Source: Epilithonimonas zeae (GTDB lineage Bacteria > Bacteroidota > Bacteroidia > Flavobacteriales > Weeksellaceae). From it: a stretch of 64,000 nucleotides of DNA. How positions within the stretch are numbered: position 1 is the stretch's first letter; every line of letters begins with the position of its first letter. Location of the stretch: contig NZ_FSRK01000001.1 in the NCBI RefSeq assembly GCF_900141765.1, positions 806,001 to 870,000 of the forward strand, read 5' to 3'. Below are positions 1-64,000 of this stretch, piece after piece. The notes beneath the pieces are model-generated. The model was not told the origin of the DNA. It was given only the letters and a program-made list of their open reading frames with translations, and ran no database searches. The position numbers were made by a program, and so were the translations under genes.

Positions 1-1391
1 GGTTCCAATTCCTGTGCTTTTCTGAAACACTCGATTGCTTTTTTCTTGTTGTTATTTCTTTTATAAATTTCTCCAAGATTTTCGTAGGGAAGTGTAGAGT
101 TAGGATATTCGGAAACATTCATTTCGAAAATTTTAATTGCATCATTTAGTCTGTTGGCTTTTCTTAATTCGTAACCGAGGTAATTGAGTTGATTTTCATT
201 GAAATACAAATCCGGTTCTTTCGAAATTTTCAACTTTTTATAAAGGTTAATTCCTTCATCTACGCCAGATTGATTAATTGTTCTTCGTAATGAATCCAGC
301 AATTTCCAAGGATATTTGTAGGGCGTTATCTTGGAACTCGAATCAATAATGTGATTGCCGATATCCGTAACACCATTATTGGAATTGGACAAAACAACAA
401 CCGCGAATCCATTCTTCTTATCAATCCCTAAAAACGTTCTGTAGCCGGGCGTTCCGCCATCTTTGAAAATGATATTTTTTCCATCGTCGTTATATAAAGT
501 CCAGCCAAGTGTGACATAACCTCTGTTGCCGTCTTTTTTGGCTTGCTGCAAATGCGTCAGTTCCATTGCAGGATAAATATCGGATTTGATAAATCCCAAA
601 TTAGCCGCCGCAAAAGTCAGCAAATCATTGGCTGTGGAACGGAAACCGCCGCCGGCTTCAATCGCTCCCAAATCGATAAAATCTACAGGTTCTCCATATT
701 CCGAATGCCCGATTGCTGCTCTTTTTTTGATTTCAGGCGTGAAGGTAATCACTGTGCTTTTCATCTTTAGAGGTTTGCAAATGACATCTTCTACAAAGGT
801 TTCGTAATTCTTTTTATGAGAAACCGAAGTCAGAATTTCGCCTAACACACCGTAAGCCACATTGGAATATTGCCATTTGGAATCGATTTCAAAACTTGGT
901 TTGAAATCAGAAACGTACTCATACAATCGCTTCACATTGTAATCTGCGTAAGGCTGGTCCAGATTTTTCGGGTCAACATTATAAGGGAAACGCGGGAAAG
1001 TTGACCGATGCGTAGACAGATTGGATAAGGTAATCTCTTTTCCGTTTCTTGTCGGGGTTTTTACATTTTTAGGAAGATATTTTGAGATTGGGTCATTCAG
1101 ATTGACTTCGTGCTTCAAACTCATATCCGCCAATAGGAGAGATGTGAAAACCTTTGTAATAGAACCTATTTCGTAAACTGTATTTCCGTCTGGCAAAGCG
1201 GGATTTTTATCACTCAAAACTCCCTCAGAATAGATTTGTCTTCCGTTTTTATCAATGATTCCAACAACAATGCTTTTGCTTCTTTTGTTGGCAACTTCCT
1301 GTTTGATAATCGCTTTTATACTATCCGCAGATAATTGCGCAAAAGTGATTTGTGATGCAAAAGCCAATAATATCAGGATTGATTTCTTCAT
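1..1391 (-). CDS. serine hydrolase (class C beta-lactamase/PBP fold) with C-terminal TPR, truncated by window edge
   Basis: The frame opens at ATG 1391 and stays open to base 1, so the C-terminus lies outside the window. A signal peptide (about residues 1-18, MKKSILILLAFASQ, cleaved after TFA) predicts export. SITK at residues 77-80 is the SxxK nucleophile motif and YSN near residue 175 is the second motif; a KDGG segment further on sits where the KTG-like third motif is expected. After the beta-lactamase domain the last about 90 residues contain helical TPR-like text (NRLNDAIKIFEMN, KKAIECFRKA). The family includes D-aminopeptidases, esterases and penicillin-binding-like enzymes, so the substrate cannot be named. 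It is followed by an unrelated minus-strand operon upstream at 1515 and appears to be transcribed alone. Confidence 0.88.
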   Translation of the reverse strand, partial: MKKSILILLAFASQITFAQLSADSIKAIIKQEVANKRSKSIVVGIIDKNGRQIYSEGVLSDKNPALPDGNTVYEIGSITKVFTSLLLADMSLKHEVNLNDPISKYLPKNVKTPTRNGKEITLSNLSTHRSTFPRFPYNVDPKNLDQPYADYNVKRLYEYVSDFKPSFEIDSKWQYSNVAYGVLGEILTSVSHKKNYETFVEDVICKPLKMKSTVITFTPEIKKRAAIGHSEYGEPVDFIDLGAIEAGGGFRSTANDLLTFAAANLGFIKSDIYPAMELTHLQQAKKDGNRGYVTLGWTLYNDDGKNIIFKDGGTPGYRTFLGIDKKNGFAVVVLSNSNNGVTDIGNHIIDSSSKITPYKYPWKLLDSLRRTINQSGVDEGINLYKKLKISKEPDLYFNENQLNYLGYELRKANRLNDAIKIFEMNVSEYPNSTLPYENLGEIYKRNNNKKKAIECFRKAQELE

Positions 1392-1487
1392 TTTTCTGTA
1401 ATTGATTTCAAACTAAAGACAACTCAAAGCTAGGGATAATTACATTGGTAACTATGATTTGTTATTTTTACTTTTTCATTGAATAAA

Positions 1488-1520
1488 AAATAACACCATC
1501 GAATTTTGATGGTGTTATTT
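1488..1520 (-). terminator. intrinsic terminator of the rtcB-nucleotidyltransferase operon
   Basis: A perfect 13-bp stem (1488-1500 with 1508-1520, 7-nt loop) overlaps the stop codon of the 353-aa nucleotidyltransferase gene. Read on the minus strand it is followed by a T-rich run. Confidence 0.8.
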
Positions 1521-2576
1521 GTAAAGTTGAGTTCTAATTTCTATTAATGTTCTCTCAGCTTTTTCTTTATCAGGAAAATCTGGCAAAGAAGAACTTTCAG
1601 CTAACAAATTCAATTCTTCAATTAATTGGTCAGCTAACAAAAGCAAATCATCGTAATCCCAATTTCCTGCTTTGATACTTAAAAGTTCATCCCGATTTTT
1701 AACCCGGATTTCAATCTTATTATTCTTGAAAATATTGACAGCCGATTGCAAAAGACGAATTGTGTGCATCATATTTTTGCTGTCGTAATTCTTGCCGTGC
1801 TTTTGATTGGTATTGTATCGGTCTTCATTTCTTTTTTCTACCCAATCCCAATATTCCTTATAGCTTTTGCAGTAAGTAGAATAGGCATCCTGATTGAAAA
1901 ATAGATAAGCTTCCGGTTTTTCATTTCTAGGAACAGAAGATAAACCGACTTCATTAGAATCTTCATTTTTATAAATTCCATTGTAGTTTTTATCTCCAAT
2001 TTCATCATAGAACAAAGCAAAAACACCTTTTGAATTTGGCGTTTTTACTAAACCGCATTTTTCCTGTAAAAAGTTTTTCTCCTTCAGCCAATCTTTTGCA
2101 GGAATTGAATTTGAATCTTCCAATATCACACAAAAATCCAGAATTCCTTTTCGTTCTTTTTCAACAGGATTTACAATCTTTTTGTTAAGTCCTCTTGCTT
2201 TATGGATTTGAGTTGACGCATATCCTCCAAAAGTATCTTTACAAAGTTTTGACAAAAAATCTTCCTGACAGAATTTATCCATTATCGAATTTTTGTAAAG
2301 AATACAATCTTCCGGCGTTGCTAATATTTCCAGAATATTCGGATTGTTTTTTAATAGAAGTTCAACAAAACGTCCTATTTCATAATATACAATATCATTA
2401 GTTTCGTTAGAAATCTGCGGAATATATTCTAAACCATAGAATAAATCTTTTGGCAGATAAAAAACACCCTTTATATCCGTATCCGAATTTTCCGTCGCCA
2501 ATCCGAAAGACTTGCTTCCGGAAATGGCTTCGAAAAGGATAAGGTTGTTTTGTTTTAAAAAATCGATAGTTATCAT
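1515..2576 (-). CDS. nucleotidyltransferase-superfamily protein (COG3541/YcgL-like), 353 aa
   Basis: The N-terminus carries the Pol-beta-fold nucleotidyltransferase signature: GSKSFG at about residues 21-26 followed by SDTDIKG, that is GSx(n)DxD with both metal-binding aspartates kept. The rest (about 200 residues with an HTIRLLQ helix and an acidic C-terminal helix bundle) resembles the large COG3541 type. Function in this family is not settled; nucleotidyl transfer to an RNA or protein is the inference from fold. It is last in a minus-strand operon behind rtcB, a 111-aa basic protein and a second, shorter nucleotidyltransferase, from which it is separated by only 2 bp, and it ends inside an intrinsic terminator. 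The two nucleotidyltransferases are clearly related at the motif but differ in length, so they probably have different substrates. Confidence 0.8.
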   Translation of the reverse strand: MITIDFLKQNNLILFEAISGSKSFGLATENSDTDIKGVFYLPKDLFYGLEYIPQISNETNDIVYYEIGRFVELLLKNNPNILEILATPEDCILYKNSIMDKFCQEDFLSKLCKDTFGGYASTQIHKARGLNKKIVNPVEKERKGILDFCVILEDSNSIPAKDWLKEKNFLQEKCGLVKTPNSKGVFALFYDEIGDKNYNGIYKNEDSNEVGLSSVPRNEKPEAYLFFNQDAYSTYCKSYKEYWDWVEKRNEDRYNTNQKHGKNYDSKNMMHTIRLLQSAVNIFKNNKIEIRVKNRDELLSIKAGNWDYDDLLLLADQLIEELNLLAESSSLPDFPDKEKAERTLIEIRTQLYK

Positions 2577-2578
2577 TT

Positions 2579-3328
2579 TTACGATTTTAATAATTCTACA
2601 AATATTCTTTCAGCTTCTGATTTATCAAGATTTCCTGCTCTCAAAGTTTTCGCTTTTTCTGAAAGATTTTCTATTTCTGATTTAAGATATTCGAAAAGTT
2701 CCCAATCTTGAGCGTGGAAATATTTTTCTCCGTTTTCAGATTTTACATTCAATAAAAATTGAACTTTATCAAATATATTTTTGGGTAACAAATCTAACAT
2801 TTCGTGAAATATCACTGGCGGAAAAGTTTCTTTCTCAACGACCCATTTTGAAGCTAAAGTTGTTCTTAAACAATAGAAATAATCTTTAAGCTTCACTTCA
2901 TCTTTGTTGCAAGATTCCAAATATTTTTTACTTATCGATAAATAATGGAAAACTACTGCGACAGGCGAAAAAGCTTCTTTTGCTAAAGGTAATATCTTTT
3001 CCAAAAATGCATCGTTTTTTACATAAAATATATGCGAATACAAATGCTCCAAAAGTGGAACGTTCGATTTGTTTAACAGATGAAAAGTTTTCTTCAAATC
3101 CCAACCAGAACCGTCCAAATCATCTTCCGTCATAAATTCTATCGTATCCCGTTTTTCCCAAGGCGAAAGATACCAGTCAACCGGATGTTTGTATATGAAA
3201 CGTATATCGTAATCGCTGTCCGGAGACGCAAATCCCCAAGAACGACTCCCGGATTCTATCGCGAAAAGTATTTCTATATTTTTCTCTTTTTCAAGAGTTT
3301 TTAATTTATCTATTATTTTTGTTTTCAT
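2579..3328 (-). CDS. nucleotidyltransferase-superfamily protein, 249 aa
   Basis: Second Pol-beta-fold enzyme of the operon. Residues 26-45 carry SGSRSWGFASPDSDYDIRF, the GSx(n)DxD catalytic signature with intact aspartates. The C-terminal half is helical (YLSISKKYLESCN, KDYFYCLRTTLASKWVV) as in YcgL-like proteins, where this part resembles a substrate-binding or HEPN-like helical domain. Its start overlaps the end of the upstream 111-aa gene by 23 bp and its stop lies 2 bp before the next nucleotidyltransferase, so translational coupling is likely. Reaction and substrate are unknown; linkage to rtcB suggests RNA end processing, which is inference. Confidence 0.8.
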   Translation of the reverse strand: MKTKIIDKLKTLEKEKNIEILFAIESGSRSWGFASPDSDYDIRFIYKHPVDWYLSPWEKRDTIEFMTEDDLDGSGWDLKKTFHLLNKSNVPLLEHLYSHIFYVKNDAFLEKILPLAKEAFSPVAVVFHYLSISKKYLESCNKDEVKLKDYFYCLRTTLASKWVVEKETFPPVIFHEMLDLLPKNIFDKVQFLLNVKSENGEKYFHAQDWELFEYLKSEIENLSEKAKTLRAGNLDKSEAERIFVELLKS

Positions 3329-3641
3329 TGTTTTTATTTTTTAGGATAAAAAAATGCGTTACAGAATTTCGTTTGATAGAATCTTGAAATGATTTTTCAG
3401 AATAGAAATTTTTGTACTCTGAATATTTTCTAACATTATCTTCTGTCGTGATTTTTACCCAAATTTTAAATTGTTTTTTCTTTCTGGCTTTCTGAAATCG
3501 AACAAAATCATTTAATTGATTTTCAATTTCCTGTTTTTCAGTTTTGCGCCATTTTTTGTTTCCGATTCTTTTAAGAAATGGACGCAAATGTTTTGCATAT
3601 TCGAATGAACGATATTTACCCTTGTTGTAGAGATTTTTCAT
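3306..3641 (-). CDS. small basic protein between rtcB and the nucleotidyltransferases
   Basis: 111 residues, strongly basic (many Lys/Arg, for example KKWRKTEKQE and KARKKKQFKIW), no signal peptide and no membrane segment, so it is probably cytoplasmic and may bind nucleic acid. I do not recognise the family. It begins 31 bp after the rtcB stop and overlaps the 249-aa nucleotidyltransferase start by 23 bp, which places it inside the operon. Codon use matches the neighbours. The ATG at 3641 is the only good start. Confidence 0.65.
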   Translation of the reverse strand: MKNLYNKGKYRSFEYAKHLRPFLKRIGNKKWRKTEKQEIENQLNDFVRFQKARKKKQFKIWVKITTEDNVRKYSEYKNFYSEKSFQDSIKRNSVTHFFILKNKNNENKNNR

Positions 3642-3671
3642 AGTCAGTTTAAAGTTATGAAAGTAAGTATT

Positions 3672-5117
<1,446 letters not shown>

Positions 5118-5151
5118 TTATTTTAATTATTTTTGATAAAATTTTATTAAA

Positions 5152-5484
5152 ATGATTTTAGAACAACTGAAAAACTCTCCGGGAACAATTGATTTCAAAG
5201 ATGTCATTACTTTCATTGATGAAAATTATGATTTCACGCCAACAAAATTCACGAATGGAAATACAGTCAATGAAGCCAATCAAAATAATGGTTCGTGCAA
5301 GGTTTTCAGTTTTGCGAGATTGAACCAGTTTTCAAAAGAAGAGACTCTAGCCTTATTCGGAGATTTTTATAGAGATGATGTTTTACAAAATCCCGAAGGA
5401 ACAGACCATCAGAATATCAGAAACTTCATTGAGTTTGGTTGGCAAGGAATTTCTTTTGAAGGAGAAGCTTTGAAGAGTAAATAA
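5152..5484 (+). CDS. HopJ type III effector family protein
   Basis: 110-residue cytoplasmic protein matching the HopJ family (PF08888) by its layout: FKDVITFIDENYDFTPTKFTNG near the start, NNGSCKVFSFA in the middle and FGDFYRDDVLQNP followed by HQNIRNFIEFGWQGI. Members occur widely in non-pathogenic Bacteroidota and proteobacteria without type III secretion, so the name reflects sequence history and not secretion. The biochemical role is unknown. It is divergent from rtcB with about 100 bp between starts and only 1 bp before the next gene. Confidence 0.8.
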   Translation: MILEQLKNSPGTIDFKDVITFIDENYDFTPTKFTNGNTVNEANQNNGSCKVFSFARLNQFSKEETLALFGDFYRDDVLQNPEGTDHQNIRNFIEFGWQGISFEGEALKSK

Positions 5485-5485
5485 A

Positions 5486-5791
5486 ATGGGAAAATTTCGA
5501 TGGACAATTATTTTTAGTCTTTTTACACCGCTATTAGTTTTATTGGTTGTTTTTTTTATGGGAGGTGGGCATGGAACCTATTTACCATCAATTATTTTAT
5601 TTCCTTTTGGAATGATTGGAACAACTTTTCAACAATCAATTACGGCTCTATTTACAATTTTAGGAATTGTTCAATTTCCTGTTTATGGATATTTGTTAGA
5701 CATATTAAAACATAACAAATTAAAACACTTGATTTTAATTTTTCATATTCTGCTCGTAGTCATTATTTTAAATATTTCAAGTTACAAATAA
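5486..5791 (+). CDS. small membrane protein
   Basis: 101 residues with three hydrophobic segments (about residues 6-26, 33-58, 79-98) and a Gly-rich turn GGGHGTY, typical of short inner-membrane proteins. No family recognised. It starts 1 bp after the HopJ-family stop and ends 9 bp before the WYL regulator, so the three genes likely share a transcript. Confidence 0.6.
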   Translation: MGKFRWTIIFSLFTPLLVLLVVFFMGGGHGTYLPSIILFPFGMIGTTFQQSITALFTILGIVQFPVYGYLLDILKHNKLKHLILIFHILLVVIILNISSYK

Positions 5792-5800
5792 TAAATTCAA

Positions 5801-6814
5801 ATGTCATCCAACAAAAACGCATTAATCCGCTATAAAACTCTCGATAAATGCCTTAAAAACAAATATCGGAAATATACACTCGATGATTTGATGGACGAAT
5901 GTTCCGAAGCGTTGTTTGAGTTTGAAGGGAAAGAATCTTTTGTGAGCAAAAGAACGATTCAATTGGATTTGCAGAATATGCGAAGTGAAAAGTTCGGATA
6001 TGAAGCGCCAATTGAGGTTTATGAAAAACGATTTTATCGTTACAGCGACCCAGATTACAGCATTCATCAGATTTCTGTGAATGAGAATGATTTGAAAGCG
6101 ATGAATAATGCGGTTCAGATTTTAAAACAATTCAAGGATTTTTCTATGTTTAAGGAGATGAATGGTGTGATTCAAAAACTGGAAGATTCGATACAATCTA
6201 CGAATCAGAAATCTATTATTCATCTCGATAAAAACGAACAATTGAAAGGTTTGGAATATATTGATATTTTATATGAAAGTATCTTGAACAAAAAGGTCTT
6301 GAAGATTTGTTACAAAAGTTTCAAAGCCAGAGAGATGAATATCCTTACGGTTCATCCGCAATTATTGAAAGAATATAATAACCGTTGGTTTTTAATTTGT
6401 TTTCATAAATCCAGTATGATGAATTTGGCGTTGGATCGGATGGAGAAGATTGAGGTTGATGAGAATTCTGTTTATATTGATAAAGATTTCAATGCGGACA
6501 GATATTTCGGAGAAGTCATTGGTGCGACAGTTTCAGAAACACAACGTCCGCAAAATGTAATATTTTTTATCGACAGAAAGCACGCGCCTTATGTCAAAAC
6601 GAAACCTTTTCATCATTCTCAGGAAATAGTCAAAGAAGATGAATCAGGAACGACTTTCAAAATTTGTGTTCAGTTAAACTTTGAATTGGAAAGAATGATT
6701 CTCGGAATGGGAGAGTTTATCAAAGTTCTAGGACCTCGAAAATTGAAACAGAGAATTGCTAAAAGTTTGAAACTGGCGAGTGAAAATTACTCTTCTGATG
6801 AACTGAAAAATTGA
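5801..6814 (+). CDS. WYL-domain transcriptional regulator
   Basis: 337 residues. The N-terminus (about 1-90) is a winged-helix DNA-binding region with SKRTIQLDLQNMRSE as probable recognition helix; a WYL domain follows (about 150-245; the eponymous motif is NRWFLICFH); a WCX-like C-terminal part contains FELERMILGMGEFIKVLGP. WYL domains bind nucleic acid or nucleotide ligands and control DNA-damage, RNA-repair and defence genes. Being divergent from rtcB and its nucleotidyltransferases it is the natural candidate regulator of that operon (inference). Its stop codon directly abuts the stop codon of the convergent helicase gene. Confidence 0.9.
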   Translation: MSSNKNALIRYKTLDKCLKNKYRKYTLDDLMDECSEALFEFEGKESFVSKRTIQLDLQNMRSEKFGYEAPIEVYEKRFYRYSDPDYSIHQISVNENDLKAMNNAVQILKQFKDFSMFKEMNGVIQKLEDSIQSTNQKSIIHLDKNEQLKGLEYIDILYESILNKKVLKICYKSFKAREMNILTVHPQLLKEYNNRWFLICFHKSSMMNLALDRMEKIEVDENSVYIDKDFNADRYFGEVIGATVSETQRPQNVIFFIDRKHAPYVKTKPFHHSQEIVKEDESGTTFKICVQLNFELERMILGMGEFIKVLGPRKLKQRIAKSLKLASENYSSDELKN

Positions 6815-7957
6815 TTAATAACCGTGCAAATCCAAGCCTTCCGTCCTTTGCAAAGTCACTTTTTTGCCCATCTTTTTTTGAATTACTCGGAAATGTTGCA
6901 ATTCGTCATCCGTTAAAATATTGATGGCTGTTCCTTTTTCGCCGGCACGACCTGTTCTACCAATTCTGTGAATATAATCCAAAGGCGAACGTGGTAATTC
7001 GTAATTAATGACGCAAGGCAAATCATCGATGTGAATTCCTCGACCAATCAAATCGGTGGCTACTAGAATTTGTGCACCATTAACCTTGAATTCTTCCAAA
7101 TTATTTCGTCTCGCACCTTGCGATTTCTGGCTATGGATGGCAACAGCTTTGATTTTATTTTTCTTTAGTTTTTCAACCAAATTATCTGCAGACCTTGTGG
7201 ATGAAACAAAAATCAAAGCTTTCTCGACCTTCTTTTCTTTGATTAAATATCTTAAAAATGGACCTTTGTTTTCAGGTGCAACGTGATAGGCTAATTGTTC
7301 GATATTATCAATTTCAGCCTCTTCTTTTTTGATTTCGATTAAGGTTGGATTGATGGATAATCTTTGTTTCATTTCAGAAACTTTATCATTCAAAGTTGCA
7401 GAAAATAAAGTGGTTTGTTTCACAACAGGCATCATTGCAAACAGCTTATTCATTTCCTCGCCAAAGCCTAATTGGAACATTTTGTCTGCTTCATCGATAA
7501 CTAAATGTTTGATTCCGGATATGCTCAAGGCATTATGATCAATCAAATCCAAAAGACGACCAGGCGTTGCAATAAGAACTTCTACACCAAACATTCCTTT
7601 CATCTGGGGATTGATAGAAACACCGCCGTAAACACCCATTGTACGAACTTCACGTTTCAGATTATCTGTAAAAGCGCGGAAAACTTCATCAATTTGAACG
7701 GCTAATTCTCGCGTAGGAACCAATATTAAAACCTGAACATTTCTGTCTTTTTTAACTTCGGTTTTTTGTAGTTTTTCTAAAATAGGCATTACGAAACAAG
7801 CTGTTTTTCCCGAACCTGTTTGTGCTATTCCCATCAAGTCTTTACCTTGCAATATCACAGGAACTGCTTGTTCTTGGATTGGAAAAGGTTTCAGATAACC
7901 CAATTTTTTAACAGACCGAATAATATTGCTTGATAATCCTAACGCTTCGAATGACAT
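6815..7957 (-). CDS. DEAD-box ATP-dependent RNA helicase (RhlE-like)
   Basis: Cytoplasmic RNA helicase with the full motif set: Q-motif region PFPIQEQAVP, motif I AQTGSGKTA, PTRELA, GGVSI, TPGRL, motif II VIDEADKM (DEAD), SAT, then RGIHIDDLPCVINYELP and motif VI HRIGRTGRAG. Only about 380 residues, so it has the helicase core without the long basic tail found in many RhlE proteins. The start is placed at the second Met (MSFEALGLS), the usual RhlE opening, 18 bp inside the longest frame. Roles in ribosome assembly or mRNA turnover are typical for the family. Confidence 0.93.
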   Translation of the reverse strand: MSFEALGLSSNIIRSVKKLGYLKPFPIQEQAVPVILQGKDLMGIAQTGSGKTACFVMPILEKLQKTEVKKDRNVQVLILVPTRELAVQIDEVFRAFTDNLKREVRTMGVYGGVSINPQMKGMFGVEVLIATPGRLLDLIDHNALSISGIKHLVIDEADKMFQLGFGEEMNKLFAMMPVVKQTTLFSATLNDKVSEMKQRLSINPTLIEIKKEEAEIDNIEQLAYHVAPENKGPFLRYLIKEKKVEKALIFVSSTRSADNLVEKLKKNKIKAVAIHSQKSQGARRNNLEEFKVNGAQILVATDLIGRGIHIDDLPCVINYELPRSPLDYIHRIGRTGRAGEKGTAINILTDDELQHFRVIQKKMGKKVTLQRTEGLDLHGY

Positions 7958-8066
7958 AAAACTAATTTGCGGCAAAGATAAGTTATTGAATCTGGTTTCT
8001 ATTATTTGTTGGGAATCAAAAGATAAAATGGCTTATTTCTTGTAATGATTTTTCAAAATTTAAATT

Positions 8067-8192
8067 ATGAAATCAAGATTGTTAAGAATGGCTTTGACTT
8101 GGCTGGCTCCAATTGTAATTGGATATGTTGTCAAAAAAATAGAAGAGAAAGTGTCTAATAAGAATCAGCCAAAAGAGATTCCGACTAACTAA
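8067..8192 (+). CDS. 41-aa small membrane protein
   Basis: Reading frame of 41 codons with one hydrophobic segment (ALTWLAPIVIGYVV, residues 9-22) flanked by Lys/Arg on both sides and ending KEIPTN. The composition is that of a single-pass small inner-membrane protein. Family not recognised. It lies alone between the helicase and the next small lipoprotein. Confidence 0.5.
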   Translation: MKSRLLRMALTWLAPIVIGYVVKKIEEKVSNKNQPKEIPTN

Positions 8193-8311
8193 AAAAAACT
8201 CCATTAATTACTGAGGGATTTTTTTTATTTTTCATAGTCATAATCATATAAAATTGATTTGTTTATTTGTTTTTGGCTCAAGTTTTGAATTTAATTCACA
8301 AATATTATACT

Positions 8312-8476
8312 ATGAAAAAATATATTAACTTTATTCCGCTGTTCTTATTAGCGGGAATGTTGACAAGTTGCGAAGCTGTCGAAACTATTTTCAAAGCCGG
8401 TATGTGGTGGGGAATTATTTTAGTTGTAGGTGTCATCGGCTTAGTAATGTGGTTGTTATCTAGGGGTAAAAACTAA
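8312..8476 (+). CDS. 54-aa small lipoprotein with one membrane segment
   Basis: Starts at MKKYINF (8312); an in-frame upstream Met at 8267 would put 15 polar residues before the signal sequence and is rejected. The signal ends in LAGMLTSC, a type II signal peptidase lipobox, so Cys is residue 20. After VETIFKAGMWWG comes a strong hydrophobic stretch IILVVGVIGLVMWLL and a basic end. Such lipobox-plus-transmembrane small proteins are common in Flavobacteriia; role unknown. A perfect hairpin terminator follows directly. Confidence 0.65.
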   Translation: MKKYINFIPLFLLAGMLTSCEAVETIFKAGMWWGIILVVGVIGLVMWLLSRGKN

Positions 8477-8478
8477 AA

Positions 8479-8502
8479 AAAGCGGGAAATATTTCCCGCT
8501 TT
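8479..8502. terminator. bidirectional intrinsic terminator
   Basis: Perfect 24-bp palindrome (12-bp arms AAAGCGGGAAAT) between the plus-strand lipoprotein and the minus-strand rhodanese gene, with T-rich sequence on the plus side and A-rich on the other, so it can end both transcripts. Confidence 0.85.
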
Positions 8503-8519
8503 ATATTTTTTGTGTAGTC

Positions 8520-8807
8520 TTAAAGATTCTCTAAAGTCGCACTAAGGTCGTTATAACCACCACCGTTGTAGACATTATCAAAGCCTTGAGATTTGTAAAA
8601 CTCAGTTGCTTTTCCTGATCTGTTTCCTGATCTGCAGAAGAAAATTACGTTGCCATCCAAAGCTCTGATTTCATCGATATGCGCTTCTATATCCCCTAAA
8701 GGAATATTATTAGCTTCTGCGATATTTCCATCCATTTCCAATTCCAAAGGTTCACGAACATCAATCAAGTGATAATTTCCAGCTTTCAATACGTCTTCTA
8801 TTGCCAT
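8520..8807 (-). CDS. single-domain rhodanese-like protein
   Basis: 95-residue rhodanese domain. IDVREPLE near residue 16 is the domain opening; the active-site loop FCRSGNRSGKA (Cys about residue 58) is intact, so persulfide sulfur transfer is plausible. C-terminal GFDNVYNGGGYND is typical. No signal peptide, so cytoplasmic. It is monocistronic, ending in the shared terminator at 8479. Confidence 0.9.
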   Translation of the reverse strand: MAIEDVLKAGNYHLIDVREPLELEMDGNIAEANNIPLGDIEAHIDEIRALDGNVIFFCRSGNRSGKATEFYKSQGFDNVYNGGGYNDLSATLENL

Positions 8808-8946
8808 AATATTTATTTTTTACGTTTTAATACTAACAAAAATACAAATTTTAGATATTAGTTTTAATATAAAATAAGTTCTTTTTTATGTTGCAAAATC
8901 AATTTTATGATTGATGATTTTAAAACATTAATTTTGCAATTTCCAA

Positions 8947-9870
8947 ATGAACAACAAAGAGAGATACAGCAATCTGATAAAATCCAAAGCTATGGCTTTC
9001 GGGTTTCAGTCTTGTGGTATTTCCAAAGCTGATTTTTTGGAAGAAGAAGCACCGCATTTGGAACAATGGTTGAAGAACAATTTCCACGGCGAGATGAAAT
9101 ACATGGAGAATTATTTCGATAAACGTTTAGATCCACGATTATTGGTAGAAGGTTCCAAATCTGTTATTTCTCTGAGTTACAATTATTTTCCTGAAGAAAT
9201 TCAAACTAATAAAGATTTTAAGTTGGCAAAATATGCTTACGGCGAAGATTATCACGATGTAATCAAAGACAAATTGAGGCTAATGATTGCAGAACTTCAG
9301 GAAGAAATAGGGGAGTTTTCTTTTCGCGTTTTTGTAGATTCTGCACCGGTATTGGAAAAAGCCTGGGCTAAGAAATCCGGAATTGGTTGGGTTGGGAAAA
9401 ACTCCAATCTTATTACCAAAAAAAATGGTTCGTTTTATTTTTTAGCTGAGATTATTTGTGATTTGGATTTAATTCAGGATTATGTGGTAACAGACCATTG
9501 TGGAAGCTGCACCAAATGTATCGATGCTTGCCCGACGCAAGCAATCGTTTCTGATAAAATTATCGATGGAAGCAAATGTATTTCTTACGCTACTATTGAG
9601 CTGAAAGACCAAATCCCGGATTTTTTCAAAGATAAAATGGAAGATTGGATGTTCGGTTGCGATATTTGTCAGGATGTTTGTCCGTGGAATAGATTTTCAG
9701 CTCCTACATTAGAGGAGAAATTCAGACCGAATTCTGAGATCAAAAACTTTACAAAACAAGAGTGGAAAGACATTACCAAAGAAGTTTTCTCCAAGGTTTT
9801 CAGAAAATCGGCGGTAAAAAGAACCAAATTTGTAGGTCTTAAACGTAATCTTGATTTCTTGTCAGAATAA
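8947..9870 (+). CDS. queG: epoxyqueuosine reductase
   Basis: QueG reduces epoxyqueuosine to queuosine in tRNA with cobalamin and two 4Fe-4S clusters. Seen here: [18 protein letters not shown] at the N-terminus, [13 protein letters not shown] and [13 protein letters not shown] (family signature), then two cysteine sets, [12 protein letters not shown] and [11 protein letters not shown], for the clusters. 307 residues, normal for Bacteroidota members that lack the C-terminal HEAT extension. No other queuosine gene is in the window. Confidence 0.95.
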
Positions 9871-9872
9871 GA

Positions 9873-9953
9873 TTATCGTTTTTTCTGTGATCTTTTAGGG
9901 GCAACTTTTACTCTGGTTTTTAATCTCTTGTTGGATTGGCGTTTTTTCGGCAT
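9873..9953 (-). CDS. 26-aa highly basic peptide (putative ribosome-associated)
   Basis: A 26-codon frame beginning MPKKRQSNKR and ending RSQKKR; 14 of 26 residues are Lys or Arg and no acidic residue is present. It is antisense-adjacent to queG (stops 2 bp apart, convergent). Such composition is typical of small ribosomal proteins such as the THX type; sequence identity with a known family is not claimed. Alternatively it is a chance frame, but the unbroken lysine/arginine pattern and clean start-stop argue for coding. Confidence 0.5.
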   Translation of the reverse strand: MPKKRQSNKRLKTRVKVAPKRSQKKR

Positions 9954-10090
9954 ATTTCTGTGTTATTTCTGTATTAAATTTGAAGAAAAATTTTCATAAA
10001 ACCAAGATTTATTAAAAAAAATTAACATTTTGATTTTGTGTCATAAATTTTGTTAACTTTATAGTTCGATGCTCTGGCAAAAACCATACA

Positions 10091-10768
10091 ATGAAAAAAA
10101 TGTTATTTCTAATTCTTAAAATAATCGGCTTCTTGATTGGAGTCGTTTTTTTATACATTATATTGAGTTTGTTACTTCCGATGATTCCCGTGAAAGCTGA
10201 GGAAACAAGCGATCCAAAAATAGTTGAAGCTTATATTTTGACTAATGGCGTTCATACCGATTTGGTAGTGCCTGTGAAAACTAAATATATGGACTGGAGC
10301 CAGAAATTACCTATCGAAAATACCAAAGGCAAAGATCCTGATCAGAATTTTATAGCATTCGGTTGGGGTGACAAAGGTTTTTATCTTGACACTCCAACTT
10401 GGGCTGATCTCAAATTTTCTACTGCTTTTAAAGCCGCTTTCTGGCTCAGCGATTCTGCGATGCATTGTACTTATTACAAAAAAATGACTGTTGCAGATGA
10501 TTGCAAAAAGATAATGCTGACAGAAAAGCAATATCAGGATTTAATCAAATTCATAGATGATAAGTTTGATAAAGATTCAGAAGGAAAATATATTCTGATA
10601 AAAACCGATGCAGTTTATGGAAATAATGATGCTTTTTACGACGCAAAAGGCAGTTACAATTTTACATACACTTGCAACACTTGGGCAAATGATGGACTAA
10701 AAGCTGCCGGTCAAAAAGCTGCATTCTGGTCACCAACGGATTTTGGGATTTTTAGGCATTACAAATAA
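10091..10768 (+). CDS. TIGR02117/DUF2459 family membrane-anchored protein
   Basis: 225 residues with an N-terminal transmembrane helix (about 5-32) followed by a periplasmic domain. YILTNGVHTDLVVPV, FGWGDKGFYLDTPTWADL and TCNTWANDGLKAAG are hallmarks of the DUF2459 family, which has a papain/NlpC-like conserved His and Cys arrangement; enzymatic activity is unproven. It sits 2 bp before an L,D-transpeptidase-like lipoprotein, so a cell-envelope role is likely. Confidence 0.8.
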   Translation: MKKMLFLILKIIGFLIGVVFLYIILSLLLPMIPVKAEETSDPKIVEAYILTNGVHTDLVVPVKTKYMDWSQKLPIENTKGKDPDQNFIAFGWGDKGFYLDTPTWADLKFSTAFKAAFWLSDSAMHCTYYKKMTVADDCKKIMLTEKQYQDLIKFIDDKFDKDSEGKYILIKTDAVYGNNDAFYDAKGSYNFTYTCNTWANDGLKAAGQKAAFWSPTDFGIFRHYK

Positions 10769-10770
10769 AA

Positions 10771-11415
10771 ATGAAATCATTTTTTTGTCTCTTTTTTTCT
10801 GTCTTGATTTTAGCTTGTCAAAAAGAAAACTTGAAAAAGCCAATTTCTGGTTCAAAAGATTCTTTAGTAATTTCTAAACCTAAAATTGACAGTTCAAAAA
10901 CAAATCAAAAAGCCAAAGAAGCTTTACAATTCTGCAAAGCCAAAAACTTTAACACAGATTTTTGCATCCTGATAGATATGAGTCAGCATTCCGGATTGAA
11001 ACGTTTTTTTATTTATGATTTCAAAAAAGATGAAATTACCAATGAATATTTAGTTGGTCACGGTTGCGGAAATTCTTCTTGGAGCGCAGATTACACAAAA
11101 GAAAATCCAAGTTTCAGCAATGAAGATAATAGCCATCTTTCATCATTAGGAAAATATAAAATCGGCGCGAGAGGCTACAGTAATTGGGGCGTAAATATAA
11201 AATATCTTATGCACGGTTTGGAAGAAACCAACAGTAATGCGCTCAAAAGAATCATCGTTTTCCATTCCTGGGAAATGATGAGCGATGATGAAGTTTATCC
11301 GAAAGGTTCACCTGAAGGTTGGGGTTGTCCGACAGTTTCCAACAAAGCTTTCAAAGAAATTGATCCAGTGCTGAAAAATTCTAAGAAGCCTGTTTTGATG
11401 TGGATTTATAATTGA
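10771..11415 (+). CDS. L,D-transpeptidase catalytic domain lipoprotein (YkuD_2 type)
   Basis: 214 residues; signal peptide ending in SVLILAC gives a lipobox. The catalytic region has IVFHSWE (His) and GWGCPTVSN (Cys), the arrangement of the murein L,D-transpeptidase catalytic family PF13645. Also seen is LGKYKIGARGYS. Likely acts on peptidoglycan at the inner face of the outer membrane or in the periplasm. Spaced 2 bp after the DUF2459 gene and 6 bp before the next, forming a three-gene unit. Confidence 0.8.
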   Translation: MKSFFCLFFSVLILACQKENLKKPISGSKDSLVISKPKIDSSKTNQKAKEALQFCKAKNFNTDFCILIDMSQHSGLKRFFIYDFKKDEITNEYLVGHGCGNSSWSADYTKENPSFSNEDNSHLSSLGKYKIGARGYSNWGVNIKYLMHGLEETNSNALKRIIVFHSWEMMSDDEVYPKGSPEGWGCPTVSNKAFKEIDPVLKNSKKPVLMWIYN

Positions 11416-11421
11416 ATAAAA

Positions 11422-12072
11422 ATGAAACATCCAAAGAAAATATATTATGTTCCCGGTTCGATAAGTGCCATTATTATTCCGATTCTGTTTTGGTATTATG
11501 GAAATCAAAAGTATGAAGAAATAAATATAGGCGGTATTGATATTGGTTTGCCCACAAAAATTGACAGCTCTCGAGAATGGAGTTATGAATATTCTTTCGA
11601 ACCTTTAAGAAATTGGAACTATAAAAAAATCATTGTAAAACCCAATACAGCAAGGGAAAATTCTGATTTATATGTTTCTGAATTAATAAGTCTTCAGAAA
11701 AGAAATCAAAAGAAAACAGGAATTGAATTTGTTTTGAATGACGAGAATTCTTATGATGATTTGGTTTCCATTATGACAGATTTCAATCTATCAAAACAAG
11801 AGATGTGGACTTTAGATTTGAATAAAACAGGACATTTGTTTGCAATTATTGATTACAAAGATCCAAACAAAATTGAAAGAGGTTATGATATGATTTATGG
11901 AAATGATAATATGTATTACAGTTATAAAGAAAGTGATTATTATGAAGGTTTTCAAAAATTTTCCTATCAAGCCTCGCAACTTCCAAAAGAAGCTATCTAT
12001 CTCATTTTCGGATTTTTGATATTATTAAATATTTCAATGTTAAGTATCAAAGAATCTCTTCAAAATCATTAA
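11422..12072 (+). CDS. hypothetical protein with two terminal membrane helices
   Basis: 216 residues with a helix near the N-terminus (about 9-24, GSISAIIIPILFWYYG) and another near the C-terminus (about 190-206, AIYLIFGFLILLNIS). The domain between is polar and presumably periplasmic. No family recognised; third gene of the unit with the DUF2459 and L,D-transpeptidase-like genes, and 62 bp before alaS. Confidence 0.6.
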   Translation: MKHPKKIYYVPGSISAIIIPILFWYYGNQKYEEINIGGIDIGLPTKIDSSREWSYEYSFEPLRNWNYKKIIVKPNTARENSDLYVSELISLQKRNQKKTGIEFVLNDENSYDDLVSIMTDFNLSKQEMWTLDLNKTGHLFAIIDYKDPNKIERGYDMIYGNDNMYYSYKESDYYEGFQKFSYQASQLPKEAIYLIFGFLILLNISMLSIKESLQNH

Positions 12073-12097
12073 ATTTGCCAACCAAAAGTTGAGAATA

Positions 12098-12134
12098 AAA
12101 ACCATCAACTAACAACCAACAACCAACAACTAAA
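12098..12134 (+). repeat. CAACAACC-type simple repeat in the alaS leader
   Basis: Short direct repeats of an ACCAACA/ACTAACA unit run up to the alaS start codon. This is an unstructured C/A-only leader, which in Bacteroidota can favour initiation without a Shine-Dalgarno sequence (inference). Confidence 0.6.
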
Positions 12135-14738
12135 ATGACTTCACAAGAAATAAGACAGCAATTTTTAGATTTTTTTAAAAGCAAAGAACATTTGATTGTT
12201 CCCTCTGCGCCAATTGTCCTGAAAGACGATCCAACACTGATGTTTTCCAACTCTGGAATGACGCAGTTCAAGGATTATTTTTTAGGCTATAAAGAACCGA
12301 AATCATCAAGAATTGCCGATACGCAAAAATGTCTAAGAGTTTCCGGAAAGCATAATGATTTGGACGATGTTGGTCGTGATACTTACCATCATACGATGTT
12401 TGAAATGTTGGGGAATTGGTCTTTTGGGGATTATTTCAAAAAAGAAGCAATTACCTGGGCTTGGGAATTGTTGACGGAAGTTTACAAAATTCCGAAAGAA
12501 AACCTTTACGTAACCATTTTTGAAGGTGATGAAAAAGAAAATCTGGAGCGTGATACAGAAGCTTACAATTTGTGGAAACAATTCATTTCCGAAGATAGAA
12601 TTATCAATGGAAATAAAAAAGATAATTTCTGGGAAATGGGAGCGAGCGGACCTTGTGGACCTTGTTCCGAAATCCACGTTGATCTAAGAACTCCAGAAGA
12701 AAAAGCTAAAGTTTCAGGATTAGAATTAGTGAACAATGATCATCCCCAAGTTGTTGAGATCTGGAATCTTGTATTTATGCAATTCAACAGAAAAGCAGAT
12801 GGTTCTCTGGAAAACCTTCCTGCAAAACATATCGATACGGGAATGGGATTTGAGCGTCTTTGTATGGCGCTTCAACAAAAAGAATCCAATTATGATACTG
12901 ATGTTTTCACACCTTTGATTGCTAAAGTTGAAGAACTTTCCGGTAAGAAATATACAGGGATTTTAACGGACGAGAAAGATATTGCAATCCGTGTAGTTGT
13001 AGATCACATCCGCGCAGTTTCTTTTGCGATTGCAGATGGACAGTTGCCGTCCAACGGAGGTGCTGGTTATGTTATCAGAAGGATTCTGAGAAGAGGAATT
13101 TCTTATGCATATCGATTCTTAGATAGAAAAGAACCTTTCCTTTATCAATTGGTTGCTGTTCTTCAGAAACAAATGGGTAAATTCTTCCCAGAATTGGAAA
13201 AACAAGGAACTTTGGTCACCGAAGTGATTAAAAGTGAAGAAGAATCTTTCTTAAGAACCATTGAAACAGGATTAATCAGAGTTGATAAATTAATTCAACA
13301 AACGATTTCTGAAGGTAAAAAAGTCTTGCCGACAGAAGAAGTTTTTGAATTGTATGACACTTATGGTTTTCCCGATGATTTGACAAGAATTATCGCAGAA
13401 GAAAAAGGATTAACCATCGATGAAGCAGGATTTGAACAGGCTTTAAATCAACAAAAGCAGCGTTCCAAAAAAGATTCGGCAGCGAAAGTTTATGATTGGG
13501 TTATTCTTGAGGAAAAACCTGAAAACTTTGTAGGTTATGATCAATTAGAATCGGAAACTTATATCACACGTTACAGAAAAATAGAAAATAAAGACGGCGA
13601 ATTTTATCAGGTTGTATTGAGTGAATCGCCTTTCTATCCTGAAGGTGGAGGACAAGTTGGCGATAAAGGAACGCTTGAAAATGCAACCGAAAGCTTCGAA
13701 GTTCTTGAAACTAAAAAAGAAAACGGATTGATTATCTCTTTAATCAATGCGCTTCCAAAAGATGCTGGCGCAGTTTTCTATGCTAAAGTAAATGTTGCTG
13801 ACAGAAAGAATTCTCAAGCTAATCATTCGGTGACGCATTTGTTGCACGAAGCTTTGAGAGAAGTTCTTGGAACACACGTTGAGCAAAAAGGTTCGTATGT
13901 TGGTCCGGATTATTTGAGATTCGATTTTTCTCATTTTTCTAAAATGTCTGAAGAAGAATTGGCTTTGGTGGAATCAAAAGTGAATGCTAAAATCAAGGAA
14001 AATTTGGTATTGCAGGAATTCAGAAATATTCCGATTCAGGAGGCTTTGGATAGAGGTGCAATGGCGTTGTTTGGTGAGAAATATGGTGATAATGTCAGAA
14101 TGATTCAATTTGGAAGTTCTAAAGAACTTTGTGGCGGAACGCACGTTAAATCTACAAGTGAAATTGGCCATTTTAAAATCGTTTCTGAAAGTTCTGCTGC
14201 GGCTGGAATCAGAAGGATTGAGGCTATTTCCGGTGAGAAATCAGAAGAATATTTCAAGAATTTGGAAACTCAGTTTACAGAGATTTCTCAATTGTTAAAA
14301 TCGAAAGATTTGGCAAAATCAATTGAGAAATTGCTGGAGGAAAATTCTGCTTTGAAGTCTGAAATCGAATCTTTCAAAAAAGAAAAAGCGAAAGGCGAAA
14401 TCCAAAATTTGAAAAATGATTTCGAAGATAAAAACGGAAAAAAATTATTAGTTAAGAAAACTTCTCTGGACGCTGGTTCTGTAAAAGATATCGTGTTCCA
14501 ATTGAAAAAAGAAATCCCAAATTCTGTAACGATTATCATTTCTGATGCTGGAGAGAAACCAATGATTACAGTTGGTGTTTCTGCGGATTTGGAAGCTAAT
14601 TACCACGCCGGAAATATCGTAAAGGAATTAGCCAAAGAAATCCAAGGCGGTGGCGGCGGTAATCCAGGTTTTGCTACTGCTGGTGGAAAAAATCTTGACG
14701 GAATTGAGAATGCCTATCAGAAAGCTTTAGAAATATAA
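12135..14738 (+). CDS. alaS: alanine-tRNA ligase
   Basis: 867 residues, full length for AlaRS. Class II catalytic core at the N-terminus ([19 protein letters not shown], motif 2 [22 protein letters not shown]), tRNA recognition domain, then editing domain with [11 protein letters not shown] and CGGTHV zinc-site motifs, and a C-terminal DHHA1/C-Ala region rich in glycine ([17 protein letters not shown]). It charges tRNA-Ala and clears mischarged Ser and Gly. Preceded by a C/A-rich repeat leader and followed by a strong terminator. Confidence 0.98.
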
Positions 14739-14758
14739 ATTTCTAATCATATAATTAG

Positions 14759-14782
14759 AAAACGCCCAAATCTGGGCGTTTT
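14759..14782 (+). terminator. alaS terminator
   Basis: Eight-bp GC-rich stem AACGCCCA / TGGGCGTT with 4-nt loop, flanked by A on the left and a T7 run on the right, 22 bp after the alaS stop. Confidence 0.85.
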
Positions 14783-14816
14783 TTTATTTAATTGTATTTG
14801 GAACATTGAATTGTAC

Positions 14817-14895
14817 GCGGCCCGGCTTGAACGGAGCTCTTTTTCTTTTTGATAAAAAAGAAAAAAGCGGGAGTGGAAGACGGATTAAGCTGCCC
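14817..14895 (+). repeat. dispersed intergenic repeat, copy 1
   Basis: About 79 bp starting GCGGCCCGGCTTGAACGGA and ending GGAAGACGGATTAAGCTGCCC-like text. The same ends recur in inverted orientation at 41198-41282. The middle is an imperfect A/T hairpin (CTTTTTCTTTTT against AAAAAGAAAAAAG). It lies between alaS and the SixA-like gene, outside coding sequence. Similar REP-like units are common between genes in Flavobacteriales genomes (from memory). Confidence 0.75.
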
Positions 14896-14903
14896 GAATT
14901 ATT

Positions 14904-15386
14904 TTATTGATTAAAATTCTTAGGCGAATAGAAATACAGAAACTTTTTTTTTGCCATTTCGAAATCACTCCATTTATCGCAATCGATTTGATAAGCGACT
15001 ACGCCGGAAGTTGGGAGATTTACGATCTCGTCGGTGAGGGAATTGGCGAAATTTGATATTCCGTTGTTATGTGAAAATAACGCAACAGAATTGATAGAGT
15101 CGTCTAAACTGTAAATCAAATTTTCAAAACTGGCCTCGCGAGGATTATATAGAGTTTTCTCTGTTGAGTAAGGTTTTCCGAAAACCTCCGAAAATAATTC
15201 GCACGTATGCAACGCCCGTTTTGCAGGACTGGAAATGAAAGTATCTATTTCTACGGATTTATCTTTGAGCAAACGAGCCATTTTTGGAGCGTTTGTTTTT
15301 CCAAGCTCAGTCAAGGGACGGTCAAAATCATCCATATCTTCCGGCCAATCGCTCTTGGAATGCCTAACAAGTAAAAGTGTTTTCAT
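14904..15386 (-). CDS. sixA: SixA-like phosphohistidine phosphatase
   Basis: 160-residue histidine phosphatase superfamily protein. The catalytic RHG-type motif is LLVRHSKSDWPE at residues 5-16 (RHSKS variant of the SixA branch), and FISSPAKRALHTCELF and FSHNNGI supply the other conserved Arg and His. SixA removes phosphate from histidine phosphotransfer proteins or PTS proteins; the partner here is unknown. Monocistronic. Confidence 0.88.
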   Translation of the reverse strand: MKTLLLVRHSKSDWPEDMDDFDRPLTELGKTNAPKMARLLKDKSVEIDTFISSPAKRALHTCELFSEVFGKPYSTEKTLYNPREASFENLIYSLDDSINSVALFSHNNGISNFANSLTDEIVNLPTSGVVAYQIDCDKWSDFEMAKKKFLYFYSPKNFNQ

Positions 15387-15459
15387 TCAAAAAGGGTTTA
15401 ATCAAATAAAATTAGTGAAAAAAATGATGGTAAAATGATTTGCGGAAATTATTTATATG

Positions 15460-17754
15460 CTATTTGTCAGGTGTGCTCATAGAAAAGGGTGCGTCAGAAT
15501 CCTGAATTCCTCTTTCTGTATTGGGTTTTGAACTCATGTCAAATTTTAATTTTGCACCTTTCAACAGCTCAAAATGATCAATCCAGTTTTTAGAATAATT
15601 TTTACTATTGAATTTTAATTGATTAATGTAAATGTTATTTTCCGAATTTTTAGGCGCTTCAATTTGAATGGCTTTACTATTTTCCAGATTGATTTTAATA
15701 GATTTAAAAAGTGGTGCACCCAGAACATATTGTGTACTCGCTGGCGTAACGGGATAGAATCCTAAAGCCGAAAAAACATACCAGGCGGAAGTTTGCCCAT
15801 TGTCTTCATCTCCGCAATAGCCATCTGGCGTTGGCTTATATAATTTGTCCATCACTTGTCTTACCCAATATTGTGTTTTCCAAGGCTGACCGGCATAATT
15901 ATACAAATAAAGCATATGTTGGATAGGTTGATTTCCGTGCGCGTATTGTCCCATTCCTACAATCTGCATCTCGCGCATTTCGTGGATGACTTCTTTATAA
16001 TAATTGGTATTAAATGTCGGTGGCATCACAAACACTGAATCCAGCATTTTAACAAATTGTTGTTTTCCACCCATTAATTCCTTCAATCCATTGATGTCCT
16101 GAAAAACGCTCCAAGTGTAATGCCAGCTGTTGCCCTCTGTAAAAGCATTTCCCCATTCGAAAGGATCAAAGTTTTCCTGAAATTCGCCATTTTTCTTTTT
16201 ACCTCTCATCAGATTATATTTCGGGTCGAAAAGCTTTTTGTAATTCATTGCTCTTGATTTGAAGGGCTCCAGTTCTTCTTCCGATTTATTCAAAGCTTTA
16301 CCGAATTCGTAGATGGCGTAATCATCATAAGCATATTCCAAAGTTCTAGCTGCACTTTCATTGATTCCTGTATCAGTTGGAACATAACCGATAGAATTGT
16401 AATCAGCTACACCTTTTCTGCCGACCGCGCTCATTGGACCTTCGTTATTAGCGCCATGTTTCAGAGCTTGCCAAAGAATTTCTGCATCATAACCTCTAAG
16501 ACCTTTGAGATAAGCTTCAGAAACAACCGAAGCCGAATTGTTGCCAATCATAATATCTGCAAATCCCGGACTGCTCCATTCCGGTAAAAAACCGCCTTCC
16601 TGATAAGCTGAAATCAGACCTTTTTGCATTTCAACATTCATAGACGGATAAACCAAGTTTAGAAGAGGATAGAGCGCTCGAAAAGTATCCCAAAAGCCAG
16701 TCCCTCCGAATAAATAACCAGGCATTATTTTCCCGTTGTAAGGACTGTAATGTTGGATGTTTCCGTTTCTGTCTTTCTCATAAAGTTTTTGAGGAAATAG
16801 GACGCTCCTGTAAAGACAGCTGTAGAAAGTTCTTGCCTGATCGATGGTTGTACCTTTGATTTGGATTTTATTCAATGTCAGATTCCAGATTTCTTTGGCT
16901 TCGGATTTTACCTGGTCAAAAGATTTACCTTTGGATTCTTCCAGATTAATTTCTGCTTGTTCCTGACTGATAAACGATGATGCGACTCGGATTGTGATTT
17001 GTTCTCCTTTTTTAAGGTGAGGAAATTTGACCAGACTTCCCACGTGATCAGCTTTGATTTCAAGAATCGATTTTTGGATTTCTGTTCCGCTCCAGACATT
17101 TTGGGAAACAAAATCTTTGTCAAACTGAATAACAAAGTAATTTTTGAAATTCTCCATTTTTCCTCTCGCATATCTTGTAGAATACCCAATAATTTTTCTT
17201 TCAGACGGAATAATTCTTACGTAAGAACCTCGGTCAAAAGCATCCAAAAGAATTTGAGCCTGATTGGTTTCCGGAAAAGTGAAACGCATCATTGCTGAAC
17301 GTTCTGTAGGTGCAATTTCCGTCCAGACATCGTAATCTGCAAGATAAACTTTGTAATAATAAGGATTGGCAATTTCTGTTTTGTGAGAAAACCAACTTGC
17401 TCTTTTTTCTTGGTCAATTTCGGGATTTCCAACGATTGGTAAAATGGAGAATTGTCCATAATCATTCATCCAAGGTGAAGGTTGATGTGTCTGTTTAAAA
17501 CCCTGGATTTTATTCGAATTGTAAGTATATTGCCAGCCATTTCCATTTTTTCCGTTTTGCGGCGTCCAATAATTCATTCCCCAAGGTAATCCGATAATTG
17601 GATAAGTATTGCCATTTGATAATTCGTAGGAAGATTGAGTTCCCATCAATGGATTAACGTAATCTACAGGATTTGTAATCCAGTCATTGATTTCCTGAGA
17701 TTTGAATCCTATAGAAAGAAAACTGCAAAAAAGGAATAACTTGATTTTGGACAT
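15460..17754 (-). CDS. GH92 family alpha-mannosidase, secreted
   Basis: 764 residues with signal peptide (MSKIKLFLFCSFLSIGFKSQ). The GH92 N-terminal beta-sandwich is marked by VNPLMGTQSSYELSNGNTYP and GFKQTHQPSPWMNDYG; the (alpha/alpha)6 catalytic domain by GTGFWDTFRALYPL, GNSWHYTWSVFQD and GYCGDEDNGQTSAWYVFSALG, which holds the catalytic acid Glu region of calcium-dependent exo-alpha-mannosidases. Length is at the usual 740-790. No SusCD pair is nearby, so it is not in a recognisable polysaccharide utilisation locus. Probably trims N-glycan or mannan side chains. Confidence 0.92.
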   Translation of the reverse strand: MSKIKLFLFCSFLSIGFKSQEINDWITNPVDYVNPLMGTQSSYELSNGNTYPIIGLPWGMNYWTPQNGKNGNGWQYTYNSNKIQGFKQTHQPSPWMNDYGQFSILPIVGNPEIDQEKRASWFSHKTEIANPYYYKVYLADYDVWTEIAPTERSAMMRFTFPETNQAQILLDAFDRGSYVRIIPSERKIIGYSTRYARGKMENFKNYFVIQFDKDFVSQNVWSGTEIQKSILEIKADHVGSLVKFPHLKKGEQITIRVASSFISQEQAEINLEESKGKSFDQVKSEAKEIWNLTLNKIQIKGTTIDQARTFYSCLYRSVLFPQKLYEKDRNGNIQHYSPYNGKIMPGYLFGGTGFWDTFRALYPLLNLVYPSMNVEMQKGLISAYQEGGFLPEWSSPGFADIMIGNNSASVVSEAYLKGLRGYDAEILWQALKHGANNEGPMSAVGRKGVADYNSIGYVPTDTGINESAARTLEYAYDDYAIYEFGKALNKSEEELEPFKSRAMNYKKLFDPKYNLMRGKKKNGEFQENFDPFEWGNAFTEGNSWHYTWSVFQDINGLKELMGGKQQFVKMLDSVFVMPPTFNTNYYKEVIHEMREMQIVGMGQYAHGNQPIQHMLYLYNYAGQPWKTQYWVRQVMDKLYKPTPDGYCGDEDNGQTSAWYVFSALGFYPVTPASTQYVLGAPLFKSIKINLENSKAIQIEAPKNSENNIYINQLKFNSKNYSKNWIDHFELLKGAKLKFDMSSKPNTERGIQDSDAPFSMSTPDK

Positions 17755-17856
17755 TCGAGATTTATTTATCTCAAAAATAATAAATAATTGTTGTGGATTT
17801 TAAAATAAAATGTAACATTAGAATTGTTGCCATTATTGTTAATACTCAAAAATATC

Positions 17857-18247
17857 TTAAGATTTGATATTGTCAACCGATAATACAAAAGGGATTGTAG
17901 TTTTCTTTGAAGGTTTTTCGTTGGCGAAATTTTTGACTTCTAAGCCTTTGAATTGCGTATAACAAGAGTCTTTGTCATTGAGTAAAACAATGAAATCAAA
18001 TTCTTGTTTTGAGGTTAATTTCTAACGAATCAATATCTATTACGATTTTGATGTTTCCTGATTTTGTGTTCTTGCCGCTAACGTAAGTGTCTGGTTTTGT
18101 GTCTGGAAAAAGATTCCATTCGGTTACCAATTCTTTGTTTTCAACTATTTTAACCAGTTTCGTATTTGATTTTACAATGGGCAGTTTATTTTGAGAAAAA
18201 CCTAAAGTAAAACTAAAAAACGAAATCAGGATAAAATGAGTTCTCAT
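17857..18247 (-). pseudogene. frameshifted secreted-protein gene
   Basis: The 83-codon frame starting at 18247 has a signal peptide (MRTHFILISFFSFTLGFSQ) and stops at 17996, but coding-like text continues in a second frame just before that stop and runs to a TAA at 17857-17859 (KQEFDFIVLLNDKDSCYTQ, then FANEKPSKKTTIPFVLS). The span is 391 bp, one base more than a multiple of three. The join lies near 18000-18015 in an A-rich stretch. The restored product would be about 130 residues. Family unknown. Confidence 0.6.
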
Positions 18248-18321
18248 GGTTATTAGTTGTAATAGTTTTTAAAGAATTTGAAATTGAGCCAAGGCTTAAA
18301 ATCGCACAAATATAATCAAAG

Positions 18322-18335
18322 TCACCAAATGGTGA
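18322..18335. promoter_or_regulatory. candidate TetR operator
   Basis: Palindrome TCACCA-AA-TGGTGA located between the divergent frameshifted gene and the TetR regulator, 39 bp upstream of the regulator start. Position and symmetry fit autoregulation by the adjacent TetR protein (inference). Confidence 0.5.
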
Positions 18336-18373
18336 TAATAAAAATTGTTAATATTGCAAAGATTTTAAAATTG

Positions 18374-19003
18374 ATGATGGAAAAGAATACGAAACCGCGA
18401 GTAAAAAGTAAAGAAAAAAGTAAACAACAGTTTATGGATGCTGTTGGAACTATTTTAAAAACAAAAGGTTACAAATATCTTAAGGTTAATGAAATTGCTA
18501 CCACAGCAGGGCTTGACAAGAAACTGATTTATAATTATTTCGGTGGAACGGAACAGCTTTTAGATGAGTATATCAAAACGCAAGACTTTTGGAGCAATGT
18601 AAAAGAAGAAGATTCAGCAGTGGAAATTACCGATGGCGGAAAAGAATTTGCAAAACAAATGATGTCTGAACAATTCGATTTTGTTTCTGTTAATAAAGAG
18701 TTGCAAAAGATTCTGCTTTGGCGTTTGTCTGAAGAAAGAACTTCACTTAGAAAATTGACAGAAGGACAGGAGGAAAATGGCGAAATTTTGTTCAAACATA
18801 TAACAGATCCATATTTCGAGGATAAAAGTGAAGATTTTCGTGCTGTAATGGCGATCTTGGTCTCGGGTGCTTATTACTTAAATTTATACTCAGAAATGAA
18901 CGGTAGCATTTTTTGCGGGATAGACTTGAAAACTGAAGAGGGACGTGCGAAAATTAAAAAAGCTTTTAGTTTTCTGATTGATGAAACTTATGAGTCATTG
19001 TAA
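18374..19003 (+). CDS. TetR/AcrR family transcriptional regulator
   Basis: About 209 residues with an N-terminal TetR helix-turn-helix: ILKTKGYKYLKVNEIATTAGLDKKLIYNYFGG spread over residues 20-55, of which LIYNYFGG is the typical end of the recognition helix. The C-terminal ligand-binding half is unclassified. The longest frame begins at 18278, but that would code through the palindrome at 18322-18335, so the MMEKNTK start is preferred. Convergent with ligD (13 bp between stops). Confidence 0.85.
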   Translation: MMEKNTKPRVKSKEKSKQQFMDAVGTILKTKGYKYLKVNEIATTAGLDKKLIYNYFGGTEQLLDEYIKTQDFWSNVKEEDSAVEITDGGKEFAKQMMSEQFDFVSVNKELQKILLWRLSEERTSLRKLTEGQEENGEILFKHITDPYFEDKSEDFRAVMAILVSGAYYLNLYSEMNGSIFCGIDLKTEEGRAKIKKAFSFLIDETYESL

Positions 19004-19016
19004 TTTGACCATTAAG

Positions 19017-20879
19017 TTAGTTTTCCATTTTCTTAATAACTTTCAACAGATCAACACCTTTTCCCAAAACACCTTTAAAAAGATCACCTTTTTCTTTCAA
19101 TCTTTCCAAAGAATTATAAATATTAAAATCAGTGGGTTTTAGTCCATTTTTTACTTCTTCCCATTCCAAAGGCATCGAAACGGTTGCTCCTTTTTTTGGC
19201 CTCAAGCTGTAAACACTTGCCAAAGTCTGTCCACGACGGTTTTGCAGATAATCCAAATAGATTTTATTCTTATCTCGTTTCTGAAGACTTCTTTCCAGCG
19301 TTGTTAAATCTGGTAATTTCTGCTGAACCATTTGCATCAGAAGATGTCCAAAATCCTTGACTTGCTCGTAGGAATATTTTGCATTCATTGGGATATAAAC
19401 GTGGATTCCAGAGCTTCCTGAAGTTTTGGGATAACCTTCAATTCCTGCTAAATCCAAAACTTCTTTAACTACCTGAGCCGTTTCTATTACATCTTCGAAC
19501 GTATTTTTTTCGGATGGGTCTAGGTCAAGAACCAAGTAATCCGGATTGTCTGCTTTTTGGATTTTACTTGTCCAGATATTCAACTCGATACAGCCGAGAT
19601 TGTTGAGGTAGGCTAAGGTTTCTTTATCATTACAGATGATGTAATTGATATATTTATCTGAACTTTCTGAGAAAACTTTTTGTGTTTCTATCCAATCGGG
19701 TGTTTCTTCAGAAGCATCTTTTTGGAAAAAACTCATTCCATCGATTCCATTGGGATAGCGGTTCATAGATTGTGGCCGATTTTTAAGATGAGGCAAAATA
19801 TACTTCGAAATACTTTGATAATAATCAATCACATCCCCTTTTGTCACATCATCGTCGGGAAAATAGATTTTATTTTGATTCGTCAGCTTCAATTCCTGTT
19901 TTCCAATTTTCTTTATCAAATCCTCTTTTCCTGTTCTTTTTTTAGGTTCGGCTTTTTTCATAATTTCTTTTTTTGATTGATTTTCAGAATTGAATTCAAC
20001 ATCTTTTGGTTCAATATCATCACGAAGTCTGAGAAAAATCGGATGACGGTAAACATGGTCTTTTGTCAGTTCTGTAAATTTAATTTCGGCAATTAATTTG
20101 GGTTTTATCCAAGTAGCTTTGGTATTGGTTTTTGGTGTGATTTTGAAAACAGATTTCGAAGTGATGAGCGGTTGCATTTTATCATACATTTCAGAAAGTG
20201 ACTTATCTTTAAAACCACCTCCGGTATGACCACAAAACACCATTTCACCGTTCAGATATTTTCCTAAAATCAAAGCGCCAAATTTTTTCCGTGAGCCTTT
20301 TGGTTCGGTAAATCCACAAATAATAGCTTCATCACTTTTATGGATTTTGATTTTCAGCCATTCAGAACTTCTTAGATTTTCCTTGTAAAGACTTTCAGTT
20401 TTCTTGGCAACAATTCCTTCCAATCCCAAATCTTTTGCGGCTTGGAAAAATTCTTTTCCGTTTTGTAAAATATGGTCACTGTATTTGATGATTTCATTTT
20501 CCACCAAAGCATCTTTCAACAATTCTTTTCTTTGCAGATAAGAAAGATTTTCGGTCGAATGACCGTTCAGCCATAGTAAATCAAAAACCTGAAAAGTCAA
20601 TGCTAGATTAGGATTGTCGCCAATCTGTTGAAGCCATTGGAAATTAGGCTTTCCTTTGTCATCATAAGCCACGATTTCCCCGTCAAGAACCATATTGTGT
20701 TCCTGCAACTTGAGCGAATTGGTTACTTTTTTAAATTTCTGAGAAAAATCGATCCCGTTTCTGGAGTACAATCGGATTTCGTCTTTGCTCAGATCTGCAA
20801 TCGCGCGATAACCGTCCCATTTGATTTCGAATGCCCAGTCTTTATCATCAAAGGCTTTGTCTGAGATTTTGCAAAGCAT
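19017..20879 (-). CDS. ligD: LigD ligase and polymerase domains (downstream part of split ligD)
   Basis: 620 codons from the first Met, encoding the ATP-dependent ligase domain (EIKWDGYR with nucleotidyl Lys at residue 20, VLDGEIVA, LEGIVAKK, WLKIKIHK) and then the primase-like polymerase domain (IYFPDDDVTKGDVIDYY, LDLDPS with catalytic aspartates, TSGSSGIHVYIP). The frame is open further upstream, reading SEGIKSFKNYAPSLSGAKK up to an A10 tract at 20965-20974, where it would continue from the upstream phosphoesterase frame after a +1 (or -2) change. The product fills gaps and seals double-strand breaks with Ku. Whether the fragment is translated alone from this Met is unclear. Confidence 0.88.
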   Translation of the reverse strand: MLCKISDKAFDDKDWAFEIKWDGYRAIADLSKDEIRLYSRNGIDFSQKFKKVTNSLKLQEHNMVLDGEIVAYDDKGKPNFQWLQQIGDNPNLALTFQVFDLLWLNGHSTENLSYLQRKELLKDALVENEIIKYSDHILQNGKEFFQAAKDLGLEGIVAKKTESLYKENLRSSEWLKIKIHKSDEAIICGFTEPKGSRKKFGALILGKYLNGEMVFCGHTGGGFKDKSLSEMYDKMQPLITSKSVFKITPKTNTKATWIKPKLIAEIKFTELTKDHVYRHPIFLRLRDDIEPKDVEFNSENQSKKEIMKKAEPKKRTGKEDLIKKIGKQELKLTNQNKIYFPDDDVTKGDVIDYYQSISKYILPHLKNRPQSMNRYPNGIDGMSFFQKDASEETPDWIETQKVFSESSDKYINYIICNDKETLAYLNNLGCIELNIWTSKIQKADNPDYLVLDLDPSEKNTFEDVIETAQVVKEVLDLAGIEGYPKTSGSSGIHVYIPMNAKYSYEQVKDFGHLLMQMVQQKLPDLTTLERSLQKRDKNKIYLDYLQNRRGQTLASVYSLRPKKGATVSMPLEWEEVKNGLKPTDFNIYNSLERLKEKGDLFKGVLGKGVDLLKVIKKMEN

Positions 20880-20944
20880 TGGCTTAATGAATTCCGAAAG
20901 TTTTTTTGCACCGGAAAGAGAAGGCGCATAATTTTTAAAGGACT

Positions 20945-21556
20945 TTATTCCTTCGGATGCGTTATTTTTTTTTTACCGTCTTTCTCAGCAAGATAAGCGG
21001 TTACTTTGGAAGTTTTGAGTGTATGTTCTTCAGCGTCATAATCGTCATCCACAGCGTATTTATCTTTATGTTTGATGAGCAGCCACGCATTATCATCTTT
21101 AGGATTTTTAATTTTCACCAATGCAAATTCGCCTTTCAGCTTTTTACCGTGGAGAATAAATTTTAAAGATTGTTTATGTAATTCAGCCCGCATTACCAAA
21201 TCATCGCTTTTTCCTGATACTTTTTCTATCGGCTCGTAAGTTCCTTCATCCCAAATCTCTACTTCACCAGCGCCATAATTACCTTTCGGAATAGAACCTT
21301 CGAAAGTTCTGTAAGAATAAGGATGATCTTCCACCATCATTGCCAATCGCTTGTCAGAAGGATTAAGTGAAGGACCTTTCGGAACTGCCCAACTCTTCAG
21401 AACGCCTTCCATTTCCAAACGAAAATCGTAGTGAAGTCGAGAAGCAGCATGTCTCTGAATCACGAATTTCAATTTCTTTCCACTAGCTTTTTCTTTTCCT
21501 TCTGGTTCAGCTGTTTGCTTGAAATTCCTTTTTTTATTATAATCCTCGAGTGCCAT
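20945..21556 (-). CDS. ligD: LigD 3'-phosphoesterase domain (upstream part of split ligD)
   Basis: 203 residues. QRHAASRLHYDFRLE (residues 34-48), VPKGPSL, MMVEDHPYSYRTFEGSIPKGNYGAG and EIWDEGTYEP are the phosphoesterase domain signatures that hold the metal-binding His and Asp. In Bacteroidota this domain is normally the N-terminus of an about 850-residue PE-Lig-Pol LigD. Here it ends 9 codons after an A10 tract with KKKITHPKE; inserting one A at the tract joins it to the ligase frame, giving about 846 residues. It follows ku by 59 bp. Confidence 0.88.
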   Translation of the reverse strand: MALEDYNKKRNFKQTAEPEGKEKASGKKLKFVIQRHAASRLHYDFRLEMEGVLKSWAVPKGPSLNPSDKRLAMMVEDHPYSYRTFEGSIPKGNYGAGEVEIWDEGTYEPIEKVSGKSDDLVMRAELHKQSLKFILHGKKLKGEFALVKIKNPKDDNAWLLIKHKDKYAVDDDYDAEEHTLKTSKVTAYLAEKDGKKKITHPKE

Positions 21557-21615
21557 AACTTATAAGTGATAATTGATGAATGATAGTTGATTTTTTTCTT
21601 TTTTCTTAGTTGTTC

Positions 21616-22395
21616 CTAACCAACTTTTTTCTTTCCTTTCTCCAAACTGGCTTTTAGCATTGCCATCAAATCAGTTGTCTTTCCTTCCGGTTCTTTTACT
21701 TCCGTCAACTTAATTTTTTTGCCTTTAGCTTTTTGCTTGATGATTTTCAGAAGGTCTGCGTTGTAAGTATCTTTATATTTTGATGGGTCAAATTCAGTAG
21801 CAAGAGATTTAATAAGTTGTTCCGCCATTTTCAATTCGGCAGGTTTTGGAGCACTTCCGGATGGGATTTTCAGATCTTCAAAAGCTCGCATTTCTTCCGG
21901 ATAACGCATTCTGTTGACCATTAGGATTTTATCCTCGTAAGGTCTTATCAGACAAAGAATTTCCCTTTCTCTCAAAACAAAAGAACCAATTCCTGCCATT
22001 TTTGTTTTGATTAAGGATTTTAATAATAATTTATAAGCCGCTTCACCATTTTTCTGAGGTTCAAGGAAGTAAGGTGTTTCAAAAAGTGCCGTATCCACTT
22101 CAGATTCTTTGACAAATTGATTGATACTAAGAATCTTTGATTTCTCAGGACTTGCCGCAGCAAAATCCTCATCTTCCAAAACGATATATTTGTCCTCGAT
22201 TTTAAAGCCTTTCACAATATTTTCCCAAACCACTTCTTTTCCAGTATTGGCATTAACTCTTTTGAATTTGATATTACTCAAATCCTTGCTGTCTAGCATA
22301 TCCAAATCTAAGGTACTAGAATCTGTGGCCGAATATAATTTGATAGGAATATTGACTAATCCAAAACCGATTGCACCGTTCCAAATAGCTCTCAT
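21616..22395 (-). CDS. ku: Ku protein of bacterial non-homologous end joining
   Basis: 259 residues. Opening MRAIWNGAIGFGLVNIPIKLY, central FKRVNANTGKEVVWENIVKGF and YFLEPQKNGEAAYKLL are typical of bacterial Ku homodimers that encircle DNA ends and recruit LigD. The C-terminus is basic (KGKKIKLTEVKE, KGKKKVG), as expected for DNA retention and LigD contact. It is first in the ku-ligD operon. Confidence 0.95.
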   Translation of the reverse strand: MRAIWNGAIGFGLVNIPIKLYSATDSSTLDLDMLDSKDLSNIKFKRVNANTGKEVVWENIVKGFKIEDKYIVLEDEDFAAASPEKSKILSINQFVKESEVDTALFETPYFLEPQKNGEAAYKLLLKSLIKTKMAGIGSFVLREREILCLIRPYEDKILMVNRMRYPEEMRAFEDLKIPSGSAPKPAELKMAEQLIKSLATEFDPSKYKDTYNADLLKIIKQKAKGKKIKLTEVKEPEGKTTDLMAMLKASLEKGKKKVG

Positions 22396-22497
22396 GTTGA
22401 TGATTTTGATTTGATATTAATAATGCTAAATAATTATCTACTTTCTACAATAAATATTCCATAAACAAATTATCACTAAAAATTAAATGCTTTAATT

Positions 22498-22541
22498 GTG
22501 ACTCAAATCATAAACCACTTGTGTCCTTCTCTCTAACTTTA
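22498..22541 (+). promoter_or_regulatory. Crp/Fnr-type operator with -7 box, site 1
   Basis: GTGACTCAAATCAT at 22498-22511, then exactly 22 bp to TAACTTTA (22534-22541), one base off TAnnTTTG. No -33 TTTG is present. It lies 24 bp upstream of the small lipoprotein start at 22565. Confidence 0.6.
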
Positions 22542-22564
22542 GTCTTACCAAAAATAAAAATTTT

Positions 22565-22801
22565 ATGAAAAAGTTAATCTTCGTCTCGGTAATTATGCTA
22601 GTGTTCAGTTGCAAAGACAACAAATCTCAAGAGAACTATAGGTCGGATTCTCTTTCCGTTGCTAATGGCCAAAATGATTCTTTATCAACCTCTTCTTCAA
22701 CAGATAGTACTACGACTCCAGGCATTAGCAATCTCAATTCCAGTAAAACAAATCCAAGTGATAGTCTTTCTAGAAGAAAAGATTCTGTGAGAAGACGTTA
22801 G
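22565..22801 (+). CDS. small Ser/Asp-rich lipoprotein
   Basis: 78 residues; signal peptide MKKLIFVSVIMLVFSC gives a lipobox Cys at residue 16. The mature part is low-complexity Ser/Thr/Asp/Asn (SLSTSSSTDSTTTP) ending in SRRKDSVRRR, a basic tail. No domain recognised. The operator at 22498 suggests control by the nearby Crp-family regulators. Confidence 0.6.
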   Translation: MKKLIFVSVIMLVFSCKDNKSQENYRSDSLSVANGQNDSLSTSSSTDSTTTPGISNLNSSKTNPSDSLSRRKDSVRRR

Positions 22802-22864
22802 TTTAAATAAGATTTTTCAACCCAATAGATTGACAATCGATTATTAACAGATAGCCTTATTAGT

Positions 22865-22924
22865 ACGCCCAATTATTATTTTCAAATCGTAGGGGGCGAA
22901 GTCAAACTTAATAATGATAAATGA
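22865..22924 (+). pseudogene. relic of a third Crp-like regulator
   Basis: Nineteen codons reading TPNYYFQIVGGEVKLNND before a stop. They align with TPLYYYQIIEGDVKLNNY of the intact regulator at 23827, residues about 29-46, with 13 of 18 positions identical. Nothing on either side is recognisable as the rest, so this is a short remnant of a duplicated or lost paralogue. Confidence 0.6.
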
Positions 22925-22940
22925 TAAGGTTCAGTGGCAA

Positions 22941-23282
22941 TTAAAGAAATAGGGCAGTTGCAGGTCTTCCAGCGTTATTCAGACATTTCAATGGATTCTT
23001 GTTTGGTTGATTTGGATATTCGTTCACTTGATGTCGCTCATTAATATCCGAAACAAAATCACAATCTTCTTCACCTGGCTGAATTTCTACATCACCAAAG
23101 ACCAGCCATTGCGAATGATAATTGATCTCTCCAAAAAGTAATTCAAATAAACATTAATTATGTTTATAAAAGTCTATACATCGGTCAACAATTTTATTTT
23201 GGTTAATGTAAAGCATATTGTTTGGATCAATCCATGTAATTCTAATCGCGGATGTAAGTTCATTCTTGACACTGGAGTCCAT
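22941..23282 (-). pseudogene. gene interrupted by one in-frame TAA
   Basis: From ATG 23282 the frame reads MDSSVKNELTSAIRITWID and so on for 42 codons to TAA at 23154-23156, then stays open in the same frame for 70 more codons (FELLFGEINYHSQWLVFGD, IQPGEEDCDFVSDINERHQ, ending GRPATALFL). Composition is protein-like on both sides of the stop, so a single nonsense change in a 113-codon gene is the simplest reading. The family is not recognised. Confidence 0.55.
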
Positions 23283-23486
23283 TGAATTTTATAGAAGATT
23301 ATGTGTTTTGTTACAGCAGATAATTTGTTAGGTAAGTACTTTTTCTGATTGTTTTGTTTAGCTTTTTTGCAGTATTAGGATTATAAAATTTTAAATCAAA
23401 ACCATTTATTATTATCAAATTTCACTGTTTTTATAGTTTATTGTTAGTTTGGTGTTGTGACATTTATTTATTTTAATAATTTCATT

Positions 23487-23530
23487 ATGACTCAAGTCAT
23501 AAAATTCTTTAGAAGTTCTGTATAATTTTG
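23487..23530 (+). promoter_or_regulatory. Crp/Fnr-type operator with -7 box, site 2
   Basis: Perfect dyad ATGACT-CA-AGTCAT at 23487-23500, 22 bp spacing, then TAATTTTG at 23523-23530, a full match to TAnnTTTG. The 30-codon ORF starts 20 bp further on. Confidence 0.7.
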
Positions 23531-23550
23531 AGCTCAACAAAAAATAGACT

Positions 23551-23643
23551 ATGAAACTATTATCCTTAATTTTTACAATGGGATTAATTCAAAAAATTAA
23601 TCCCATTGATGATGCTTTGTTATTGCCATTAACAGGCAAATAA
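23551..23643 (+). CDS. 30-aa putative peptide under the operator
   Basis: Reading frame of 30 codons, MKLLSLIFTMGLIQKINPID and then DALLLPLTGK, 20 bp after a perfect -7 box. The N-terminus is hydrophobic with an early Lys like a short signal or membrane peptide. An exact 13-bp inverted repeat lies inside it (23577-23607), so the locus may act as RNA instead of, or as well as, coding. No family recognised. Confidence 0.4.
   Translation: MKLLSLIFTMGLIQKINPIDDALLLPLTGK
23577..23607. repeat. perfect 13-bp inverted repeat
   Basis: Arms AATGGGATTAATT (23577-23589) and its exact complement (23595-23607) with a 5-nt loop CAAAA. No T-run follows, so it is not a standard terminator. Confidence 0.85.
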
Positions 23644-23826
23644 TACCAATATTTTAAAAAGATTTTATTAAGACTAAAATGGGTTTAGTTATGTAAGAAT
23701 CTGTGAAATTTTGCGAAATTAAAATTAAGTAAGATAATAAAAGATAAATAGATTATTTCAATTAATTAATTGATTTAAAGTGGTTTAAAGGTTGGTGTGA
23801 TTCTTTAAATTACGAGAGAGTAAAAT

Positions 23827-24423
23827 ATGGTTATAGAAGAAACTATTATAAAATCATTAGGAGCAAAAGCCGAGGAATACAATATCGGTGATGTTATTTT
23901 TTCAGAAGGTGGTACACCATTGTATTATTATCAGATCATCGAGGGTGATGTGAAGCTTAATAATTACAACGAGGATGGAAAGGAAATGATACAAAGTATT
24001 TTGACGGCGGGTCAAAGTATCGGTGAGTTTTTACTTTTTGTGGATAAAACTTACCCTGTCAACGCTATCGCTATTTCGCCTTGCAGAGTTCTGAAATTAT
24101 CTAAATCCAAGTTTCTTCTTCTGTTGGAAAATTATCCCGAGTTTCATTTTGATATCATCCAAAGTCTTTCGGATGCGATGTACTTCAAATTCGTGATGGG
24201 ACAGATTTTTTCTACTCAGAATACTTCAACAAAATTAAAAGCTTTGATGGATTACTTAAAAAGCTTCCAGAAAGATCAGACTCCTTTCTCTTTTCAGATT
24301 CCATTGACCAGACAACAGATGGCGAGTCTCACAGGTTTGCGTGTAGAGACAACAATTAGGACTTTAAAGCAGATGGAAAAGGATAACGTTGTAAAAATAA
24401 AAAACCGTAAAATTTTATATTAA
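23827..24423 (+). CDS. Crp/Fnr family transcriptional regulator A
   Basis: 198 residues: cyclic-nucleotide-binding-type beta-roll (about 15-120; GDVIFSEGGTP, YYYQIIEGDVKLNNYNEDGKE, SIGEFLLF) and C-terminal winged helix with recognition region LTRQQMASLTGLRVETTIRTLK. The phosphate-binding RS signature of cAMP-binding Crp is not evident and no cysteine cluster of FNR type is present, so the signal is unknown. It is a paralogue of the convergent gene at 24432; the recognition segments are nearly identical, so both should read the same operator. The two stops are 8 bp apart. Confidence 0.9.
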   Translation: MVIEETIIKSLGAKAEEYNIGDVIFSEGGTPLYYYQIIEGDVKLNNYNEDGKEMIQSILTAGQSIGEFLLFVDKTYPVNAIAISPCRVLKLSKSKFLLLLENYPEFHFDIIQSLSDAMYFKFVMGQIFSTQNTSTKLKALMDYLKSFQKDQTPFSFQIPLTRQQMASLTGLRVETTIRTLKQMEKDNVVKIKNRKILY

Positions 24424-24431
24424 TTTCTTAA

Positions 24432-25028
24432 TCAATAATAAATTTTCCCTTGAACAATCTTCACTACATTTTGCTTTTCCAAAACCTTGATTGTTCGTAT
24501 TGTCGTTTCTACTCTAAGACCAGTTAAGGACGCTAATTGCTGTCTTGTTAAAGGAATTTCGTAGGAATATCGGTCTGTATCTGAAGAAAAACTTTTATGA
24601 TAATCAAATACTCCTAACAATCTCACATCGGGATGCAATGAGGAGTTATTTTCGAGCATTATGAATTTCTGATAAAGCCTTTCTGATAAAAATTTATTGA
24701 GATCTCGTGATACATCGGGGTTTTCATCCAGCATTTTAACAAAGTTTGATTTCGAAAGTTTGATAACTTCACTCGGTTCAAAAACTATGGCATTCACAGG
24801 ATAAGTTTTATCTATGAAGAGCAGTAATTCGCAAACGCTGAGACCGTGATGTAAAATAGCCAAAATCAGTTCTTTTCCTTCTTCATTGTAGTGATTCAGT
24901 TTTATTCTTCCGGAAATAATTTGATAATAGTATTTCGGTTTTTCACCTTCTCGGAAAATGATATCTCCGGCTTCGTAATATTCGATTTTTGCACCATAGG
25001 ATAGTAGCAGATCTTCAGCAATTATCAT
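24432..25028 (-). CDS. Crp/Fnr family transcriptional regulator B
   Basis: 198 residues, same layout as regulator A: GDIIFREGEKPKYYYQIISG, IKLNHYNEEGKEL, LLLFIDKTYPVNAI, and recognition region LTRQQLASLTGLRVETTIRTIK. The regions DKTYPVNAI and TGLRVETTIRT are shared exactly with A; effector-domain differences (HHGLSVCELL against TAGQSIGEFL) suggest different signals. A TAAGTTTG -7 box is visible on the minus strand about 35 bp upstream of the start. Tail-to-tail arrangement with A points to duplication followed by inversion. Confidence 0.9.
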   Translation of the reverse strand: MIIAEDLLLSYGAKIEYYEAGDIIFREGEKPKYYYQIISGRIKLNHYNEEGKELILAILHHGLSVCELLLFIDKTYPVNAIVFEPSEVIKLSKSNFVKMLDENPDVSRDLNKFLSERLYQKFIMLENNSSLHPDVRLLGVFDYHKSFSSDTDRYSYEIPLTRQQLASLTGLRVETTIRTIKVLEKQNVVKIVQGKIYY

Positions 25029-25130
25029 AATGTTAATTTTATATTGTTACAATAATTTCTGTATACAAACTTAAAACCAATTTTTAGAATTGATAATTTT
25101 ATAGAGTTTAATAGAGTTTTTAAAGGCTTT

Positions 25131-25175
25131 ATGATTCAAATCATATAATGACAGAAGTCAGTTTGCGTAGCTTTG
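25131..25175 (+). promoter_or_regulatory. Crp/Fnr-type operator with -7 box, site 3
   Basis: Perfect dyad ATGATT-CA-AATCAT at 25131-25144 (contains TGAT-N4-ATCA, the FNR core), 23 bp spacing, then TAGCTTTG at 25168-25175. It fixes the start of the next gene at 25205, because the earlier in-frame ATG at 25148 would lie upstream of the transcript start. Confidence 0.7.
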
Positions 25176-25204
25176 GTTTAATCCAAATCAAAAAAGAAGC
25201 AAAA

Positions 25205-25504
25205 ATGAATATTGAAAAACTATTAAAATCATTACCTGGTTATGACTTTAAAAAATTGATCAATAAAAGTCAGAAGTTTGAACCGGGATCTACCATTTAT
25301 GCAAAAGAAATAGAGAATGAGATTTTTCTTCTTTTCGTGGTTTTAAAAGATGAAAGCCCCAAAGATATCCATTCTTTCATTGCTTATTTTGACAGCTTTG
25401 AACACATCGGAGTCCAGGAACCAAAGGAAATAATGTTTTATCAATTGATATCCAAAATTCAGGATTTTCATTATTTCGAGAAATATCTAAATGTTCATCA
25501 TTAA
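25205..25504 (+). CDS. hypothetical 99-aa protein of the Crp-controlled unit
   Basis: MNIEKLLKSLPGYDFKKLI at the start, then a mixed alpha/beta sequence with IFLLFVVLKDE and SFIAYFDSFEHIG and a C-terminal HYFEKYLNVHH. No signal peptide and no known motif. A frame extension to 25148 exists but precedes the predicted transcript start. The CinA-domain gene begins 78 bp downstream and is probably co-transcribed. Confidence 0.6.
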   Translation: MNIEKLLKSLPGYDFKKLINKSQKFEPGSTIYAKEIENEIFLLFVVLKDESPKDIHSFIAYFDSFEHIGVQEPKEIMFYQLISKIQDFHYFEKYLNVHH

Positions 25505-25582
25505 TAATCAACCGGAAAAGTAAAACTGTTGGACCGAAGTTATAAGGTTCTTTTATCCAATAACATTTAAAAAATTTAACTT

Positions 25583-26089
25583 ATGGAATTTCCTAAAATA
25601 CTATTGGACAAAATCAGCTATAATCTGAGAGAAAGAAACGAGTCCATCTCCATGGCAGAAAGCGTTACATCAGGATTTTTGCAATTAGCGTTTTCTCAAA
25701 TGCCAAGTGCGGAACAATTTTTCAAAGGCGGAATTACAGCCTACACAATCGAGGAAAAAGTCAAACATCTGAATATCGATTTTGATGAAGCGCAAGCAAC
25801 AAACTGCGTCTCCAGAAACATCAGCGAGATGATGGCTCTTAATATCGCTTCGTTATTCGATTCTGACTGGTCGATTGCTACAACCGGTTATGCCACGCCG
25901 GTAAAAGAATCCGATAATCAGATATTTGCTTATTACTGCATCGCTTATCAAGGAACAATTATCAGAAGTGATAAAATAGAACTTCATCCGTTGACTAAGG
26001 CGTTTGATGCTCAGAAATACTTTATGGAGTACATTTTGGGATGTCTCCGTTGCGAGGTCAAAAGAAACCATTCTAAAATTACAATTTAA
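25583..26089 (+). CDS. CinA C-terminal domain protein (nicotinamide-nucleotide amidohydrolase family)
   Basis: 168 residues with the stand-alone CinA/PncC layout: MAESVTSGFLQLAFSQMPSAEQFFKGGITAYTIEEK spread over residues 24-59 and WSIATTGYATP in the second half. Family members deamidate NMN to nicotinic acid mononucleotide in pyridine nucleotide salvage. The usual AESLTGG loop is altered to AESVTSG, so activity should not be assumed. The location in a putative stress regulon fits. Confidence 0.8.
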   Translation: MEFPKILLDKISYNLRERNESISMAESVTSGFLQLAFSQMPSAEQFFKGGITAYTIEEKVKHLNIDFDEAQATNCVSRNISEMMALNIASLFDSDWSIATTGYATPVKESDNQIFAYYCIAYQGTIIRSDKIELHPLTKAFDAQKYFMEYILGCLRCEVKRNHSKITI

Positions 26090-26135
26090 TTTTATCCACT
26101 GTAAAAATGATGCAAAAACCATTAAATAAAATTAT

Positions 26136-26435
26136 ATGGTTGGGGAATATTTTACAGTTAAAAAACAAATCTGTTTTATTTCGGGAGCGGAAAGTGGTAT
26201 CGGAAAAGCGGTTGCATTACCACATGTATTTTATCCGGGTTTGTTCGAGGTAGAATATATTGATAAAAATGCCGAGGTCGAAGATGAAAAGATTATAATG
26301 GCTGTAGCATCTATTGTTCTCCTTTCGATTGGGTTAAGACAAAAAGGTTCACCAGATTCCAAACTTGTCGATATGACTCGCAACGAAACGCCTTGGTGTG
26401 TTTTATTGAGCGAAATTTCTCTCGGTTTTATTTAG
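26136..26435 (+). pseudogene. short-chain dehydrogenase relic in a chimeric frame
   Basis: The 99-codon frame opens with KKQICFISGAESGIGKAVA, the TGxxxGIG nucleotide-binding loop of short-chain dehydrogenases, but the following residues lose the family pattern, and the rest (IIMAVASIVLLSIGLRQKG, then MTRNETPWCVLLSEISLGFI) looks unrelated. An overlapping frame from 26107 gives a plausible amino terminus (MMQKPLNKIIWLGN) that dies at 26250. The locus is best read as decayed DNA from two sources; translation is possible but no enzyme would result. Confidence 0.45.
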
Positions 26436-26591
26436 AAGTTGTTTAAAAAATGACTTGTAATGTGTTATGTTTAATAATTAATGATTTAAATTGATTATAA
26501 TTTATCTATATTGTAATATTATTAATTTATTTTGGTATAATGATTGCAATAATTAATTTATTCACATTAATCAATACTAAAAATAAAAATT

Positions 26592-27167
26592 ATGGCAACT
26601 ACAAAATCAGCAACAGCTGCAAAAACAAAGACTGCTGCGAAAAGTACAACTACAACCAAAAAAACACCTGCTAAAAAAGATGCGGCTAAAGATTTAAGCG
26701 ATCTTTTCGAAGATAGCTTAAAAGATATCTATTGGGCAGAAAAAGCATTAGTAAAAGCCTTACCAAAAATGATGAAGAATGCAACCAATGAAAAATTGAA
26801 AGCCGCTATCGAAAAGCATTTGGCTGAGACAGAAACACACGTTACTCGTCTGGAAGAGATTTTCGAATCTATGGGAAAAAAAGCACAGGCAAAAAAATGC
26901 GACGCAATGCAAGGTTTATTAGATGAAGCGGACAGCATTGTGGAAGAAACAGAACCAGGAACAGTGAGAGATGCAGGAATCATTGCAGCAGCGCAGAAAG
27001 TGGAGCATTACGAGATTGCTACTTATGGAACATTGGCGGCGTTTGCTAAAATTTTAAAAGAATCTGCTCCGATGAAAAATTTGCTTAAAACATTGGAAGA
27101 AGAGAAAACCTGTGATGAGTCTTTGACACAGCTTGCAGACGTTAATCTTAATTCTAAAGCAAAATAA
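26592..27167 (+). CDS. DUF892 ferritin-like stress protein (YciE/YciF family) with basic tail
   Basis: 191 residues. Residues about 1-33 are a Lys/Ala/Thr tail (TAAKTKTAAKSTTTTKKTPAKKDAAK) like histone H1 tails in composition. The remainder is the DUF892 four-helix bundle: LSDLFEDSLKDIYWAEKAL, KHLAETETHVTRLEEIF, KVEHYEIATYGTLAAFA carrying the Glu/His di-iron-type ligands, and EEEKTCDESLTQLA. Homologues are general-stress proteins of unproven activity. The tail suggests DNA association in the manner of Dps (inference). Confidence 0.88.
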   Translation: MATTKSATAAKTKTAAKSTTTTKKTPAKKDAAKDLSDLFEDSLKDIYWAEKALVKALPKMMKNATNEKLKAAIEKHLAETETHVTRLEEIFESMGKKAQAKKCDAMQGLLDEADSIVEETEPGTVRDAGIIAAAQKVEHYEIATYGTLAAFAKILKESAPMKNLLKTLEEEKTCDESLTQLADVNLNSKAK

Positions 27168-27217
27168 TCGACACATAGACTTGGAAACGTTAAACGAATT
27201 AATCAATTTTACAACTT

Positions 27218-27613
27218 ATGGAAGTGCAAGAACTTAGACTTTACAATCTGCTTCAGTATGAAAATGATGTAGTGCCAGTAGTTGGGCTCAATCTTGCGAA
27301 GGACAAAAATCTTTCCTTAGTTCAGATTCAGCAAGGTAATTCCAAGATTCCTGTACATTCACAACAACTAAAACCAATTCGCCTTACCAGCGAGTGGCTT
27401 TCCAAATTTGGTTTCAAGGAAAGTTATCGCTCAAATTCCAGAATCCGATACGACTTACCCAACTTTGGAAAGTATGATTTTGACCTTTCGAAAGATAAAA
27501 TTCTTGAGGGATTTTTATACTTCGGAAATTATATTCGATGTCATTATATACATCAGTTGCAAAATCTTCATTTTGTACTGACAGGAAAAGAATTAAAAGT
27601 GGAGAGCAATTGA
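27218..27613 (+). CDS. Bacteroidota-type short protein ending in [15 protein letters not shown]
   Basis: 131 residues. The pattern ELRLYNLLQYE, PIRLTSEWLSKFGFKES and [18 protein letters not shown] matches a widespread uncharacterised Bacteroidota family often seen in mobile or accessory regions, recognised by its YxHQLQNLYFxLTGEEL ending. Cytoplasmic, no catalytic motif. Its stop codon lies within the following terminator hairpin. Confidence 0.7.
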   Translation: MEVQELRLYNLLQYENDVVPVVGLNLAKDKNLSLVQIQQGNSKIPVHSQQLKPIRLTSEWLSKFGFKESYRSNSRIRYDLPNFGKYDFDLSKDKILEGFLYFGNYIRCHYIHQLQNLHFVLTGKELKVESN

Positions 27614-27630
27614 TTGCTCTCTTCTTTTTC
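27602..27630 (+). terminator. intrinsic terminator
   Basis: Nine-bp stem GAGAGCAAT / ATTGCTCTC with a 2-nt apparent loop (7-bp stem in practice) followed by CTTCTTTTTC; overlaps the stop of the 131-aa gene. Confidence 0.75.
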
Positions 27631-27637
27631 ATTTGAC

Positions 27638-27681
27638 ACGGCTCAAATCATAAACCAAGATTGGTGTAATTTTTAGATTTG
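27638..27681 (+). promoter_or_regulatory. Crp/Fnr-type operator with -7 box, site 4
   Basis: ACGGCTCAAATCAT at 27638-27651 (right arm intact, left arm degenerate), 22 bp spacing, then TAGATTTG at 27674-27681, a full -7 match. The run CTCAAATCATAAACCA is shared with site 1. It drives the frameshifted lipoprotein at 27701. Confidence 0.6.
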
Positions 27682-27700
27682 AGAATATTCTAAATATTGA

Positions 27701-27893
27701 ATGAAAAAATTGGAATGATTTTTATCCTTGTATTACTATCTGGCTGTTCAAAGAATAATGATTTCTCAGATTCTAATGATTCGGATAGTTTTATATAGAC
27801 GGGCTGAATTATTATGATGCAGTTAAAGTTTTGGTAAATGACAGTTTAATTTATAAAAAATATCTGCGCATCAACTTTTTAAAAAGAAAATAA
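27701..27893 (+). pseudogene. frameshifted small lipoprotein gene
   Basis: ATG 27701 is followed by A6 and stops after 5 codons, but with one extra A the text becomes MKK-IGMIFILVLLSGCSKNN, a clean lipoprotein signal. That frame stops at TAG after DSDSFI; a third frame then gives GLNYYDAVKVLVNDSLIYKK to a TAA at 27891-27893. Two lesions therefore separate three protein-like pieces of an about 63-residue product. It sits 19 bp after a full -7 box. Confidence 0.55.
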
Positions 27894-27910
27894 ATAATAT
27901 TAACCAAAAC

Positions 27911-28522
27911 ATGAAACCTAAGAAAGTACCAGGCGTTCCGGAGCATTACAAAGGAGCTCATTTCGATACAGAAAGTGATCGGGTTTTGGATGATCCGATT
28001 CTTGCGGCTCAGCAATTCCAATTTCTTAAAGAGCGTTTTTTCAATATCAATAACTGGCAAGAATACTGTGGAAAGATGTCTGCGGAATTCAAACTTTGTG
28101 ATAAACACGGTTTTTATGTAGATAGAATGCCGAGAGTGGGCGATTTTTTAAGAATTGATATTCCCGGTCCTGGCAATCCACAAACCAAAGGTTATGATTG
28201 GGTAGAGATTGTTGCTATGGATGATCATTGTTTTGGTGATGAATTAGAACGGCATTTGATTTCCTGCAGACCATCAAAACCACCTGGCAGCAGGAGCGAC
28301 AATATTGCACATTTTTATTCTCCAGAATCTTCATCAACATTCATTATTTCAAGAGGACCGAATTATATTAAGGTTGGAATTTATGGAAGGAATGAAATTG
28401 CTAATTTTTCCAGAACCGGAATTATTGGTAAGATACGAAACGCTTTCATCACAATCGGAGGATTTTTGAGGGTTACAAAATTCCAGTGGAAAGGTCTTGC
28501 AGAAGGTTTTCTTGATTTTTAG
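27911..28522 (+). CDS. hypothetical cytoplasmic protein, 203 aa
   Basis: Starts MKPKKVPGVPEHYKGAHFD. The middle is rich in charged and aromatic residues (GFYVDRMPRVGDFLRIDIPG, YDWVEIVAMDD), then SRGPNYIKVGIYGRNEIANF. No signal peptide or membrane segment. I do not recognise a family; codon use is like the neighbours and the gene is complete. Confidence 0.65.
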   Translation: MKPKKVPGVPEHYKGAHFDTESDRVLDDPILAAQQFQFLKERFFNINNWQEYCGKMSAEFKLCDKHGFYVDRMPRVGDFLRIDIPGPGNPQTKGYDWVEIVAMDDHCFGDELERHLISCRPSKPPGSRSDNIAHFYSPESSSTFIISRGPNYIKVGIYGRNEIANFSRTGIIGKIRNAFITIGGFLRVTKFQWKGLAEGFLDF

Positions 28523-28536
28523 TTTTAAATATTGTA

Positions 28537-29070
28537 ATGATGTTAAATACGGCTTTCTGTTTTCTTGTTTGTGGATCATTTTGCTTTGGACAAACCTATG
28601 AACAGCTGATGTCCTATTCTCATTACTACAGCAAGGATATCGATGCTTTTAAAGAATTTATTAATAAAGAGCCGGCAGCAACCCATTCAAATTACGGTAT
28701 TCAACAAGTAGTCTATGAATTTCATAATCATAGTGTGGGTTTGGAAGAGCATAAAAGTGATAATGGTAAAATTGGAGAAATCTATGTTTTCCAAACCAAT
28801 GAAAATCATACAAAAGCTAATTATGAATGGAAGAAATACTTCGATTCTATGAACAATAATCCATCATTTCAATTCGTCAAAGCTATTTTCAATGATGGGG
28901 TTACAAAAGACAACAATCTTACCCTTGAAAATTTCACAACTTTATTAAATTCAAAAAATATAAATTCTGACAGCAGTTATGGCGTTCGATATAAAAAATC
29001 CGATGTCTATTATTCTCTTTTTGTAATAAAAGGTAAGCTGGTTTTTACGGTGGATGATAAGAATTTTTGA
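28537..29070 (+). CDS. hypothetical secreted protein, 177 aa
   Basis: N-terminal signal peptide MMLNTAFCFLVCGSFCFGQ with cleavage near FGQ. The mature part is polar with repeated aromatic residues (SYSHYYSKDIDAF, HTKANYEWKKYF, YGVRYKKSDVYYSLFVIKG). Family unknown. It starts 14 bp after the previous gene and may be co-transcribed. Confidence 0.6.
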   Translation: MMLNTAFCFLVCGSFCFGQTYEQLMSYSHYYSKDIDAFKEFINKEPAATHSNYGIQQVVYEFHNHSVGLEEHKSDNGKIGEIYVFQTNENHTKANYEWKKYFDSMNNNPSFQFVKAIFNDGVTKDNNLTLENFTTLLNSKNINSDSSYGVRYKKSDVYYSLFVIKGKLVFTVDDKNF

Positions 29071-29351
29071 TTATTTCAAATTTTTAATTAATTATAACAG
29101 TCATAATAAAAGAATAATCTGCAGTAAGAAATAAATCTTATAATATCGAACATTAAAACACCCAAGATTTTCTTACCGGAATGCAAAAACAAAAAAATGA
29201 GATAAAATTAGCAAGGGCATAATTTGGATGAGCATTTAGTTACAGGATGGGATTGCTTTGAATGTCCTGAAACATCTTAAAACTTTAACATAAATATTTG
29301 GAGTGGGCAATTGAATTTCAGAGTTGGCAAGGATAAAAAGTAAATTAGTAA

Positions 29352-29522
29352 AGTAATACTGATTGTTATTTACTGATTGCTGAAACTAATTTCCAGAGAT
29401 TTACGAATATCCGAATTGTAAAAATTCCTGAAATTTTCCTTGAAAATATTGAGCAGATAAATGAATTGATTTTTAGAATTGAGGGTGTTGATGCTGCATA
29501 TTTTTATTTACCACAAATTTAA
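29352..29522 (+). pseudogene. C-terminal gene relic
   Basis: Open frame of 56 codons without a start, reading for example YLLIAETNFQRFTNIRIV and FLENIEQINELIFRIEGVD, ending FYLPQI. Just upstream, another frame reads IWSGQLNFRVGKDKK to a stop at 29341, consistent with the same gene shifted. Family not recognised. Confidence 0.4.
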
Positions 29523-29606
29523 AATTGCAAAAATTTTAAAATGAAGTACCGTCATTGATTTTTAGTAGTGGTATTTTTTTTATTAAAACTTTTCGTAACC
29601 TTTGTC

Positions 29607-29654
29607 AATAAGTTGTGAAATTTATATTTTAATAAGTTGTGAAATTTATATTTT
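29607..29654 (+). repeat. tandem duplication, 2 x 24 bp
   Basis: The unit AATAAGTTGTGAAATTTATATTTT (given as positions 29607-29630) is repeated exactly at 29631-29654. Confidence 0.9.
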
Positions 29655-29764
29655 TACGTAGATGATTAAAATTTCAAAATGAGATTTTTGGAAAAGTGAG
29701 TTCGGGAGATTTTGTTTATTTGGAGTAAAATCTAAATGTATAAACACAAAATTTAATTAAACCC

Positions 29765-30346
29765 ATGAAAAAAATAATACTAAAAATATATTTAGTTCTC
29801 TCGATACTTTTGGTGTCAGATGGCGTGCTGTATTATTTCTGGAAAATCAGTTTTGCAGGTTATTACAGTGATGTTATTTTGTTTTGGCTTTGGATCTTAA
29901 CAAGTTTTTCAGTGATCGTTCTGTTTTGGAAAAAACTATTGGCGAAATTATTATTAGGAACATTGATCGTCGCCTTAATCCTGAGTATTTTGCCGATGAT
30001 GCTGCCGTTTTACACCATATTTTTTGCGATGACACCTTTCGGTTCCAGAATGCAGAAAGATCTGAATCAAAATTATAGAGCTCAGATTGTTGGTTACAGC
30101 ATGATGAGGCGTCCCTGGTTGGAAATCATTGAGAAAAAAGGAATTTTTGAACAACAAATTATCCAATGTACAGACCAGGATGTTTTTAAAAATGAGGTGG
30201 ATTTAAGAATCGGTTCTGCAAAAGATATCCGATTTGATAGTGAAACAGATAATACTTTAACGCTTGTTTTGTTTTATGGCGGACCTAATTACAAAGTTAC
30301 TTTTGATAAGAAAACAGGGAAAGTTAAAGCCATTGAAACTCATTAG
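29765..30346 (+). CDS. hypothetical inner-membrane protein
   Basis: 193 residues with three or four hydrophobic helices in the first half (about 6-22, 32-53, 61-84, 87-100) and a polar C-terminal domain (VDLRIGSAKDIRFDSETDN, YGGPNYKVTFDKKTGKV). No family recognised. It begins a run of same-strand genes that continues to 38558, mostly with short spacers. Confidence 0.6.
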   Translation: MKKIILKIYLVLSILLVSDGVLYYFWKISFAGYYSDVILFWLWILTSFSVIVLFWKKLLAKLLLGTLIVALILSILPMMLPFYTIFFAMTPFGSRMQKDLNQNYRAQIVGYSMMRRPWLEIIEKKGIFEQQIIQCTDQDVFKNEVDLRIGSAKDIRFDSETDNTLTLVLFYGGPNYKVTFDKKTGKVKAIETH

Positions 30347-30365
30347 TTAAACTAAAAATTATACT

Positions 30366-31154
30366 ATGAAAATCAATCTTTCGACTTTATTATTAATTAT
30401 AATTTTCACTTTGCAATCCTGCGGAGAGGAAAAACAGAAAGCAATTGAGAAAAAAGAACCTCAAAAAATAACGGAATTAAAGACCGATTCGGAAGAAGAA
30501 TATATTACATCGTTTTGCAACTTTGCAGTGATTGTGGACAAAGATGGTTACGTGAACATAAGAGAGAAAGAATCTGCGAACAGTAAAATTATTGGGAAAA
30601 TAAAATCTGGAGAAGCGGTTTTTATTTTTGAAGATTTGGACACAGATTGGCTGAATATTACTTTTGGTGACGATGAAAAATCTGGATATATACATCGTTC
30701 AAGAATAAAATATATCAAAGATTTAGAGAAGATAGCTTCTGTAGATTCCCACAATTACAAGGCTATTTTCCATTTGAATAATATTGACATAGATATCGAA
30801 ACAGATGATTTTGATTATGAATCTAACAAGAAATATTTTTCAGAAACAGCGAAGGAAGACTTCATAATCAAAAAATATAAAGATCTTGAAATGTGGGGAA
30901 CAGACGGAACAATTCCTAAAAGTTATTACAAGTCTATCACTGTGAAAATAGGAAATCAGGAAATCGAAATTCCTAAGAAAGATATTCAAGACCTTTTCAA
31001 TCCCAATAATGATTACACCGAATGTTATTATGACAAAGTAAATAATTCGATATACATCCATTTGTCCAATTCCGACGGAGCGGGTTCTTATGTCGCATTA
31101 TTCAAAATCGAAAACGGAGTTTATAAAGGGCGACAAGTTGAGATTCCTTTCTGA
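30366..31154 (+). CDS. SH3-domain lipoprotein
   Basis: 262 residues; signal ending IIIFTLQSC gives a lipobox. Residues about 55-115 form a bacterial SH3 domain (VIVDKDGYVNIREKESANSK, IGKIKSGEAVFIFED, WLNITF, SGYIHRSRIKYI), which usually binds peptidoglycan or peptide. The C-terminal half is acidic and unclassified. Located 19 bp after the preceding membrane protein gene. Confidence 0.8.
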   Translation: MKINLSTLLLIIIFTLQSCGEEKQKAIEKKEPQKITELKTDSEEEYITSFCNFAVIVDKDGYVNIREKESANSKIIGKIKSGEAVFIFEDLDTDWLNITFGDDEKSGYIHRSRIKYIKDLEKIASVDSHNYKAIFHLNNIDIDIETDDFDYESNKKYFSETAKEDFIIKKYKDLEMWGTDGTIPKSYYKSITVKIGNQEIEIPKKDIQDLFNPNNDYTECYYDKVNNSIYIHLSNSDGAGSYVALFKIENGVYKGRQVEIPF

Positions 31155-31191
31155 AAAGTGAATTGAAGATTTAATTTTAAAACCAACAAAT

Positions 31192-32277
31192 ATGACCAGA
31201 TTTTTACTTCAAATAATATTGACATTAGTAAGTTGTTTAGCCTTTGCAAATGATGGCGCATTTTTCGCGAAAGGCAATCAATTGATTCCAATTAACGAAA
31301 CCGATATTACAGTCAAAAAGGAAATCCTGACTCTTAAAAAAGTTCGAAATCAATTTATAGAAGTCACCGTTTATTATGAGTTTTTCAATCCGAAAGAAGA
31401 AAAGAAAATCACCGTTGGCTTTGAAGCTTTTTCGCCGGAAGGAGATGTAGATGGAGCACCAAAAAACGGGCAACATCCATATATGAGAGATTTCAAGGTG
31501 GAACTTAATAATTCGGTTTTGAAGTATAACGTCTCATATGTTTCCGACTCGTTGTACAATAAAAATGGGAAGATAAAGTCTTTGGATTTAACCAAATTCA
31601 ATGGAAACAAAAGCGGGAATTATGTCGATTTTTTCTACGTTTATCACTTTGAAGCCAATTTCAAAAAGGGACTCAATATCATCAAACATACTTACAATTA
31701 TGACGTTTCTGGTTCGATAGATTACAATTATGAATTTGAATATGTTTTGACCGCGGCCAATCGTTGGGCGAATAAACAGATTGATGATTTTACATTGATT
31801 ATCGATACTGGCGAGTTCGAAACATTTTCTATTAATAAAACTTTCTTTAAAAATTCTAATGAGTGGTTGATTAACGGAATCGGAAAAACCGAAGATATCA
31901 AAGGAAATAAAAACTCTTTTATCGAAAATGATGCATTAAAATTCCACTTACAAAAAGGCAACATTATATTTCAAAAGAAGAATTTCAAAATCACTGGCGA
32001 TTTGTTCTTATATGCCCAAAACTATTGGGGAAATCAGAATTTGGAATACATTCCGTTCTCTTATTATCAGGAAGATAAAATTGCGGAACCCAAAAATGAT
32101 TTGGAAAGAAAAATACTCAAAAATTTACCATTTGCAAGACGTGGTTATGTTTTTCAGAATCAGGATTTGAATCAGTTTTACAAAACAATGGAGTGGTATA
32201 TTCCCAATCCTGATTATAAACCTGAAACAGAAACTCTCACCGAAAGAGAGAAAAAATGGGTGAAAAGGTGGAAATGA
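31192..32277 (+). CDS. secreted YARHG-domain protein with DUF4424-like N-terminus
   Basis: 361 residues with signal peptide (MTRFLLQIILTLVSCLAFA). The N-terminal half (NDGAFFAKGNQLIPINETDI, EVTVYYEFFNPKEEKKITVGFEAF) resembles DUF4424-like envelope proteins. The last about 60 residues contain LERKILKNLPFARRGYVFQNQDLNQFY, a YARHG domain (the family motif is FARHGYxF; here FARRGYVF), an extracellular module thought to bind peptidoglycan. Ends in a charged EREKKWVKRWK tail. Substrate unknown. Confidence 0.75.
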   Translation: MTRFLLQIILTLVSCLAFANDGAFFAKGNQLIPINETDITVKKEILTLKKVRNQFIEVTVYYEFFNPKEEKKITVGFEAFSPEGDVDGAPKNGQHPYMRDFKVELNNSVLKYNVSYVSDSLYNKNGKIKSLDLTKFNGNKSGNYVDFFYVYHFEANFKKGLNIIKHTYNYDVSGSIDYNYEFEYVLTAANRWANKQIDDFTLIIDTGEFETFSINKTFFKNSNEWLINGIGKTEDIKGNKNSFIENDALKFHLQKGNIIFQKKNFKITGDLFLYAQNYWGNQNLEYIPFSYYQEDKIAEPKNDLERKILKNLPFARRGYVFQNQDLNQFYKTMEWYIPNPDYKPETETLTEREKKWVKRWK

Positions 32278-32450
32278 AATAATGACGGATGATGATTGCA
32301 TACTAATCATAAAAAAATAACACAATTAAATTGTAACTAATTTTCAACGAATTGCAAATAATATTTTCAATTTTTTATGATTTTAATTATCTTTAAAAAG
32401 TGAACAATTTTATTCTAATCCAAAAATTGTATAACTAAAAAAAACAAACA

Positions 32451-32906
32451 ATGATGAACTTAAAACCAATTTTTATGGCATCTGCGTTGATGCTGTCTGC
32501 CAGCAATTTTCTATCGGCAAAAGCCAAAATTCCTATTGGTGAACGAGAAGTATTAAACAAAGTTTACGATTTGCCCAACACAGACGAATTCAAATTAGAA
32601 AACGGCGATTATCTGGATTTGGCAACACTTCACAAAGAGTTCAATATCGCTTACATTCTACCTTTGTACATCATGGAAGAACCAAAATTGGTAGGTTATG
32701 ATGAAAAAACAGATGAATTTTACAACATGCCGGATAAAGAAATGGATGCGATTTTAGCCTCTCAAAAGCTCGAAAAAAATGACCTCAATAAACTTCCTTT
32801 TTATACGAGATATGGTGGAAAGCTAGTGGCATTGCTTCTTATTGCTTTTATAATCTGGGGCGCAATTCCTTCCAAGAAAAAGAGAGTAGAACCAACTAAT
32901 GTCTAA
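32451..32906 (+). CDS. hypothetical exported protein with C-terminal membrane helix
   Basis: 151 residues: signal peptide (MMNLKPIFMASALMLSASNFLSA), acidic central part, and a hydrophobic helix near the end (LVALLLIAFIIWGAIPS) followed by KKKRVEP. The topology is periplasmic domain with a C-terminal anchor. Family not recognised. The next gene starts 21 bp on. Confidence 0.6.
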   Translation: MMNLKPIFMASALMLSASNFLSAKAKIPIGEREVLNKVYDLPNTDEFKLENGDYLDLATLHKEFNIAYILPLYIMEEPKLVGYDEKTDEFYNMPDKEMDAILASQKLEKNDLNKLPFYTRYGGKLVALLLIAFIIWGAIPSKKKRVEPTNV

Positions 32907-32927
32907 ACTTTAAAAACACTAAATACT

Positions 32928-33641
32928 ATGATTACAATTTTTTTTATTATCGGATTTATGGTGCTTTTTTACGGCGGCGTGATGTATTTTATGTACGCAA
33001 AAAAGCAAAAAATGAAACAAACTTTGCAAAGCACAGATTTCAAATCAGAGTTTCAACGGGCAGAAACTTACAAATCTAATTTTCTGAACGGCGATTACAG
33101 TTATCTGAAAACCCAGATGAACGGAAAACCCATTGATGCATTCAATTTTGCAAACCTTGAATATTCTGGCGCAACTGCTATCAAAGATGGGATGAAAGAT
33201 TCTTTGAAAAGTATGGCGACTTTGGGAACGGTAAGATATCAAACCGTTCAGACTCCGAAATATTTGATTTTGAGTAATGATGAACTTCACCTTTTGGATA
33301 CCGATACCGATGGCGATATTAGCAATCATTTGGTGTTTGACAGTCACAGGCTTTCACAATCGAGTCTGGTTGAGATTCCGCAGCAAGGAACAATGAAAGC
33401 TTTTGCAAAACAGAAAGGTGATGAGGTGAAAGCATACAAAATTTCTTTAGCAACAGATGATAAACCGATAGAGCTGATTTTGTTTTCGGCGCTTATTTTT
33501 ACCCACGTGAATACGGCAAGCAACATGCTGTCGATGGATATGCAGAAAATAGTTCAGGAAAATGTAATCGCTAATGACTTTCTCAAAAAACTGGGTGACA
33601 AATATCCAAATCTGAAAGTTGATGTTCCTATTTTGAATTAA
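32928..33641 (+). CDS. hypothetical protein with N-terminal membrane anchor
   Basis: 237 residues with a transmembrane helix at residues 3-24 (IFFIIGFMVLFYGGVMYFMYA) and a large soluble domain (YLKTQMNGKPIDAFNFANLE, DTDTDGDISNHLVFDSHRL). No family recognised. Paired with the 151-aa exported protein upstream. Confidence 0.6.
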   Translation: MITIFFIIGFMVLFYGGVMYFMYAKKQKMKQTLQSTDFKSEFQRAETYKSNFLNGDYSYLKTQMNGKPIDAFNFANLEYSGATAIKDGMKDSLKSMATLGTVRYQTVQTPKYLILSNDELHLLDTDTDGDISNHLVFDSHRLSQSSLVEIPQQGTMKAFAKQKGDEVKAYKISLATDDKPIELILFSALIFTHVNTASNMLSMDMQKIVQENVIANDFLKKLGDKYPNLKVDVPILN

Positions 33642-33716
33642 TTGCAACAATAAAAATCTTATAAAAACGTGTAAACAGCTTCTGTTTATGCGTTTTTATC
33701 TTAATGCAAGAACACA

Positions 33717-34160
33717 ATGAGAAATAAATTAATATTGATAAATATTTTTGTATCTATTTTTTTTAATGCGCAAAGAGTAGATCTAAGGAAACTTGTTATG
33801 AATAGCGATGTAATTGTTTATGTCGAACGTAATGATTTTGAGACTTCTATTGAAAATATTAACGACCATTTTTCCAAATCTTATCTGAAAATTAAAAGCT
33901 ATCAAAAAATTATTAAAAATTATTCTGATATCAAGTTTGTTAATAAAGATATTTATGAACCTACAGGAAAAAATGATTTCTACAATGATAGTGAACTGAA
34001 TGAAGGTGGATGCGATGTACTCGGCGATATTATAGAACTTCAGCAAAAAAAATATTACAGCCTGATTTTTTTGGAGAGAAAAAGTAATAATCTCGGTGTT
34101 TTAGCTCACATTTGGCGGAAAGATTTTAATTATGAAACCATTATTCAGAAGATAAACTAA
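33717..34160 (+). CDS. hypothetical secreted protein, 147 aa
   Basis: Signal peptide MRNKLILINIFVSIFFNAQ, then an Asn/Lys/Asp-rich mature part with MNSDVIVYVERNDFETSIEN and a C-terminal YYSLIFLERKSNNLGVLAHIW. Role unknown. The reading frame continues in the same phase after its stop into the next coding-like stretch (see 34161). Confidence 0.55.
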   Translation: MRNKLILINIFVSIFFNAQRVDLRKLVMNSDVIVYVERNDFETSIENINDHFSKSYLKIKSYQKIIKNYSDIKFVNKDIYEPTGKNDFYNDSELNEGGCDVLGDIIELQQKKYYSLIFLERKSNNLGVLAHIWRKDFNYETIIQKIN

Positions 34161-34649
34161 ATCCAAAAACTTGACAAAATAAAATCTCTGAAAGAACGCT
34201 ATGAAAAGACATTAGATTACTATCTGGAATATGATGAAATCCGTACCTGGAGCGATGAATTCAAAGATTTTATTTGGTATTATAAAAGAGAAAAAATCCT
34301 GCAGACAGATGAATTGATCTTAACCGAAAAACAGTTGAAAGTTGCACTGCAAAAATTTTTGGATGGCAATGAACTTTCTTATTATGATTTTGTCAAAGAC
34401 AAATATCCAAAAGAAGTGAGAGCGTATTATTTAAAAAAAATGCAAGCTTTTCAAAAGATTGAAAACGAGAACGAAATCGATTTCTATAATTTTAAAGAAG
34501 CGTATGAAAGAGCTACCAATACATATTTTATGGATCGAAGCGAACTTGGAGTTCTTAAAGATAAACTGACAGATGATATACCATTTGATGAAAAACAGAA
34601 AATAATGATGACACTTATTGATGATGCAAAAATTAAACAAATTAACTGA
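34161..34649 (+). pseudogene. cytoplasmic coding frame lacking a start codon
   Basis: Coding text is continuous from 34161 (KLDKIKSLKERYEKTLDYYL, EIRTWSDEFKDFIWYYKREK) through LILTEKQLKVALQKF to a TGA at 34647-34649, about 160 codons. A TTG at 34314 could start a 111-aa product, but 50 protein-like codons precede it without ATG, GTG or TTG in frame; CTTGAC stands where ATGGAC would be expected. The frame is also in phase with the upstream gene across its TAA. Either the start was lost, a non-canonical start is used, or the upstream TAA is read through. Stop and next ATG overlap as ATGA. Confidence 0.5.
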
Positions 34650-35092
34650 TGAATAAACTGATTCCTTTCCTGAAAAACTCAACGTTTTACTTTCTTGTCA
34701 TTTTTACAGGGACATTTTTACAGGTTTATTGGGCAATGGGATATTTGTCGGACAAACTATCATCCAGTTGTTTGGATTGCAGTTTTGCTTTGGACACATT
34801 ATTTATTTCTTTGTTTTCAGCCATTTTTCTCAGCCTGATTTTTATGTTGATTTCAAAAATTAAGAATCTCTATTTAAAACTAATTCCGGAATTTTTCCTG
34901 CTTACATTTTGGTGGTTTTTTATAGATTATTCAGATTTTGTAGAAAGAGAATCATCGTGGAGCACTTATCTTTTTAATGAGGAAATTAACGAAACTTTAA
35001 ATCACAGTTTCTTCCCGATTTTAATAATGTCTGTTATTGTAATTTTTATAATTAATTACCGATCAATTCTCAAAAGAAATGAAACAAGCTGA
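34649..35092 (+). CDS. hypothetical membrane protein, 147 aa
   Basis: Four hydrophobic helices (about 9-30, 43-66, 75-92, 121-139) with a Cys pair SSSCLDCSFA after the first. Starts by ATGA overlap with the upstream frame and overlaps the next gene by 14 bp, so it lies in a tightly coupled set. No family recognised. Confidence 0.6.
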   Translation: MNKLIPFLKNSTFYFLVIFTGTFLQVYWAMGYLSDKLSSSCLDCSFALDTLFISLFSAIFLSLIFMLISKIKNLYLKLIPEFFLLTFWWFFIDYSDFVERESSWSTYLFNEEINETLNHSFFPILIMSVIVIFIINYRSILKRNETS

Positions 35093-35381
35093 TTACATTC
35101 AACTTTTGAAAATCATTGCAGTTCTGGTTTTGTTTATTTTCATTCCAGCTTTGCTGTTCTATCTGGGAATTGTCGTCCCGGAATATTGCGCTTGTGACAA
35201 AACGATGTATGAAGGCCAAAAAGGAGTTGATATTTGGGGCGATATAGTCTATTGTGATGGAGAAAGTCAGGATTTTGCTGAGGCATTTTTCCAACTTTTT
35301 ACGACTGTTCTTTTGGGCTGTTTGGCTCTTCTGGCTTTTATTCGCTTCTTAATTTATAGAATAAAAAAAAATAACAAATGA
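35079..35381 (+). CDS. hypothetical two-helix membrane protein, 100 aa
   Basis: Helices at about 10-30 (IAVLVLFIFIPALLFYLGIVV) and 72-93, separated by a loop with CACDKTMYEGQKGVDIWGD that would face the periplasm. Family unknown. Overlaps its upstream neighbour by 14 bp. Confidence 0.55.
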   Translation: MKQADYIQLLKIIAVLVLFIFIPALLFYLGIVVPEYCACDKTMYEGQKGVDIWGDIVYCDGESQDFAEAFFQLFTTVLLGCLALLAFIRFLIYRIKKNNK

Positions 35382-35470
35382 GAAAAATAATATTACCCTT
35401 CATTTTATTTAATTTTTCGTTAGATTTTCAGAAAGAAGGAACATTTTTAACCAAAACAGGATTCTTCTGA
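35378..35470 (+). CDS. 30-aa ORF, possible remnant
   Basis: ATG overlaps the previous stop; MRKIILPFILFNFSLDFQKE has signal-peptide character but the frame ends after 30 codons. It may be the start of a truncated secreted protein gene. Weak evidence. Confidence 0.25.
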   Translation: MRKIILPFILFNFSLDFQKEGTFLTKTGFF

Positions 35471-35527
35471 GTTTGGCTACATTTTGGATTGATAGAATTG
35501 AAAAAACTCAATTAAAAACTCAAACCA

Positions 35528-36013
35528 ATGAAATCAAAAACACTCATAACCATTTTACTAACAGGAATTATATTCTTTGCTTTAGGCTTTTTCGGTAAAG
35601 ACTTTTATCAAAAGAAACAAAATATTGAGGTTCCGGCCTCAAAAACTCCCGTAGAAAATCCCAAACAAGCAGTTGATAAAAAATCTAATCAGAATACCGA
35701 TTTTTCTAAAATACTCAAAGGCAAATTCATTCTAAAAGGAGCTGATTACGCAGGATTCGATTTCGTAGACAACCAAACGATTACTTGGACCAACGAAATG
35801 TTTCCGATGAATCCCGATACGATGCGGGTGAAATGGATTGATGAAAGAACTTTCGTGGCAACTTTTACCCAAAAAGTCAACGATGATTGTCCGCCGGCCA
35901 ATTGGATCAGGAAGATAGAATCTTACGACGGTTACCAGTTAATTATCAGGAATTATTGGACGGGTTGGGGGAAATCACCCGATACGTCGGAAGTTTTTTA
36001 CAAAGAAAATTAA
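35528..36013 (+). CDS. hypothetical anchored periplasmic protein, 161 aa
   Basis: N-terminal hydrophobic anchor (TLITILLTGIIFFALGFFG), a Lys/Pro/Asn linker, then a globular domain beginning ILKGKFILKGADYAGFDFVD and holding WIDERTFVATFTQK and the Cys-containing NDDCPPANWIRKIESYDGYQ. Resembles small lipocalin-like stress domains in its strand pattern, but no family can be named. Confidence 0.6.
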   Translation: MKSKTLITILLTGIIFFALGFFGKDFYQKKQNIEVPASKTPVENPKQAVDKKSNQNTDFSKILKGKFILKGADYAGFDFVDNQTITWTNEMFPMNPDTMRVKWIDERTFVATFTQKVNDDCPPANWIRKIESYDGYQLIIRNYWTGWGKSPDTSEVFYKEN

Positions 36014-36099
36014 TTCCTGAAACGATTTCGTGATGTATTAATTCTAAACCACAACGAATATTTTAAATTGTTATTTTTAAACCTACAAAAACACTAAAA

Positions 36100-36795
36100 A
36101 TGAAAAGCTATTTATTCCTGATTATAATATTTTTAAGTCTAAATATTAAGGCTCAAAATCTGAGAGAAGAAATCAAACTGAAAAACTCTGATTTCAAAGT
36201 CTATGATATCGATTCCAATGAAAAAGATTCTGATGTTACCAAATATCAGATTATCGATTCCAAAGGCAAAAAATTGGAACACATTGCCAGAATTTTCGAC
36301 AAGAAGCTGAACAAAGAAACGTTTCTTGGGATTTACAGAAAAAATGATTCTGAAATTCATTTTATAGAATTCAATCAGACCAAAGAAGTGCCGACGCTGA
36401 ACCATTATGTTTATATTCCTGATGCGAACGGTAAATTGGTTTTAGCCAAAAAAGAAGTCGGCTTAAAAGATTATCCGGCAGATTTGCCTCCAAAATTTAA
36501 AAACAATAAACCGATTCATCCGGAATTTGTTGGTGGCGATGCAGAACTAAACAAATGGGTTGAGAAAAATATCACACCAATTCTGAAAAAGGAATTGACT
36601 ACGAAAGATTTTGTTCTTACTCTGGAAATAGACGAGAACGGAACGGCAACTTTACAGAATCTGTCATTACTTTCATTAAAAAACGAAACGGAAAAAGCCT
36701 TGATTGCAAAAATCAGTGAAATGCCCAAATGGAATACGACTGTTCAAGGTTATAAAGTGACTGGTGTGGCTTATGTTCCGGTTTCTAAGCCTTAA
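36100..36795 (+). CDS. secreted protein with TonB-C-terminal-like domain
   Basis: 231 residues with signal peptide (MKSYLFLIIIFLSLNIKAQ). The C-terminal about 90 residues follow the TonB-like pattern common in Bacteroidota: EFVGGDAELNKWVEKNITP, VLTLEIDENGTATLQNL, EKALIAKISEMPKWNTTVQG and a final VTGVAYVPVS strand. It lacks the N-terminal membrane helix plus Pro linker of true energy transducers, so it is a secreted TonB-C-like protein of unknown partner. Confidence 0.7.
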   Translation: MKSYLFLIIIFLSLNIKAQNLREEIKLKNSDFKVYDIDSNEKDSDVTKYQIIDSKGKKLEHIARIFDKKLNKETFLGIYRKNDSEIHFIEFNQTKEVPTLNHYVYIPDANGKLVLAKKEVGLKDYPADLPPKFKNNKPIHPEFVGGDAELNKWVEKNITPILKKELTTKDFVLTLEIDENGTATLQNLSLLSLKNETEKALIAKISEMPKWNTTVQGYKVTGVAYVPVSKP

Positions 36796-36817
36796 ATGTT
36801 AATAATTAATCTATTTA

Positions 36818-37027
36818 ATGACTATTTTGTTTTTAATTTTATTAATTCCACTTTTAGCAGGAGCTTGGTACGGAATAGATTACCTAGTGAAGAAAATAAT
36901 GAAGGAAAGGTATAATGTTAAAATTACGTTGATTTCGTTTGTCGTTGCTGTTCCTGTTTTATTTATGATGTTCGTTTATATTTTATTGTCTTTAGCGTTT
37001 ATGTCGGGAGCTGAGTTTAAAGATTGA
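36818..37027 (+). CDS. 69-aa membrane protein
   Basis: Two hydrophobic helices (about 2-18 and 40-62) with a basic connection VKKIMKERYNVKI. Family not recognised. Short spacers on both sides (22 and 10 bp). Confidence 0.5.
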   Translation: MTILFLILLIPLLAGAWYGIDYLVKKIMKERYNVKITLISFVVAVPVLFMMFVYILLSLAFMSGAEFKD

Positions 37028-37037
37028 ATTTATCAAG

Positions 37038-37283
37038 ATGAAAAGACAATTCAGATTTATAGTTACATTTCTATTATTGATTTCAGGATTAATTAATGGA
37101 TTAAATGGGCAAAATATCAAAGAAATTTTCTATGAGAATGGCACTTTAAAAGAAAAAGGATTACAAAATAAAGCTGGAAGTAGAACTGGTGGATGGAAGT
37201 TTTATTACGAACATGGATCATTGTTGCAAGTTGGAACAGACTACGATGAGAAAGGTAATTTCGTAAAGACAGAGAAATATTAG
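37038..37283 (+). CDS. MORN/YwqK-like repeat protein, 81 aa
   Basis: Signal peptide to about residue 25, then EIFYENGTLKEKGLQNKAG and GGWKFYYEHGSLLQVGTDYD, two copies of the YENGxLKxxG repeat that defines the MORN variant of YwqK-type immunity or antitoxin-like proteins in Bacteroidota. Two repeats are the minimum; no toxin partner is seen nearby. Confidence 0.65.
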   Translation: MKRQFRFIVTFLLLISGLINGLNGQNIKEIFYENGTLKEKGLQNKAGSRTGGWKFYYEHGSLLQVGTDYDEKGNFVKTEKY

Positions 37284-37294
37284 ATTAATAACAA

Positions 37295-38092
37295 ATGAAA
37301 AAAATTCTAGCCCTATTTACCATAACTACAACATTTATTTTTTCATGCAGTCAGAAAAAACCTGATTGGATAAATAATATTCCGCCAAATCCTACCGAAC
37401 AAAATCGTCTTGACAAACATCAGCTAAGGAAAAATCTCTGGCATATTTCCGGAATTATTGGTCAGGATATTGAAAACGATCAGGAGTTAATAATTTCGAA
37501 AATTGATACAACTGACCAACATTCTATGTATGGAACATCAATAAAATTTAATATCAATAATACTTATTAAGATTCTTATCACGCAAAGTGTGGAAATGAT
37601 TGCTTTCCTTCATCCAAAGGGAATTATATTTTAAAAGATGAAAATCATATTGCTATCAAGGCTAAAGAATTTCATCAGTCTGGAGATTGTGATGCCAAAT
37701 CCATACTGCTTGATACAGATTACGTTACATATTATATTTCTCAAACTTCTGACGGAAATCTAAAACTGATTAAAAGTAATGGAAATCCAAAAGAAGACAA
37801 ACAAAATCAATATTACTCAACTCTTTTTGATAAATATTATGAAGAACTCAGAAATACACAATTAGATTTTAAAACAAAATCAAAGTCCAATGAAAAAAGG
37901 GTAGAAGAGTTTCTTGAGGATAAAGCGCATTTGAAAAACTATAAAATCCTGTACACAAGAAAGCAAGATGACTTATTCCTCATCAACCTTGTGAAAAATA
38001 TGGATGTTAAAAATGATTACTATTTTGTCATCAATGGTTTTAGAAATAATTATGATTATCAAGTGGGTGCTTTTAAAGTAAAGAATCTATAA
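37295..38092 (+). pseudogene. lipoprotein gene interrupted by a single in-frame TAA
   Basis: 266 codons in one frame with TAA as codon 92 (37568-37570). Before it: lipoprotein signal MKKILALFTITTTFIFSC and KKPDWINNIPPNPTEQNRL. After it the frame is fully coding for 173 codons: DSYHAKCGNDCFPSSKGNY, VEEFLEDKAHLKNYKILYTR, DYYFVINGFRNNYDYQVGAF, ending KVKNL. Everything downstream is undamaged, so the stop is recent or is a base-call error. Family not recognised. Confidence 0.75.
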
Positions 38093-38102
38093 AAAATTAC
38101 AA

Positions 38103-38558
38103 ATGAGAATTGTATTTTTAATTTTTATATTCATCATTATTTTAACTGGTTGTAATGAAAAGGATAGTAGTACTCAACAGAAAAATGAAGATATTTTGCC
38201 AAATAAAATTGCAGAATCAAATCAAGAAAATAATGTTATTCTAGGAGAAGATCTTCCCGAAATCAATGCTTACGCAAAAAACATCTATAAAAAGAATAAT
38301 GTTATTTATATAGAAATAGATTTGATTGAAATAAAATATGAAAATGTCGACGATAAAATCATTGTAAATAATAATCCTAAAATAAGAACTTATATTATTG
38401 ATAAAAGTTCATTAATTTATTCTAATGATTGCAAAGAATTGACCGTATCAGAATTATTTAAAATAAAAGAAAAACTTCTCAAAGACCACTCTATAATTAT
38501 CGTTGGAACCTCGGAACATGGAAAGATGAAAAGTCTTAATTTTGGTTGTTATGGCTAG
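38103..38558 (+). CDS. hypothetical lipoprotein, 151 aa
   Basis: Signal MRIVFLIFIFIIILTGC with lipobox Cys at residue 17, then an Asn/Glu/Lys-rich region and strand-rich text (NVIYIEIDLIEIKYENVDD, SIIIVGTSEHGKMKSLNFGC). Family unknown. Last gene of the same-strand run of small envelope genes; 10 bp after the interrupted gene. Confidence 0.55.
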   Translation: MRIVFLIFIFIIILTGCNEKDSSTQQKNEDILPNKIAESNQENNVILGEDLPEINAYAKNIYKKNNVIYIEIDLIEIKYENVDDKIIVNNNPKIRTYIIDKSSLIYSNDCKELTVSELFKIKEKLLKDHSIIIVGTSEHGKMKSLNFGCYG

Positions 38559-38678
38559 TTAAAAATTTAGGTAATTTGATTTAAAATCAATCAGAAGAAT
38601 CGGATACATTTTAAGTTAGAGATAATTGTTGATCGATTTTTTTATTTTATTGGGAAAATAAATTATAAAATTGAAAAC

Positions 38679-38692
38679 CAGTCTTTTGGCTG
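38679..38692 (+). terminator. weak putative terminator
   Basis: Five-bp stem CAGTC / GGCTG (one T-G pair) with TTTT loop followed by ATTTTTG, about 120 bp after the end of the small-gene run. Confidence 0.3.
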
Positions 38693-38758
38693 ATTTTTGT
38701 TGTCTTGATGTAACATAATTTATTGAGTCATTGTCTTATCATCAAGTAAGATAAAACT

Positions 38759-41176
38759 ATGAAAACTAAATTTTGCATTCTTATACTAACGCTTTTTTTA
38801 TGGCAAATTTCCGCACAGAAAACTATCGCTTCAGATAGCATTTCAAGAAAGAAATTGCAAGCCATCAAGAAAGACCAGAATATAAAAATTGACGGGATTT
38901 TAGATGACGAGATTTGGAAAAATGTTCCTATAGCAACCAATTTTGTAGAAAGACAACCAAATAACGGAAAGCCTCAAGCCGATAGTTTGAAAACAGAAGT
39001 CAAATTTCTTTATGACGACACAGGATTGTACATCGCAGCGCAAATGTACGACCCACAACCTTCAAAAATTTTAAAAGAATTAACAGAAAGAGATAATATT
39101 GCGAATGATGATTTTTTTGGAATAATCATCAATGGTTATAATGACCATCAGCAGAGTTTGGAATTCATTGTGACTGCAGCAGGCGTTCAGGTTGATGGAA
39201 AATTAACGACAGAAAATGAAGATATGTCTTGGAATGCTGTCTGGTATAGCGCTGTGAAAATCAATGATAAGGGTTGGGCTGTAGAAATGAAGATTCCGTT
39301 TTTTGAATTGCGTTTTCCTAAGAAAGATTTGCAGGAATTTGGTCTTAATATGATTCGGAAAATCAAGAGAACCAACACGATGTATGATTGGAACCATGTC
39401 GACAATCAAAAAGGGAACTATACTTTGTACGACGGTGTTCTCAACGGCGTTGCGGAAGTAAAAACGCCAACCAGATTATCTTTCACACCTTATTTTTCAA
39501 CCTACGTCAATAGTTACGACGGTAAAACAGAAATGAATGTCAATGGCGGAATGGACCTGAAATACGGGATCAACGACGCTTTTACATTCGATATGACTTT
39601 GATTCCGGATTTTGGGCAAGCCAATTTTGATAATTCGATTTTAAATTTGACACCTTTCGAACAACAATTCGCAGAACAACGATCATTTTTTATGGAAGGA
39701 ACGGAGCTGTTCAGTAAAGGTGATTTGTTTTATTCCAGAAGAGTTGGTGGAAGTCCGTCGAGATATCCAGTCATTGATGAAGAAAAAGAAACCATAACAG
39801 AATATCCTGGAAAAGTAAAATTATTCAATGCTTTCAAAATCTCCGGAAGAACCAAAAAAGGTTTGGGCATTGGAATTTTCAATGGTGTGACGGAAAAAAT
39901 GGAAGCTACAATTCGCGATAACGAAACTGGCGCAACCAGAAAAGAAGTGGTAGAGCCTTGGACCAATTATAATGTTTTGGTTTTTGACCAGAGATTTGGA
40001 GATAACTCATCTGTGACTTTGGTCAACACAAGTACGCTGAGAATGGGGGATTTTCGGGATGCCAACTCTACAGGACTTTTATGGAATATTGCCAACAAAA
40101 AGAATACTTACAATTACTACGGAAACCTGAAAGGAAGTTGGGTCATGGATGATGGAACTAAATTCGGAAACAGAGGGACTGTGGGAATTGGAAAATTCTC
40201 GGGCAAAAATCGTTTCGAAATTAATGCCAATTACGTCAACAAAGATTGGGACATCAACGACCTTGGTTTTTCGACCAAAACGAATTACGGAAATCATAAT
40301 GTCTGGTACGGTTACAGAATTCTTCAGCCAACCGAAAAACTGAATAATATGTACTTGAATTTTAATCTTAATTATTACCACAGATTAGAACCGTTTCTGA
40401 ATCAGAAATTGATATTCAATCATAATAACTCTTTTACAAACAAGAAATTTCAGAGTTTTGGAGGCGGAATCGAGTTCACACCTTATGGCGAAAAAGACAT
40501 TTACGAACCGAGAACATTTGGTAGATATCTGAATGTTCCCGGCTATTTTGACAGCTGGCTTTGGTTTGAGAGTGACAGCCGAAAAAGGCTGCAATATAAC
40601 ATCACAGTTGACTATTATGCTTACGACCAAAAGGGAAGAAACTATGTTGTTCCATCGTTGTACTTGCGTTACAGAGCTTCCGATAAAATGAAGATAATTT
40701 GGCAGTTTAATCCGGTTTTCAGTAACAATGAAATTGGATATTCGGGGAAAGATTCAGGCAATATTTATATGGGAAGAAGGCAGAGAAATACTTATGAGAA
40801 TGCGATTACAGGACAATATACATTCAATGAGAAAATGACTTTGGCTCTTGCATTCAGGCATTATTTTTCGGATGTGACTTACAAGCAATTCTATACACTT
40901 GAGAATGATGGAAATTTGAATCCCAACACAACTTACAATCCAAACTTGAATGGGACTTACAACTCTTGGAATGTAGATTTGCGTTATTCTTGGTGGTTTG
41001 CACCGGGAAGTCAATTGACTTTGCTTTACAGAAATGCGACCAGCAATTATCTGGAAATGTCCAGAATGCGTTTTAAAAATAACTTTGACGAATTATTCAA
41101 TGCGCCAATGATCAATAATTTTTCACTGAGAATCTCTTATTTCTTAGATTATAACAGAATGAAGAATTGGTTTTAA
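38759..41176 (+). CDS. DUF5916 family outer-membrane protein
   Basis: 805 residues with signal peptide (MKTKFCILILTLFLWQISAQ). N-terminal CBM9-like beta-sandwich (KIDGILDDEIWKNVPIATNF, EVKFLYDDTGLYIAAQMYD, WAVEMKIPFFELRF) is followed by the DUF5916 barrel region, marked by FDMTLIPDFGQANFDNSILN, FAEQRSFFMEGTELFSKGD and FYSRRVGGSP, and an aromatic-rich C-terminus ending FSLRISYFLDYNRMKNWF as in outer-membrane barrels. Role in Bacteroidota is unknown; a surface carbohydrate-related function is inferred from the CBM9-like part. Confidence 0.9.
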   Translation: MKTKFCILILTLFLWQISAQKTIASDSISRKKLQAIKKDQNIKIDGILDDEIWKNVPIATNFVERQPNNGKPQADSLKTEVKFLYDDTGLYIAAQMYDPQPSKILKELTERDNIANDDFFGIIINGYNDHQQSLEFIVTAAGVQVDGKLTTENEDMSWNAVWYSAVKINDKGWAVEMKIPFFELRFPKKDLQEFGLNMIRKIKRTNTMYDWNHVDNQKGNYTLYDGVLNGVAEVKTPTRLSFTPYFSTYVNSYDGKTEMNVNGGMDLKYGINDAFTFDMTLIPDFGQANFDNSILNLTPFEQQFAEQRSFFMEGTELFSKGDLFYSRRVGGSPSRYPVIDEEKETITEYPGKVKLFNAFKISGRTKKGLGIGIFNGVTEKMEATIRDNETGATRKEVVEPWTNYNVLVFDQRFGDNSSVTLVNTSTLRMGDFRDANSTGLLWNIANKKNTYNYYGNLKGSWVMDDGTKFGNRGTVGIGKFSGKNRFEINANYVNKDWDINDLGFSTKTNYGNHNVWYGYRILQPTEKLNNMYLNFNLNYYHRLEPFLNQKLIFNHNNSFTNKKFQSFGGGIEFTPYGEKDIYEPRTFGRYLNVPGYFDSWLWFESDSRKRLQYNITVDYYAYDQKGRNYVVPSLYLRYRASDKMKIIWQFNPVFSNNEIGYSGKDSGNIYMGRRQRNTYENAITGQYTFNEKMTLALAFRHYFSDVTYKQFYTLENDGNLNPNTTYNPNLNGTYNSWNVDLRYSWWFAPGSQLTLLYRNATSNYLEMSRMRFKNNFDELFNAPMINNFSLRISYFLDYNRMKNWF

Positions 41177-41197
41177 TGACAGTATTTAGAATATTTT

Positions 41198-41282
41198 GGG
41201 CAGCTTAATCCGCCTTCCGCTCCCAATCTTTTCACTCCACTACGTTACGTAAAAAGGATTTCCGCTAAAGTCGGGCTGCATG
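41198..41282 (-). repeat. dispersed intergenic repeat, copy 2
   Basis: Read on the minus strand it starts TGCAGCCCGACTTTAGCGGA and ends GGCGGATTAAGCTGCCC, matching both ends of the copy at 14817-14895, while the middle differs (CTACGTTACGTA instead of an A/T hairpin). It lies between the DUF5916 gene and a terminator. Confidence 0.75.
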
Positions 41283-41293
41283 CAATTCAAAAC

Positions 41294-41327
41294 AAAACCT
41301 CCATTTCAATACTGAAATGGAGGTTTT
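41294..41327. terminator. bidirectional intrinsic terminator
   Basis: Perfect 15-bp stem AAAACCTCCATTTCA with 4-nt loop; A-run left and T-run right, between the convergent DUF5916 gene and the GNAT operon. Confidence 0.85.
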
Positions 41328-41361
41328 ATATCGTTCATAATTTATAATTCATCATTAATAT

Positions 41362-41643
41362 TTAAAGAACGTCTCTGATTTCTTCATTCTTCTGGAAAGT
41401 CGCTTTTGCAAAAGGACAAAGCGGAATGATTTTCAGATTGTTTTCTCTGGCAAATTCTACAGCTTTGTAAACCATTGCTTTCCCGACGCCTTTGCCGTTA
41501 TAGGCGGGTTCAACTTCAGTATGATCAATAATGATTTTATCATCTCCAGCCCAAGAATAGGTCATTAATCCAGCTTTTTGTCCGTCAAATGTTGCTGCAA
41601 ATTCTCCTTTTGTTTCCCAATTATGTTGTGTTACTTCTAGCAT
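41362..41643 (-). CDS. GNAT-like acetyltransferase (YjdJ type)
   Basis: 93 residues, the short one-domain form: YSWAGDDKIIIDHTEVEPAYNGKGVGKAMVYKAVEFA includes the acetyl-CoA loop (NGKGVGKAM, Q/RxxGxG/A type), and KIIPLCPFAKATFQKN ends it. E. coli YjdJ is the same size and also sits next to a YjdI-like 4Fe-4S protein, as here. Last gene of a four-gene operon with 2-3 bp spacers. Confidence 0.82.
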   Translation of the reverse strand: MLEVTQHNWETKGEFAATFDGQKAGLMTYSWAGDDKIIIDHTEVEPAYNGKGVGKAMVYKAVEFARENNLKIIPLCPFAKATFQKNEEIRDVL

Positions 41644-41645
41644 TT

Positions 41646-42044
41646 TTATTTGATTTTAGTTAATACTTCTATATCGTTGGTTAATATTTTATGAACGGGA
41701 CAAGCGTCCGATATTTTGAAAAGCTTGTCTTTGATATCTTCACTGATTTCGGTTGCTCCAAAATCAATTAATCTGCAAAATTGTGCCGTTTTGGTTTGGG
41801 GATAATTTTCCAGTTCCACTTCCACATTGATTTGCGGAATGTCCCAACCTTTTCTGTCAATATACATTCTTAAAGTTGCTGCAGTACAGCTTGCGAGAGA
41901 AGTTGCCAAAATCTCAAACGGATTGAAACCTTTGTTTCCACCGCCTTTATCAACAGGTTCATCCGTTATTATTCGGTTTTCCCCCGCTATAACCTCTGTG
42001 TAATATTTTTCCGTTCCCAGACTTGCTTTTACTGTTACTCCCAT
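41646..42044 (-). CDS. OsmC family peroxiredoxin-like protein
   Basis: 132 residues. Conserved Cys sites are in LATSLASCTAATLRMY (first) and KISDACPVHKIL (second), the OsmC pair used to reduce organic hydroperoxides; GGNKGFNPFEIL is the conserved preceding loop. Third in the operon after an FMN reductase and a ferredoxin-like protein, suggesting thiol or peroxide redox work with the reductase as electron source (inference). Confidence 0.88.
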   Translation of the reverse strand: MGVTVKASLGTEKYYTEVIAGENRIITDEPVDKGGGNKGFNPFEILATSLASCTAATLRMYIDRKGWDIPQINVEVELENYPQTKTAQFCRLIDFGATEISEDIKDKLFKISDACPVHKILTNDIEVLTKIK

Positions 42045-42047
42045 TTT

Positions 42048-42260
42048 TTAAGAATTTAGTTTATAGCTCAACGCGCCAGATGGACAATGGTTGATTTGAT
42101 TTTTCAGTTCTTCTGCAGTTGCGTTTTCTGGTTTTATCCAAGGTCTGTCTTTCGGATTATAAACTTTTGGCAACATTTTTACGCATACAGCAGCGTGGAT
42201 GCAGACTTTTGGTTTCCAAATGATGATGATTTCGCCTGCGTTATATTCGTGGGTATCCAT
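42048..42260 (-). CDS. 4Fe-4S mono-cluster protein (Fer4_19, YjdI-like)
   Basis: 70 residues. IIWKPKVCIHAAVCVKMLPKVYNP and INHCPSGALSYKL provide three or four cysteines in the divergent mono-cluster ferredoxin pattern of the YjdI family. Overlaps the reductase gene by one base, and is followed 3 bp later by osmC-type gene. Confidence 0.85.
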   Translation of the reverse strand: MDTHEYNAGEIIIIWKPKVCIHAAVCVKMLPKVYNPKDRPWIKPENATAEELKNQINHCPSGALSYKLNS

Positions 42261-42787
42261 TAGATTTGATTTTTAAAGTTTTCGATTTTAGAATTAAGTT
42301 CACTCAAAAGTTGAGGTTCGATAACCCCGTTGTCCGAATCAAAATTTTCATAAAATTTGGGAAGAGAAAAAGTCTCTTTGATGTCTGCTCCAAATGCCGG
42401 AAAGAATTTTGAAGCTTCAGCCATTACATTTCCACCACCGTAACCGCCAGGAGAGGTAGTCATCAAAAACATTGGTTTATCCTGAAAAACTTTCACATTG
42501 ATTCTGGACGCCCAATCAAAAATATTCTTGAAAGCTGCACTATATGAACGATTGTTTTCTGCCAAGGAGCAAATAATGACATCAGAATCTTCAATATTTT
42601 TCAAAAACCTATGCGCTTCTTCCGGAAATCCATTTTTCTCCAAGTCAACAGAGAAAACAGGCATCAGATAATCATTAAGGTCAATCAAATTAATTTCTTC
42701 GTTTGAAAAACTTTTCAAAACAAATTTTACCAGTTGTTTGTTAATAGAAGTGGAAGAGTTGCTTCCGGCAAATGCAAATATTTTCAT
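42260..42787 (-). CDS. NADPH-dependent FMN reductase family protein
   Basis: 175-residue flavodoxin-fold reductase: MKIFAFAGSNSSTSINKQLV carries the GSxxxxSxN phosphate-binding loop, VIICSLAENNRSYSAAFKNIFDW is the flavin-binding NYxG-like segment in altered form, and LMTTSPGGYGGGNVM the second loop. First gene of the four-gene redox operon; likely transfers electrons from NAD(P)H to FMN. Confidence 0.88.
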   Translation of the reverse strand: MKIFAFAGSNSSTSINKQLVKFVLKSFSNEEINLIDLNDYLMPVFSVDLEKNGFPEEAHRFLKNIEDSDVIICSLAENNRSYSAAFKNIFDWASRINVKVFQDKPMFLMTTSPGGYGGGNVMAEASKFFPAFGADIKETFSLPKFYENFDSDNGVIEPQLLSELNSKIENFKNQI

Positions 42788-42902
42788 AGTCTGAGATTTT
42801 TATAAAGTTACTTATTATTTGATTTCAAAATTAAACAAAGCAAAAACTCTGTAAATTGATGTAGGATATGTTCGTAAACTTGAGATAATCTCAACAATAA
42901 AA

Positions 42903-42930
42903 AATCCTGCAAAACTTAATTCGCAGGATT
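42903..42930 (-). terminator. intrinsic terminator of the 152-aa membrane protein gene
   Basis: Eight-bp stem AATCCTGC / GCAGGATT, loop 12 nt; followed by a T6 run when read on the minus strand, 27 bp beyond the stop at 42957. Confidence 0.75.
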
Positions 42931-42956
42931 CTCGGGTTAAATAATTAACTATATGT

Positions 42957-43415
42957 TTATAATTCAGTTTCGGTTTTCACGTAGGATATAAGATCCGACA
43001 TTTTATTGAATTTTGAAGCTTCGCTCTTAGGTAATGTTCCTAATCTGTAGTAGAAGCTTTTCATTCCTCTTTTTGTATTGATATTAATTGTCATAATATA
43101 ATTCATAAGTCCTCTTTCTATCTTGTAAAACATCACCTTTTGCAGAGGAACTTCCAGAACCGGATGATGATTAGCAGAAAGCGGATGTCTGTATTTTACA
43201 GATAAAATATGTTCAGAAACTTCCAATGAGAAAGTTTTCAGTAGCGTTATTCTCCAAATGGAAAACATAAATACAATCAAAAAAATGCCGTATAAAGTTG
43301 CTTTATCTAATATTAAAAACTTTGTGGCGAACACCAAAAATAATATATCCAATATCAGAAGAAGGAAAAACCCATACATTGCGATTGCAATCTCTTTGCG
43401 GTTATTTACTTTCAT
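42957..43415 (-). CDS. hypothetical two-helix membrane protein
   Basis: About 152 residues from MKVNNRKEIAIAMY; the longer frame to 43499 adds a polar leader with no sign of coding and is rejected. Two helices (about 8-30 and 37-58) are followed by a PH-like soluble domain (SLEVSEHILSVKYRHPLSA, MKSFYYRLGTLPKSEASKF). Family not recognised. Confidence 0.6.
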   Translation of the reverse strand: MKVNNRKEIAIAMYGFFLLLILDILFLVFATKFLILDKATLYGIFLIVFMFSIWRITLLKTFSLEVSEHILSVKYRHPLSANHHPVLEVPLQKVMFYKIERGLMNYIMTININTKRGMKSFYYRLGTLPKSEASKFNKMSDLISYVKTETEL

Positions 43416-43814
43416 CGTTTTATTTTTGTTTAGATAGATTGATTTTAAAAGTGTCCGTTTATAGAGACTGATATCTATAAGACGAACACTTGATTTCATT
43501 ATTTGTGTGATAGAATCTTGAAAATTGCATTTTCATCATTTGCATTTTTTAGTATTTCCAGCAGAGCCGAAGCTCTGCAAAAAAATACCAAATTTCATTA
43601 TTGTGTGTGTTTTTAGAATCAAGTCTCCAACTTTAATCAGTTATTAATAGAATTACTATTTTTAGTGATTATAATTATTGACTTTTTATTGATACAAAAA
43701 TATCAGTAAAGCGATATTCTAAGCAAGAAAACACAATAGATGTATGTCGATGAGCTTGTAGATATTTATCTACAAATCAAAAGATGAAGAAATAACTTTT
43801 TAATAAAGAAAGAA
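43416..43814. other. intergenic region
   Basis: About 400 bp without a gene. The only structure I see is a 7-bp GC-rich stem at 43561-43578 whose loop reads TTCG on the minus strand, the stable UUCG tetraloop; the T-run precedes it on that strand, so it does not look like a terminator. Confidence 0.5.
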
Positions 43815-44453
43815 TTATTGATGATTATTTTTAATCAATTCGGATAATTCTACGATGTTTTGGATATTCAGCTTTTCAAAGATTCGTTTTTTGATAGTGC
43901 TGATGGTATTTTGTTTAACGTCCAGCTTATTTGCAATCTCCAAATTGCCCAAGCCTTTTGCATACATTTCTGCGATTTCCATTTCTCTTTCTGTAAGGCG
44001 GTTCAATGGATTTGCAATAGTTGGATTTTGTAGGGAATTCATCAATAAAGATTGCGTAACAGGCGAGATGTATTGCCCGTAAGTTTGCATCTTCATAATA
44101 GCTTGCTTTATTTCTTCTTCTTCGCTCAGTTTGCTAAGAAAGCCATTAGCACCTGCATTAATGAACTTCAATGCGTGTATTTCTTCGTCAATACCAGTAA
44201 AGATTAGAATTTTAATTTCCGGTCTTGTTTTTTTGATTTGTGGAATAATTGTCAGGCTGTTTCCATCAGGAAAATGTGCGTCTATAATTGCAATATCAAT
44301 TGGATTGGTTTCCACAGTTTCCAATACTTTAGATAATGTTGAAGCCTGGAGAATCTCACAATCTAAAACGATCTCTTCCAAAAGAAACACAATGCCTTGC
44401 CTGATAAGGCTGTGGTCGTCTGCAAGTAAGAAAGTTGTTTTGTGTTCTAACAT
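43815..44453 (-). CDS. NarL/FixJ-type response regulator
   Basis: 212 residues. Receiver domain (about 6-125) with LLADDHSLIRQ acidic pocket, phosphoacceptor Asp in IAIIDAHFPDG, switch residues in LIFTG and Lys in GFLSK. C-terminal LuxR helix-turn-helix: LTEREMEIAEMYAKGLGNLE followed by IANKLDVKQNTISTIKKRI. Its ATG overlaps the kinase stop by one base, so the pair is translated together. Confidence 0.93.
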   Translation of the reverse strand: MLEHKTTFLLADDHSLIRQGIVFLLEEIVLDCEILQASTLSKVLETVETNPIDIAIIDAHFPDGNSLTIIPQIKKTRPEIKILIFTGIDEEIHALKFINAGANGFLSKLSEEEEIKQAIMKMQTYGQYISPVTQSLLMNSLQNPTIANPLNRLTEREMEIAEMYAKGLGNLEIANKLDVKQNTISTIKKRIFEKLNIQNIVELSELIKNNHQ

Positions 44454-46180
44454 TATTTATTGATATTTAAATTAACAGAAAAGCTCACGGTTGTACCTTT
44501 TCCAAGTTTACTGGCTACAGAAATATCTCCGGAATATAGTCCAACAAGTTCTTTGCATAAACTCAATCCCAAACCAGCGCCCAGATTTTCTACATCTTCA
44601 GACAAAACACCTTGATAGTAAGGTTCGAAGATTTTTTCAAGATCAGATTCCGAGATTCCGGCTCCAGTGTCTGTTATTTTTGTTATGAGCGAAACTGTGT
44701 TTTCATCGACATATTTGGTTTTTGTATCAACACTAATTTGTCCATTTTCTGTGAATTTGTTAGCGTTACCAAGAATATTCATAAAAATCTGATTGATCTT
44801 TGTGTTGTCAGAATAGACCACAAGATCTTTATCAATGTTTTTATCGATTACAAATTTATTATTTCTCGTTTGGATATAAGGTTCAATTGAATTAAGAATA
44901 GAATCAATCTCATTATTAAGGTTGAAAACTACCGGAATCAATTTATTTTCTACTTGTTGATTTTTGGTGTACTCCAGAATCTGATTCGCCTGCATCAACA
45001 GAGTATTATTGGTGAAACTTATCGATTTCAGATATTCTTTGATGCTTTCGTCTGTCGTTTTTTTATTGATTCTGTTGATGAAAATGCCAATAATTTTCAG
45101 AGGAGATCTCAATTCGTGGCTCAGCATTCCTAAGATTCTGTTCTTGAAATTAAGGTTTTCTTTAATCTGAATATTAGCTGCTTTTAAACGTTTCTCATAA
45201 ATAAACGCAATTCTTGTCAGGAACATAATCAATATAGAAACAATAAACATCAAAATCATTGCTCCTAAAACTAAATAGTTTCTGATTTTGTTTTTCTCAG
45301 AATTCAGATTTTCATATTCTTTTTGCAACTCAAATTTAGAATCTTTGATGGCTACTTCATAAATGTTCATCAAATCGTTGCTGTAAATCAAAAGCGTATT
45401 GAAAATCTTGTAAAACTTATTGCTATGGTTTTTGCTATTGGTAACATTAACCTGGATTTTCTGAACTTCTTTAGAATAATGGTTGTTGATGGTATTTACT
45501 ATGCTGTCCATCTCTGTTTTGATTTTTTCAGCATTTGTTATACCTCCATTTTTTACAGTAATTACAGTACTTTCTTTTCTAACATTATCTTTTCCAGCAA
45601 TTGCATCGCCTAAACGCCCAAACAGGCCTTTCTTTTTTACGGAGTCAGAAATGGTTTTGGTTTCAATATCAAATTTAGCATAATCGTAATGCAGATCATA
45701 CTTTTTCATTTTTGGAAGATCCTCCCGAATTTTAAAACTCGATTTTGTAGAAAACTGATAAGAAGAATCTGCGAGTAATTTTAATTTTTTAAATTCCGAT
45801 GAATCTTTTTTCTGAGGAAGCAAAATGTTTTCCAGCTTCGGATTCTTATAATTATTGATGCTGTCTAGATTTTTTGTCAATCTGTTTACAGATTCGAAAT
45901 AAGATTCCAGATATTGTTTGTCATCGGTAATCAGATATTTTTGAAAATAATCCTGAGAATTCAGAAGTTCTTTTTTAGAATCGTTGGTAAGGTTTTCTAA
46001 AGAATTGATTTCTTTTAATTGATTTTCTATAAAAGTCAGGTTCTTTCTGCTTTTGAACTCGTTATAAAAGAAGCCTGCTAAAATAACTTGGATTAATAGA
46101 ATACAGAAAATAAGAAAATAGTGAACAATTTTTCTTAATCTAAAGTTTTGTTTATTGGTGTTTTTCTCTTTTGGTTCCAT
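44453..46180 (-). CDS. membrane sensor histidine kinase
   Basis: 575 residues. Helix 1 about residues 17-40, a long periplasmic coiled-coil-like sensor (about 41-300, many Lys/Asn/Ser, with ENLNSEKNKIRN) and helix 2 about 303-325. HisKA box LSHELRSPLK with the phospho-His at about 355, then N box NQIFMNILGNANKF, G1 DTGAGIS and G2 GAGLGLSL of the ATPase domain. It phosphorylates the adjacent response regulator. The sensor has no recognised domain; it is similar in plan to Bacteroidota kinases with 7TMR-free coiled sensors. Confidence 0.92.
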   Translation of the reverse strand: MEPKEKNTNKQNFRLRKIVHYFLIFCILLIQVILAGFFYNEFKSRKNLTFIENQLKEINSLENLTNDSKKELLNSQDYFQKYLITDDKQYLESYFESVNRLTKNLDSINNYKNPKLENILLPQKKDSSEFKKLKLLADSSYQFSTKSSFKIREDLPKMKKYDLHYDYAKFDIETKTISDSVKKKGLFGRLGDAIAGKDNVRKESTVITVKNGGITNAEKIKTEMDSIVNTINNHYSKEVQKIQVNVTNSKNHSNKFYKIFNTLLIYSNDLMNIYEVAIKDSKFELQKEYENLNSEKNKIRNYLVLGAMILMFIVSILIMFLTRIAFIYEKRLKAANIQIKENLNFKNRILGMLSHELRSPLKIIGIFINRINKKTTDESIKEYLKSISFTNNTLLMQANQILEYTKNQQVENKLIPVVFNLNNEIDSILNSIEPYIQTRNNKFVIDKNIDKDLVVYSDNTKINQIFMNILGNANKFTENGQISVDTKTKYVDENTVSLITKITDTGAGISESDLEKIFEPYYQGVLSEDVENLGAGLGLSLCKELVGLYSGDISVASKLGKGTTVSFSVNLNINK

Positions 46181-46336
46181 TTTGTGTTTTTTACTAGTTT
46201 TTGTTTTCAGTCGTTGTTATTGACATAATATACAAAAATAAAAAAACTCACAATAATATGCCTTTATGAAACTATTTTTCATAAATATAAAATTGTACAA
46301 CTGTTTTTATTAGTTTTCTATATAAAGTTAATAAAA

Positions 46337-46365
46337 AATCCTGCAAAATTAGCTTTTACAGGATT
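46337..46365 (-). terminator. pheS terminator
   Basis: Stem AATCCTG / CAGGATT with a T6 run on the minus strand, 25 bp beyond the pheS stop. Confidence 0.7.
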
Positions 46366-46390
46366 AATTTTTATAGATTTTGTGCGCTAT

Positions 46391-47401
46391 TTATAAAGTT
46401 TTGAACTGCTCCAGCATTCTGATATCGTTTTCAAAGAACATTCGGATGTCGCTCATTTGATAAAGAAGCATTACAATTCTCTCGATTCCCATCCCAAAAG
46501 CATATCCGGAGAATTTATCAGGATCGATATTCACATTTTTAAGAACCGCAGGATCTACCATTCCGCAACCCATAATTTCTAACCAACCTGTTCCTTTTGT
46601 GATTCTGTAGTCGGTTTCGGAATTCAAACCCCAATAAACATCTACTTCTGCACTAGGCTCTGTAAATGGGAAGTAAGAAGGTCTCATTCTGATTTTTGAT
46701 TTACCAAAAAGTTCTGTTGTAAAGAACTGAATGGTTTGTTTCAAATCTGCAAAACTTACATTTTCATCAATATATAAACCTTCAATCTGGTGGAAAATAC
46801 AATGCGAACGGGAAGAAACCGCCTCATTACGAAAAACTCTACCTGGAGACAAAATCCTCATTGGTGGTTCGTTGTTTTCCATATGTCGGATTTGTACAGA
46901 AGATGTATGCGTTCTCAACAAAACATCAGGATTTTGTTCGATAAAAAACGTATCCTGCATATCTCTCGCCGGATGATATTCCGGAAGGTTAAGTGCTGTA
47001 AAGTTATGCCAATCATCCTCAATCTCTGGTCCATCTGCAACAGCAAAACCTATAGATTTGAAGATGTCAATGATTTTATTTTTAACTAAATTGATTGGGT
47101 GACGAGAACCTAATTCCAAAGGAAAAGCAGGTCTTGTAAGGTCTTCTTTTTCAAGGATGATTTTGCTTTCGGAAGATGTTTTCAGTTCCTCAAGCTTTTC
47201 ATTCACAGTATTTCTTAAGATATTGATTTTTTGTCCAAAATCTTTCTTTTGCTCATTAGGAATTTGTTTCAATGCATCGTAGAAATCATTCATGATTCCT
47301 TTTTTTCCATTGAATTTTAAGCGGAACTGTTCTATCTCATCCTTTGCAGAAGACTGGAAGTTTTGTACTTCTAGCAATAGGTCATCAATTTTCTTTAGCA
47401 T
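46391..47401 (-). CDS. pheS: phenylalanine-tRNA ligase alpha subunit
   Basis: 336 residues. Coiled tRNA-binding N-terminus (about 1-85), then class II core: HPINLVKNKIIDIFKSIGF, RTHTSSVQIRHM (motif 2 region), IFHQIEGLYID and the motif 3 region GYAFGMGIERIVMLLYQM. Charges tRNA-Phe together with PheT, which is not in the window, as is usual for Bacteroidota where the two are often apart. Confidence 0.97.
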   Translation of the reverse strand: MLKKIDDLLLEVQNFQSSAKDEIEQFRLKFNGKKGIMNDFYDALKQIPNEQKKDFGQKINILRNTVNEKLEELKTSSESKIILEKEDLTRPAFPLELGSRHPINLVKNKIIDIFKSIGFAVADGPEIEDDWHNFTALNLPEYHPARDMQDTFFIEQNPDVLLRTHTSSVQIRHMENNEPPMRILSPGRVFRNEAVSSRSHCIFHQIEGLYIDENVSFADLKQTIQFFTTELFGKSKIRMRPSYFPFTEPSAEVDVYWGLNSETDYRITKGTGWLEIMGCGMVDPAVLKNVNIDPDKFSGYAFGMGIERIVMLLYQMSDIRMFFENDIRMLEQFKTL

Positions 47402-47460
47402 TATTCTTTATAAAAAATAGATTGCAAAAATACGATTTTTAAACCAAAAATTCCATAAAA

Positions 47461-47487
47461 AAATCTGCCTTTTCTAAAAGCAGATTT
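47461..47487 (-). terminator. terminator of the YceI gene
   Basis: Eight-bp stem AAATCTGC / GCAGATTT, loop 11 nt, followed on the minus strand by TTTTTTT; about 45 bp after the stop at 47531. Confidence 0.7.
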
Positions 47488-47530
47488 CAATTTTAATCTT
47501 GAGACTCAAGTCTTGTCTCTTGAATCTTTA

Positions 47531-48190
47531 TTATTTCTTTTCGATAGCTTTCACTTTCATCTGAACATTGATTTCGTTTTTAATCAAACCTTCAGCGGCA
47601 GGCATTTGAAATTTAATTCCAAATTCATCTCGGTTGATGTCTTTTGGTTCCGTTGCAATACTTAGTTCACCATCTTTAACTTTTACATTGGCATTGAAGC
47701 TTGCGGGCTTTGTAATTCCTTTTATAGTAAGGTTTCCATCAAGAATCGTGTTGTAATCGCTTCCTGCAACATTTTCTGTAACTTTAGTGATTTCGTAAGA
47801 AGCCGTTGGAAATTTTGTTGTGTCAAAGAAATCAGCACTTTTCAAATGTCCAAGAAGTTTTCCATTAGATTCAGAATCTTTCAAATCCTCATTGGTTAAA
47901 GAGTTCATATCAAGTACAAATTGTCCACTTTCCAGCTTATTATCTTTCACGGTTACTTCTCCGCTTTCAAACTTCAAAGCGCCGATATGGCTTGTGTTAT
48001 CAGACTTTATTACTTTAAAACCTTTCCATTCTGCTTTGCTGTTAAGCGTGTCTACAACATAAACCTGTCCGTCTGTGGTGGTCAAAACCTCATTGCTTTC
48101 GCTGGTTACAGGTTTGTCTTTACCACAAGAAATGATAAAAACCGAAGCAGAAATCAATAAAAATGCGGCTATTAAAGTTGTCTTTTTCAT
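47531..48190 (-). CDS. YceI-family lipoprotein
   Basis: 219 residues. Signal ending SASVFIISC is a lipobox. The YceI lipocalin fold is recognised by YVVDTLNSKAEWKGFKV, HIGALKFESGEVTVKDNKL, GQFVLDMNSL, LKSADFFDTTKFPTASYEI and LTIKGITKPASFNANVKV. Family members bind isoprenoid lipids in the periplasm; induced by base or stress in other bacteria. Confidence 0.92.
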   Translation of the reverse strand: MKKTTLIAAFLLISASVFIISCGKDKPVTSESNEVLTTTDGQVYVVDTLNSKAEWKGFKVIKSDNTSHIGALKFESGEVTVKDNKLESGQFVLDMNSLTNEDLKDSESNGKLLGHLKSADFFDTTKFPTASYEITKVTENVAGSDYNTILDGNLTIKGITKPASFNANVKVKDGELSIATEPKDINRDEFGIKFQMPAAEGLIKNEINVQMKVKAIEKK

Positions 48191-48274
48191 TTTAAATCTT
48201 TTAAATTATACTTATTTTTGTGTTTTTGCTAAAATAATAAAATTATCACGACTTCAAACTACTAATTTTACAAA

Positions 48275-49207
48275 ATGCTTTTAGAAGTTAAAAACCTATA
48301 TTTCAATTATCAGACCGATAAACCTTTATTCCAAAACTTAAATCTCAATGTAGATGAAGGTCAAATTATTGCGCTGGCAGGCGAGAGTGGCTGTGGAAAA
48401 TCAACTTTGTTGAGTTTGATTTATGGTTTGATGGATTGGCAGGATGGACAAATAATTTTCGATGGAGAAAAACTCTTTGGTCCAAAAGCAAATCTTGTTC
48501 CCGGCGAATCTCAGATGAAATTTGTTGCGCAGAATTACGATTTGATGCCTTATGCAACGGTTGCTGATAATGTGGGGAAATTCATTTCTAATATCAATCT
48601 GAAGTCGAAAAAAGAAAAGGTTGAAGAATTGTTAGATGTCGTTGGTTTAACAGATTATGCTAAAGTTTTGCCTAAAAATCTGAGTGGTGGACAACAACAA
48701 CGTGTTGCAATTGCCCGTGCTTTGGCAGTTCTTCCAAAGATGCTTCTACTAGATGAACCTTTTAGTAATTTGGATTTTTCCAGAAAATTTGAATTGCGTG
48801 ATAAATTATTCAATTATGTAAAGCAAAATAATCTAAGTCTTTTGATTTCGACGCACAATCTGGAAGAAGTTTTACCTTGGGCAGATAAAATTGTGGTTTT
48901 GCAGCAAGGTCGATTAATTCAAAATGATTCGCCGAAAGAAACTTACGAAAATCCTTACAACGATTATGTTGCGAAGCTTTTAGGTGAAGTCAATATTTTT
49001 TCAGACGAAGAAAAAATTCAATTCAATCTTTCTAAGAAACATTATTTCCCACATCAGATAAAATTTTCTGAAAATGGAGTAGAGGCAACTGTTATAGAAA
49101 GCCTTTTTGCAGGTTCACATTACAGAAATAAACTCAGAATTAATGATAAATCAATCGTTGTTTACTCTCAAAACTTACTTTCTGGAAACGTCTTTTTAGA
49201 ATTTTAA
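48275..49207 (+). CDS. ABC transporter ATP-binding protein
   Basis: 310 residues with complete nucleotide-binding motifs: Walker A GESGCGKST, Q-loop VAQNYDLMPY, signature LSGGQQQR, Walker B MLLLDEP, D-loop SNLD and H-loop STHN. An extra about 80 residues at the C-terminus (FSDEEKIQFNLSKKHYFPHQ, VIESLFAGSHYRNKLRI) resembles the TOBE-like regulatory tail of importers for anions or polyamines. No permease gene is next to it, so substrate and partner are unknown. Confidence 0.9.
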   Translation: MLLEVKNLYFNYQTDKPLFQNLNLNVDEGQIIALAGESGCGKSTLLSLIYGLMDWQDGQIIFDGEKLFGPKANLVPGESQMKFVAQNYDLMPYATVADNVGKFISNINLKSKKEKVEELLDVVGLTDYAKVLPKNLSGGQQQRVAIARALAVLPKMLLLDEPFSNLDFSRKFELRDKLFNYVKQNNLSLLISTHNLEEVLPWADKIVVLQQGRLIQNDSPKETYENPYNDYVAKLLGEVNIFSDEEKIQFNLSKKHYFPHQIKFSENGVEATVIESLFAGSHYRNKLRINDKSIVVYSQNLLSGNVFLEF

Positions 49208-49427
49208 ATTCCGTAATCTGAAAAATGTTGATAAAATATGGATAACTTATACATTTTCAGTTTGTTGAATAAATAAAAATTTATAATTTTGACAAACGAA
49301 AATACATCAGGAAATTTTTGGTTAATTCTCTTTCTGCCTTAGGGACTGGAAATTAGTTTCGTTTCTGCGAACAATCAGAGTCTTTGAAAGTTTACCCTGC
49401 CAAATTTTTCCTTTTTTATTTAAAAAC

Positions 49428-49445
49428 CCCATCAAAACTGACGGG
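49428..49445 (-). terminator. terminator of the PhnA-domain gene
   Basis: Seven-bp stem CCCGTCA / TGATGGG (one G-U) with T5 following on the minus strand, 22 bp past the stop. Confidence 0.7.
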
Positions 49446-49466
49446 ATTTACTTCTTTAATATTTAA

Positions 49467-49799
49467 TTATGCCTTTTTCACAAACTCAGACTTCAAAGCC
49501 ATAGAGCCGAAGCCGTCAATTTTGCAATCGATATTATGGTCGGAATCCGGACGAAGACGGATGTTTTTAACTTTAGTTCCAGCTTTTACAGGTTTTGGAG
49601 CACCTTTTACTGGTAAATCTTTGATTACAATTACAGAATCTCCATTTTGTAATTCTTTCCCAAGAGAATCGAAAATCTTTCCTTCAGTTGAAACTTCCGC
49701 AGGATCCCATTCATGAAAACATTGGGAACAAACTTGCAGATTATCTTGTTCGTAAGTGAATTCGGATTGGCATTTAGGACAAAGAATTATATCGCTCAT
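49467..49799 (-). CDS. PhnA-domain zinc-ribbon protein
   Basis: 110 residues from MSDIILCPK; the longer frame to 49868 is not supported. [12 protein letters not shown] and [10 protein letters not shown] form the N-terminal zinc ribbon, and the C-terminal SH3-like domain reads [26 protein letters not shown] and [20 protein letters not shown]. Named after phosphonate genes but not shown to act on phosphonates. Confidence 0.9.
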
Positions 49800-50001
49800 A
49801 GTTTTTAATTTGAGATGCAAAGGTATGATTAATACATTTATTCTGAAATGAGATAATTCATAAGACAAGAAAATTCATCATTAATCATTTATAATTCATC
49901 ATTAATTTTTAGATTTGTGCGCAACTAAAAATAAATCGTTAAAATAAAAATGAAATGCTTCTGCGTTCCATCTAACCATTAAAAAAATAAATCAGTAGTA
50001 G

Positions 50002-51081
50002 ATGAAAAAAACCGCTTTATACGATAAACACGTTTCTCTAGGCGCTAAAATCGTTCCGTTTGCAGGATTCGAAATGCCTGTTCAATATTCAGGAGTTACA
50101 GAAGAACATTTTGCTGTCCGCGAAAAAGCGGGAATTTTTGATGTGTCTCATATGGGACAGTTTTTTATCGAAGGTCCTGCTGCAAAAGATTTGTTGCAAT
50201 TTGTGACTTCTAATAATGTTGACGCTTTGGAAAACGGAAAAGCGCAATATTCTTGCCTTCCGAATGAAAATGGCGGAATTGTAGATGATCTGATTGTTTA
50301 CAAAATCGAAGATGAAAAGTATTTTGTAGTCGTAAACGCTTCCAATATTGACAAAGACTGGAATCACATTGCAAAATACAATGAAAAATTCGGAGCAAAA
50401 ATGACGAATGCTTCAGATGAGATGTCGTTAATTGCTATCCAAGGTCCAAAAGCGACTGAAATTCTTCAAAAACTAACCGAAACAGATTTGCCTTCAATTC
50501 CATATTATCATTTCACAATTGGTTCTGTAGCTGGTTTTTCTGATGTGATTATTTCCAATACAGGTTATACAGGAAGTGGCGGTTTTGAGATTTATTTTGA
50601 TAATAAATATGCAGAACAGCTTTGGGATGCGTTGACGGAAGCTGGAAAAGAATTTGGAATGATTCCTTGCGGATTGGCTTCCAGAGACACTTTAAGATTG
50701 GAAAAAGGATTCTGTCTTTACGGGAATGATATAGATGATACAACTTCTCCTCTTGAAGCTGGATTGGGTTGGATTACGAAATTCGATAAAGATTTTGTGA
50801 ACAAAGCATTCTTGGAAAATCAAAAAGCCGAAGGTGTTTCCAAAAAATTAGTTGGTTTCGAAATGCAGGAAAGAGCTGTGCCTAGACAACATCACGAAGT
50901 TGTAGATGCTGAAGGTAATATTATAGGTGAAGTTACTTCCGGAACAATGTCACCAATGAGAAAAGTAGGAATTGGTTTAGCTTATGTTGATAAACCAAAC
51001 TTTAAACTAGGTTCGGAGATTTTTATCAGAATCAGAAATAAAGATATTCCTGCGAAAGTGGTGAAATTACCTTTTGTATAA
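50002..51081 (+). CDS. gcvT: aminomethyltransferase (glycine cleavage T protein)
   Basis: 359 residues. Family landmarks: [75 protein letters not shown] with the folate-site Asp/Glu region, and [20 protein letters not shown]. Transfers the methylene group from lipoate-bound aminomethyl to tetrahydrofolate. The other gcv genes are not in the window. Confidence 0.97.
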
Positions 51082-51104
51082 TAATTCAGATTTAAAATAA
51101 AAAT

Positions 51105-51126
51105 AAAGCGACTATTTGGTCGCTTT
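51105..51126 (+). terminator. gcvT terminator
   Basis: Eight-bp stem AAAGCGAC / GTCGCTTT, 6-nt loop, T6 run, 23 bp after the gcvT stop. Confidence 0.85.
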
Positions 51127-51168
51127 TTTGATTTATAAGATTTATTAAATTTAAAAAAATAATTTATT

Positions 51169-51642
51169 ATGAAATTGAATAAACTAAGTTTGGCAATGTT
51201 GTTCGTAGGAACATTATTGCTCCAAGCTACTGGTAAAATTGATTTAAAGATTAATTCTGAGATTTCAAATCTAACAAATCTTTCTGCTTTTTATCAACAA
51301 ATGCCAGCGAATGTCAAAAGCTTCCTGGCGAAATATTACCCTAAAGCAACAGTTATAAAATATGAAGCAAAAACAACTTTAGTCGGCAAAAAGTATGAAG
51401 TAAAACTGAATAACGGCGCAGAAATCGATTTTGACAAAAATGGAAACTGGGAAGAAATCAGTGATAAGAAAGGTGTTCCAAACGTTTTGATTCCTGCAAA
51501 AATCAAATCTTACCTCAATCAGCATTATAAAGGTGCAGCTGTAGAAAGTATCGATAAAGATGGAAACAAAATCAAAATTGATTTGCTCAACGACATCGAT
51601 TTGGAATTCGATAAAAATGGAAATTTTTTGAGAGTTGACTAA
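51169..51642 (+). CDS. secreted PepSY-like (DUF2874) protein
   Basis: 157 residues with signal peptide (KLSLAMLFVGTLLLQATG). Two DUF2874-type repeats: VKSFLAKYYPKATVIKYE through NNGAEIDFDKNGNWEEI, and IKSYLNQHYKGAAVESID through NDIDLEFDKNGNFLRVD. This beta-lactamase-inhibitor-like fold is abundant in Bacteroidota; it is a periplasmic protein of unknown target. Confidence 0.9.
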   Translation: MKLNKLSLAMLFVGTLLLQATGKIDLKINSEISNLTNLSAFYQQMPANVKSFLAKYYPKATVIKYEAKTTLVGKKYEVKLNNGAEIDFDKNGNWEEISDKKGVPNVLIPAKIKSYLNQHYKGAAVESIDKDGNKIKIDLLNDIDLEFDKNGNFLRVD

Positions 51643-51645
51643 AAT

Positions 51646-51674
51646 AAAAAGCGTTCAAAATCTGAACGCTTTTT
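51646..51674. terminator. intrinsic terminator
   Basis: Twelve-bp perfect stem AAAAAGCGTTCA / TGAACGCTTTTT, 5-nt loop; serves the PepSY-like gene and possibly the convergent glutathione peroxidase gene. Confidence 0.85.
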
Positions 51675-51695
51675 TATTTGTATAGAGAGCTAAAT

Positions 51696-52229
51696 CTATT
51701 TCAAATATTTCGTAATACTTTCACTCATTGGATTGGTTGTACTCACAAAACTATCAATGATGTTTCCTTTTTCATCCAAAAGAATCTTGGTAAAGTTCCA
51801 AAGGATTTTTGTGTTTTTTACGCCGTTTTCTTTTTTATCTGTCAAGAATTTATAAATCGGGGCAATATCATCTCCTTTCACAGAAATCTTCGCTGCCATT
51901 GGAAATTGAACACCGTAATTTCTTTGGCAGAAAGTAGCAATCTCATGGTTGGCTCCAGGTTCTTGTCCTCCAAAATTATTAGCTGGAAAACCAACGACAA
52001 CCAATTTGTTTTTGTACTGTTCATAAAGTTTTTCCAAATCTGCATATTGAGGCGTGAAACCGCATTCGGAAGCGGTGTTGACAACCAATATTTTTTTGCC
52101 TTTGAATTTAGAAAAATCAATGGTGGAACCGTCCAAAGCTTCCACTTTGAAACTGTGGATTGATTTTGCCTGCGCCTTATTTTTTGAAAATCCGAATAAT
52201 GATAGCATAATGATGAATAAATATTTCAT
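51696..52229 (-). CDS. glutathione peroxidase-family thiol peroxidase
   Basis: 177 residues with signal peptide (MKYLFIIMLSLFGFSKNKAQ), so periplasmic. Catalytic Cys is in NTASECGFTPQYADLE, Gln in GFPANNFGGQEPG and Trp/Asn in KILWNFTK, the standard tetrad with Cys in place of selenocysteine. Reduces peroxides, probably with thioredoxin-like donors. FCQRNYGVQFP gives a second Cys. Confidence 0.94.
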   Translation of the reverse strand: MKYLFIIMLSLFGFSKNKAQAKSIHSFKVEALDGSTIDFSKFKGKKILVVNTASECGFTPQYADLEKLYEQYKNKLVVVGFPANNFGGQEPGANHEIATFCQRNYGVQFPMAAKISVKGDDIAPIYKFLTDKKENGVKNTKILWNFTKILLDEKGNIIDSFVSTTNPMSESITKYLK

Positions 52230-52304
52230 AAAGATAATTTAAAAATCAAATTTAAAACAAGTTTAGGAATTAGTTATTGTTCTTAGTAATAATTAACAAA
52301 TACT

Positions 52305-53099
52305 TTAGATATATCCCCATTCCAAAGCTTTCTTTATGAGTTCTGATGTTTTTGCGCACTCTGTTTTTTGAAAAATGTTCCTACGATGCGTAGTGACGGT
52401 GTGGTAAGAAATGTCTAATGCTTCTGAAATTTGTTTTGCAGATTGACCCAAAGCTAATAAGGATAATATTTCTATTTCTCTTTTTGTGAGAGCATTTGGT
52501 GGTGTTTGTTTATCAGTTTGTTTTTTATAATGTATTTGATGAAAGTCATTATGGTTTCCAATTCCTACAACAAGAACAGTATAAGAATTAATTTGAGTTA
52601 TGTGTTGAATATTGGTATGGATGTTAACGGCTTGTAGTAACCTTCCGTCTTCGCTTTTGGCTATATGCAGAGATTGATGATGAAACATTTCGTAGTTTCC
52701 TTTATGGGTTCTCATACGGAAACAATAACTACATTTTAAATTCTGTTGATGTTCCCAGCCTATTTCCTGCATTTTTTCTATTGTTATTTTTTCTGCTTCC
52801 AGCACAAAATCAAGATCATCGGGGTGGATTAAATCAATAATTTCTTTAAGATATTTTGGATATCTGTTTAATCCATGAATTTTAAGCATATTAATATGAG
52901 GACTTATAATAGTGCTATCAGGAATATTGATAGCATAATAATAGAATTCTCCAATAGCAAACATTTCACCTATAATTTGTTCAAATGGAGGTGGACTTGA
53001 AATTGTTTTTGCTGTATTACTAAGTGAATGAGGATAGGCATTCCAAACCTTCAGTAGTGGATGTGCTTTTTTTGAGCTTATTGAGTAATTCTTATCCAT
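52305..53099 (-). CDS. LuxR-family regulator with PAS-like sensory part
   Basis: 264 residues. The C-terminal about 65 are a LuxR DNA-binding domain: LTKREIEILSLLALGQSAKQ and ISEALDISYHTVTTHRRNIF. The N-terminal 190 residues include SLHIAKSEDGRLLQAVNIHT and look like a PAS fold (LNRYPKYLKEIIDLIHPDDL is the typical PAS helix with HPDD). No receiver domain, so it is a one-component sensor. Ligand unknown. Confidence 0.85.
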   Translation of the reverse strand: MDKNYSISSKKAHPLLKVWNAYPHSLSNTAKTISSPPPFEQIIGEMFAIGEFYYYAINIPDSTIISPHINMLKIHGLNRYPKYLKEIIDLIHPDDLDFVLEAEKITIEKMQEIGWEHQQNLKCSYCFRMRTHKGNYEMFHHQSLHIAKSEDGRLLQAVNIHTNIQHITQINSYTVLVVGIGNHNDFHQIHYKKQTDKQTPPNALTKREIEILSLLALGQSAKQISEALDISYHTVTTHRRNIFQKTECAKTSELIKKALEWGYI

Positions 53100-53246
53100 A
53101 GTTGTGGTTTTTTATAAAATTAATAAAAATTATTAATAAAAATACCTTTTTTGAGGTATTTACTCGTATTTGTTTTGACGTATACATTTGCTGATAATAA
53201 TAACAATGAAAAATTCTCATTATAGAATAACCTTAAAATCAATGAT

Positions 53247-54620
53247 ATGAAAACAAAATTTACTTTACTTGTATTAGTTGGATTATTTACAATGTTTGGA
53301 GCACAATCCACTGCGCCAGAATTACTATGGCAAAAAACAATATCGCCAGTTAATAACAGCACTTTGATGTATTCCGGAGGAAGTGTTCAGCTCTCAGACG
53401 GCAGTTATGTTTTTACTGGAAGTAGTAATACGTTTATTCCTCAGATTAATAAAGTTAATAGCAATGGAGATCTCTTATGGCAAAAAACATTGCCAGACTT
53501 GTTTAACAACATTCCCTTTTTATTGGGTAAGGATAGTAATGAAAATTTATACTTCATAACTGAAAATGCAGGAAACAATAATCCATCTTTTGTGAAGTTG
53601 GATTTAAACGGTAATGTAATATGGACAAAAACTATTACAGTTAATAATCAAGAAACCTTTGTAGTTGATATGGATATATTGGCAGATGGTAGCATCATCC
53701 TGAGCGGCGATTTTGAAGATGACACATCTTTAAGTTATTTCTTTGGTAAATATGATACAAATGGTAATCAGCTGTGGATTAAAACAAGAACCTATACGCA
53801 GTATCCCGGATCTATGATTTTTGATACAGTTCCTTTGGCTGATGGCGGTTTTGCTTTGGTAGGTGAAACAGTTTATTACGACGAAGAAACTGATATCGAA
53901 AACGAATACGGATGGATTGCAAAATACAATGCTTCCCGTGATCTGGTTTGGGAGAACACTTACATATCAGAAGGTGAAAGCATCTATGAAAAAGGATTAA
54001 TCAATAATGCCGGTGAACTTTTGGTTGCCGGTGTTAATCACGAATCGGCAACAAAAACTCTTTTGACTAAAAAGAGTAGTTCCGGCAATACAATTTGGAC
54101 CAATAATTATTTTGGAGATAATTATTATGATATCGCACTAACTCCAGGAACCGATAACGGCTATCTTCTTTCTTTTTCAGAATTTAACAGTAACAATTCC
54201 ATCATCAAAAAAATAACAGAAACAGGAGTTACCGCTTGGGAACACAATTACAAAGATTTGGTTGGAGAAAACAACAGATTCAGCACCTTTATAAAAACCA
54301 ATGATAATAATCTTTTTGCGATGTCTTTGAAAGATAATAACTATGCGTTGTACAAATTTGGTGGAACGCTTGCCGTTCAAGATTTGAGCAAATCAATAAT
54401 TGGTGTTTATCCAAATCCTGTAAAAAATATGTTGCAAATCAAGTCTAAAGAAAATATATCAGGTTTTGAAATTTATTCCCAAGACGGTAAAAAAATTGTA
54501 TCTGGACAAAATGAAAATGTTTCAAAACTTGACTTTTCTAATCTTCCGAACGGAAATTATATTCTAAAACTTAAAACCAAACTAAACGAAGAATCATTTA
54601 AAATCATCAAATCAAACTAA
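53247..54620 (+). CDS. secreted protein with T9SS type A sorting domain
   Basis: 457 residues: signal peptide (MKTKFTLLVLVGLFTMFGAQ), a repeated beta-propeller-like region with VNSNGDLLWQKT, LDLNGNVIWTKT, YDTNGNQLWIKT, KSSSGNTIWTNN and ITETGVTAWEHN at regular distance (a blade signature), and a C-terminal sorting domain (about 385-457) with IIGVYPNPVKNMLQIKSK and LPNGNYILKLKTK. Exported through the type IX system. Binding partner unknown. It is divergent from the LuxR gene. Confidence 0.93.
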   Translation: MKTKFTLLVLVGLFTMFGAQSTAPELLWQKTISPVNNSTLMYSGGSVQLSDGSYVFTGSSNTFIPQINKVNSNGDLLWQKTLPDLFNNIPFLLGKDSNENLYFITENAGNNNPSFVKLDLNGNVIWTKTITVNNQETFVVDMDILADGSIILSGDFEDDTSLSYFFGKYDTNGNQLWIKTRTYTQYPGSMIFDTVPLADGGFALVGETVYYDEETDIENEYGWIAKYNASRDLVWENTYISEGESIYEKGLINNAGELLVAGVNHESATKTLLTKKSSSGNTIWTNNYFGDNYYDIALTPGTDNGYLLSFSEFNSNNSIIKKITETGVTAWEHNYKDLVGENNRFSTFIKTNDNNLFAMSLKDNNYALYKFGGTLAVQDLSKSIIGVYPNPVKNMLQIKSKENISGFEIYSQDGKKIVSGQNENVSKLDFSNLPNGNYILKLKTKLNEESFKIIKSN

Positions 54621-54642
54621 CTACTCCTAATTTTTCTCTCTC

Positions 54643-54669
54643 AAAACCTGCCATTTCTCGGTAGGTTTT
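54643..54669 (+). terminator. intrinsic terminator
   Basis: Ten-bp stem AAAACCTGCC / GGTAGGTTTT (one G-U pair) then T-run, 22 bp after the T9SS gene. Confidence 0.75.
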
Positions 54670-54725
54670 TTGTTTTTATAGCATTTCAAAAAATATAAAT
54701 ATCTTTAAACCATCGAAAATCAAAA

Positions 54726-55598
54726 ATGAATAGAAAAGATTTTATAAGCTTGTCCGGATTGGGATTTTTGGGTTTATATGCTTGCGGAACTTCAAATTTT
54801 ATGGATAATAGAAAACCTTTAGCCATCCAGTTGTACACGATTCGGGATGCTGTGGCCGCGAATCTGGAAAAAGCTCTAGAACGCTTAGCTCAATTAGGTT
54901 TCAAGCAACTCGAAATCTACGGTTACGATGGGAAATTTTTTGGAAAAACCAGATCGGAATTCCTATCGATTATGAAGAATTTAGGATTAGAAGTCATCAG
55001 TTCTCATCATACAACTGGAATTATTCACAATAGCAGAGGCACACTTCTTAATGACTGGGAAAAATCCGTTGAAGATTTACATTTTATCGGGTCAAAATAT
55101 ATGGTTTGTTCTTATCTTTTCGATGAAGAAAGATCTTCAGAACAATATAAAAAACTTCCGGAATTACTCAATAAATCAGGCGAAGTAACAAACAAAACAG
55201 GAATCGATTTCGCTTATCACAACCACGATTTCGAATTTGAAAAATTCGAAGATAAAACAGTTTATGATTTCATTTTAGAAAATACTGATTCTGATTTGGT
55301 TAAAATGGAACTTGACCTATATTGGATTTCAAAAGCTGGATTCAATCCGTTGGATTATTTCGAAAGATATCCGAAGAGATTTCCGCTGTGGCACGTGAAA
55401 AATATGAAAGCCGGAAGTCAAGATTTTGCCGAAATTGGAAATGGAACCATTGATTTTAAATCCATTTTCGAAGCCAAAGAAAAAGCAGGTCTCAAATATT
55501 GGTTTTTAGAACAGGATTCTAGTGACAAAGATATTTTTGAAAGCATAAAAATTAGTAAAAATTATATTGATAATCATTCTTATTTCAAGACAAAATAG
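54726..55598 (+). CDS. sugar phosphate isomerase/epimerase-like TIM-barrel protein
   Basis: 290 residues of the xylose-isomerase-like barrel: AIQLYTIRDAVAANLEKALE, LAQLGFKQLEIYGY, VISSHHTTGI, FAYHNHDFEFE, KMELDLYWISKAG, PLWHVKNMKAG and YWFLEQDSS, with metal-binding Glu, Asp and His residues visible. N-terminus has an RKDFI start and GLYACG lipobox-like Cys, suggesting export by Tat-like or lipoprotein route as in many Bacteroidota paralogues. Substrate unknown. Confidence 0.88.
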   Translation: MNRKDFISLSGLGFLGLYACGTSNFMDNRKPLAIQLYTIRDAVAANLEKALERLAQLGFKQLEIYGYDGKFFGKTRSEFLSIMKNLGLEVISSHHTTGIIHNSRGTLLNDWEKSVEDLHFIGSKYMVCSYLFDEERSSEQYKKLPELLNKSGEVTNKTGIDFAYHNHDFEFEKFEDKTVYDFILENTDSDLVKMELDLYWISKAGFNPLDYFERYPKRFPLWHVKNMKAGSQDFAEIGNGTIDFKSIFEAKEKAGLKYWFLEQDSSDKDIFESIKISKNYIDNHSYFKTK

Positions 55599-55765
55599 CT
55601 AAGCTGAAGCGTCTTTGCGAATCTTATAAACATATTCAATATTCAAAAAAAAAACTTGCGCACTTTGCGTTTAAATCACTCAAAAAATCATTCTCTTAAC
55701 AAAGTTTTATGATTTGTAAAATAAATGCCTTTTCTTTGCCGTTGTTTTCTTTATGACCAAAATCG

Positions 55766-56554
55766 ATGAGTGTTTACAGTCAGCTTGCTGAGAATCTACA
55801 GTACATTTCGCCGTCTTATTACAAAAGCAGATTTTTCAAAAAACTGAAAGGTTTGACTGCACAAAATCTTTTGGAAAGAAAAGTAGAGCCAGAGTTTCTT
55901 TGGATTAAAGAAGTTTTGGGAAAAGATTCAGTTTTTATGGATGTTGGAGCCAATGTCGGCGCTTATCTTTTCACTTTGGAAAATCATCTTAAGCCGGAAA
56001 ATATTTTCGCTTTTGAGCCTAATCAACAATTGTTCAAAAGATTAGGGCGATTATTTCCAAAAGTCAATTTATTTTCTGTGGCTTTGTCTGATATTTCTAC
56101 CATTGCTGAATTCAAAATTCCTGTGATTAATGGCGAAAAAATCCATACGAGAGGAACTTTACAAACTTCTATCAAAGAAAAAAATGAAGAAAAAACAATT
56201 CTTCAAAAAGTTGAAGTAAGGCCTTTGGATGAACTCAATCACAATCTTAAAAAACTCGATTTTATTAAAATTGATGTGGAAGGGAATGAGATGCAGACTT
56301 TGAGAGGAGCCAGAAAAACAATCGAGAAATATAAGCCAATTCTGATGGTTGAGATGGAGCAACGTCATCATCAGGAAAATCTTTGGACTTTGATTTCCGA
56401 GATTGCGGATTGGGGCTATTCCGTAAATTATTTGGATAGAGAAAAATTACAACCAAAAATTCTCACAGAAGAATTCCTGAATCTGCAGAATCCGGATAAT
56501 GTTAAGAATTATAAAGATTACATCAACAATATAATTTTTCTTCCAAAGGCTTAG
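55766..56554 (+). CDS. FkbM family methyltransferase
   Basis: 262 residues. SAM-binding motif VFMDVGANVGAYLFTLENHL, NIFAFEPNQQLFKRLGRLF, and the FkbM C-terminal signature LDFIKIDVEGNEMQTLRGAR and KPILMVEMEQRHH. Methylates hydroxyl groups of glycans or small molecules. Followed 38 bp later by a polysaccharide flippase, so surface glycan modification is the best guess. Confidence 0.9.
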   Translation: MSVYSQLAENLQYISPSYYKSRFFKKLKGLTAQNLLERKVEPEFLWIKEVLGKDSVFMDVGANVGAYLFTLENHLKPENIFAFEPNQQLFKRLGRLFPKVNLFSVALSDISTIAEFKIPVINGEKIHTRGTLQTSIKEKNEEKTILQKVEVRPLDELNHNLKKLDFIKIDVEGNEMQTLRGARKTIEKYKPILMVEMEQRHHQENLWTLISEIADWGYSVNYLDREKLQPKILTEEFLNLQNPDNVKNYKDYINNIIFLPKA

Positions 56555-56592
56555 AAACCTTAACCCAAAACTTAGAACTTTAAATAAAAACT

Positions 56593-58071
56593 ATGAGTGT
56601 CGTAGCAAGACAAGGTGTAAAATATTCGATCATTGGTTATCTCGGTTTTTTGCTGGGAACGTTTTCGGCTATTTTCATTTTTCCTTACGATATGGAGTTT
56701 TACGGAAAGCTCCGTTATATCTTGCCTACAGCCGAAATCATCGTTCCGATTATCGTCTTTGGATTGAGTTTTTCCAACGTCAAATTCTTTGCAAAAGTGA
56801 ATGCAGACGGGAAACATCACAATATGTTAAGCCTTTCTTTGTTGGCTGTTGTCATTAATTTTTTAATTGTTGTAGGTGGATTTTTCCTCATTGCTTATCT
56901 GTTTCCCGACTTCAAAAAACTGGAGGTTTGGAAAATGAAAAATCTGATTTTGCCACTGGCTTTGGTTCTGGCTTTATCGTCTGTCTTTAATAAATTTTTG
57001 ACCAATTATAAAAGAGTAGTAGTTCCTAATATCTTCGAGAATTTTGTTCCGAAATTGGCCAATCTTGGTGCGTTTTGTCTGTTTTTCTTTATGGGATTTG
57101 CGGAAAAATCGGCGTACGGATTTTTCTTTATGATGTTCGTGATTTCGTTCTTTGGTTATGGACTTTACACGAATAGATTGGAAAAAGTCAGGTTCGATTT
57201 TGACTTAGGCTATTTCAAAAAAGACAATCTTTATCGTGAAATTTTAACTTATAGTTTCTTCGGATTTTTAGGAAATATCGGAAATTACATCGCTATCAAA
57301 ATTGACAGTTATATGATTGGCGAATTCATCAGTTTTGAGGAAAATGGGATTTACAATAATATTTATTCCATTATTTCTCTGATTGTTGTTCCGCAGATGG
57401 GATTGTTCAACCTGTCAGCACCGATTATTAATAAGGTTTTGGCGAATGGAGATTACAATGAGTTAGACAGATTTCACAAGAAAACCTCACTCAGTTTGTT
57501 TTTTCTTGGCTTGGTTTTGTTTTGTTGCATCGCCGTTGGATTCCCGTATTTAGCGGACTTTATGAAGAATGGAGAAGATTTGCGTTCTTCTGAGCCGATT
57601 GTCTGGGTTCTCGGATTTGCAATGTTGTTTGATTTGGCAACAGGATTCAATGGCCATATTATTTCCCTTTCCAAATATTACAAATTCAATATTGTGGTGA
57701 TGCTGATTTTAGCAGTTTTGACCATCACAACCAATCTACTTTTCCTTAAACATACGGACTTGGGAATTTTAGGAATTGCGATTGCTTATGCGATTTCTCT
57801 GTCGTTGTTTAATATAATCAAAATCGTTTTCAATTATATTAAATTCAAAGTTTTTCCTTTGGGAATTGAGATGATTTATGCCATGATTTTAGGCTGTATT
57901 TCTATCAATATTGCAATTTTTCTTCCGGATTTCAAGCTGAACATTCTCAATCTTTTCTACAAGCCAGCTGTCGTTTTGATATTGCTTTTCATCGGTAATT
58001 ATTTCCTGAAAATCTATCCGTTGGATAAATATCTTAACAAAACTTTTGTTAAGAGTTTGTTTAAATTTTAA
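56593..58071 (+). CDS. polysaccharide biosynthesis flippase (MOP/Wzx-like)
   Basis: 492 residues with about 14 membrane helices. Begins MSVVARQGVKYSIIGYLGF, the typical Wzx/MATE-like opening, with conserved FGFLGNIGNYIAIKIDSYMI before the middle helices and VWVLGFAMLFDLATGFNGHI in the second half. Flips lipid-linked glycans across the inner membrane. Located directly after the FkbM methyltransferase gene. Confidence 0.9.
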   Translation: MSVVARQGVKYSIIGYLGFLLGTFSAIFIFPYDMEFYGKLRYILPTAEIIVPIIVFGLSFSNVKFFAKVNADGKHHNMLSLSLLAVVINFLIVVGGFFLIAYLFPDFKKLEVWKMKNLILPLALVLALSSVFNKFLTNYKRVVVPNIFENFVPKLANLGAFCLFFFMGFAEKSAYGFFFMMFVISFFGYGLYTNRLEKVRFDFDLGYFKKDNLYREILTYSFFGFLGNIGNYIAIKIDSYMIGEFISFEENGIYNNIYSIISLIVVPQMGLFNLSAPIINKVLANGDYNELDRFHKKTSLSLFFLGLVLFCCIAVGFPYLADFMKNGEDLRSSEPIVWVLGFAMLFDLATGFNGHIISLSKYYKFNIVVMLILAVLTITTNLLFLKHTDLGILGIAIAYAISLSLFNIIKIVFNYIKFKVFPLGIEMIYAMILGCISINIAIFLPDFKLNILNLFYKPAVVLILLFIGNYFLKIYPLDKYLNKTFVKSLFKF

Positions 58072-58077
58072 TTACGA

Positions 58078-58698
58078 TTAATCATATTTCGGGAAAATCA
58101 GAATCTCTTGATTTTTACCAGTTTTATTAGAAATTTTGGTCTGTTTGAGACAATTTCCCTTCTTGTCTTTTTCTATGCAACTGATTGATAATTCATCAAT
58201 TGGTTTGTTGTCTTTTCCAGTAATTACAATCTTGTAAAGTTCATTGTTAGAATAATGAAATTGTCTTGTATTGAAAGTCTCAAAGTTATCTGCAATTTTA
58301 TCAATGCTGCCATTTTTGTTGTAATGATAGATGCTTTCGTTCTGTTTGTATTGCTTCTTGGTGTAACAGCTGATTCGTTCACGTTGATTGGGTTTCCAGC
58401 GGGTTTTGCAGTAATAAGAGTCTTTGTCCGGATATCGTTCTACCGTAAACCACAATTTCTTTTCGGTTTCCTGCAAAAGATTTCCATTAGAATCAAATGT
58501 TTTCGAATATTTGATACGACCATTTTTGGTAAATGTCAATTCCTTTTTATGAAGCAGCTTTTTCTGATTGTTGGAAGTGTCATAAATCTCTTCTGTCGCT
58601 GATTTTATGTCTTCGGGAAGAAGATGGGCTTTGGTGTACTTTTTTGTAGTACAGGCTTGTAAAAACAAAATAAACAATATAACATACAGAACTCTCAT
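58078..58698 (-). CDS. hypothetical lipoprotein, 206 aa
   Basis: Signal ending LFILFLQAC is a lipobox (Cys about 16). The mature part contains several toxin-immunity-like strand repeats (ELTFTKNGRIKYSKTFDSNG, SIYHYNKNGSIDKIADNFE), reminiscent of RHS/YwqK style repeats. Family unassigned. Its stop lies 6 bp from the flippase stop (convergent). Confidence 0.6.
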   Translation of the reverse strand: MRVLYVILFILFLQACTTKKYTKAHLLPEDIKSATEEIYDTSNNQKKLLHKKELTFTKNGRIKYSKTFDSNGNLLQETEKKLWFTVERYPDKDSYYCKTRWKPNQRERISCYTKKQYKQNESIYHYNKNGSIDKIADNFETFNTRQFHYSNNELYKIVITGKDNKPIDELSISCIEKDKKGNCLKQTKISNKTGKNQEILIFPKYD

Positions 58699-58793
58699 AA
58701 TCGTAATTTGAAAATGTGGAGCAAAATTCTTTCCAATTTGTAAGAATTTAAAGTGTTGAAAACAGATTTAGGCCGTTAACGATTTTCAAGCCA

Positions 58794-59247
58794 CTATTTT
58801 TCACTTACATAAGTCTTATCCAACTCGTATTGTTCGGTTTTGTTATTAAATTTAAAAGTGGTAACCTGAATTTTTGAAGGATTATAAGGTTCCAATTCTT
58901 CGGACGATTGTATGGTCCACAAACCGTCTTTTCTGTAATGAATTTCGGATTTTTCAAGTAATCCATAAACGCCAATTTATAGTAATTGTCAGATTGATTT
59001 AAAAACAATCCGTACATACAACCACCGGTTCCGCAGGCGCCGAGATAAACCAAAATATCATATAAATTGGGGTAGAAGTAGTAGCTACGAACCAAATATC
59101 AATTAAAATAGCATCGTTCTTGGCTTCAAAATGAAATTCATAGGCCAATTGTTTTTCCTCAAATGCTGAAAAACCAAATGCTTTGAGGAAACTAAAATGT
59201 TTCTCAATGCTTTCTTTTGTATCTGTGTAAAAACCTTTTGATTTCAT
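58794..59247 (-). pseudogene. composite frameshifted gene
   Basis: Three protein-like frames in sequence: from 59247 MKSKGFYTDTKESIEKHFSF and FHFEAKNDAILIDIWFVATT; then, overlapping the next frame, VYLGACGTGGCMYGLFLNQS and DNYYKLAF; then a third frame GVYGLLEKSEIHYRKDGLWT, VTTFKFNNKTEQYELDKTY to TAG at 58794-58796. The second and third join naturally at KLAF-(I)GVYG. The first may be the N-terminal half of a different small protein, so this could be a deletion fusion plus a frameshift. Confidence 0.55.
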
Positions 59248-59248
59248 A

Positions 59249-59521
59249 TTATTTCCATTCATAAGATAGCGCCCGAACAATATTCGCAATGGCTTTATCC
59301 GCTAAATTATAATTTTCAGCAATAAAAGAATGACTAGCCTTGCATCCTAAAACGATATCATAATCATTCCATAATTCGTAGGCGCCACCTTTTGTCCAGA
59401 TTTCGTTGAATAAATTTAATTCATTATCACTTAATGTTTTATCCTGAATTACAAACTCACGAAACGTCCACGGTTGTTCCCAATTGTCGAAGCTTAATAT
59501 TTGGTTTTCCAATGTTTTCAT
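59249..59521 (-). CDS. hypothetical protein, 90 aa
   Basis: Cytoplasmic, no signal: MKTLENQILSFDNWEQPWTF, LFNEIWTKGGAYELWNDYD, HSFIAENYNLADKAIANIVR. Family not recognised. Its end touches the decayed gene at 59247 and its start is 14 bp from the stop of the membrane protein gene upstream. Confidence 0.5.
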   Translation of the reverse strand: MKTLENQILSFDNWEQPWTFREFVIQDKTLSDNELNLFNEIWTKGGAYELWNDYDIVLGCKASHSFIAENYNLADKAIANIVRALSYEWK

Positions 59522-59535
59522 ATCAGTTTTTAGAT

Positions 59536-60033
59536 TTAGATTTTATTTTTAATGTTTGAAGATTTTTTTAAAATAATCATACTGAGTAGCGCTCCAACAA
59601 CCAAACCAGCCAACAGATAATATTCCAAATTCATATCCTGAAAATGAATTCTGGGTATATCAGCTTCTGAAGTAAATTCGGCTCTTCTTAAAATGTCATT
59701 GATCTGAGCAACTTTAAATTTCATATAAAGCACTCTCATTAACAAAAATAGGACTCCGGAAATTATGATTATGAGTAAAGAAAGTAATTGCCGTTTGGCC
59801 GAATAGATTTTACAATAATTTTTGACAATCAGGTATAAGAAAGGGATTATTCCAAATGAGAAAATAAAAATCAGCATCGGGAAAATATGATGGGTTAAGC
59901 TCGAACTGTCACTAAATAATATATTTTCACCCGTAATTCCAGCTACAAAAAACGATAAAAACCAATCTCTAATTAGAAAGGCAAAGAGGCACAGCGACAA
60001 TGATAATACGATAATAATTGCTTTCTTTTTCAT
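59536..60033 (-). CDS. hypothetical membrane protein, 165 aa
   Basis: Four hydrophobic helices (about 5-34, 46-70, 84-103, 140-158). A loop at 110-135 holds KVAQINDILRRAEFTSEADI. Family unknown. Confidence 0.6.
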   Translation of the reverse strand: MKKKAIIIVLSLSLCLFAFLIRDWFLSFFVAGITGENILFSDSSSLTHHIFPMLIFIFSFGIIPFLYLIVKNYCKIYSAKRQLLSLLIIIISGVLFLLMRVLYMKFKVAQINDILRRAEFTSEADIPRIHFQDMNLEYYLLAGLVVGALLSMIILKKSSNIKNKI

Positions 60034-60086
60034 AGTGGTTTAAGTTTGTGATTTGTAAATACTCTTCTTAAATTTCTTGTATTATC

Positions 60087-60605
60087 TTAGTTTTTTTTCA
60101 TTGTCGAAAAAATGAGCAGCATATTATTGAGATTTTTGTTGGATTTGGTATTTCCAAAAATATGAAGCAATTCATTCCAGTTCTCACCACTTTTACTGTC
60201 AATAATAGTTTGGACAGAGTAGTTGCCATCACAGTTATAGACTGTCCAATTAGAATCTTGACCAAGTATTCTATTCTTCTTATTTTCTGTTGTACAGCTT
60301 TTACTATCTGGAGGAAACTGGCTGGGATGATTTCCAAAATAAAAACCACCAGAAAAATCTGTTTTTTTTGTGCTGTCTGCAGGATAAAAATGGTAAACGG
60401 AAAAGTCTTCTCCGTTAGTTTCTTCTATCACATAATCTTTGGGAAGCGAAATGTAATAATTGCTTTTTCCGATTTGTCTTTCTACCAAAGTTTTAAGAAA
60501 CTCATTGTCTGCGTCATTACTTTTAGACACTTTATCACTATTTTCTTTGCAGCTGTACAATAGTAATAATGTAAATAATGCGAAAATTTTCAGTTGTGTT
60601 TTCAT
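60087..60605 (-). CDS. hypothetical lipoprotein, 172 aa
   Basis: Signal ending LFTLLLLYSC (lipobox). Mature part reads SNYYISLPKDYVIEETNGED, GGFYFGNHPSQFPPDSKSC and NELLHIFGNTKSNKNLNNML. A family name is not known to me. Part of a minus-strand run of small envelope genes from 60877 to 58078. Confidence 0.6.
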   Translation of the reverse strand: MKTQLKIFALFTLLLLYSCKENSDKVSKSNDADNEFLKTLVERQIGKSNYYISLPKDYVIEETNGEDFSVYHFYPADSTKKTDFSGGFYFGNHPSQFPPDSKSCTTENKKNRILGQDSNWTVYNCDGNYSVQTIIDSKSGENWNELLHIFGNTKSNKNLNNMLLIFSTMKKN

Positions 60606-60622
60606 ATTCCCTGCGTTTTTTA

Positions 60623-60877
60623 CTAAATTTTATTTTGCTTTTGCACTATCAGATTTTGGAGGAAGCGGAATCTGATTTTGAGAATTTGGTCGTGGTCCAC
60701 ATTGTTGTCGGTACGTTGATTTAGTAATTCTGGTTGGTCAAAATATTTTTGTAAGTCACAGAGTTTGTAAATTTCTGTCAATGTTAATTTTTCACTTGGG
60801 ATTTTCTCCAAAAATTGTAGAAAATCTCCGCCAAAATCACTTCCAAATGCAATATCTTTCCATTTTTCTATAAACAT
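60623..60877 (-). CDS. hypothetical protein, 84 aa, uncertain C-terminus
   Basis: MFIEKWKDIAFGSDFGGDFLQ and LTLTEIYKLCDLQKYFDQPE suggest a cytoplasmic helical protein. Another frame over the last 90 bp reads CGPRPNSQNQIPLPPKSDSA to TAA at 60630, which looks more protein-like than the annotated tail, so a frameshift near 60715 is possible. Confidence 0.45.
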   Translation of the reverse strand: MFIEKWKDIAFGSDFGGDFLQFLEKIPSEKLTLTEIYKLCDLQKYFDQPELLNQRTDNNVDHDQILKIRFRFLQNLIVQKQNKI

Positions 60878-61157
60878 AATTTCTATTTTATTTCAGTTAG
60901 TGTTTTTTGTTGTAGCGTCGTCTTGTAAAGTGGCACACAACTCCCCAATTTAAACATTGCGTCAATACAAGACATAAAAACTTGCGCTTATCCTTTTTAT
61001 AATTTACAAGATGCAATATAGAAGCTTGTTAAATTTAATACTAATTAACAAAATTATTATAATGCTGTACCGATTAATTTCGCTATCTTGGTAAAGGTAT
61101 TATAATTGCTAACAAGTCATCATTTATAATTAGTCATTCATCATTTATACTTAACCT

Positions 61158-63104
61158 ATGTCGGTTCTGCCTTACTCACTATTCTCCGATTTTGATATTT
61201 ATCTTTTCCGTTCGGGAAAACACACGAGGCTCTACGAAAAGTTCGGTTCTCATAAAGTGGAGGTCGATGGAGTTTCCGGTGTTTATTTTGCCGTTTGGGC
61301 ACCAACAGCAACAGAGGTTTCTGTAATGGGAAATTTCAACAATTGGGATTCTTTTTCTCACAAGTTGGCTGGACGTTGGGATCAATCTGGGATTTGGGAA
61401 GGTTTTATCCCAGACTTGGATTTTGGTGAAGTTTATAAATATGGCATCAGAACAACCGACGGAATTTTATTAGAAAAAGCGGATCCGTATGGACTCTGTT
61501 TTGAGAATGCTCTACAGGCAGGTTCTGCAGTTTGTACCACTTGGTATGAGTGGCAGGACAAAGAATGGATGGAAAAACGCTGGCGATACAACAGTCTCGA
61601 ATCTCCGATTTCGGTTTACGAAATGCATCTAGGTTCGTGGATGCGTGATCCAAATAATCCTGAACGTTTTCTTAGTTATGGCGAAATAGCGGACAAATTA
61701 GTCTCCTATATCAAAGCAATGAATTTTACACACGTAGAATTCATGCCGATTATGGAATATCCATACGACCCGAGTTGGGGTTATCAGATTACGGGATTTT
61801 ACGCGGCGACTTCCAGATTCGGTGGTCCACAGGAGTTGATGTATTTGATTTCTGAACTTCATAAAAATAATATCGGTGTTTTTCTGGATTGGGTTCCGTC
61901 TCATTTTCCGGGAGATGCCAATGGATTACACCGTTTTGATGGTTCTTTTTTATATGAACACGAGGACCCAAGAAAAGGCTTTCATCCCGACTGGAAGTCT
62001 TATATTTTCAATTACGGAAGACCGGAAGTCAAATCTTTCCTGATTTCAAATGCAATATTTTGGCTTGACCGTTATCACGCCGATGGTTTACGTGTGGATG
62101 CTGTAACATCTATGCTTCATCTCGACTACTCCAGAAACGATGGTGAATGGGAACCAAATATCTACGGCGGAAACGTCAATCTAGAAGCAAAACAGTTTTT
62201 GCAGGATTTCAATACGGCAGTTTATAAAGAATTTCCAGATGTTCAGACGATTGCAGAAGAAAGTTCCGATTTTCCAAAATTAACCAAACCAGTTCACGAT
62301 GACGGAATTGGTTTTGGGATGAAATGGATGATGGGCTGGATGCACGATACATTGGATTATTTCAAAGAAGATCCGATCAACCGGAAATATCATCACAACA
62401 AAATCACGTTCACGAGCACCTATATGTATAATGAAAATTATATGATGCCGTTGTCTCACGACGAGGTGGTGCACGGAAAAAGCAGTCTGATCTACAAAAT
62501 GCCGGGCGACGAATGGCAGAAATTTGCCAATCTACGCGCAATGTATGTTTATATGTTCACGAATCCGGGAGCGAAATTGCTTTTTATGGGAGATGAGTTT
62601 GCCCAAACCAACGAATGGAATTTCACAAGTTCTCTCGATTGGCACTTGCTTCAGTATCCAGTTCATAAGAATCTTCAAGAGTTTGTTCGGGATTTGAATT
62701 TCTTATACAAAACACATCCTGCTTTATATGAATTGCAATTTTCGCCTTATGGTTATGAATGGGTTGATGGCGACGATAGTGATAACTCGATTTTTATTTA
62801 TCTCAGAAAAAGCAAATACGACAAAGAAGTTCTGATGACTGTTCTGAATTTAACACCCAATAGTTTCGATTACAGAATTGGCGTGGATGAAAATACAGAT
62901 TGGAAAGTAATCCTGAATTCCGACGAAGAAAAATACAGCGGAAGTGGAGTAGAAGCCGTCATTTCCCAAAGATTAGATGAAGGCTGGAATAACAGAAAGA
63001 ACTCAATCATTATAAAATTACCACCCTTATCAGGTTTGGTATTGAAACAAAGTAAACTAATAAAGAAATCTAAAATTGCAGATTTCCTGAAACGTAAAAA
63101 ATAA
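61158..63104 (+). CDS. glgB: 1,4-alpha-glucan branching enzyme
   Basis: 648 residues: CBM48 N-terminal domain (VEVDGVSGVYFAVWAPTATE, VSVMGNFNNWD), GH13 barrel with YEMHLGSWMRDP, ADGLRVDAVTSML (nucleophile Asp), TIAEESSDFP (acid Glu) and MPLSHDEVVHGKSSL, and a C-terminal beta domain. Makes alpha-1,6 branches in glycogen. Followed by glgA 12 bp on, so the two form a glycogen operon; length is that of the short Bacteroidota form without the extra N1 domain. Confidence 0.97.
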   Translation: MSVLPYSLFSDFDIYLFRSGKHTRLYEKFGSHKVEVDGVSGVYFAVWAPTATEVSVMGNFNNWDSFSHKLAGRWDQSGIWEGFIPDLDFGEVYKYGIRTTDGILLEKADPYGLCFENALQAGSAVCTTWYEWQDKEWMEKRWRYNSLESPISVYEMHLGSWMRDPNNPERFLSYGEIADKLVSYIKAMNFTHVEFMPIMEYPYDPSWGYQITGFYAATSRFGGPQELMYLISELHKNNIGVFLDWVPSHFPGDANGLHRFDGSFLYEHEDPRKGFHPDWKSYIFNYGRPEVKSFLISNAIFWLDRYHADGLRVDAVTSMLHLDYSRNDGEWEPNIYGGNVNLEAKQFLQDFNTAVYKEFPDVQTIAEESSDFPKLTKPVHDDGIGFGMKWMMGWMHDTLDYFKEDPINRKYHHNKITFTSTYMYNENYMMPLSHDEVVHGKSSLIYKMPGDEWQKFANLRAMYVYMFTNPGAKLLFMGDEFAQTNEWNFTSSLDWHLLQYPVHKNLQEFVRDLNFLYKTHPALYELQFSPYGYEWVDGDDSDNSIFIYLRKSKYDKEVLMTVLNLTPNSFDYRIGVDENTDWKVILNSDEEKYSGSGVEAVISQRLDEGWNNRKNSIIIKLPPLSGLVLKQSKLIKKSKIADFLKRKK

Positions 63105-63116
63105 ACTAAGAAATAT

Positions 63117-64000
63117 ATGAAAGTATTTCACCTTTCTATGGAATGCTATCCTGTCGCAAAAGTCGGTGGACTGGCGGACGTGGTGGGCGCTTTACCCAAA
63201 TATCAAAACAAAATGGGATTGGATGCCAGCGTGATAATGCCTTGGTACAACAAGCCGTTTTTCTACAATCACGACTTCGATATTGTGTTTGATGGTTTCA
63301 TTCATCAATCGTCACACATGTATCAGGTTCAGGTTTTCAAAGAGAAGGATAAATCTTTAGGTTTTGATTTGTATTTGGTTAAAATTCCGGGACTTTTGGA
63401 TAGAGAAAATGTCTATGGTTATTGGGATGAAAGTGAACAGTTCATTGCTTTTCAGCACGGGGTTTTGCATTGGCTGAGTGCGATGCAGATTCGTCCGGAT
63501 GTCTTTCATTGCCATGATTATCATACAGGATTAGTCCCTTTTATGATTGATAACTGTTATGAATTCAGATTCCTGAAAGGTGTCAAAACCATCGGAACGA
63601 TTCATAATGGTGAGTATCAAGGAAGTATGAATTGGCAGATGTCCAGTTTTCTTCCCCATTTCGATGGTCAAAACTCTGGATTATTGGATTGGAACGGAAG
63701 AATCAATCCGATGGCTACGATGATTAAGACTTGTAATGCTTTCAATGCGGTTTCGGGTGGTTATCTGGAAGAGTTATTTTACAGCTTCCAGGGTCTTGAG
63801 CCATTGATGAATCAGGAACGCCAAAAAGCTTTCGGAATCATCAACGGAATTGATACCGAAGTTTGGGATCCGCAAACTGATGATATGTTGAAATTCAATT
63901 TCAACAGAGATTATGCAGAAGAAGGAAAGTGGGAAAACAAAAAAGCCATTTGCGCAGAATATGGACTCAATCCCAATCTTCCGCTTTTCGGTTTCATAGG
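63117..64000 (+). CDS. glgA: glycogen synthase, truncated by window edge
   Basis: The frame starts at ATG 63117 and is open to the end of the window (294 codons). MKVFHLSMECYPVAKVGGLA followed by DVVGALPKYQ carries the KxGGL ADP-glucose motif of GT5 enzymes, and HCHDYHTGLVPFMI, TIHNGEYQG and GIINGIDTEVWDP are the expected GT5 segments. Elongates alpha-1,4-glucan. Confidence 0.95.
   Translation, partial: MKVFHLSMECYPVAKVGGLADVVGALPKYQNKMGLDASVIMPWYNKPFFYNHDFDIVFDGFIHQSSHMYQVQVFKEKDKSLGFDLYLVKIPGLLDRENVYGYWDESEQFIAFQHGVLHWLSAMQIRPDVFHCHDYHTGLVPFMIDNCYEFRFLKGVKTIGTIHNGEYQGSMNWQMSSFLPHFDGQNSGLLDWNGRINPMATMIKTCNAFNAVSGGYLEELFYSFQGLEPLMNQERQKAFGIINGIDTEVWDPQTDDMLKFNFNRDYAEEGKWENKKAICAEYGLNPNLPLFGFI

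Follow-up and report, generated by a model that had tools for sequence, protein, structure and literature searches.

A candidate Crp1-type regulon with class II promoter geometry in Epilithonimonas zeae and its relatives

Four promoters in a 64 kb stretch of the Epilithonimonas zeae genome (the whole of the DNA analysed, referred to here as the window) are very probably activator-dependent, class II sigmaA promoters of one regulon governed by a Crp1-type protein, and the regulon most likely serves stress survival, as judged from comparison of sequences. A first-pass annotation had described four FNR-like dyads, each with a TAnnTTTG box at a distance of 22 or 23 bp, and these proved to be real, with three of the boxes exact and one agreeing in seven of its eight letters (Table 1). 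The box positions it gave are correct, but the second and third had been interchanged; in their proper order the gaps between site end and box are 22, 22, 23 and 22 bp. Operator and box together are imperfect at two sites, in the box of operator 1 (exact in the orthologous promoter of the relative G022) and in the left arm of operator 4. As was also claimed, a -33 TTTG is absent from all four promoters: none lies 17-23 bp upstream of a box, and the best match there is two of four letters. In Flavobacterium psychrophilum the sigmaA box is placed at -12 to -5 in excerpts of a published study (PMC9723704). When that placement is carried over from the other species, the dyad centre falls at -41.5 for a gap of 22 and at -42.5 for a gap of 23, which bears out the class II position first suggested. 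The sequence features expected of a class II promoter are found here, namely a centre at about -41.5, a constant distance to the box and a poor -33 region, with the box position taken from another species and the transcription start predicted from it.

Table 1. Promoter elements, regulator genes and predicted target genes in the window
Feature	Position	Strand	Remarks
Operator 1, GTGACTCAAATCAT	22498..22511	+	read directly
-7 box, TAACTTTA	22534..22541	+	gap 22 after operator 1; 7/8 letters of TAnnTTTG
Small Ser/Thr/Asp-rich lipoprotein-like ORF, 78 aa	22565..22801	+	predicted target; no Pfam match above cut-off
Operator 2, ATGACTCAAGTCAT	23487..23500	+	precedes crp1; kept upstream of crp1 orthologues
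-7 box, TAATTTTG	23523..23530	+	gap 22 after operator 2
crp1, type-1 regulator of the Crp/FNR superfamily (198 aa), helix TGLRVETTIRTLK	23827..24423	+	PF00027 + PF13545; tree; model pLDDT 89
crp2, type-2 paralogue, 198 aa, helix TGLRVETTIRTIK	24432..25028	-	tail-to-tail with crp1; Pfam, tree
Operator 3, ATGATTCAAATCAT	25131..25144	+	read directly
Second dyad, TGACAGAAGTCA	25149..25160	+	17 bp downstream of operator 3; overlaps core promoter
-7 box, TAGCTTTG	25168..25175	+	gap 23 after operator 3
99-aa protein	25205..25504	+	predicted target; within the genus only in Crp1-family genomes
CinA/PncC-domain protein, 168 aa	25583..26089	+	predicted target
Deletion scar with pieces of SDR, GH13 and DUF6766 genes	26136..26435	+	near-full-length matches in G022 and cluster B
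Operator 4, ACGGCTCAAATCAT	27638..27651	+	degenerate left arm; G022 orthologue has standard left arm
-7 box, TAGATTTG	27674..27681	+	gap 22 after operator 4
Very short lipoprotein-like ORF, 27 codons	27715..27798	+	predicted target; read by eye
203-aa protein	27911..28522	+	predicted target

The proposed mechanism is that a dimer of a type-1 protein, either Crp1 or one of its paralogues, would bind rTGAy-YCAR-rTCATAA, with a gap of 22 placing its centre at about -41.5 and a gap of 23 at -42.5, and would there substitute for the absent -33 element and aid RNA polymerase in opening the TAnnTTTG box. Crp1 would in this way switch on its own gene, and the targets of the regulon are predicted to comprise the small lipoproteins, the 99-aa/CinA operon, catalase HPII, the 203-aa protein, an acidic protein and a small RNA.

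The window contains three exact 14-mers, whereas 40 second-order Markov simulations of 64 kb yielded 0.05 on average; the exact operator-plus-box with a gap of 22 or 23 is found twice, against none in the simulations. With up to three mismatches the 14-mer shows no enrichment in the window (64 found, 73.9 expected), so only the tight form is meaningful. The whole genome contains six exact 14-mers, three of them in the window; one of the other three has a box (C1:1216893), and at the remaining two no box was found at gaps of 20-25, even when one mismatch was tolerated. A search of the same genome with one mismatch allowed gave nine matches against two in the control, and a narrower TCAA form with three mismatches gave 23 against six. 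The central TCAA, earlier taken to be invariant, is so in these four sites only, the centre in the genus being YCAR-like: over its 38 listed gap-22 sites, the four central letters (positions 5-8) were T (20) or C (16), C (26), A (23), and A (23) or G (15). The operator centres of cluster B, a paralogous cluster at C1:1531-1548 kb with six further promoters of the same type, read TCCG, TGAT, GGAA, TGCG, GTGC and TCCC.

The link to the regulators emerges from 23 Epilithonimonas-like genomes. The exact site-gap22-box pattern has 58 matches, spread over 17/17 genomes with the Crp1 family (Crp+), and a single match in one of the six without it (Crp-); the reversed-pattern control gave 0. Site number is associated with Crp presence (Mann-Whitney p 2.5e-4, on raw genomes regardless of phylogeny) and rises with Crp number (Spearman 0.79). 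The earlier annotation had named random site-box distances as evidence against a regulon, and the spacing was found instead to peak at 22-23 bp, which favours one: among the matches listed for a box, a gap of 10-34 and a dyad (150 of 230 found, representing 12/17 Crp+ and 4/6 Crp- genomes), the gap was 22 or 23 in 64 of 129 rows from Crp+ genomes, and a gap of 23 was seen also in 4 of 21 Crp- rows. At least one such promoter is present at 26 of 30 Crp-homologue loci (about 3.6 kb per locus). Comparison of sequences supports, within the genus, the tie of the promoters to neighbouring Crp-family genes, and it supports one regulon; what did not stand is that this regulon is purely local, given cluster B and one further promoter at C1:1216893. 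The latter lies at an sRNA-like gene of 94 nt (z -3.7 to -4.7, with a terminator-like stem in all three copies, from E. zeae, G022 and G005, that make up this three-sequence sample), for which no Rfam match was found in the scanned copies, the G005 copy being left out. There are two small gene clusters, and in each the genes appear to be turned on jointly by look-alike regulators encoded within them.

Outside the genus the motif showed no link to this Crp family (26 matches in nine Crp+ genomes, 40 in 39 Crp- genomes, two in the control; p 0.11), and a family-wide association was dropped as non-significant. Since the pattern there does not follow the Crp1 family, other Crp/FNR proteins probably share the geometry.

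Both window regulators belong to the Crp/FNR superfamily, having PF00027 and PF13545 above cut-off, and the model of Crp1 matches CAP with a TM of about 0.55. The idea that the regulon contains its own regulators holds for crp1, which lies behind its own operator, but not for crp2: in the window, none was found facing it at gaps of 20-25 whose box had one mismatch or fewer. The relatives G010 and G015 have in common a palindrome that, with an imperfect box, faces a cluster B-like type-2 gene. CRP proper is marked by two arginines, R82 of the phosphate-binding cassette and R180, which contacts TGTGA. The cassette Arg is absent from both crp1 and crp2; the cassette reads YPVNA in four of seven paralogues of this genome and SPVNA, YPFTA and YSVSA in the others, with an Arg just before it only in paralogue B3. 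The NCBIfam CRP equivalog is the best-scoring model for both window proteins at 60.8 and 61.7 bits, against a cut-off of 266, while Crp1 scores 36.6 bits with the Fnr model, whose cut-off is 228. The N-terminal cysteine cluster that holds the [4Fe-4S] centre of FNR was not found in the seven paralogues, which have one to three unclustered Cys each, and the activating signal of Crp1 is probably neither cAMP nor an Fe-S cluster. In the recognition helix, tallied over 60 proteins of which three could not be parsed, Glu occupies the position of CRP E181 in 56/57 and Arg that of R185 in 53. The R180 position is substituted in the homologues, with Val in both window proteins, which by a rule in excerpts of PMC1274295 fits TGA rather than TGTGA half-sites.

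Conservation of the operator at individual targets is partial. With at most one mismatch in the box, it was found in 8/14 Crp+ and 0/5 Crp- rows for other copies of the 203-aa gene (the window's own copy lying outside the rows), in 8/18 and 0/2 for katE (leaving out G017, one of 21 high-identity KatE rows, which has no gene start, and the shorter catalases at 45-46%), and in 3/23 and 0/6 for DUF892. Together these give 19 of 55 rows in Crp+ genomes, most copies being without it, and scans found it absent from katE of G012, DUF892 of G020 and the N-terminal katE part at G020:C1. The 99-aa protein is present in 9/17 Crp+ and 0/6 Crp- genomes of the genus. Catalase HPII, CinA/PncC, lipoproteins and, in some relatives, DUF892 make up a cargo that points to a stress regulon. 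Several candidates were set aside: DUF892 at 26592 has no operator of its own; Ku is present in 21/21 good-quality genomes irrespective of Crp, and the operator at 22498 points away from it; and a 30-codon ORF after the crp1 promoter retains only its first bases in aligned relatives.

Some of the evidence could be read otherwise. Chance, or the base composition of an AT-rich genome, would account for the lack of enrichment of the loose motif; the exact forms far exceed the simulations and the reversed-pattern controls of the genus are empty, and with the cross-genome counts this origin is ruled out, its probability being negligible. It is improbable, too, that the dyads are repressor sites blocking the -33 region, such that loss of the regulator would raise expression. 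The sites do overlap the -33 position, and in some gap-23 promoters the second dyad covers the core promoter, a typical place for a repressor. Repressor sites tolerate varied positions, with which the peak at 22-23 bp fits poorly, and the four promoters, having no -33 element, should be weak without an activator. A shade less credible again is the proposal that another Crp/FNR protein, such as an oxygen or NO sensor, uses the sites and that the crp1/crp2 pair is incidental: the 40 matches of the same geometry in Crp1-less genomes of the rest of the family speak for it, as do globin-like and cytochrome-like genes seen by eye beside some distant homologues, yet the six Crp1-less genomes of the genus, with 4 to 10 first-look candidates each, have one site altogether, and the promoters so often adjoin Crp genes.

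The respective roles of the paralogues are more delicate. New here are the type-1/type-2 regulator pairs, which recur as neighbours (type 2 forms a clade of 19/60 rows, support 100/99), and the second dyad, which in some gap-23 promoters overlaps the core promoter, 17 bp downstream of the first. Both would fit a scheme in which the two types compete or heterodimerise, one activating at -41.5/-42.5 and the other (or both, when abundant) shutting the acidic-protein and 99-aa/CinA promoters through the second dyad TGAYAAATGTCA; we regard this as a tentative possibility, rather more likely to be wrong than right. Among 30 listed gap-23 sites, five have a second dyad (at least 7/8), all at offset +17, against 0.06 on average and two at most for shuffled gaps; in the fetched loci, an overlapping set, the figures are 7/32 gap-23 sites and 1/79 gap-22 sites (L102, 7/8). 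Against the scheme, genes were read for seven cases, and these fall into two gene families plus one decayed locus; the 38 listed gap-22 sites include one with a dyad at +17 and another with a dyad at +22. Broader still, and on balance unlikely, is the conjecture of a general-stress-type response in Weeksellaceae run by a duplicated Crp/FNR-like pair instead of a stress sigma factor, in which tandem operators would act as an on/off switch, occupied by a type-1 protein activating from -41.5 and by type-2 protein (or surplus type-1) at a second dyad near -25.5, and a small RNA would belong to the regulon as well.

The class II, Crp1-type reading that we prefer ties an exact arrangement (dyad, 22-23 bp, TAnnTTTG) within one genus to an identified protein family, and suggests a way in which a Crp/FNR protein could replace a -33 element. 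To our knowledge few activator regulons of Bacteroidota have been described with their promoter geometry, and we know of no RpoS- or EcfG-type stress sigma factor in these bacteria; the regulon is a testable candidate for co-ordinating stress genes without one, and the 17-bp tandem operator with its paired paralogues is a concrete hypothesis of activator/antagonist control. Among the titles and abstract openings listed in searches of the CC-licensed PMC literature, none describes this regulon.

Class II promoters of FNR (Escherichia coli) and DNR (Pseudomonas) have their site centred near -41.5, and the present system resembles theirs in that centre and in the Glu and Arg residues of its recognition helix. 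It resembles them also in its 14-bp FNR-type dyad (TTGATnnnnATCAA for FNR/DNR in excerpts of PMC1274295), but the outer base is mostly A instead of T, the centre prefers YCAR, the regulators lack the FNR cysteine cluster, the -7 box is of the Bacteroidota type, and the targets resemble stress rather than respiration genes. CRP/CAP supplies the top-scoring solved structures by sequence and fold and the top NCBIfam score, although the scores fall far below cut-off, the half-site is TGA and not TGTGA, and the cassette Arg is missing. HcpR of Bacteroides and others is likewise a Crp/FNR member that adjoins its own target in Bacteroides, but HcpR2 recognises GTAACnnnnGTTAC, and in most species there it regulates hcp alone (excerpts of PMC1274295). 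A functional analogue, alike in its cargo, is the EcfG general stress regulon of Alphaproteobacteria, for which catalases and ku-ligD are given as targets in Sphingopyxis (excerpts of PMC7083833); that regulon is driven by an alternative sigma factor, and ku is untied to the regulon proposed here.

The four FNR-like dyads (operators 1-4) and their TAnnTTTG-like -7 boxes were found by direct reading where the first-pass annotation had placed them, only the order of two boxes having been swapped. The gaps from site end to box are 22, 22, 23 and 22 bp respectively, and the claim that these promoters lack a -33 TTTG also holds, none being present 17-23 bp upstream of the box at any of the four. 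In 40 simulations of the window, exact 14-mers averaged 0.05 and exact operator-plus-box matches were absent; the window itself contains three and two of these, respectively. A loose form of the motif is not enriched there (64 seen, 73.9 expected). The leader ahead of the type-1 regulator gene crp1 is about 120-300 nt long; at window 23552-23650 a kept start, TARACTATGAA, is followed by a stretch that differs between relatives. Ku and LigD-like genes adjoin the cluster at window 19017-22395, and Ku was rejected as a regulon member, as it occurs across the genus whatever the Crp content.

Across the 4.08-Mb genome, TGAYNNNNRTCAT followed after 22 bp by TANNTTTG gives four exact matches, one in the window, one at C1:1216893 (C1 being the contig that has the window at 806001-870000) and two near C1:1540 kb, against none for the reversed control; with one mismatch allowed the counts are nine and two. 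TGAYNNNRRTCATAA alone is matched 19 times, against four in the control, each palindrome being scored twice. Those of its matches with an in-register box are confined to the window, to the paralogous cluster B (C1:1531-1548 kb) and to C1:1216893, and no such box was found at its remaining own-genome matches. If either gap is accepted and sites 1 and 4 are included despite their imperfections, the genome-wide count comes to 11 promoters: four in the window, six in cluster B and one at C1:1216893. A weaker candidate lies at C3:335868, ahead of a gene read by eye as oxidoreductase-like. The promoter at C1:1216893 (fetched locus L135, 1501-1650) leads into about 94 nt without an ORF, then a terminator-like stem and T run. 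This candidate RNA element is kept in the relatives G022 and G005 and is more stably folded than shuffled sequences (z -3.7 to -4.7); Rfam gave no match in the scanned copies, the G005 copy lying outside the scan.

Features of the window locus (cluster A) and of cluster B
Feature	Position	Remark
Operator 1 promoter	window 22498	imperfect site, included in promoter count
Type-1 Crp gene remnant	window 22865-22915	short piece of a third Crp-family gene, flanked by operators 1 and 2; 71% over 17 aa when compared with Crp1
Operator 2	window 23487	
crp1	window 23827..24423 (+)	type 1
crp2	window 24432..25028 (-)	type-2 paralogue, tail-to-tail with crp1
Operator 3	window 25131	
Second dyad	window 25149-25160	promoter of 99-aa/CinA operon
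Scar ORF	window 26136-26435	pieces of SDR, GH13 and DUF6766 genes
Operator 4 promoter	window 27638	imperfect site, included in promoter count
Cluster B promoters	C1:1531060, 1532555, 1539482, 1540772, 1541666, 1547996	

In 23 genus genomes, the box together with a dyad at any gap of 10-34 bp was matched 230 times, against 10 in the control. The analysis used 150 listed matches, which come from 12 of the 17 genomes with a Crp1-family protein (Crp+) and four of the six without (Crp-), own genome excluded. Among the matches listed, gap 22 accounts for 38 of 129 and gap 23 for 26 of 129 in Crp+ genomes, with every other gap at 11 rows or fewer; the Crp- figures are 0 and 4 of 21. The first-pass annotation had named random site-to-box distances as grounds for refutation; with gaps peaking at 22 and 23, the outcome of this check favours its claim. 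By eye, several smaller peaks among the matches listed are one orthologous promoter repeated. The same holds for some gap-23 rows (TGACTTTTATCAT type), rows that may lie outside this regulon. PMC9723704 places the sigmaA box of Flavobacterium psychrophilum at -12 to -5, a position that would put the dyad centre at -41.5 for gap 22 and at -42.5 for gap 23. Class II activation (dyad centre near -41.5) is the best reading of the site pattern and, on sequence grounds, a highly probable one.

Crp1-like proteins (E up to 1e-30) occur in the 17 Crp+ genus genomes, each of which has at least one exact site (58 in total, against one in the six Crp- genomes), and Crp number correlates with site number (Spearman coefficient 0.79), a statistic that ignores phylogeny. 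With at most one mismatch allowed in the box, operators upstream of three tested genes were seen in Crp+ genomes of the genus only: katE (8/18 Crp+ rows versus 0/2; seven of the operators at 133 bp or less, the eighth at 462 bp), the 203-aa gene (8/14 versus 0/5) and DUF892 (3/23 versus 0/6). The order operator, lipoprotein gene, katE recurs in G005, G009 and G022, and the 99-aa protein is present in 9/17 Crp+ and 0/6 Crp- genomes. A promoter of this type lies within the fetched stretch at 26 of 30 Crp-homologue loci, and at 18 of these it is on the strand of the Crp gene and at most 500 bp ahead of it. Comparison of these sequences gives good support to the site pattern and to its link with the Crp1 family inside the genus. 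Among 48 other genomes of the bacterial family the link fails (p 0.11; 26 matches in nine Crp+ genomes, 40 in 39 Crp- genomes), a failure that is probably due to other Crp/FNR proteins sharing this promoter geometry. With distant Crp homologues of another family (L094 and L095, from G072 and G087), such a promoter directly follows the Crp gene and precedes, by eye, a gene for a small membrane-like protein, to which L095 adds one for a globin-like protein.

The own genome has seven Crp paralogues, and Crp1 is 86% identical to a protein of Epilithonimonas arachidiradicis, a match that marks the organism as Epilithonimonas-like. A cysteine cluster is an FNR trait, and R82 is the CRP-type arginine of the phosphate cassette; the former is absent from the regulators and the latter from Crp1 and Crp2, while paralogue B3 has an arginine immediately ahead of the cassette. 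Neither Crp1 nor Crp2 reaches any NCBIfam cut-off; the Crp1 model (pLDDT 89, pTM 0.62) compares with CAP structures at a TM of about 0.55. The tree, built from 60 proteins encoded at the fetched loci, has a type-2 clade of 19 rows (support 100/99) that includes Crp2 and its cluster B counterpart, with Crp1 and the type-1 proteins of cluster B outside it; by coordinates, genes of the two types are frequently adjacent, as in the window. The recognition helix has the Glu of CRP E181 in 56 and the Arg of R185 in 53 of 57 parsed proteins (three of the 60 were unparsed), and the R180 position is substituted. Under the rule given in section 8 of PMC1274295, this combination predicts TGA rather than TGTGA half-sites, in agreement with those found. 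In G010 and G015 (L158 8838-8849, L161 5564-5575) a type-2 Crp gene, whose box has one mismatch, and a lipoprotein gene have divergent promoters with a single palindromic operator between them.

At some gap-23 promoters, which serve the 99-aa/CinA operon and an acidic protein (MNTRNS...), an extra TGAYAAATGTCA-like dyad is offset downstream from the first by exactly 17 bp, with 7 bp left before the box. Among the matches listed, 5 of 30 gap-23 genus sites have it and no such dyad stands at a different offset, where shuffled gaps give 0.06 on average and 2 at most; the 38 gap-22 sites contribute a single dyad at +17 and another at +22; the fetched loci have it at 7/32 gap-23 versus 1/79 gap-22 sites. 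A dimer bound to this second dyad, whose predicted centre is close to -25.5, should obstruct polymerase, which suggests repression, perhaps by the type-2 protein. A full two-protein switch between types 1 and 2 is a tentative proposal, and a somewhat doubtful one.

The Crp1 of G022 is 96% identical to that of the window, and operators 1 and 2 are 10.2 kb apart there versus 1 kb here. The SDR, GH13 and DUF6766 genes have near full-length matches at the corresponding place in G022, and cluster B has such matches too. Taken with the remnant Crp gene and the scar ORF, this comparison suggests that clusters A and B are copies of one island, each with losses that partly complement those of the other.

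Lipoprotein-like ORFs are targets in both clusters. The window further has crp1, the 99-aa/CinA operon and the 203-aa gene; the other targets in cluster B are catalase HPII (1041.7 bits, slightly under the 1102 cut-off), a Crp paralogue, the acidic protein and a second operon, of the 98-aa/CinA kind. Genes nearby in cluster B include DUF892, DUF2383, NDH-2, SDRs, a GH13 enzyme, an FAD/Rieske enzyme and DUF6766. Relatives add a CheY-like protein and DUF892. The chances of an actual stress role are about even; stress regulon is used as a working label because the cargo is like that of EcfG-type regulons, the EcfG stress regulon likewise including catalases (PMC7083833).
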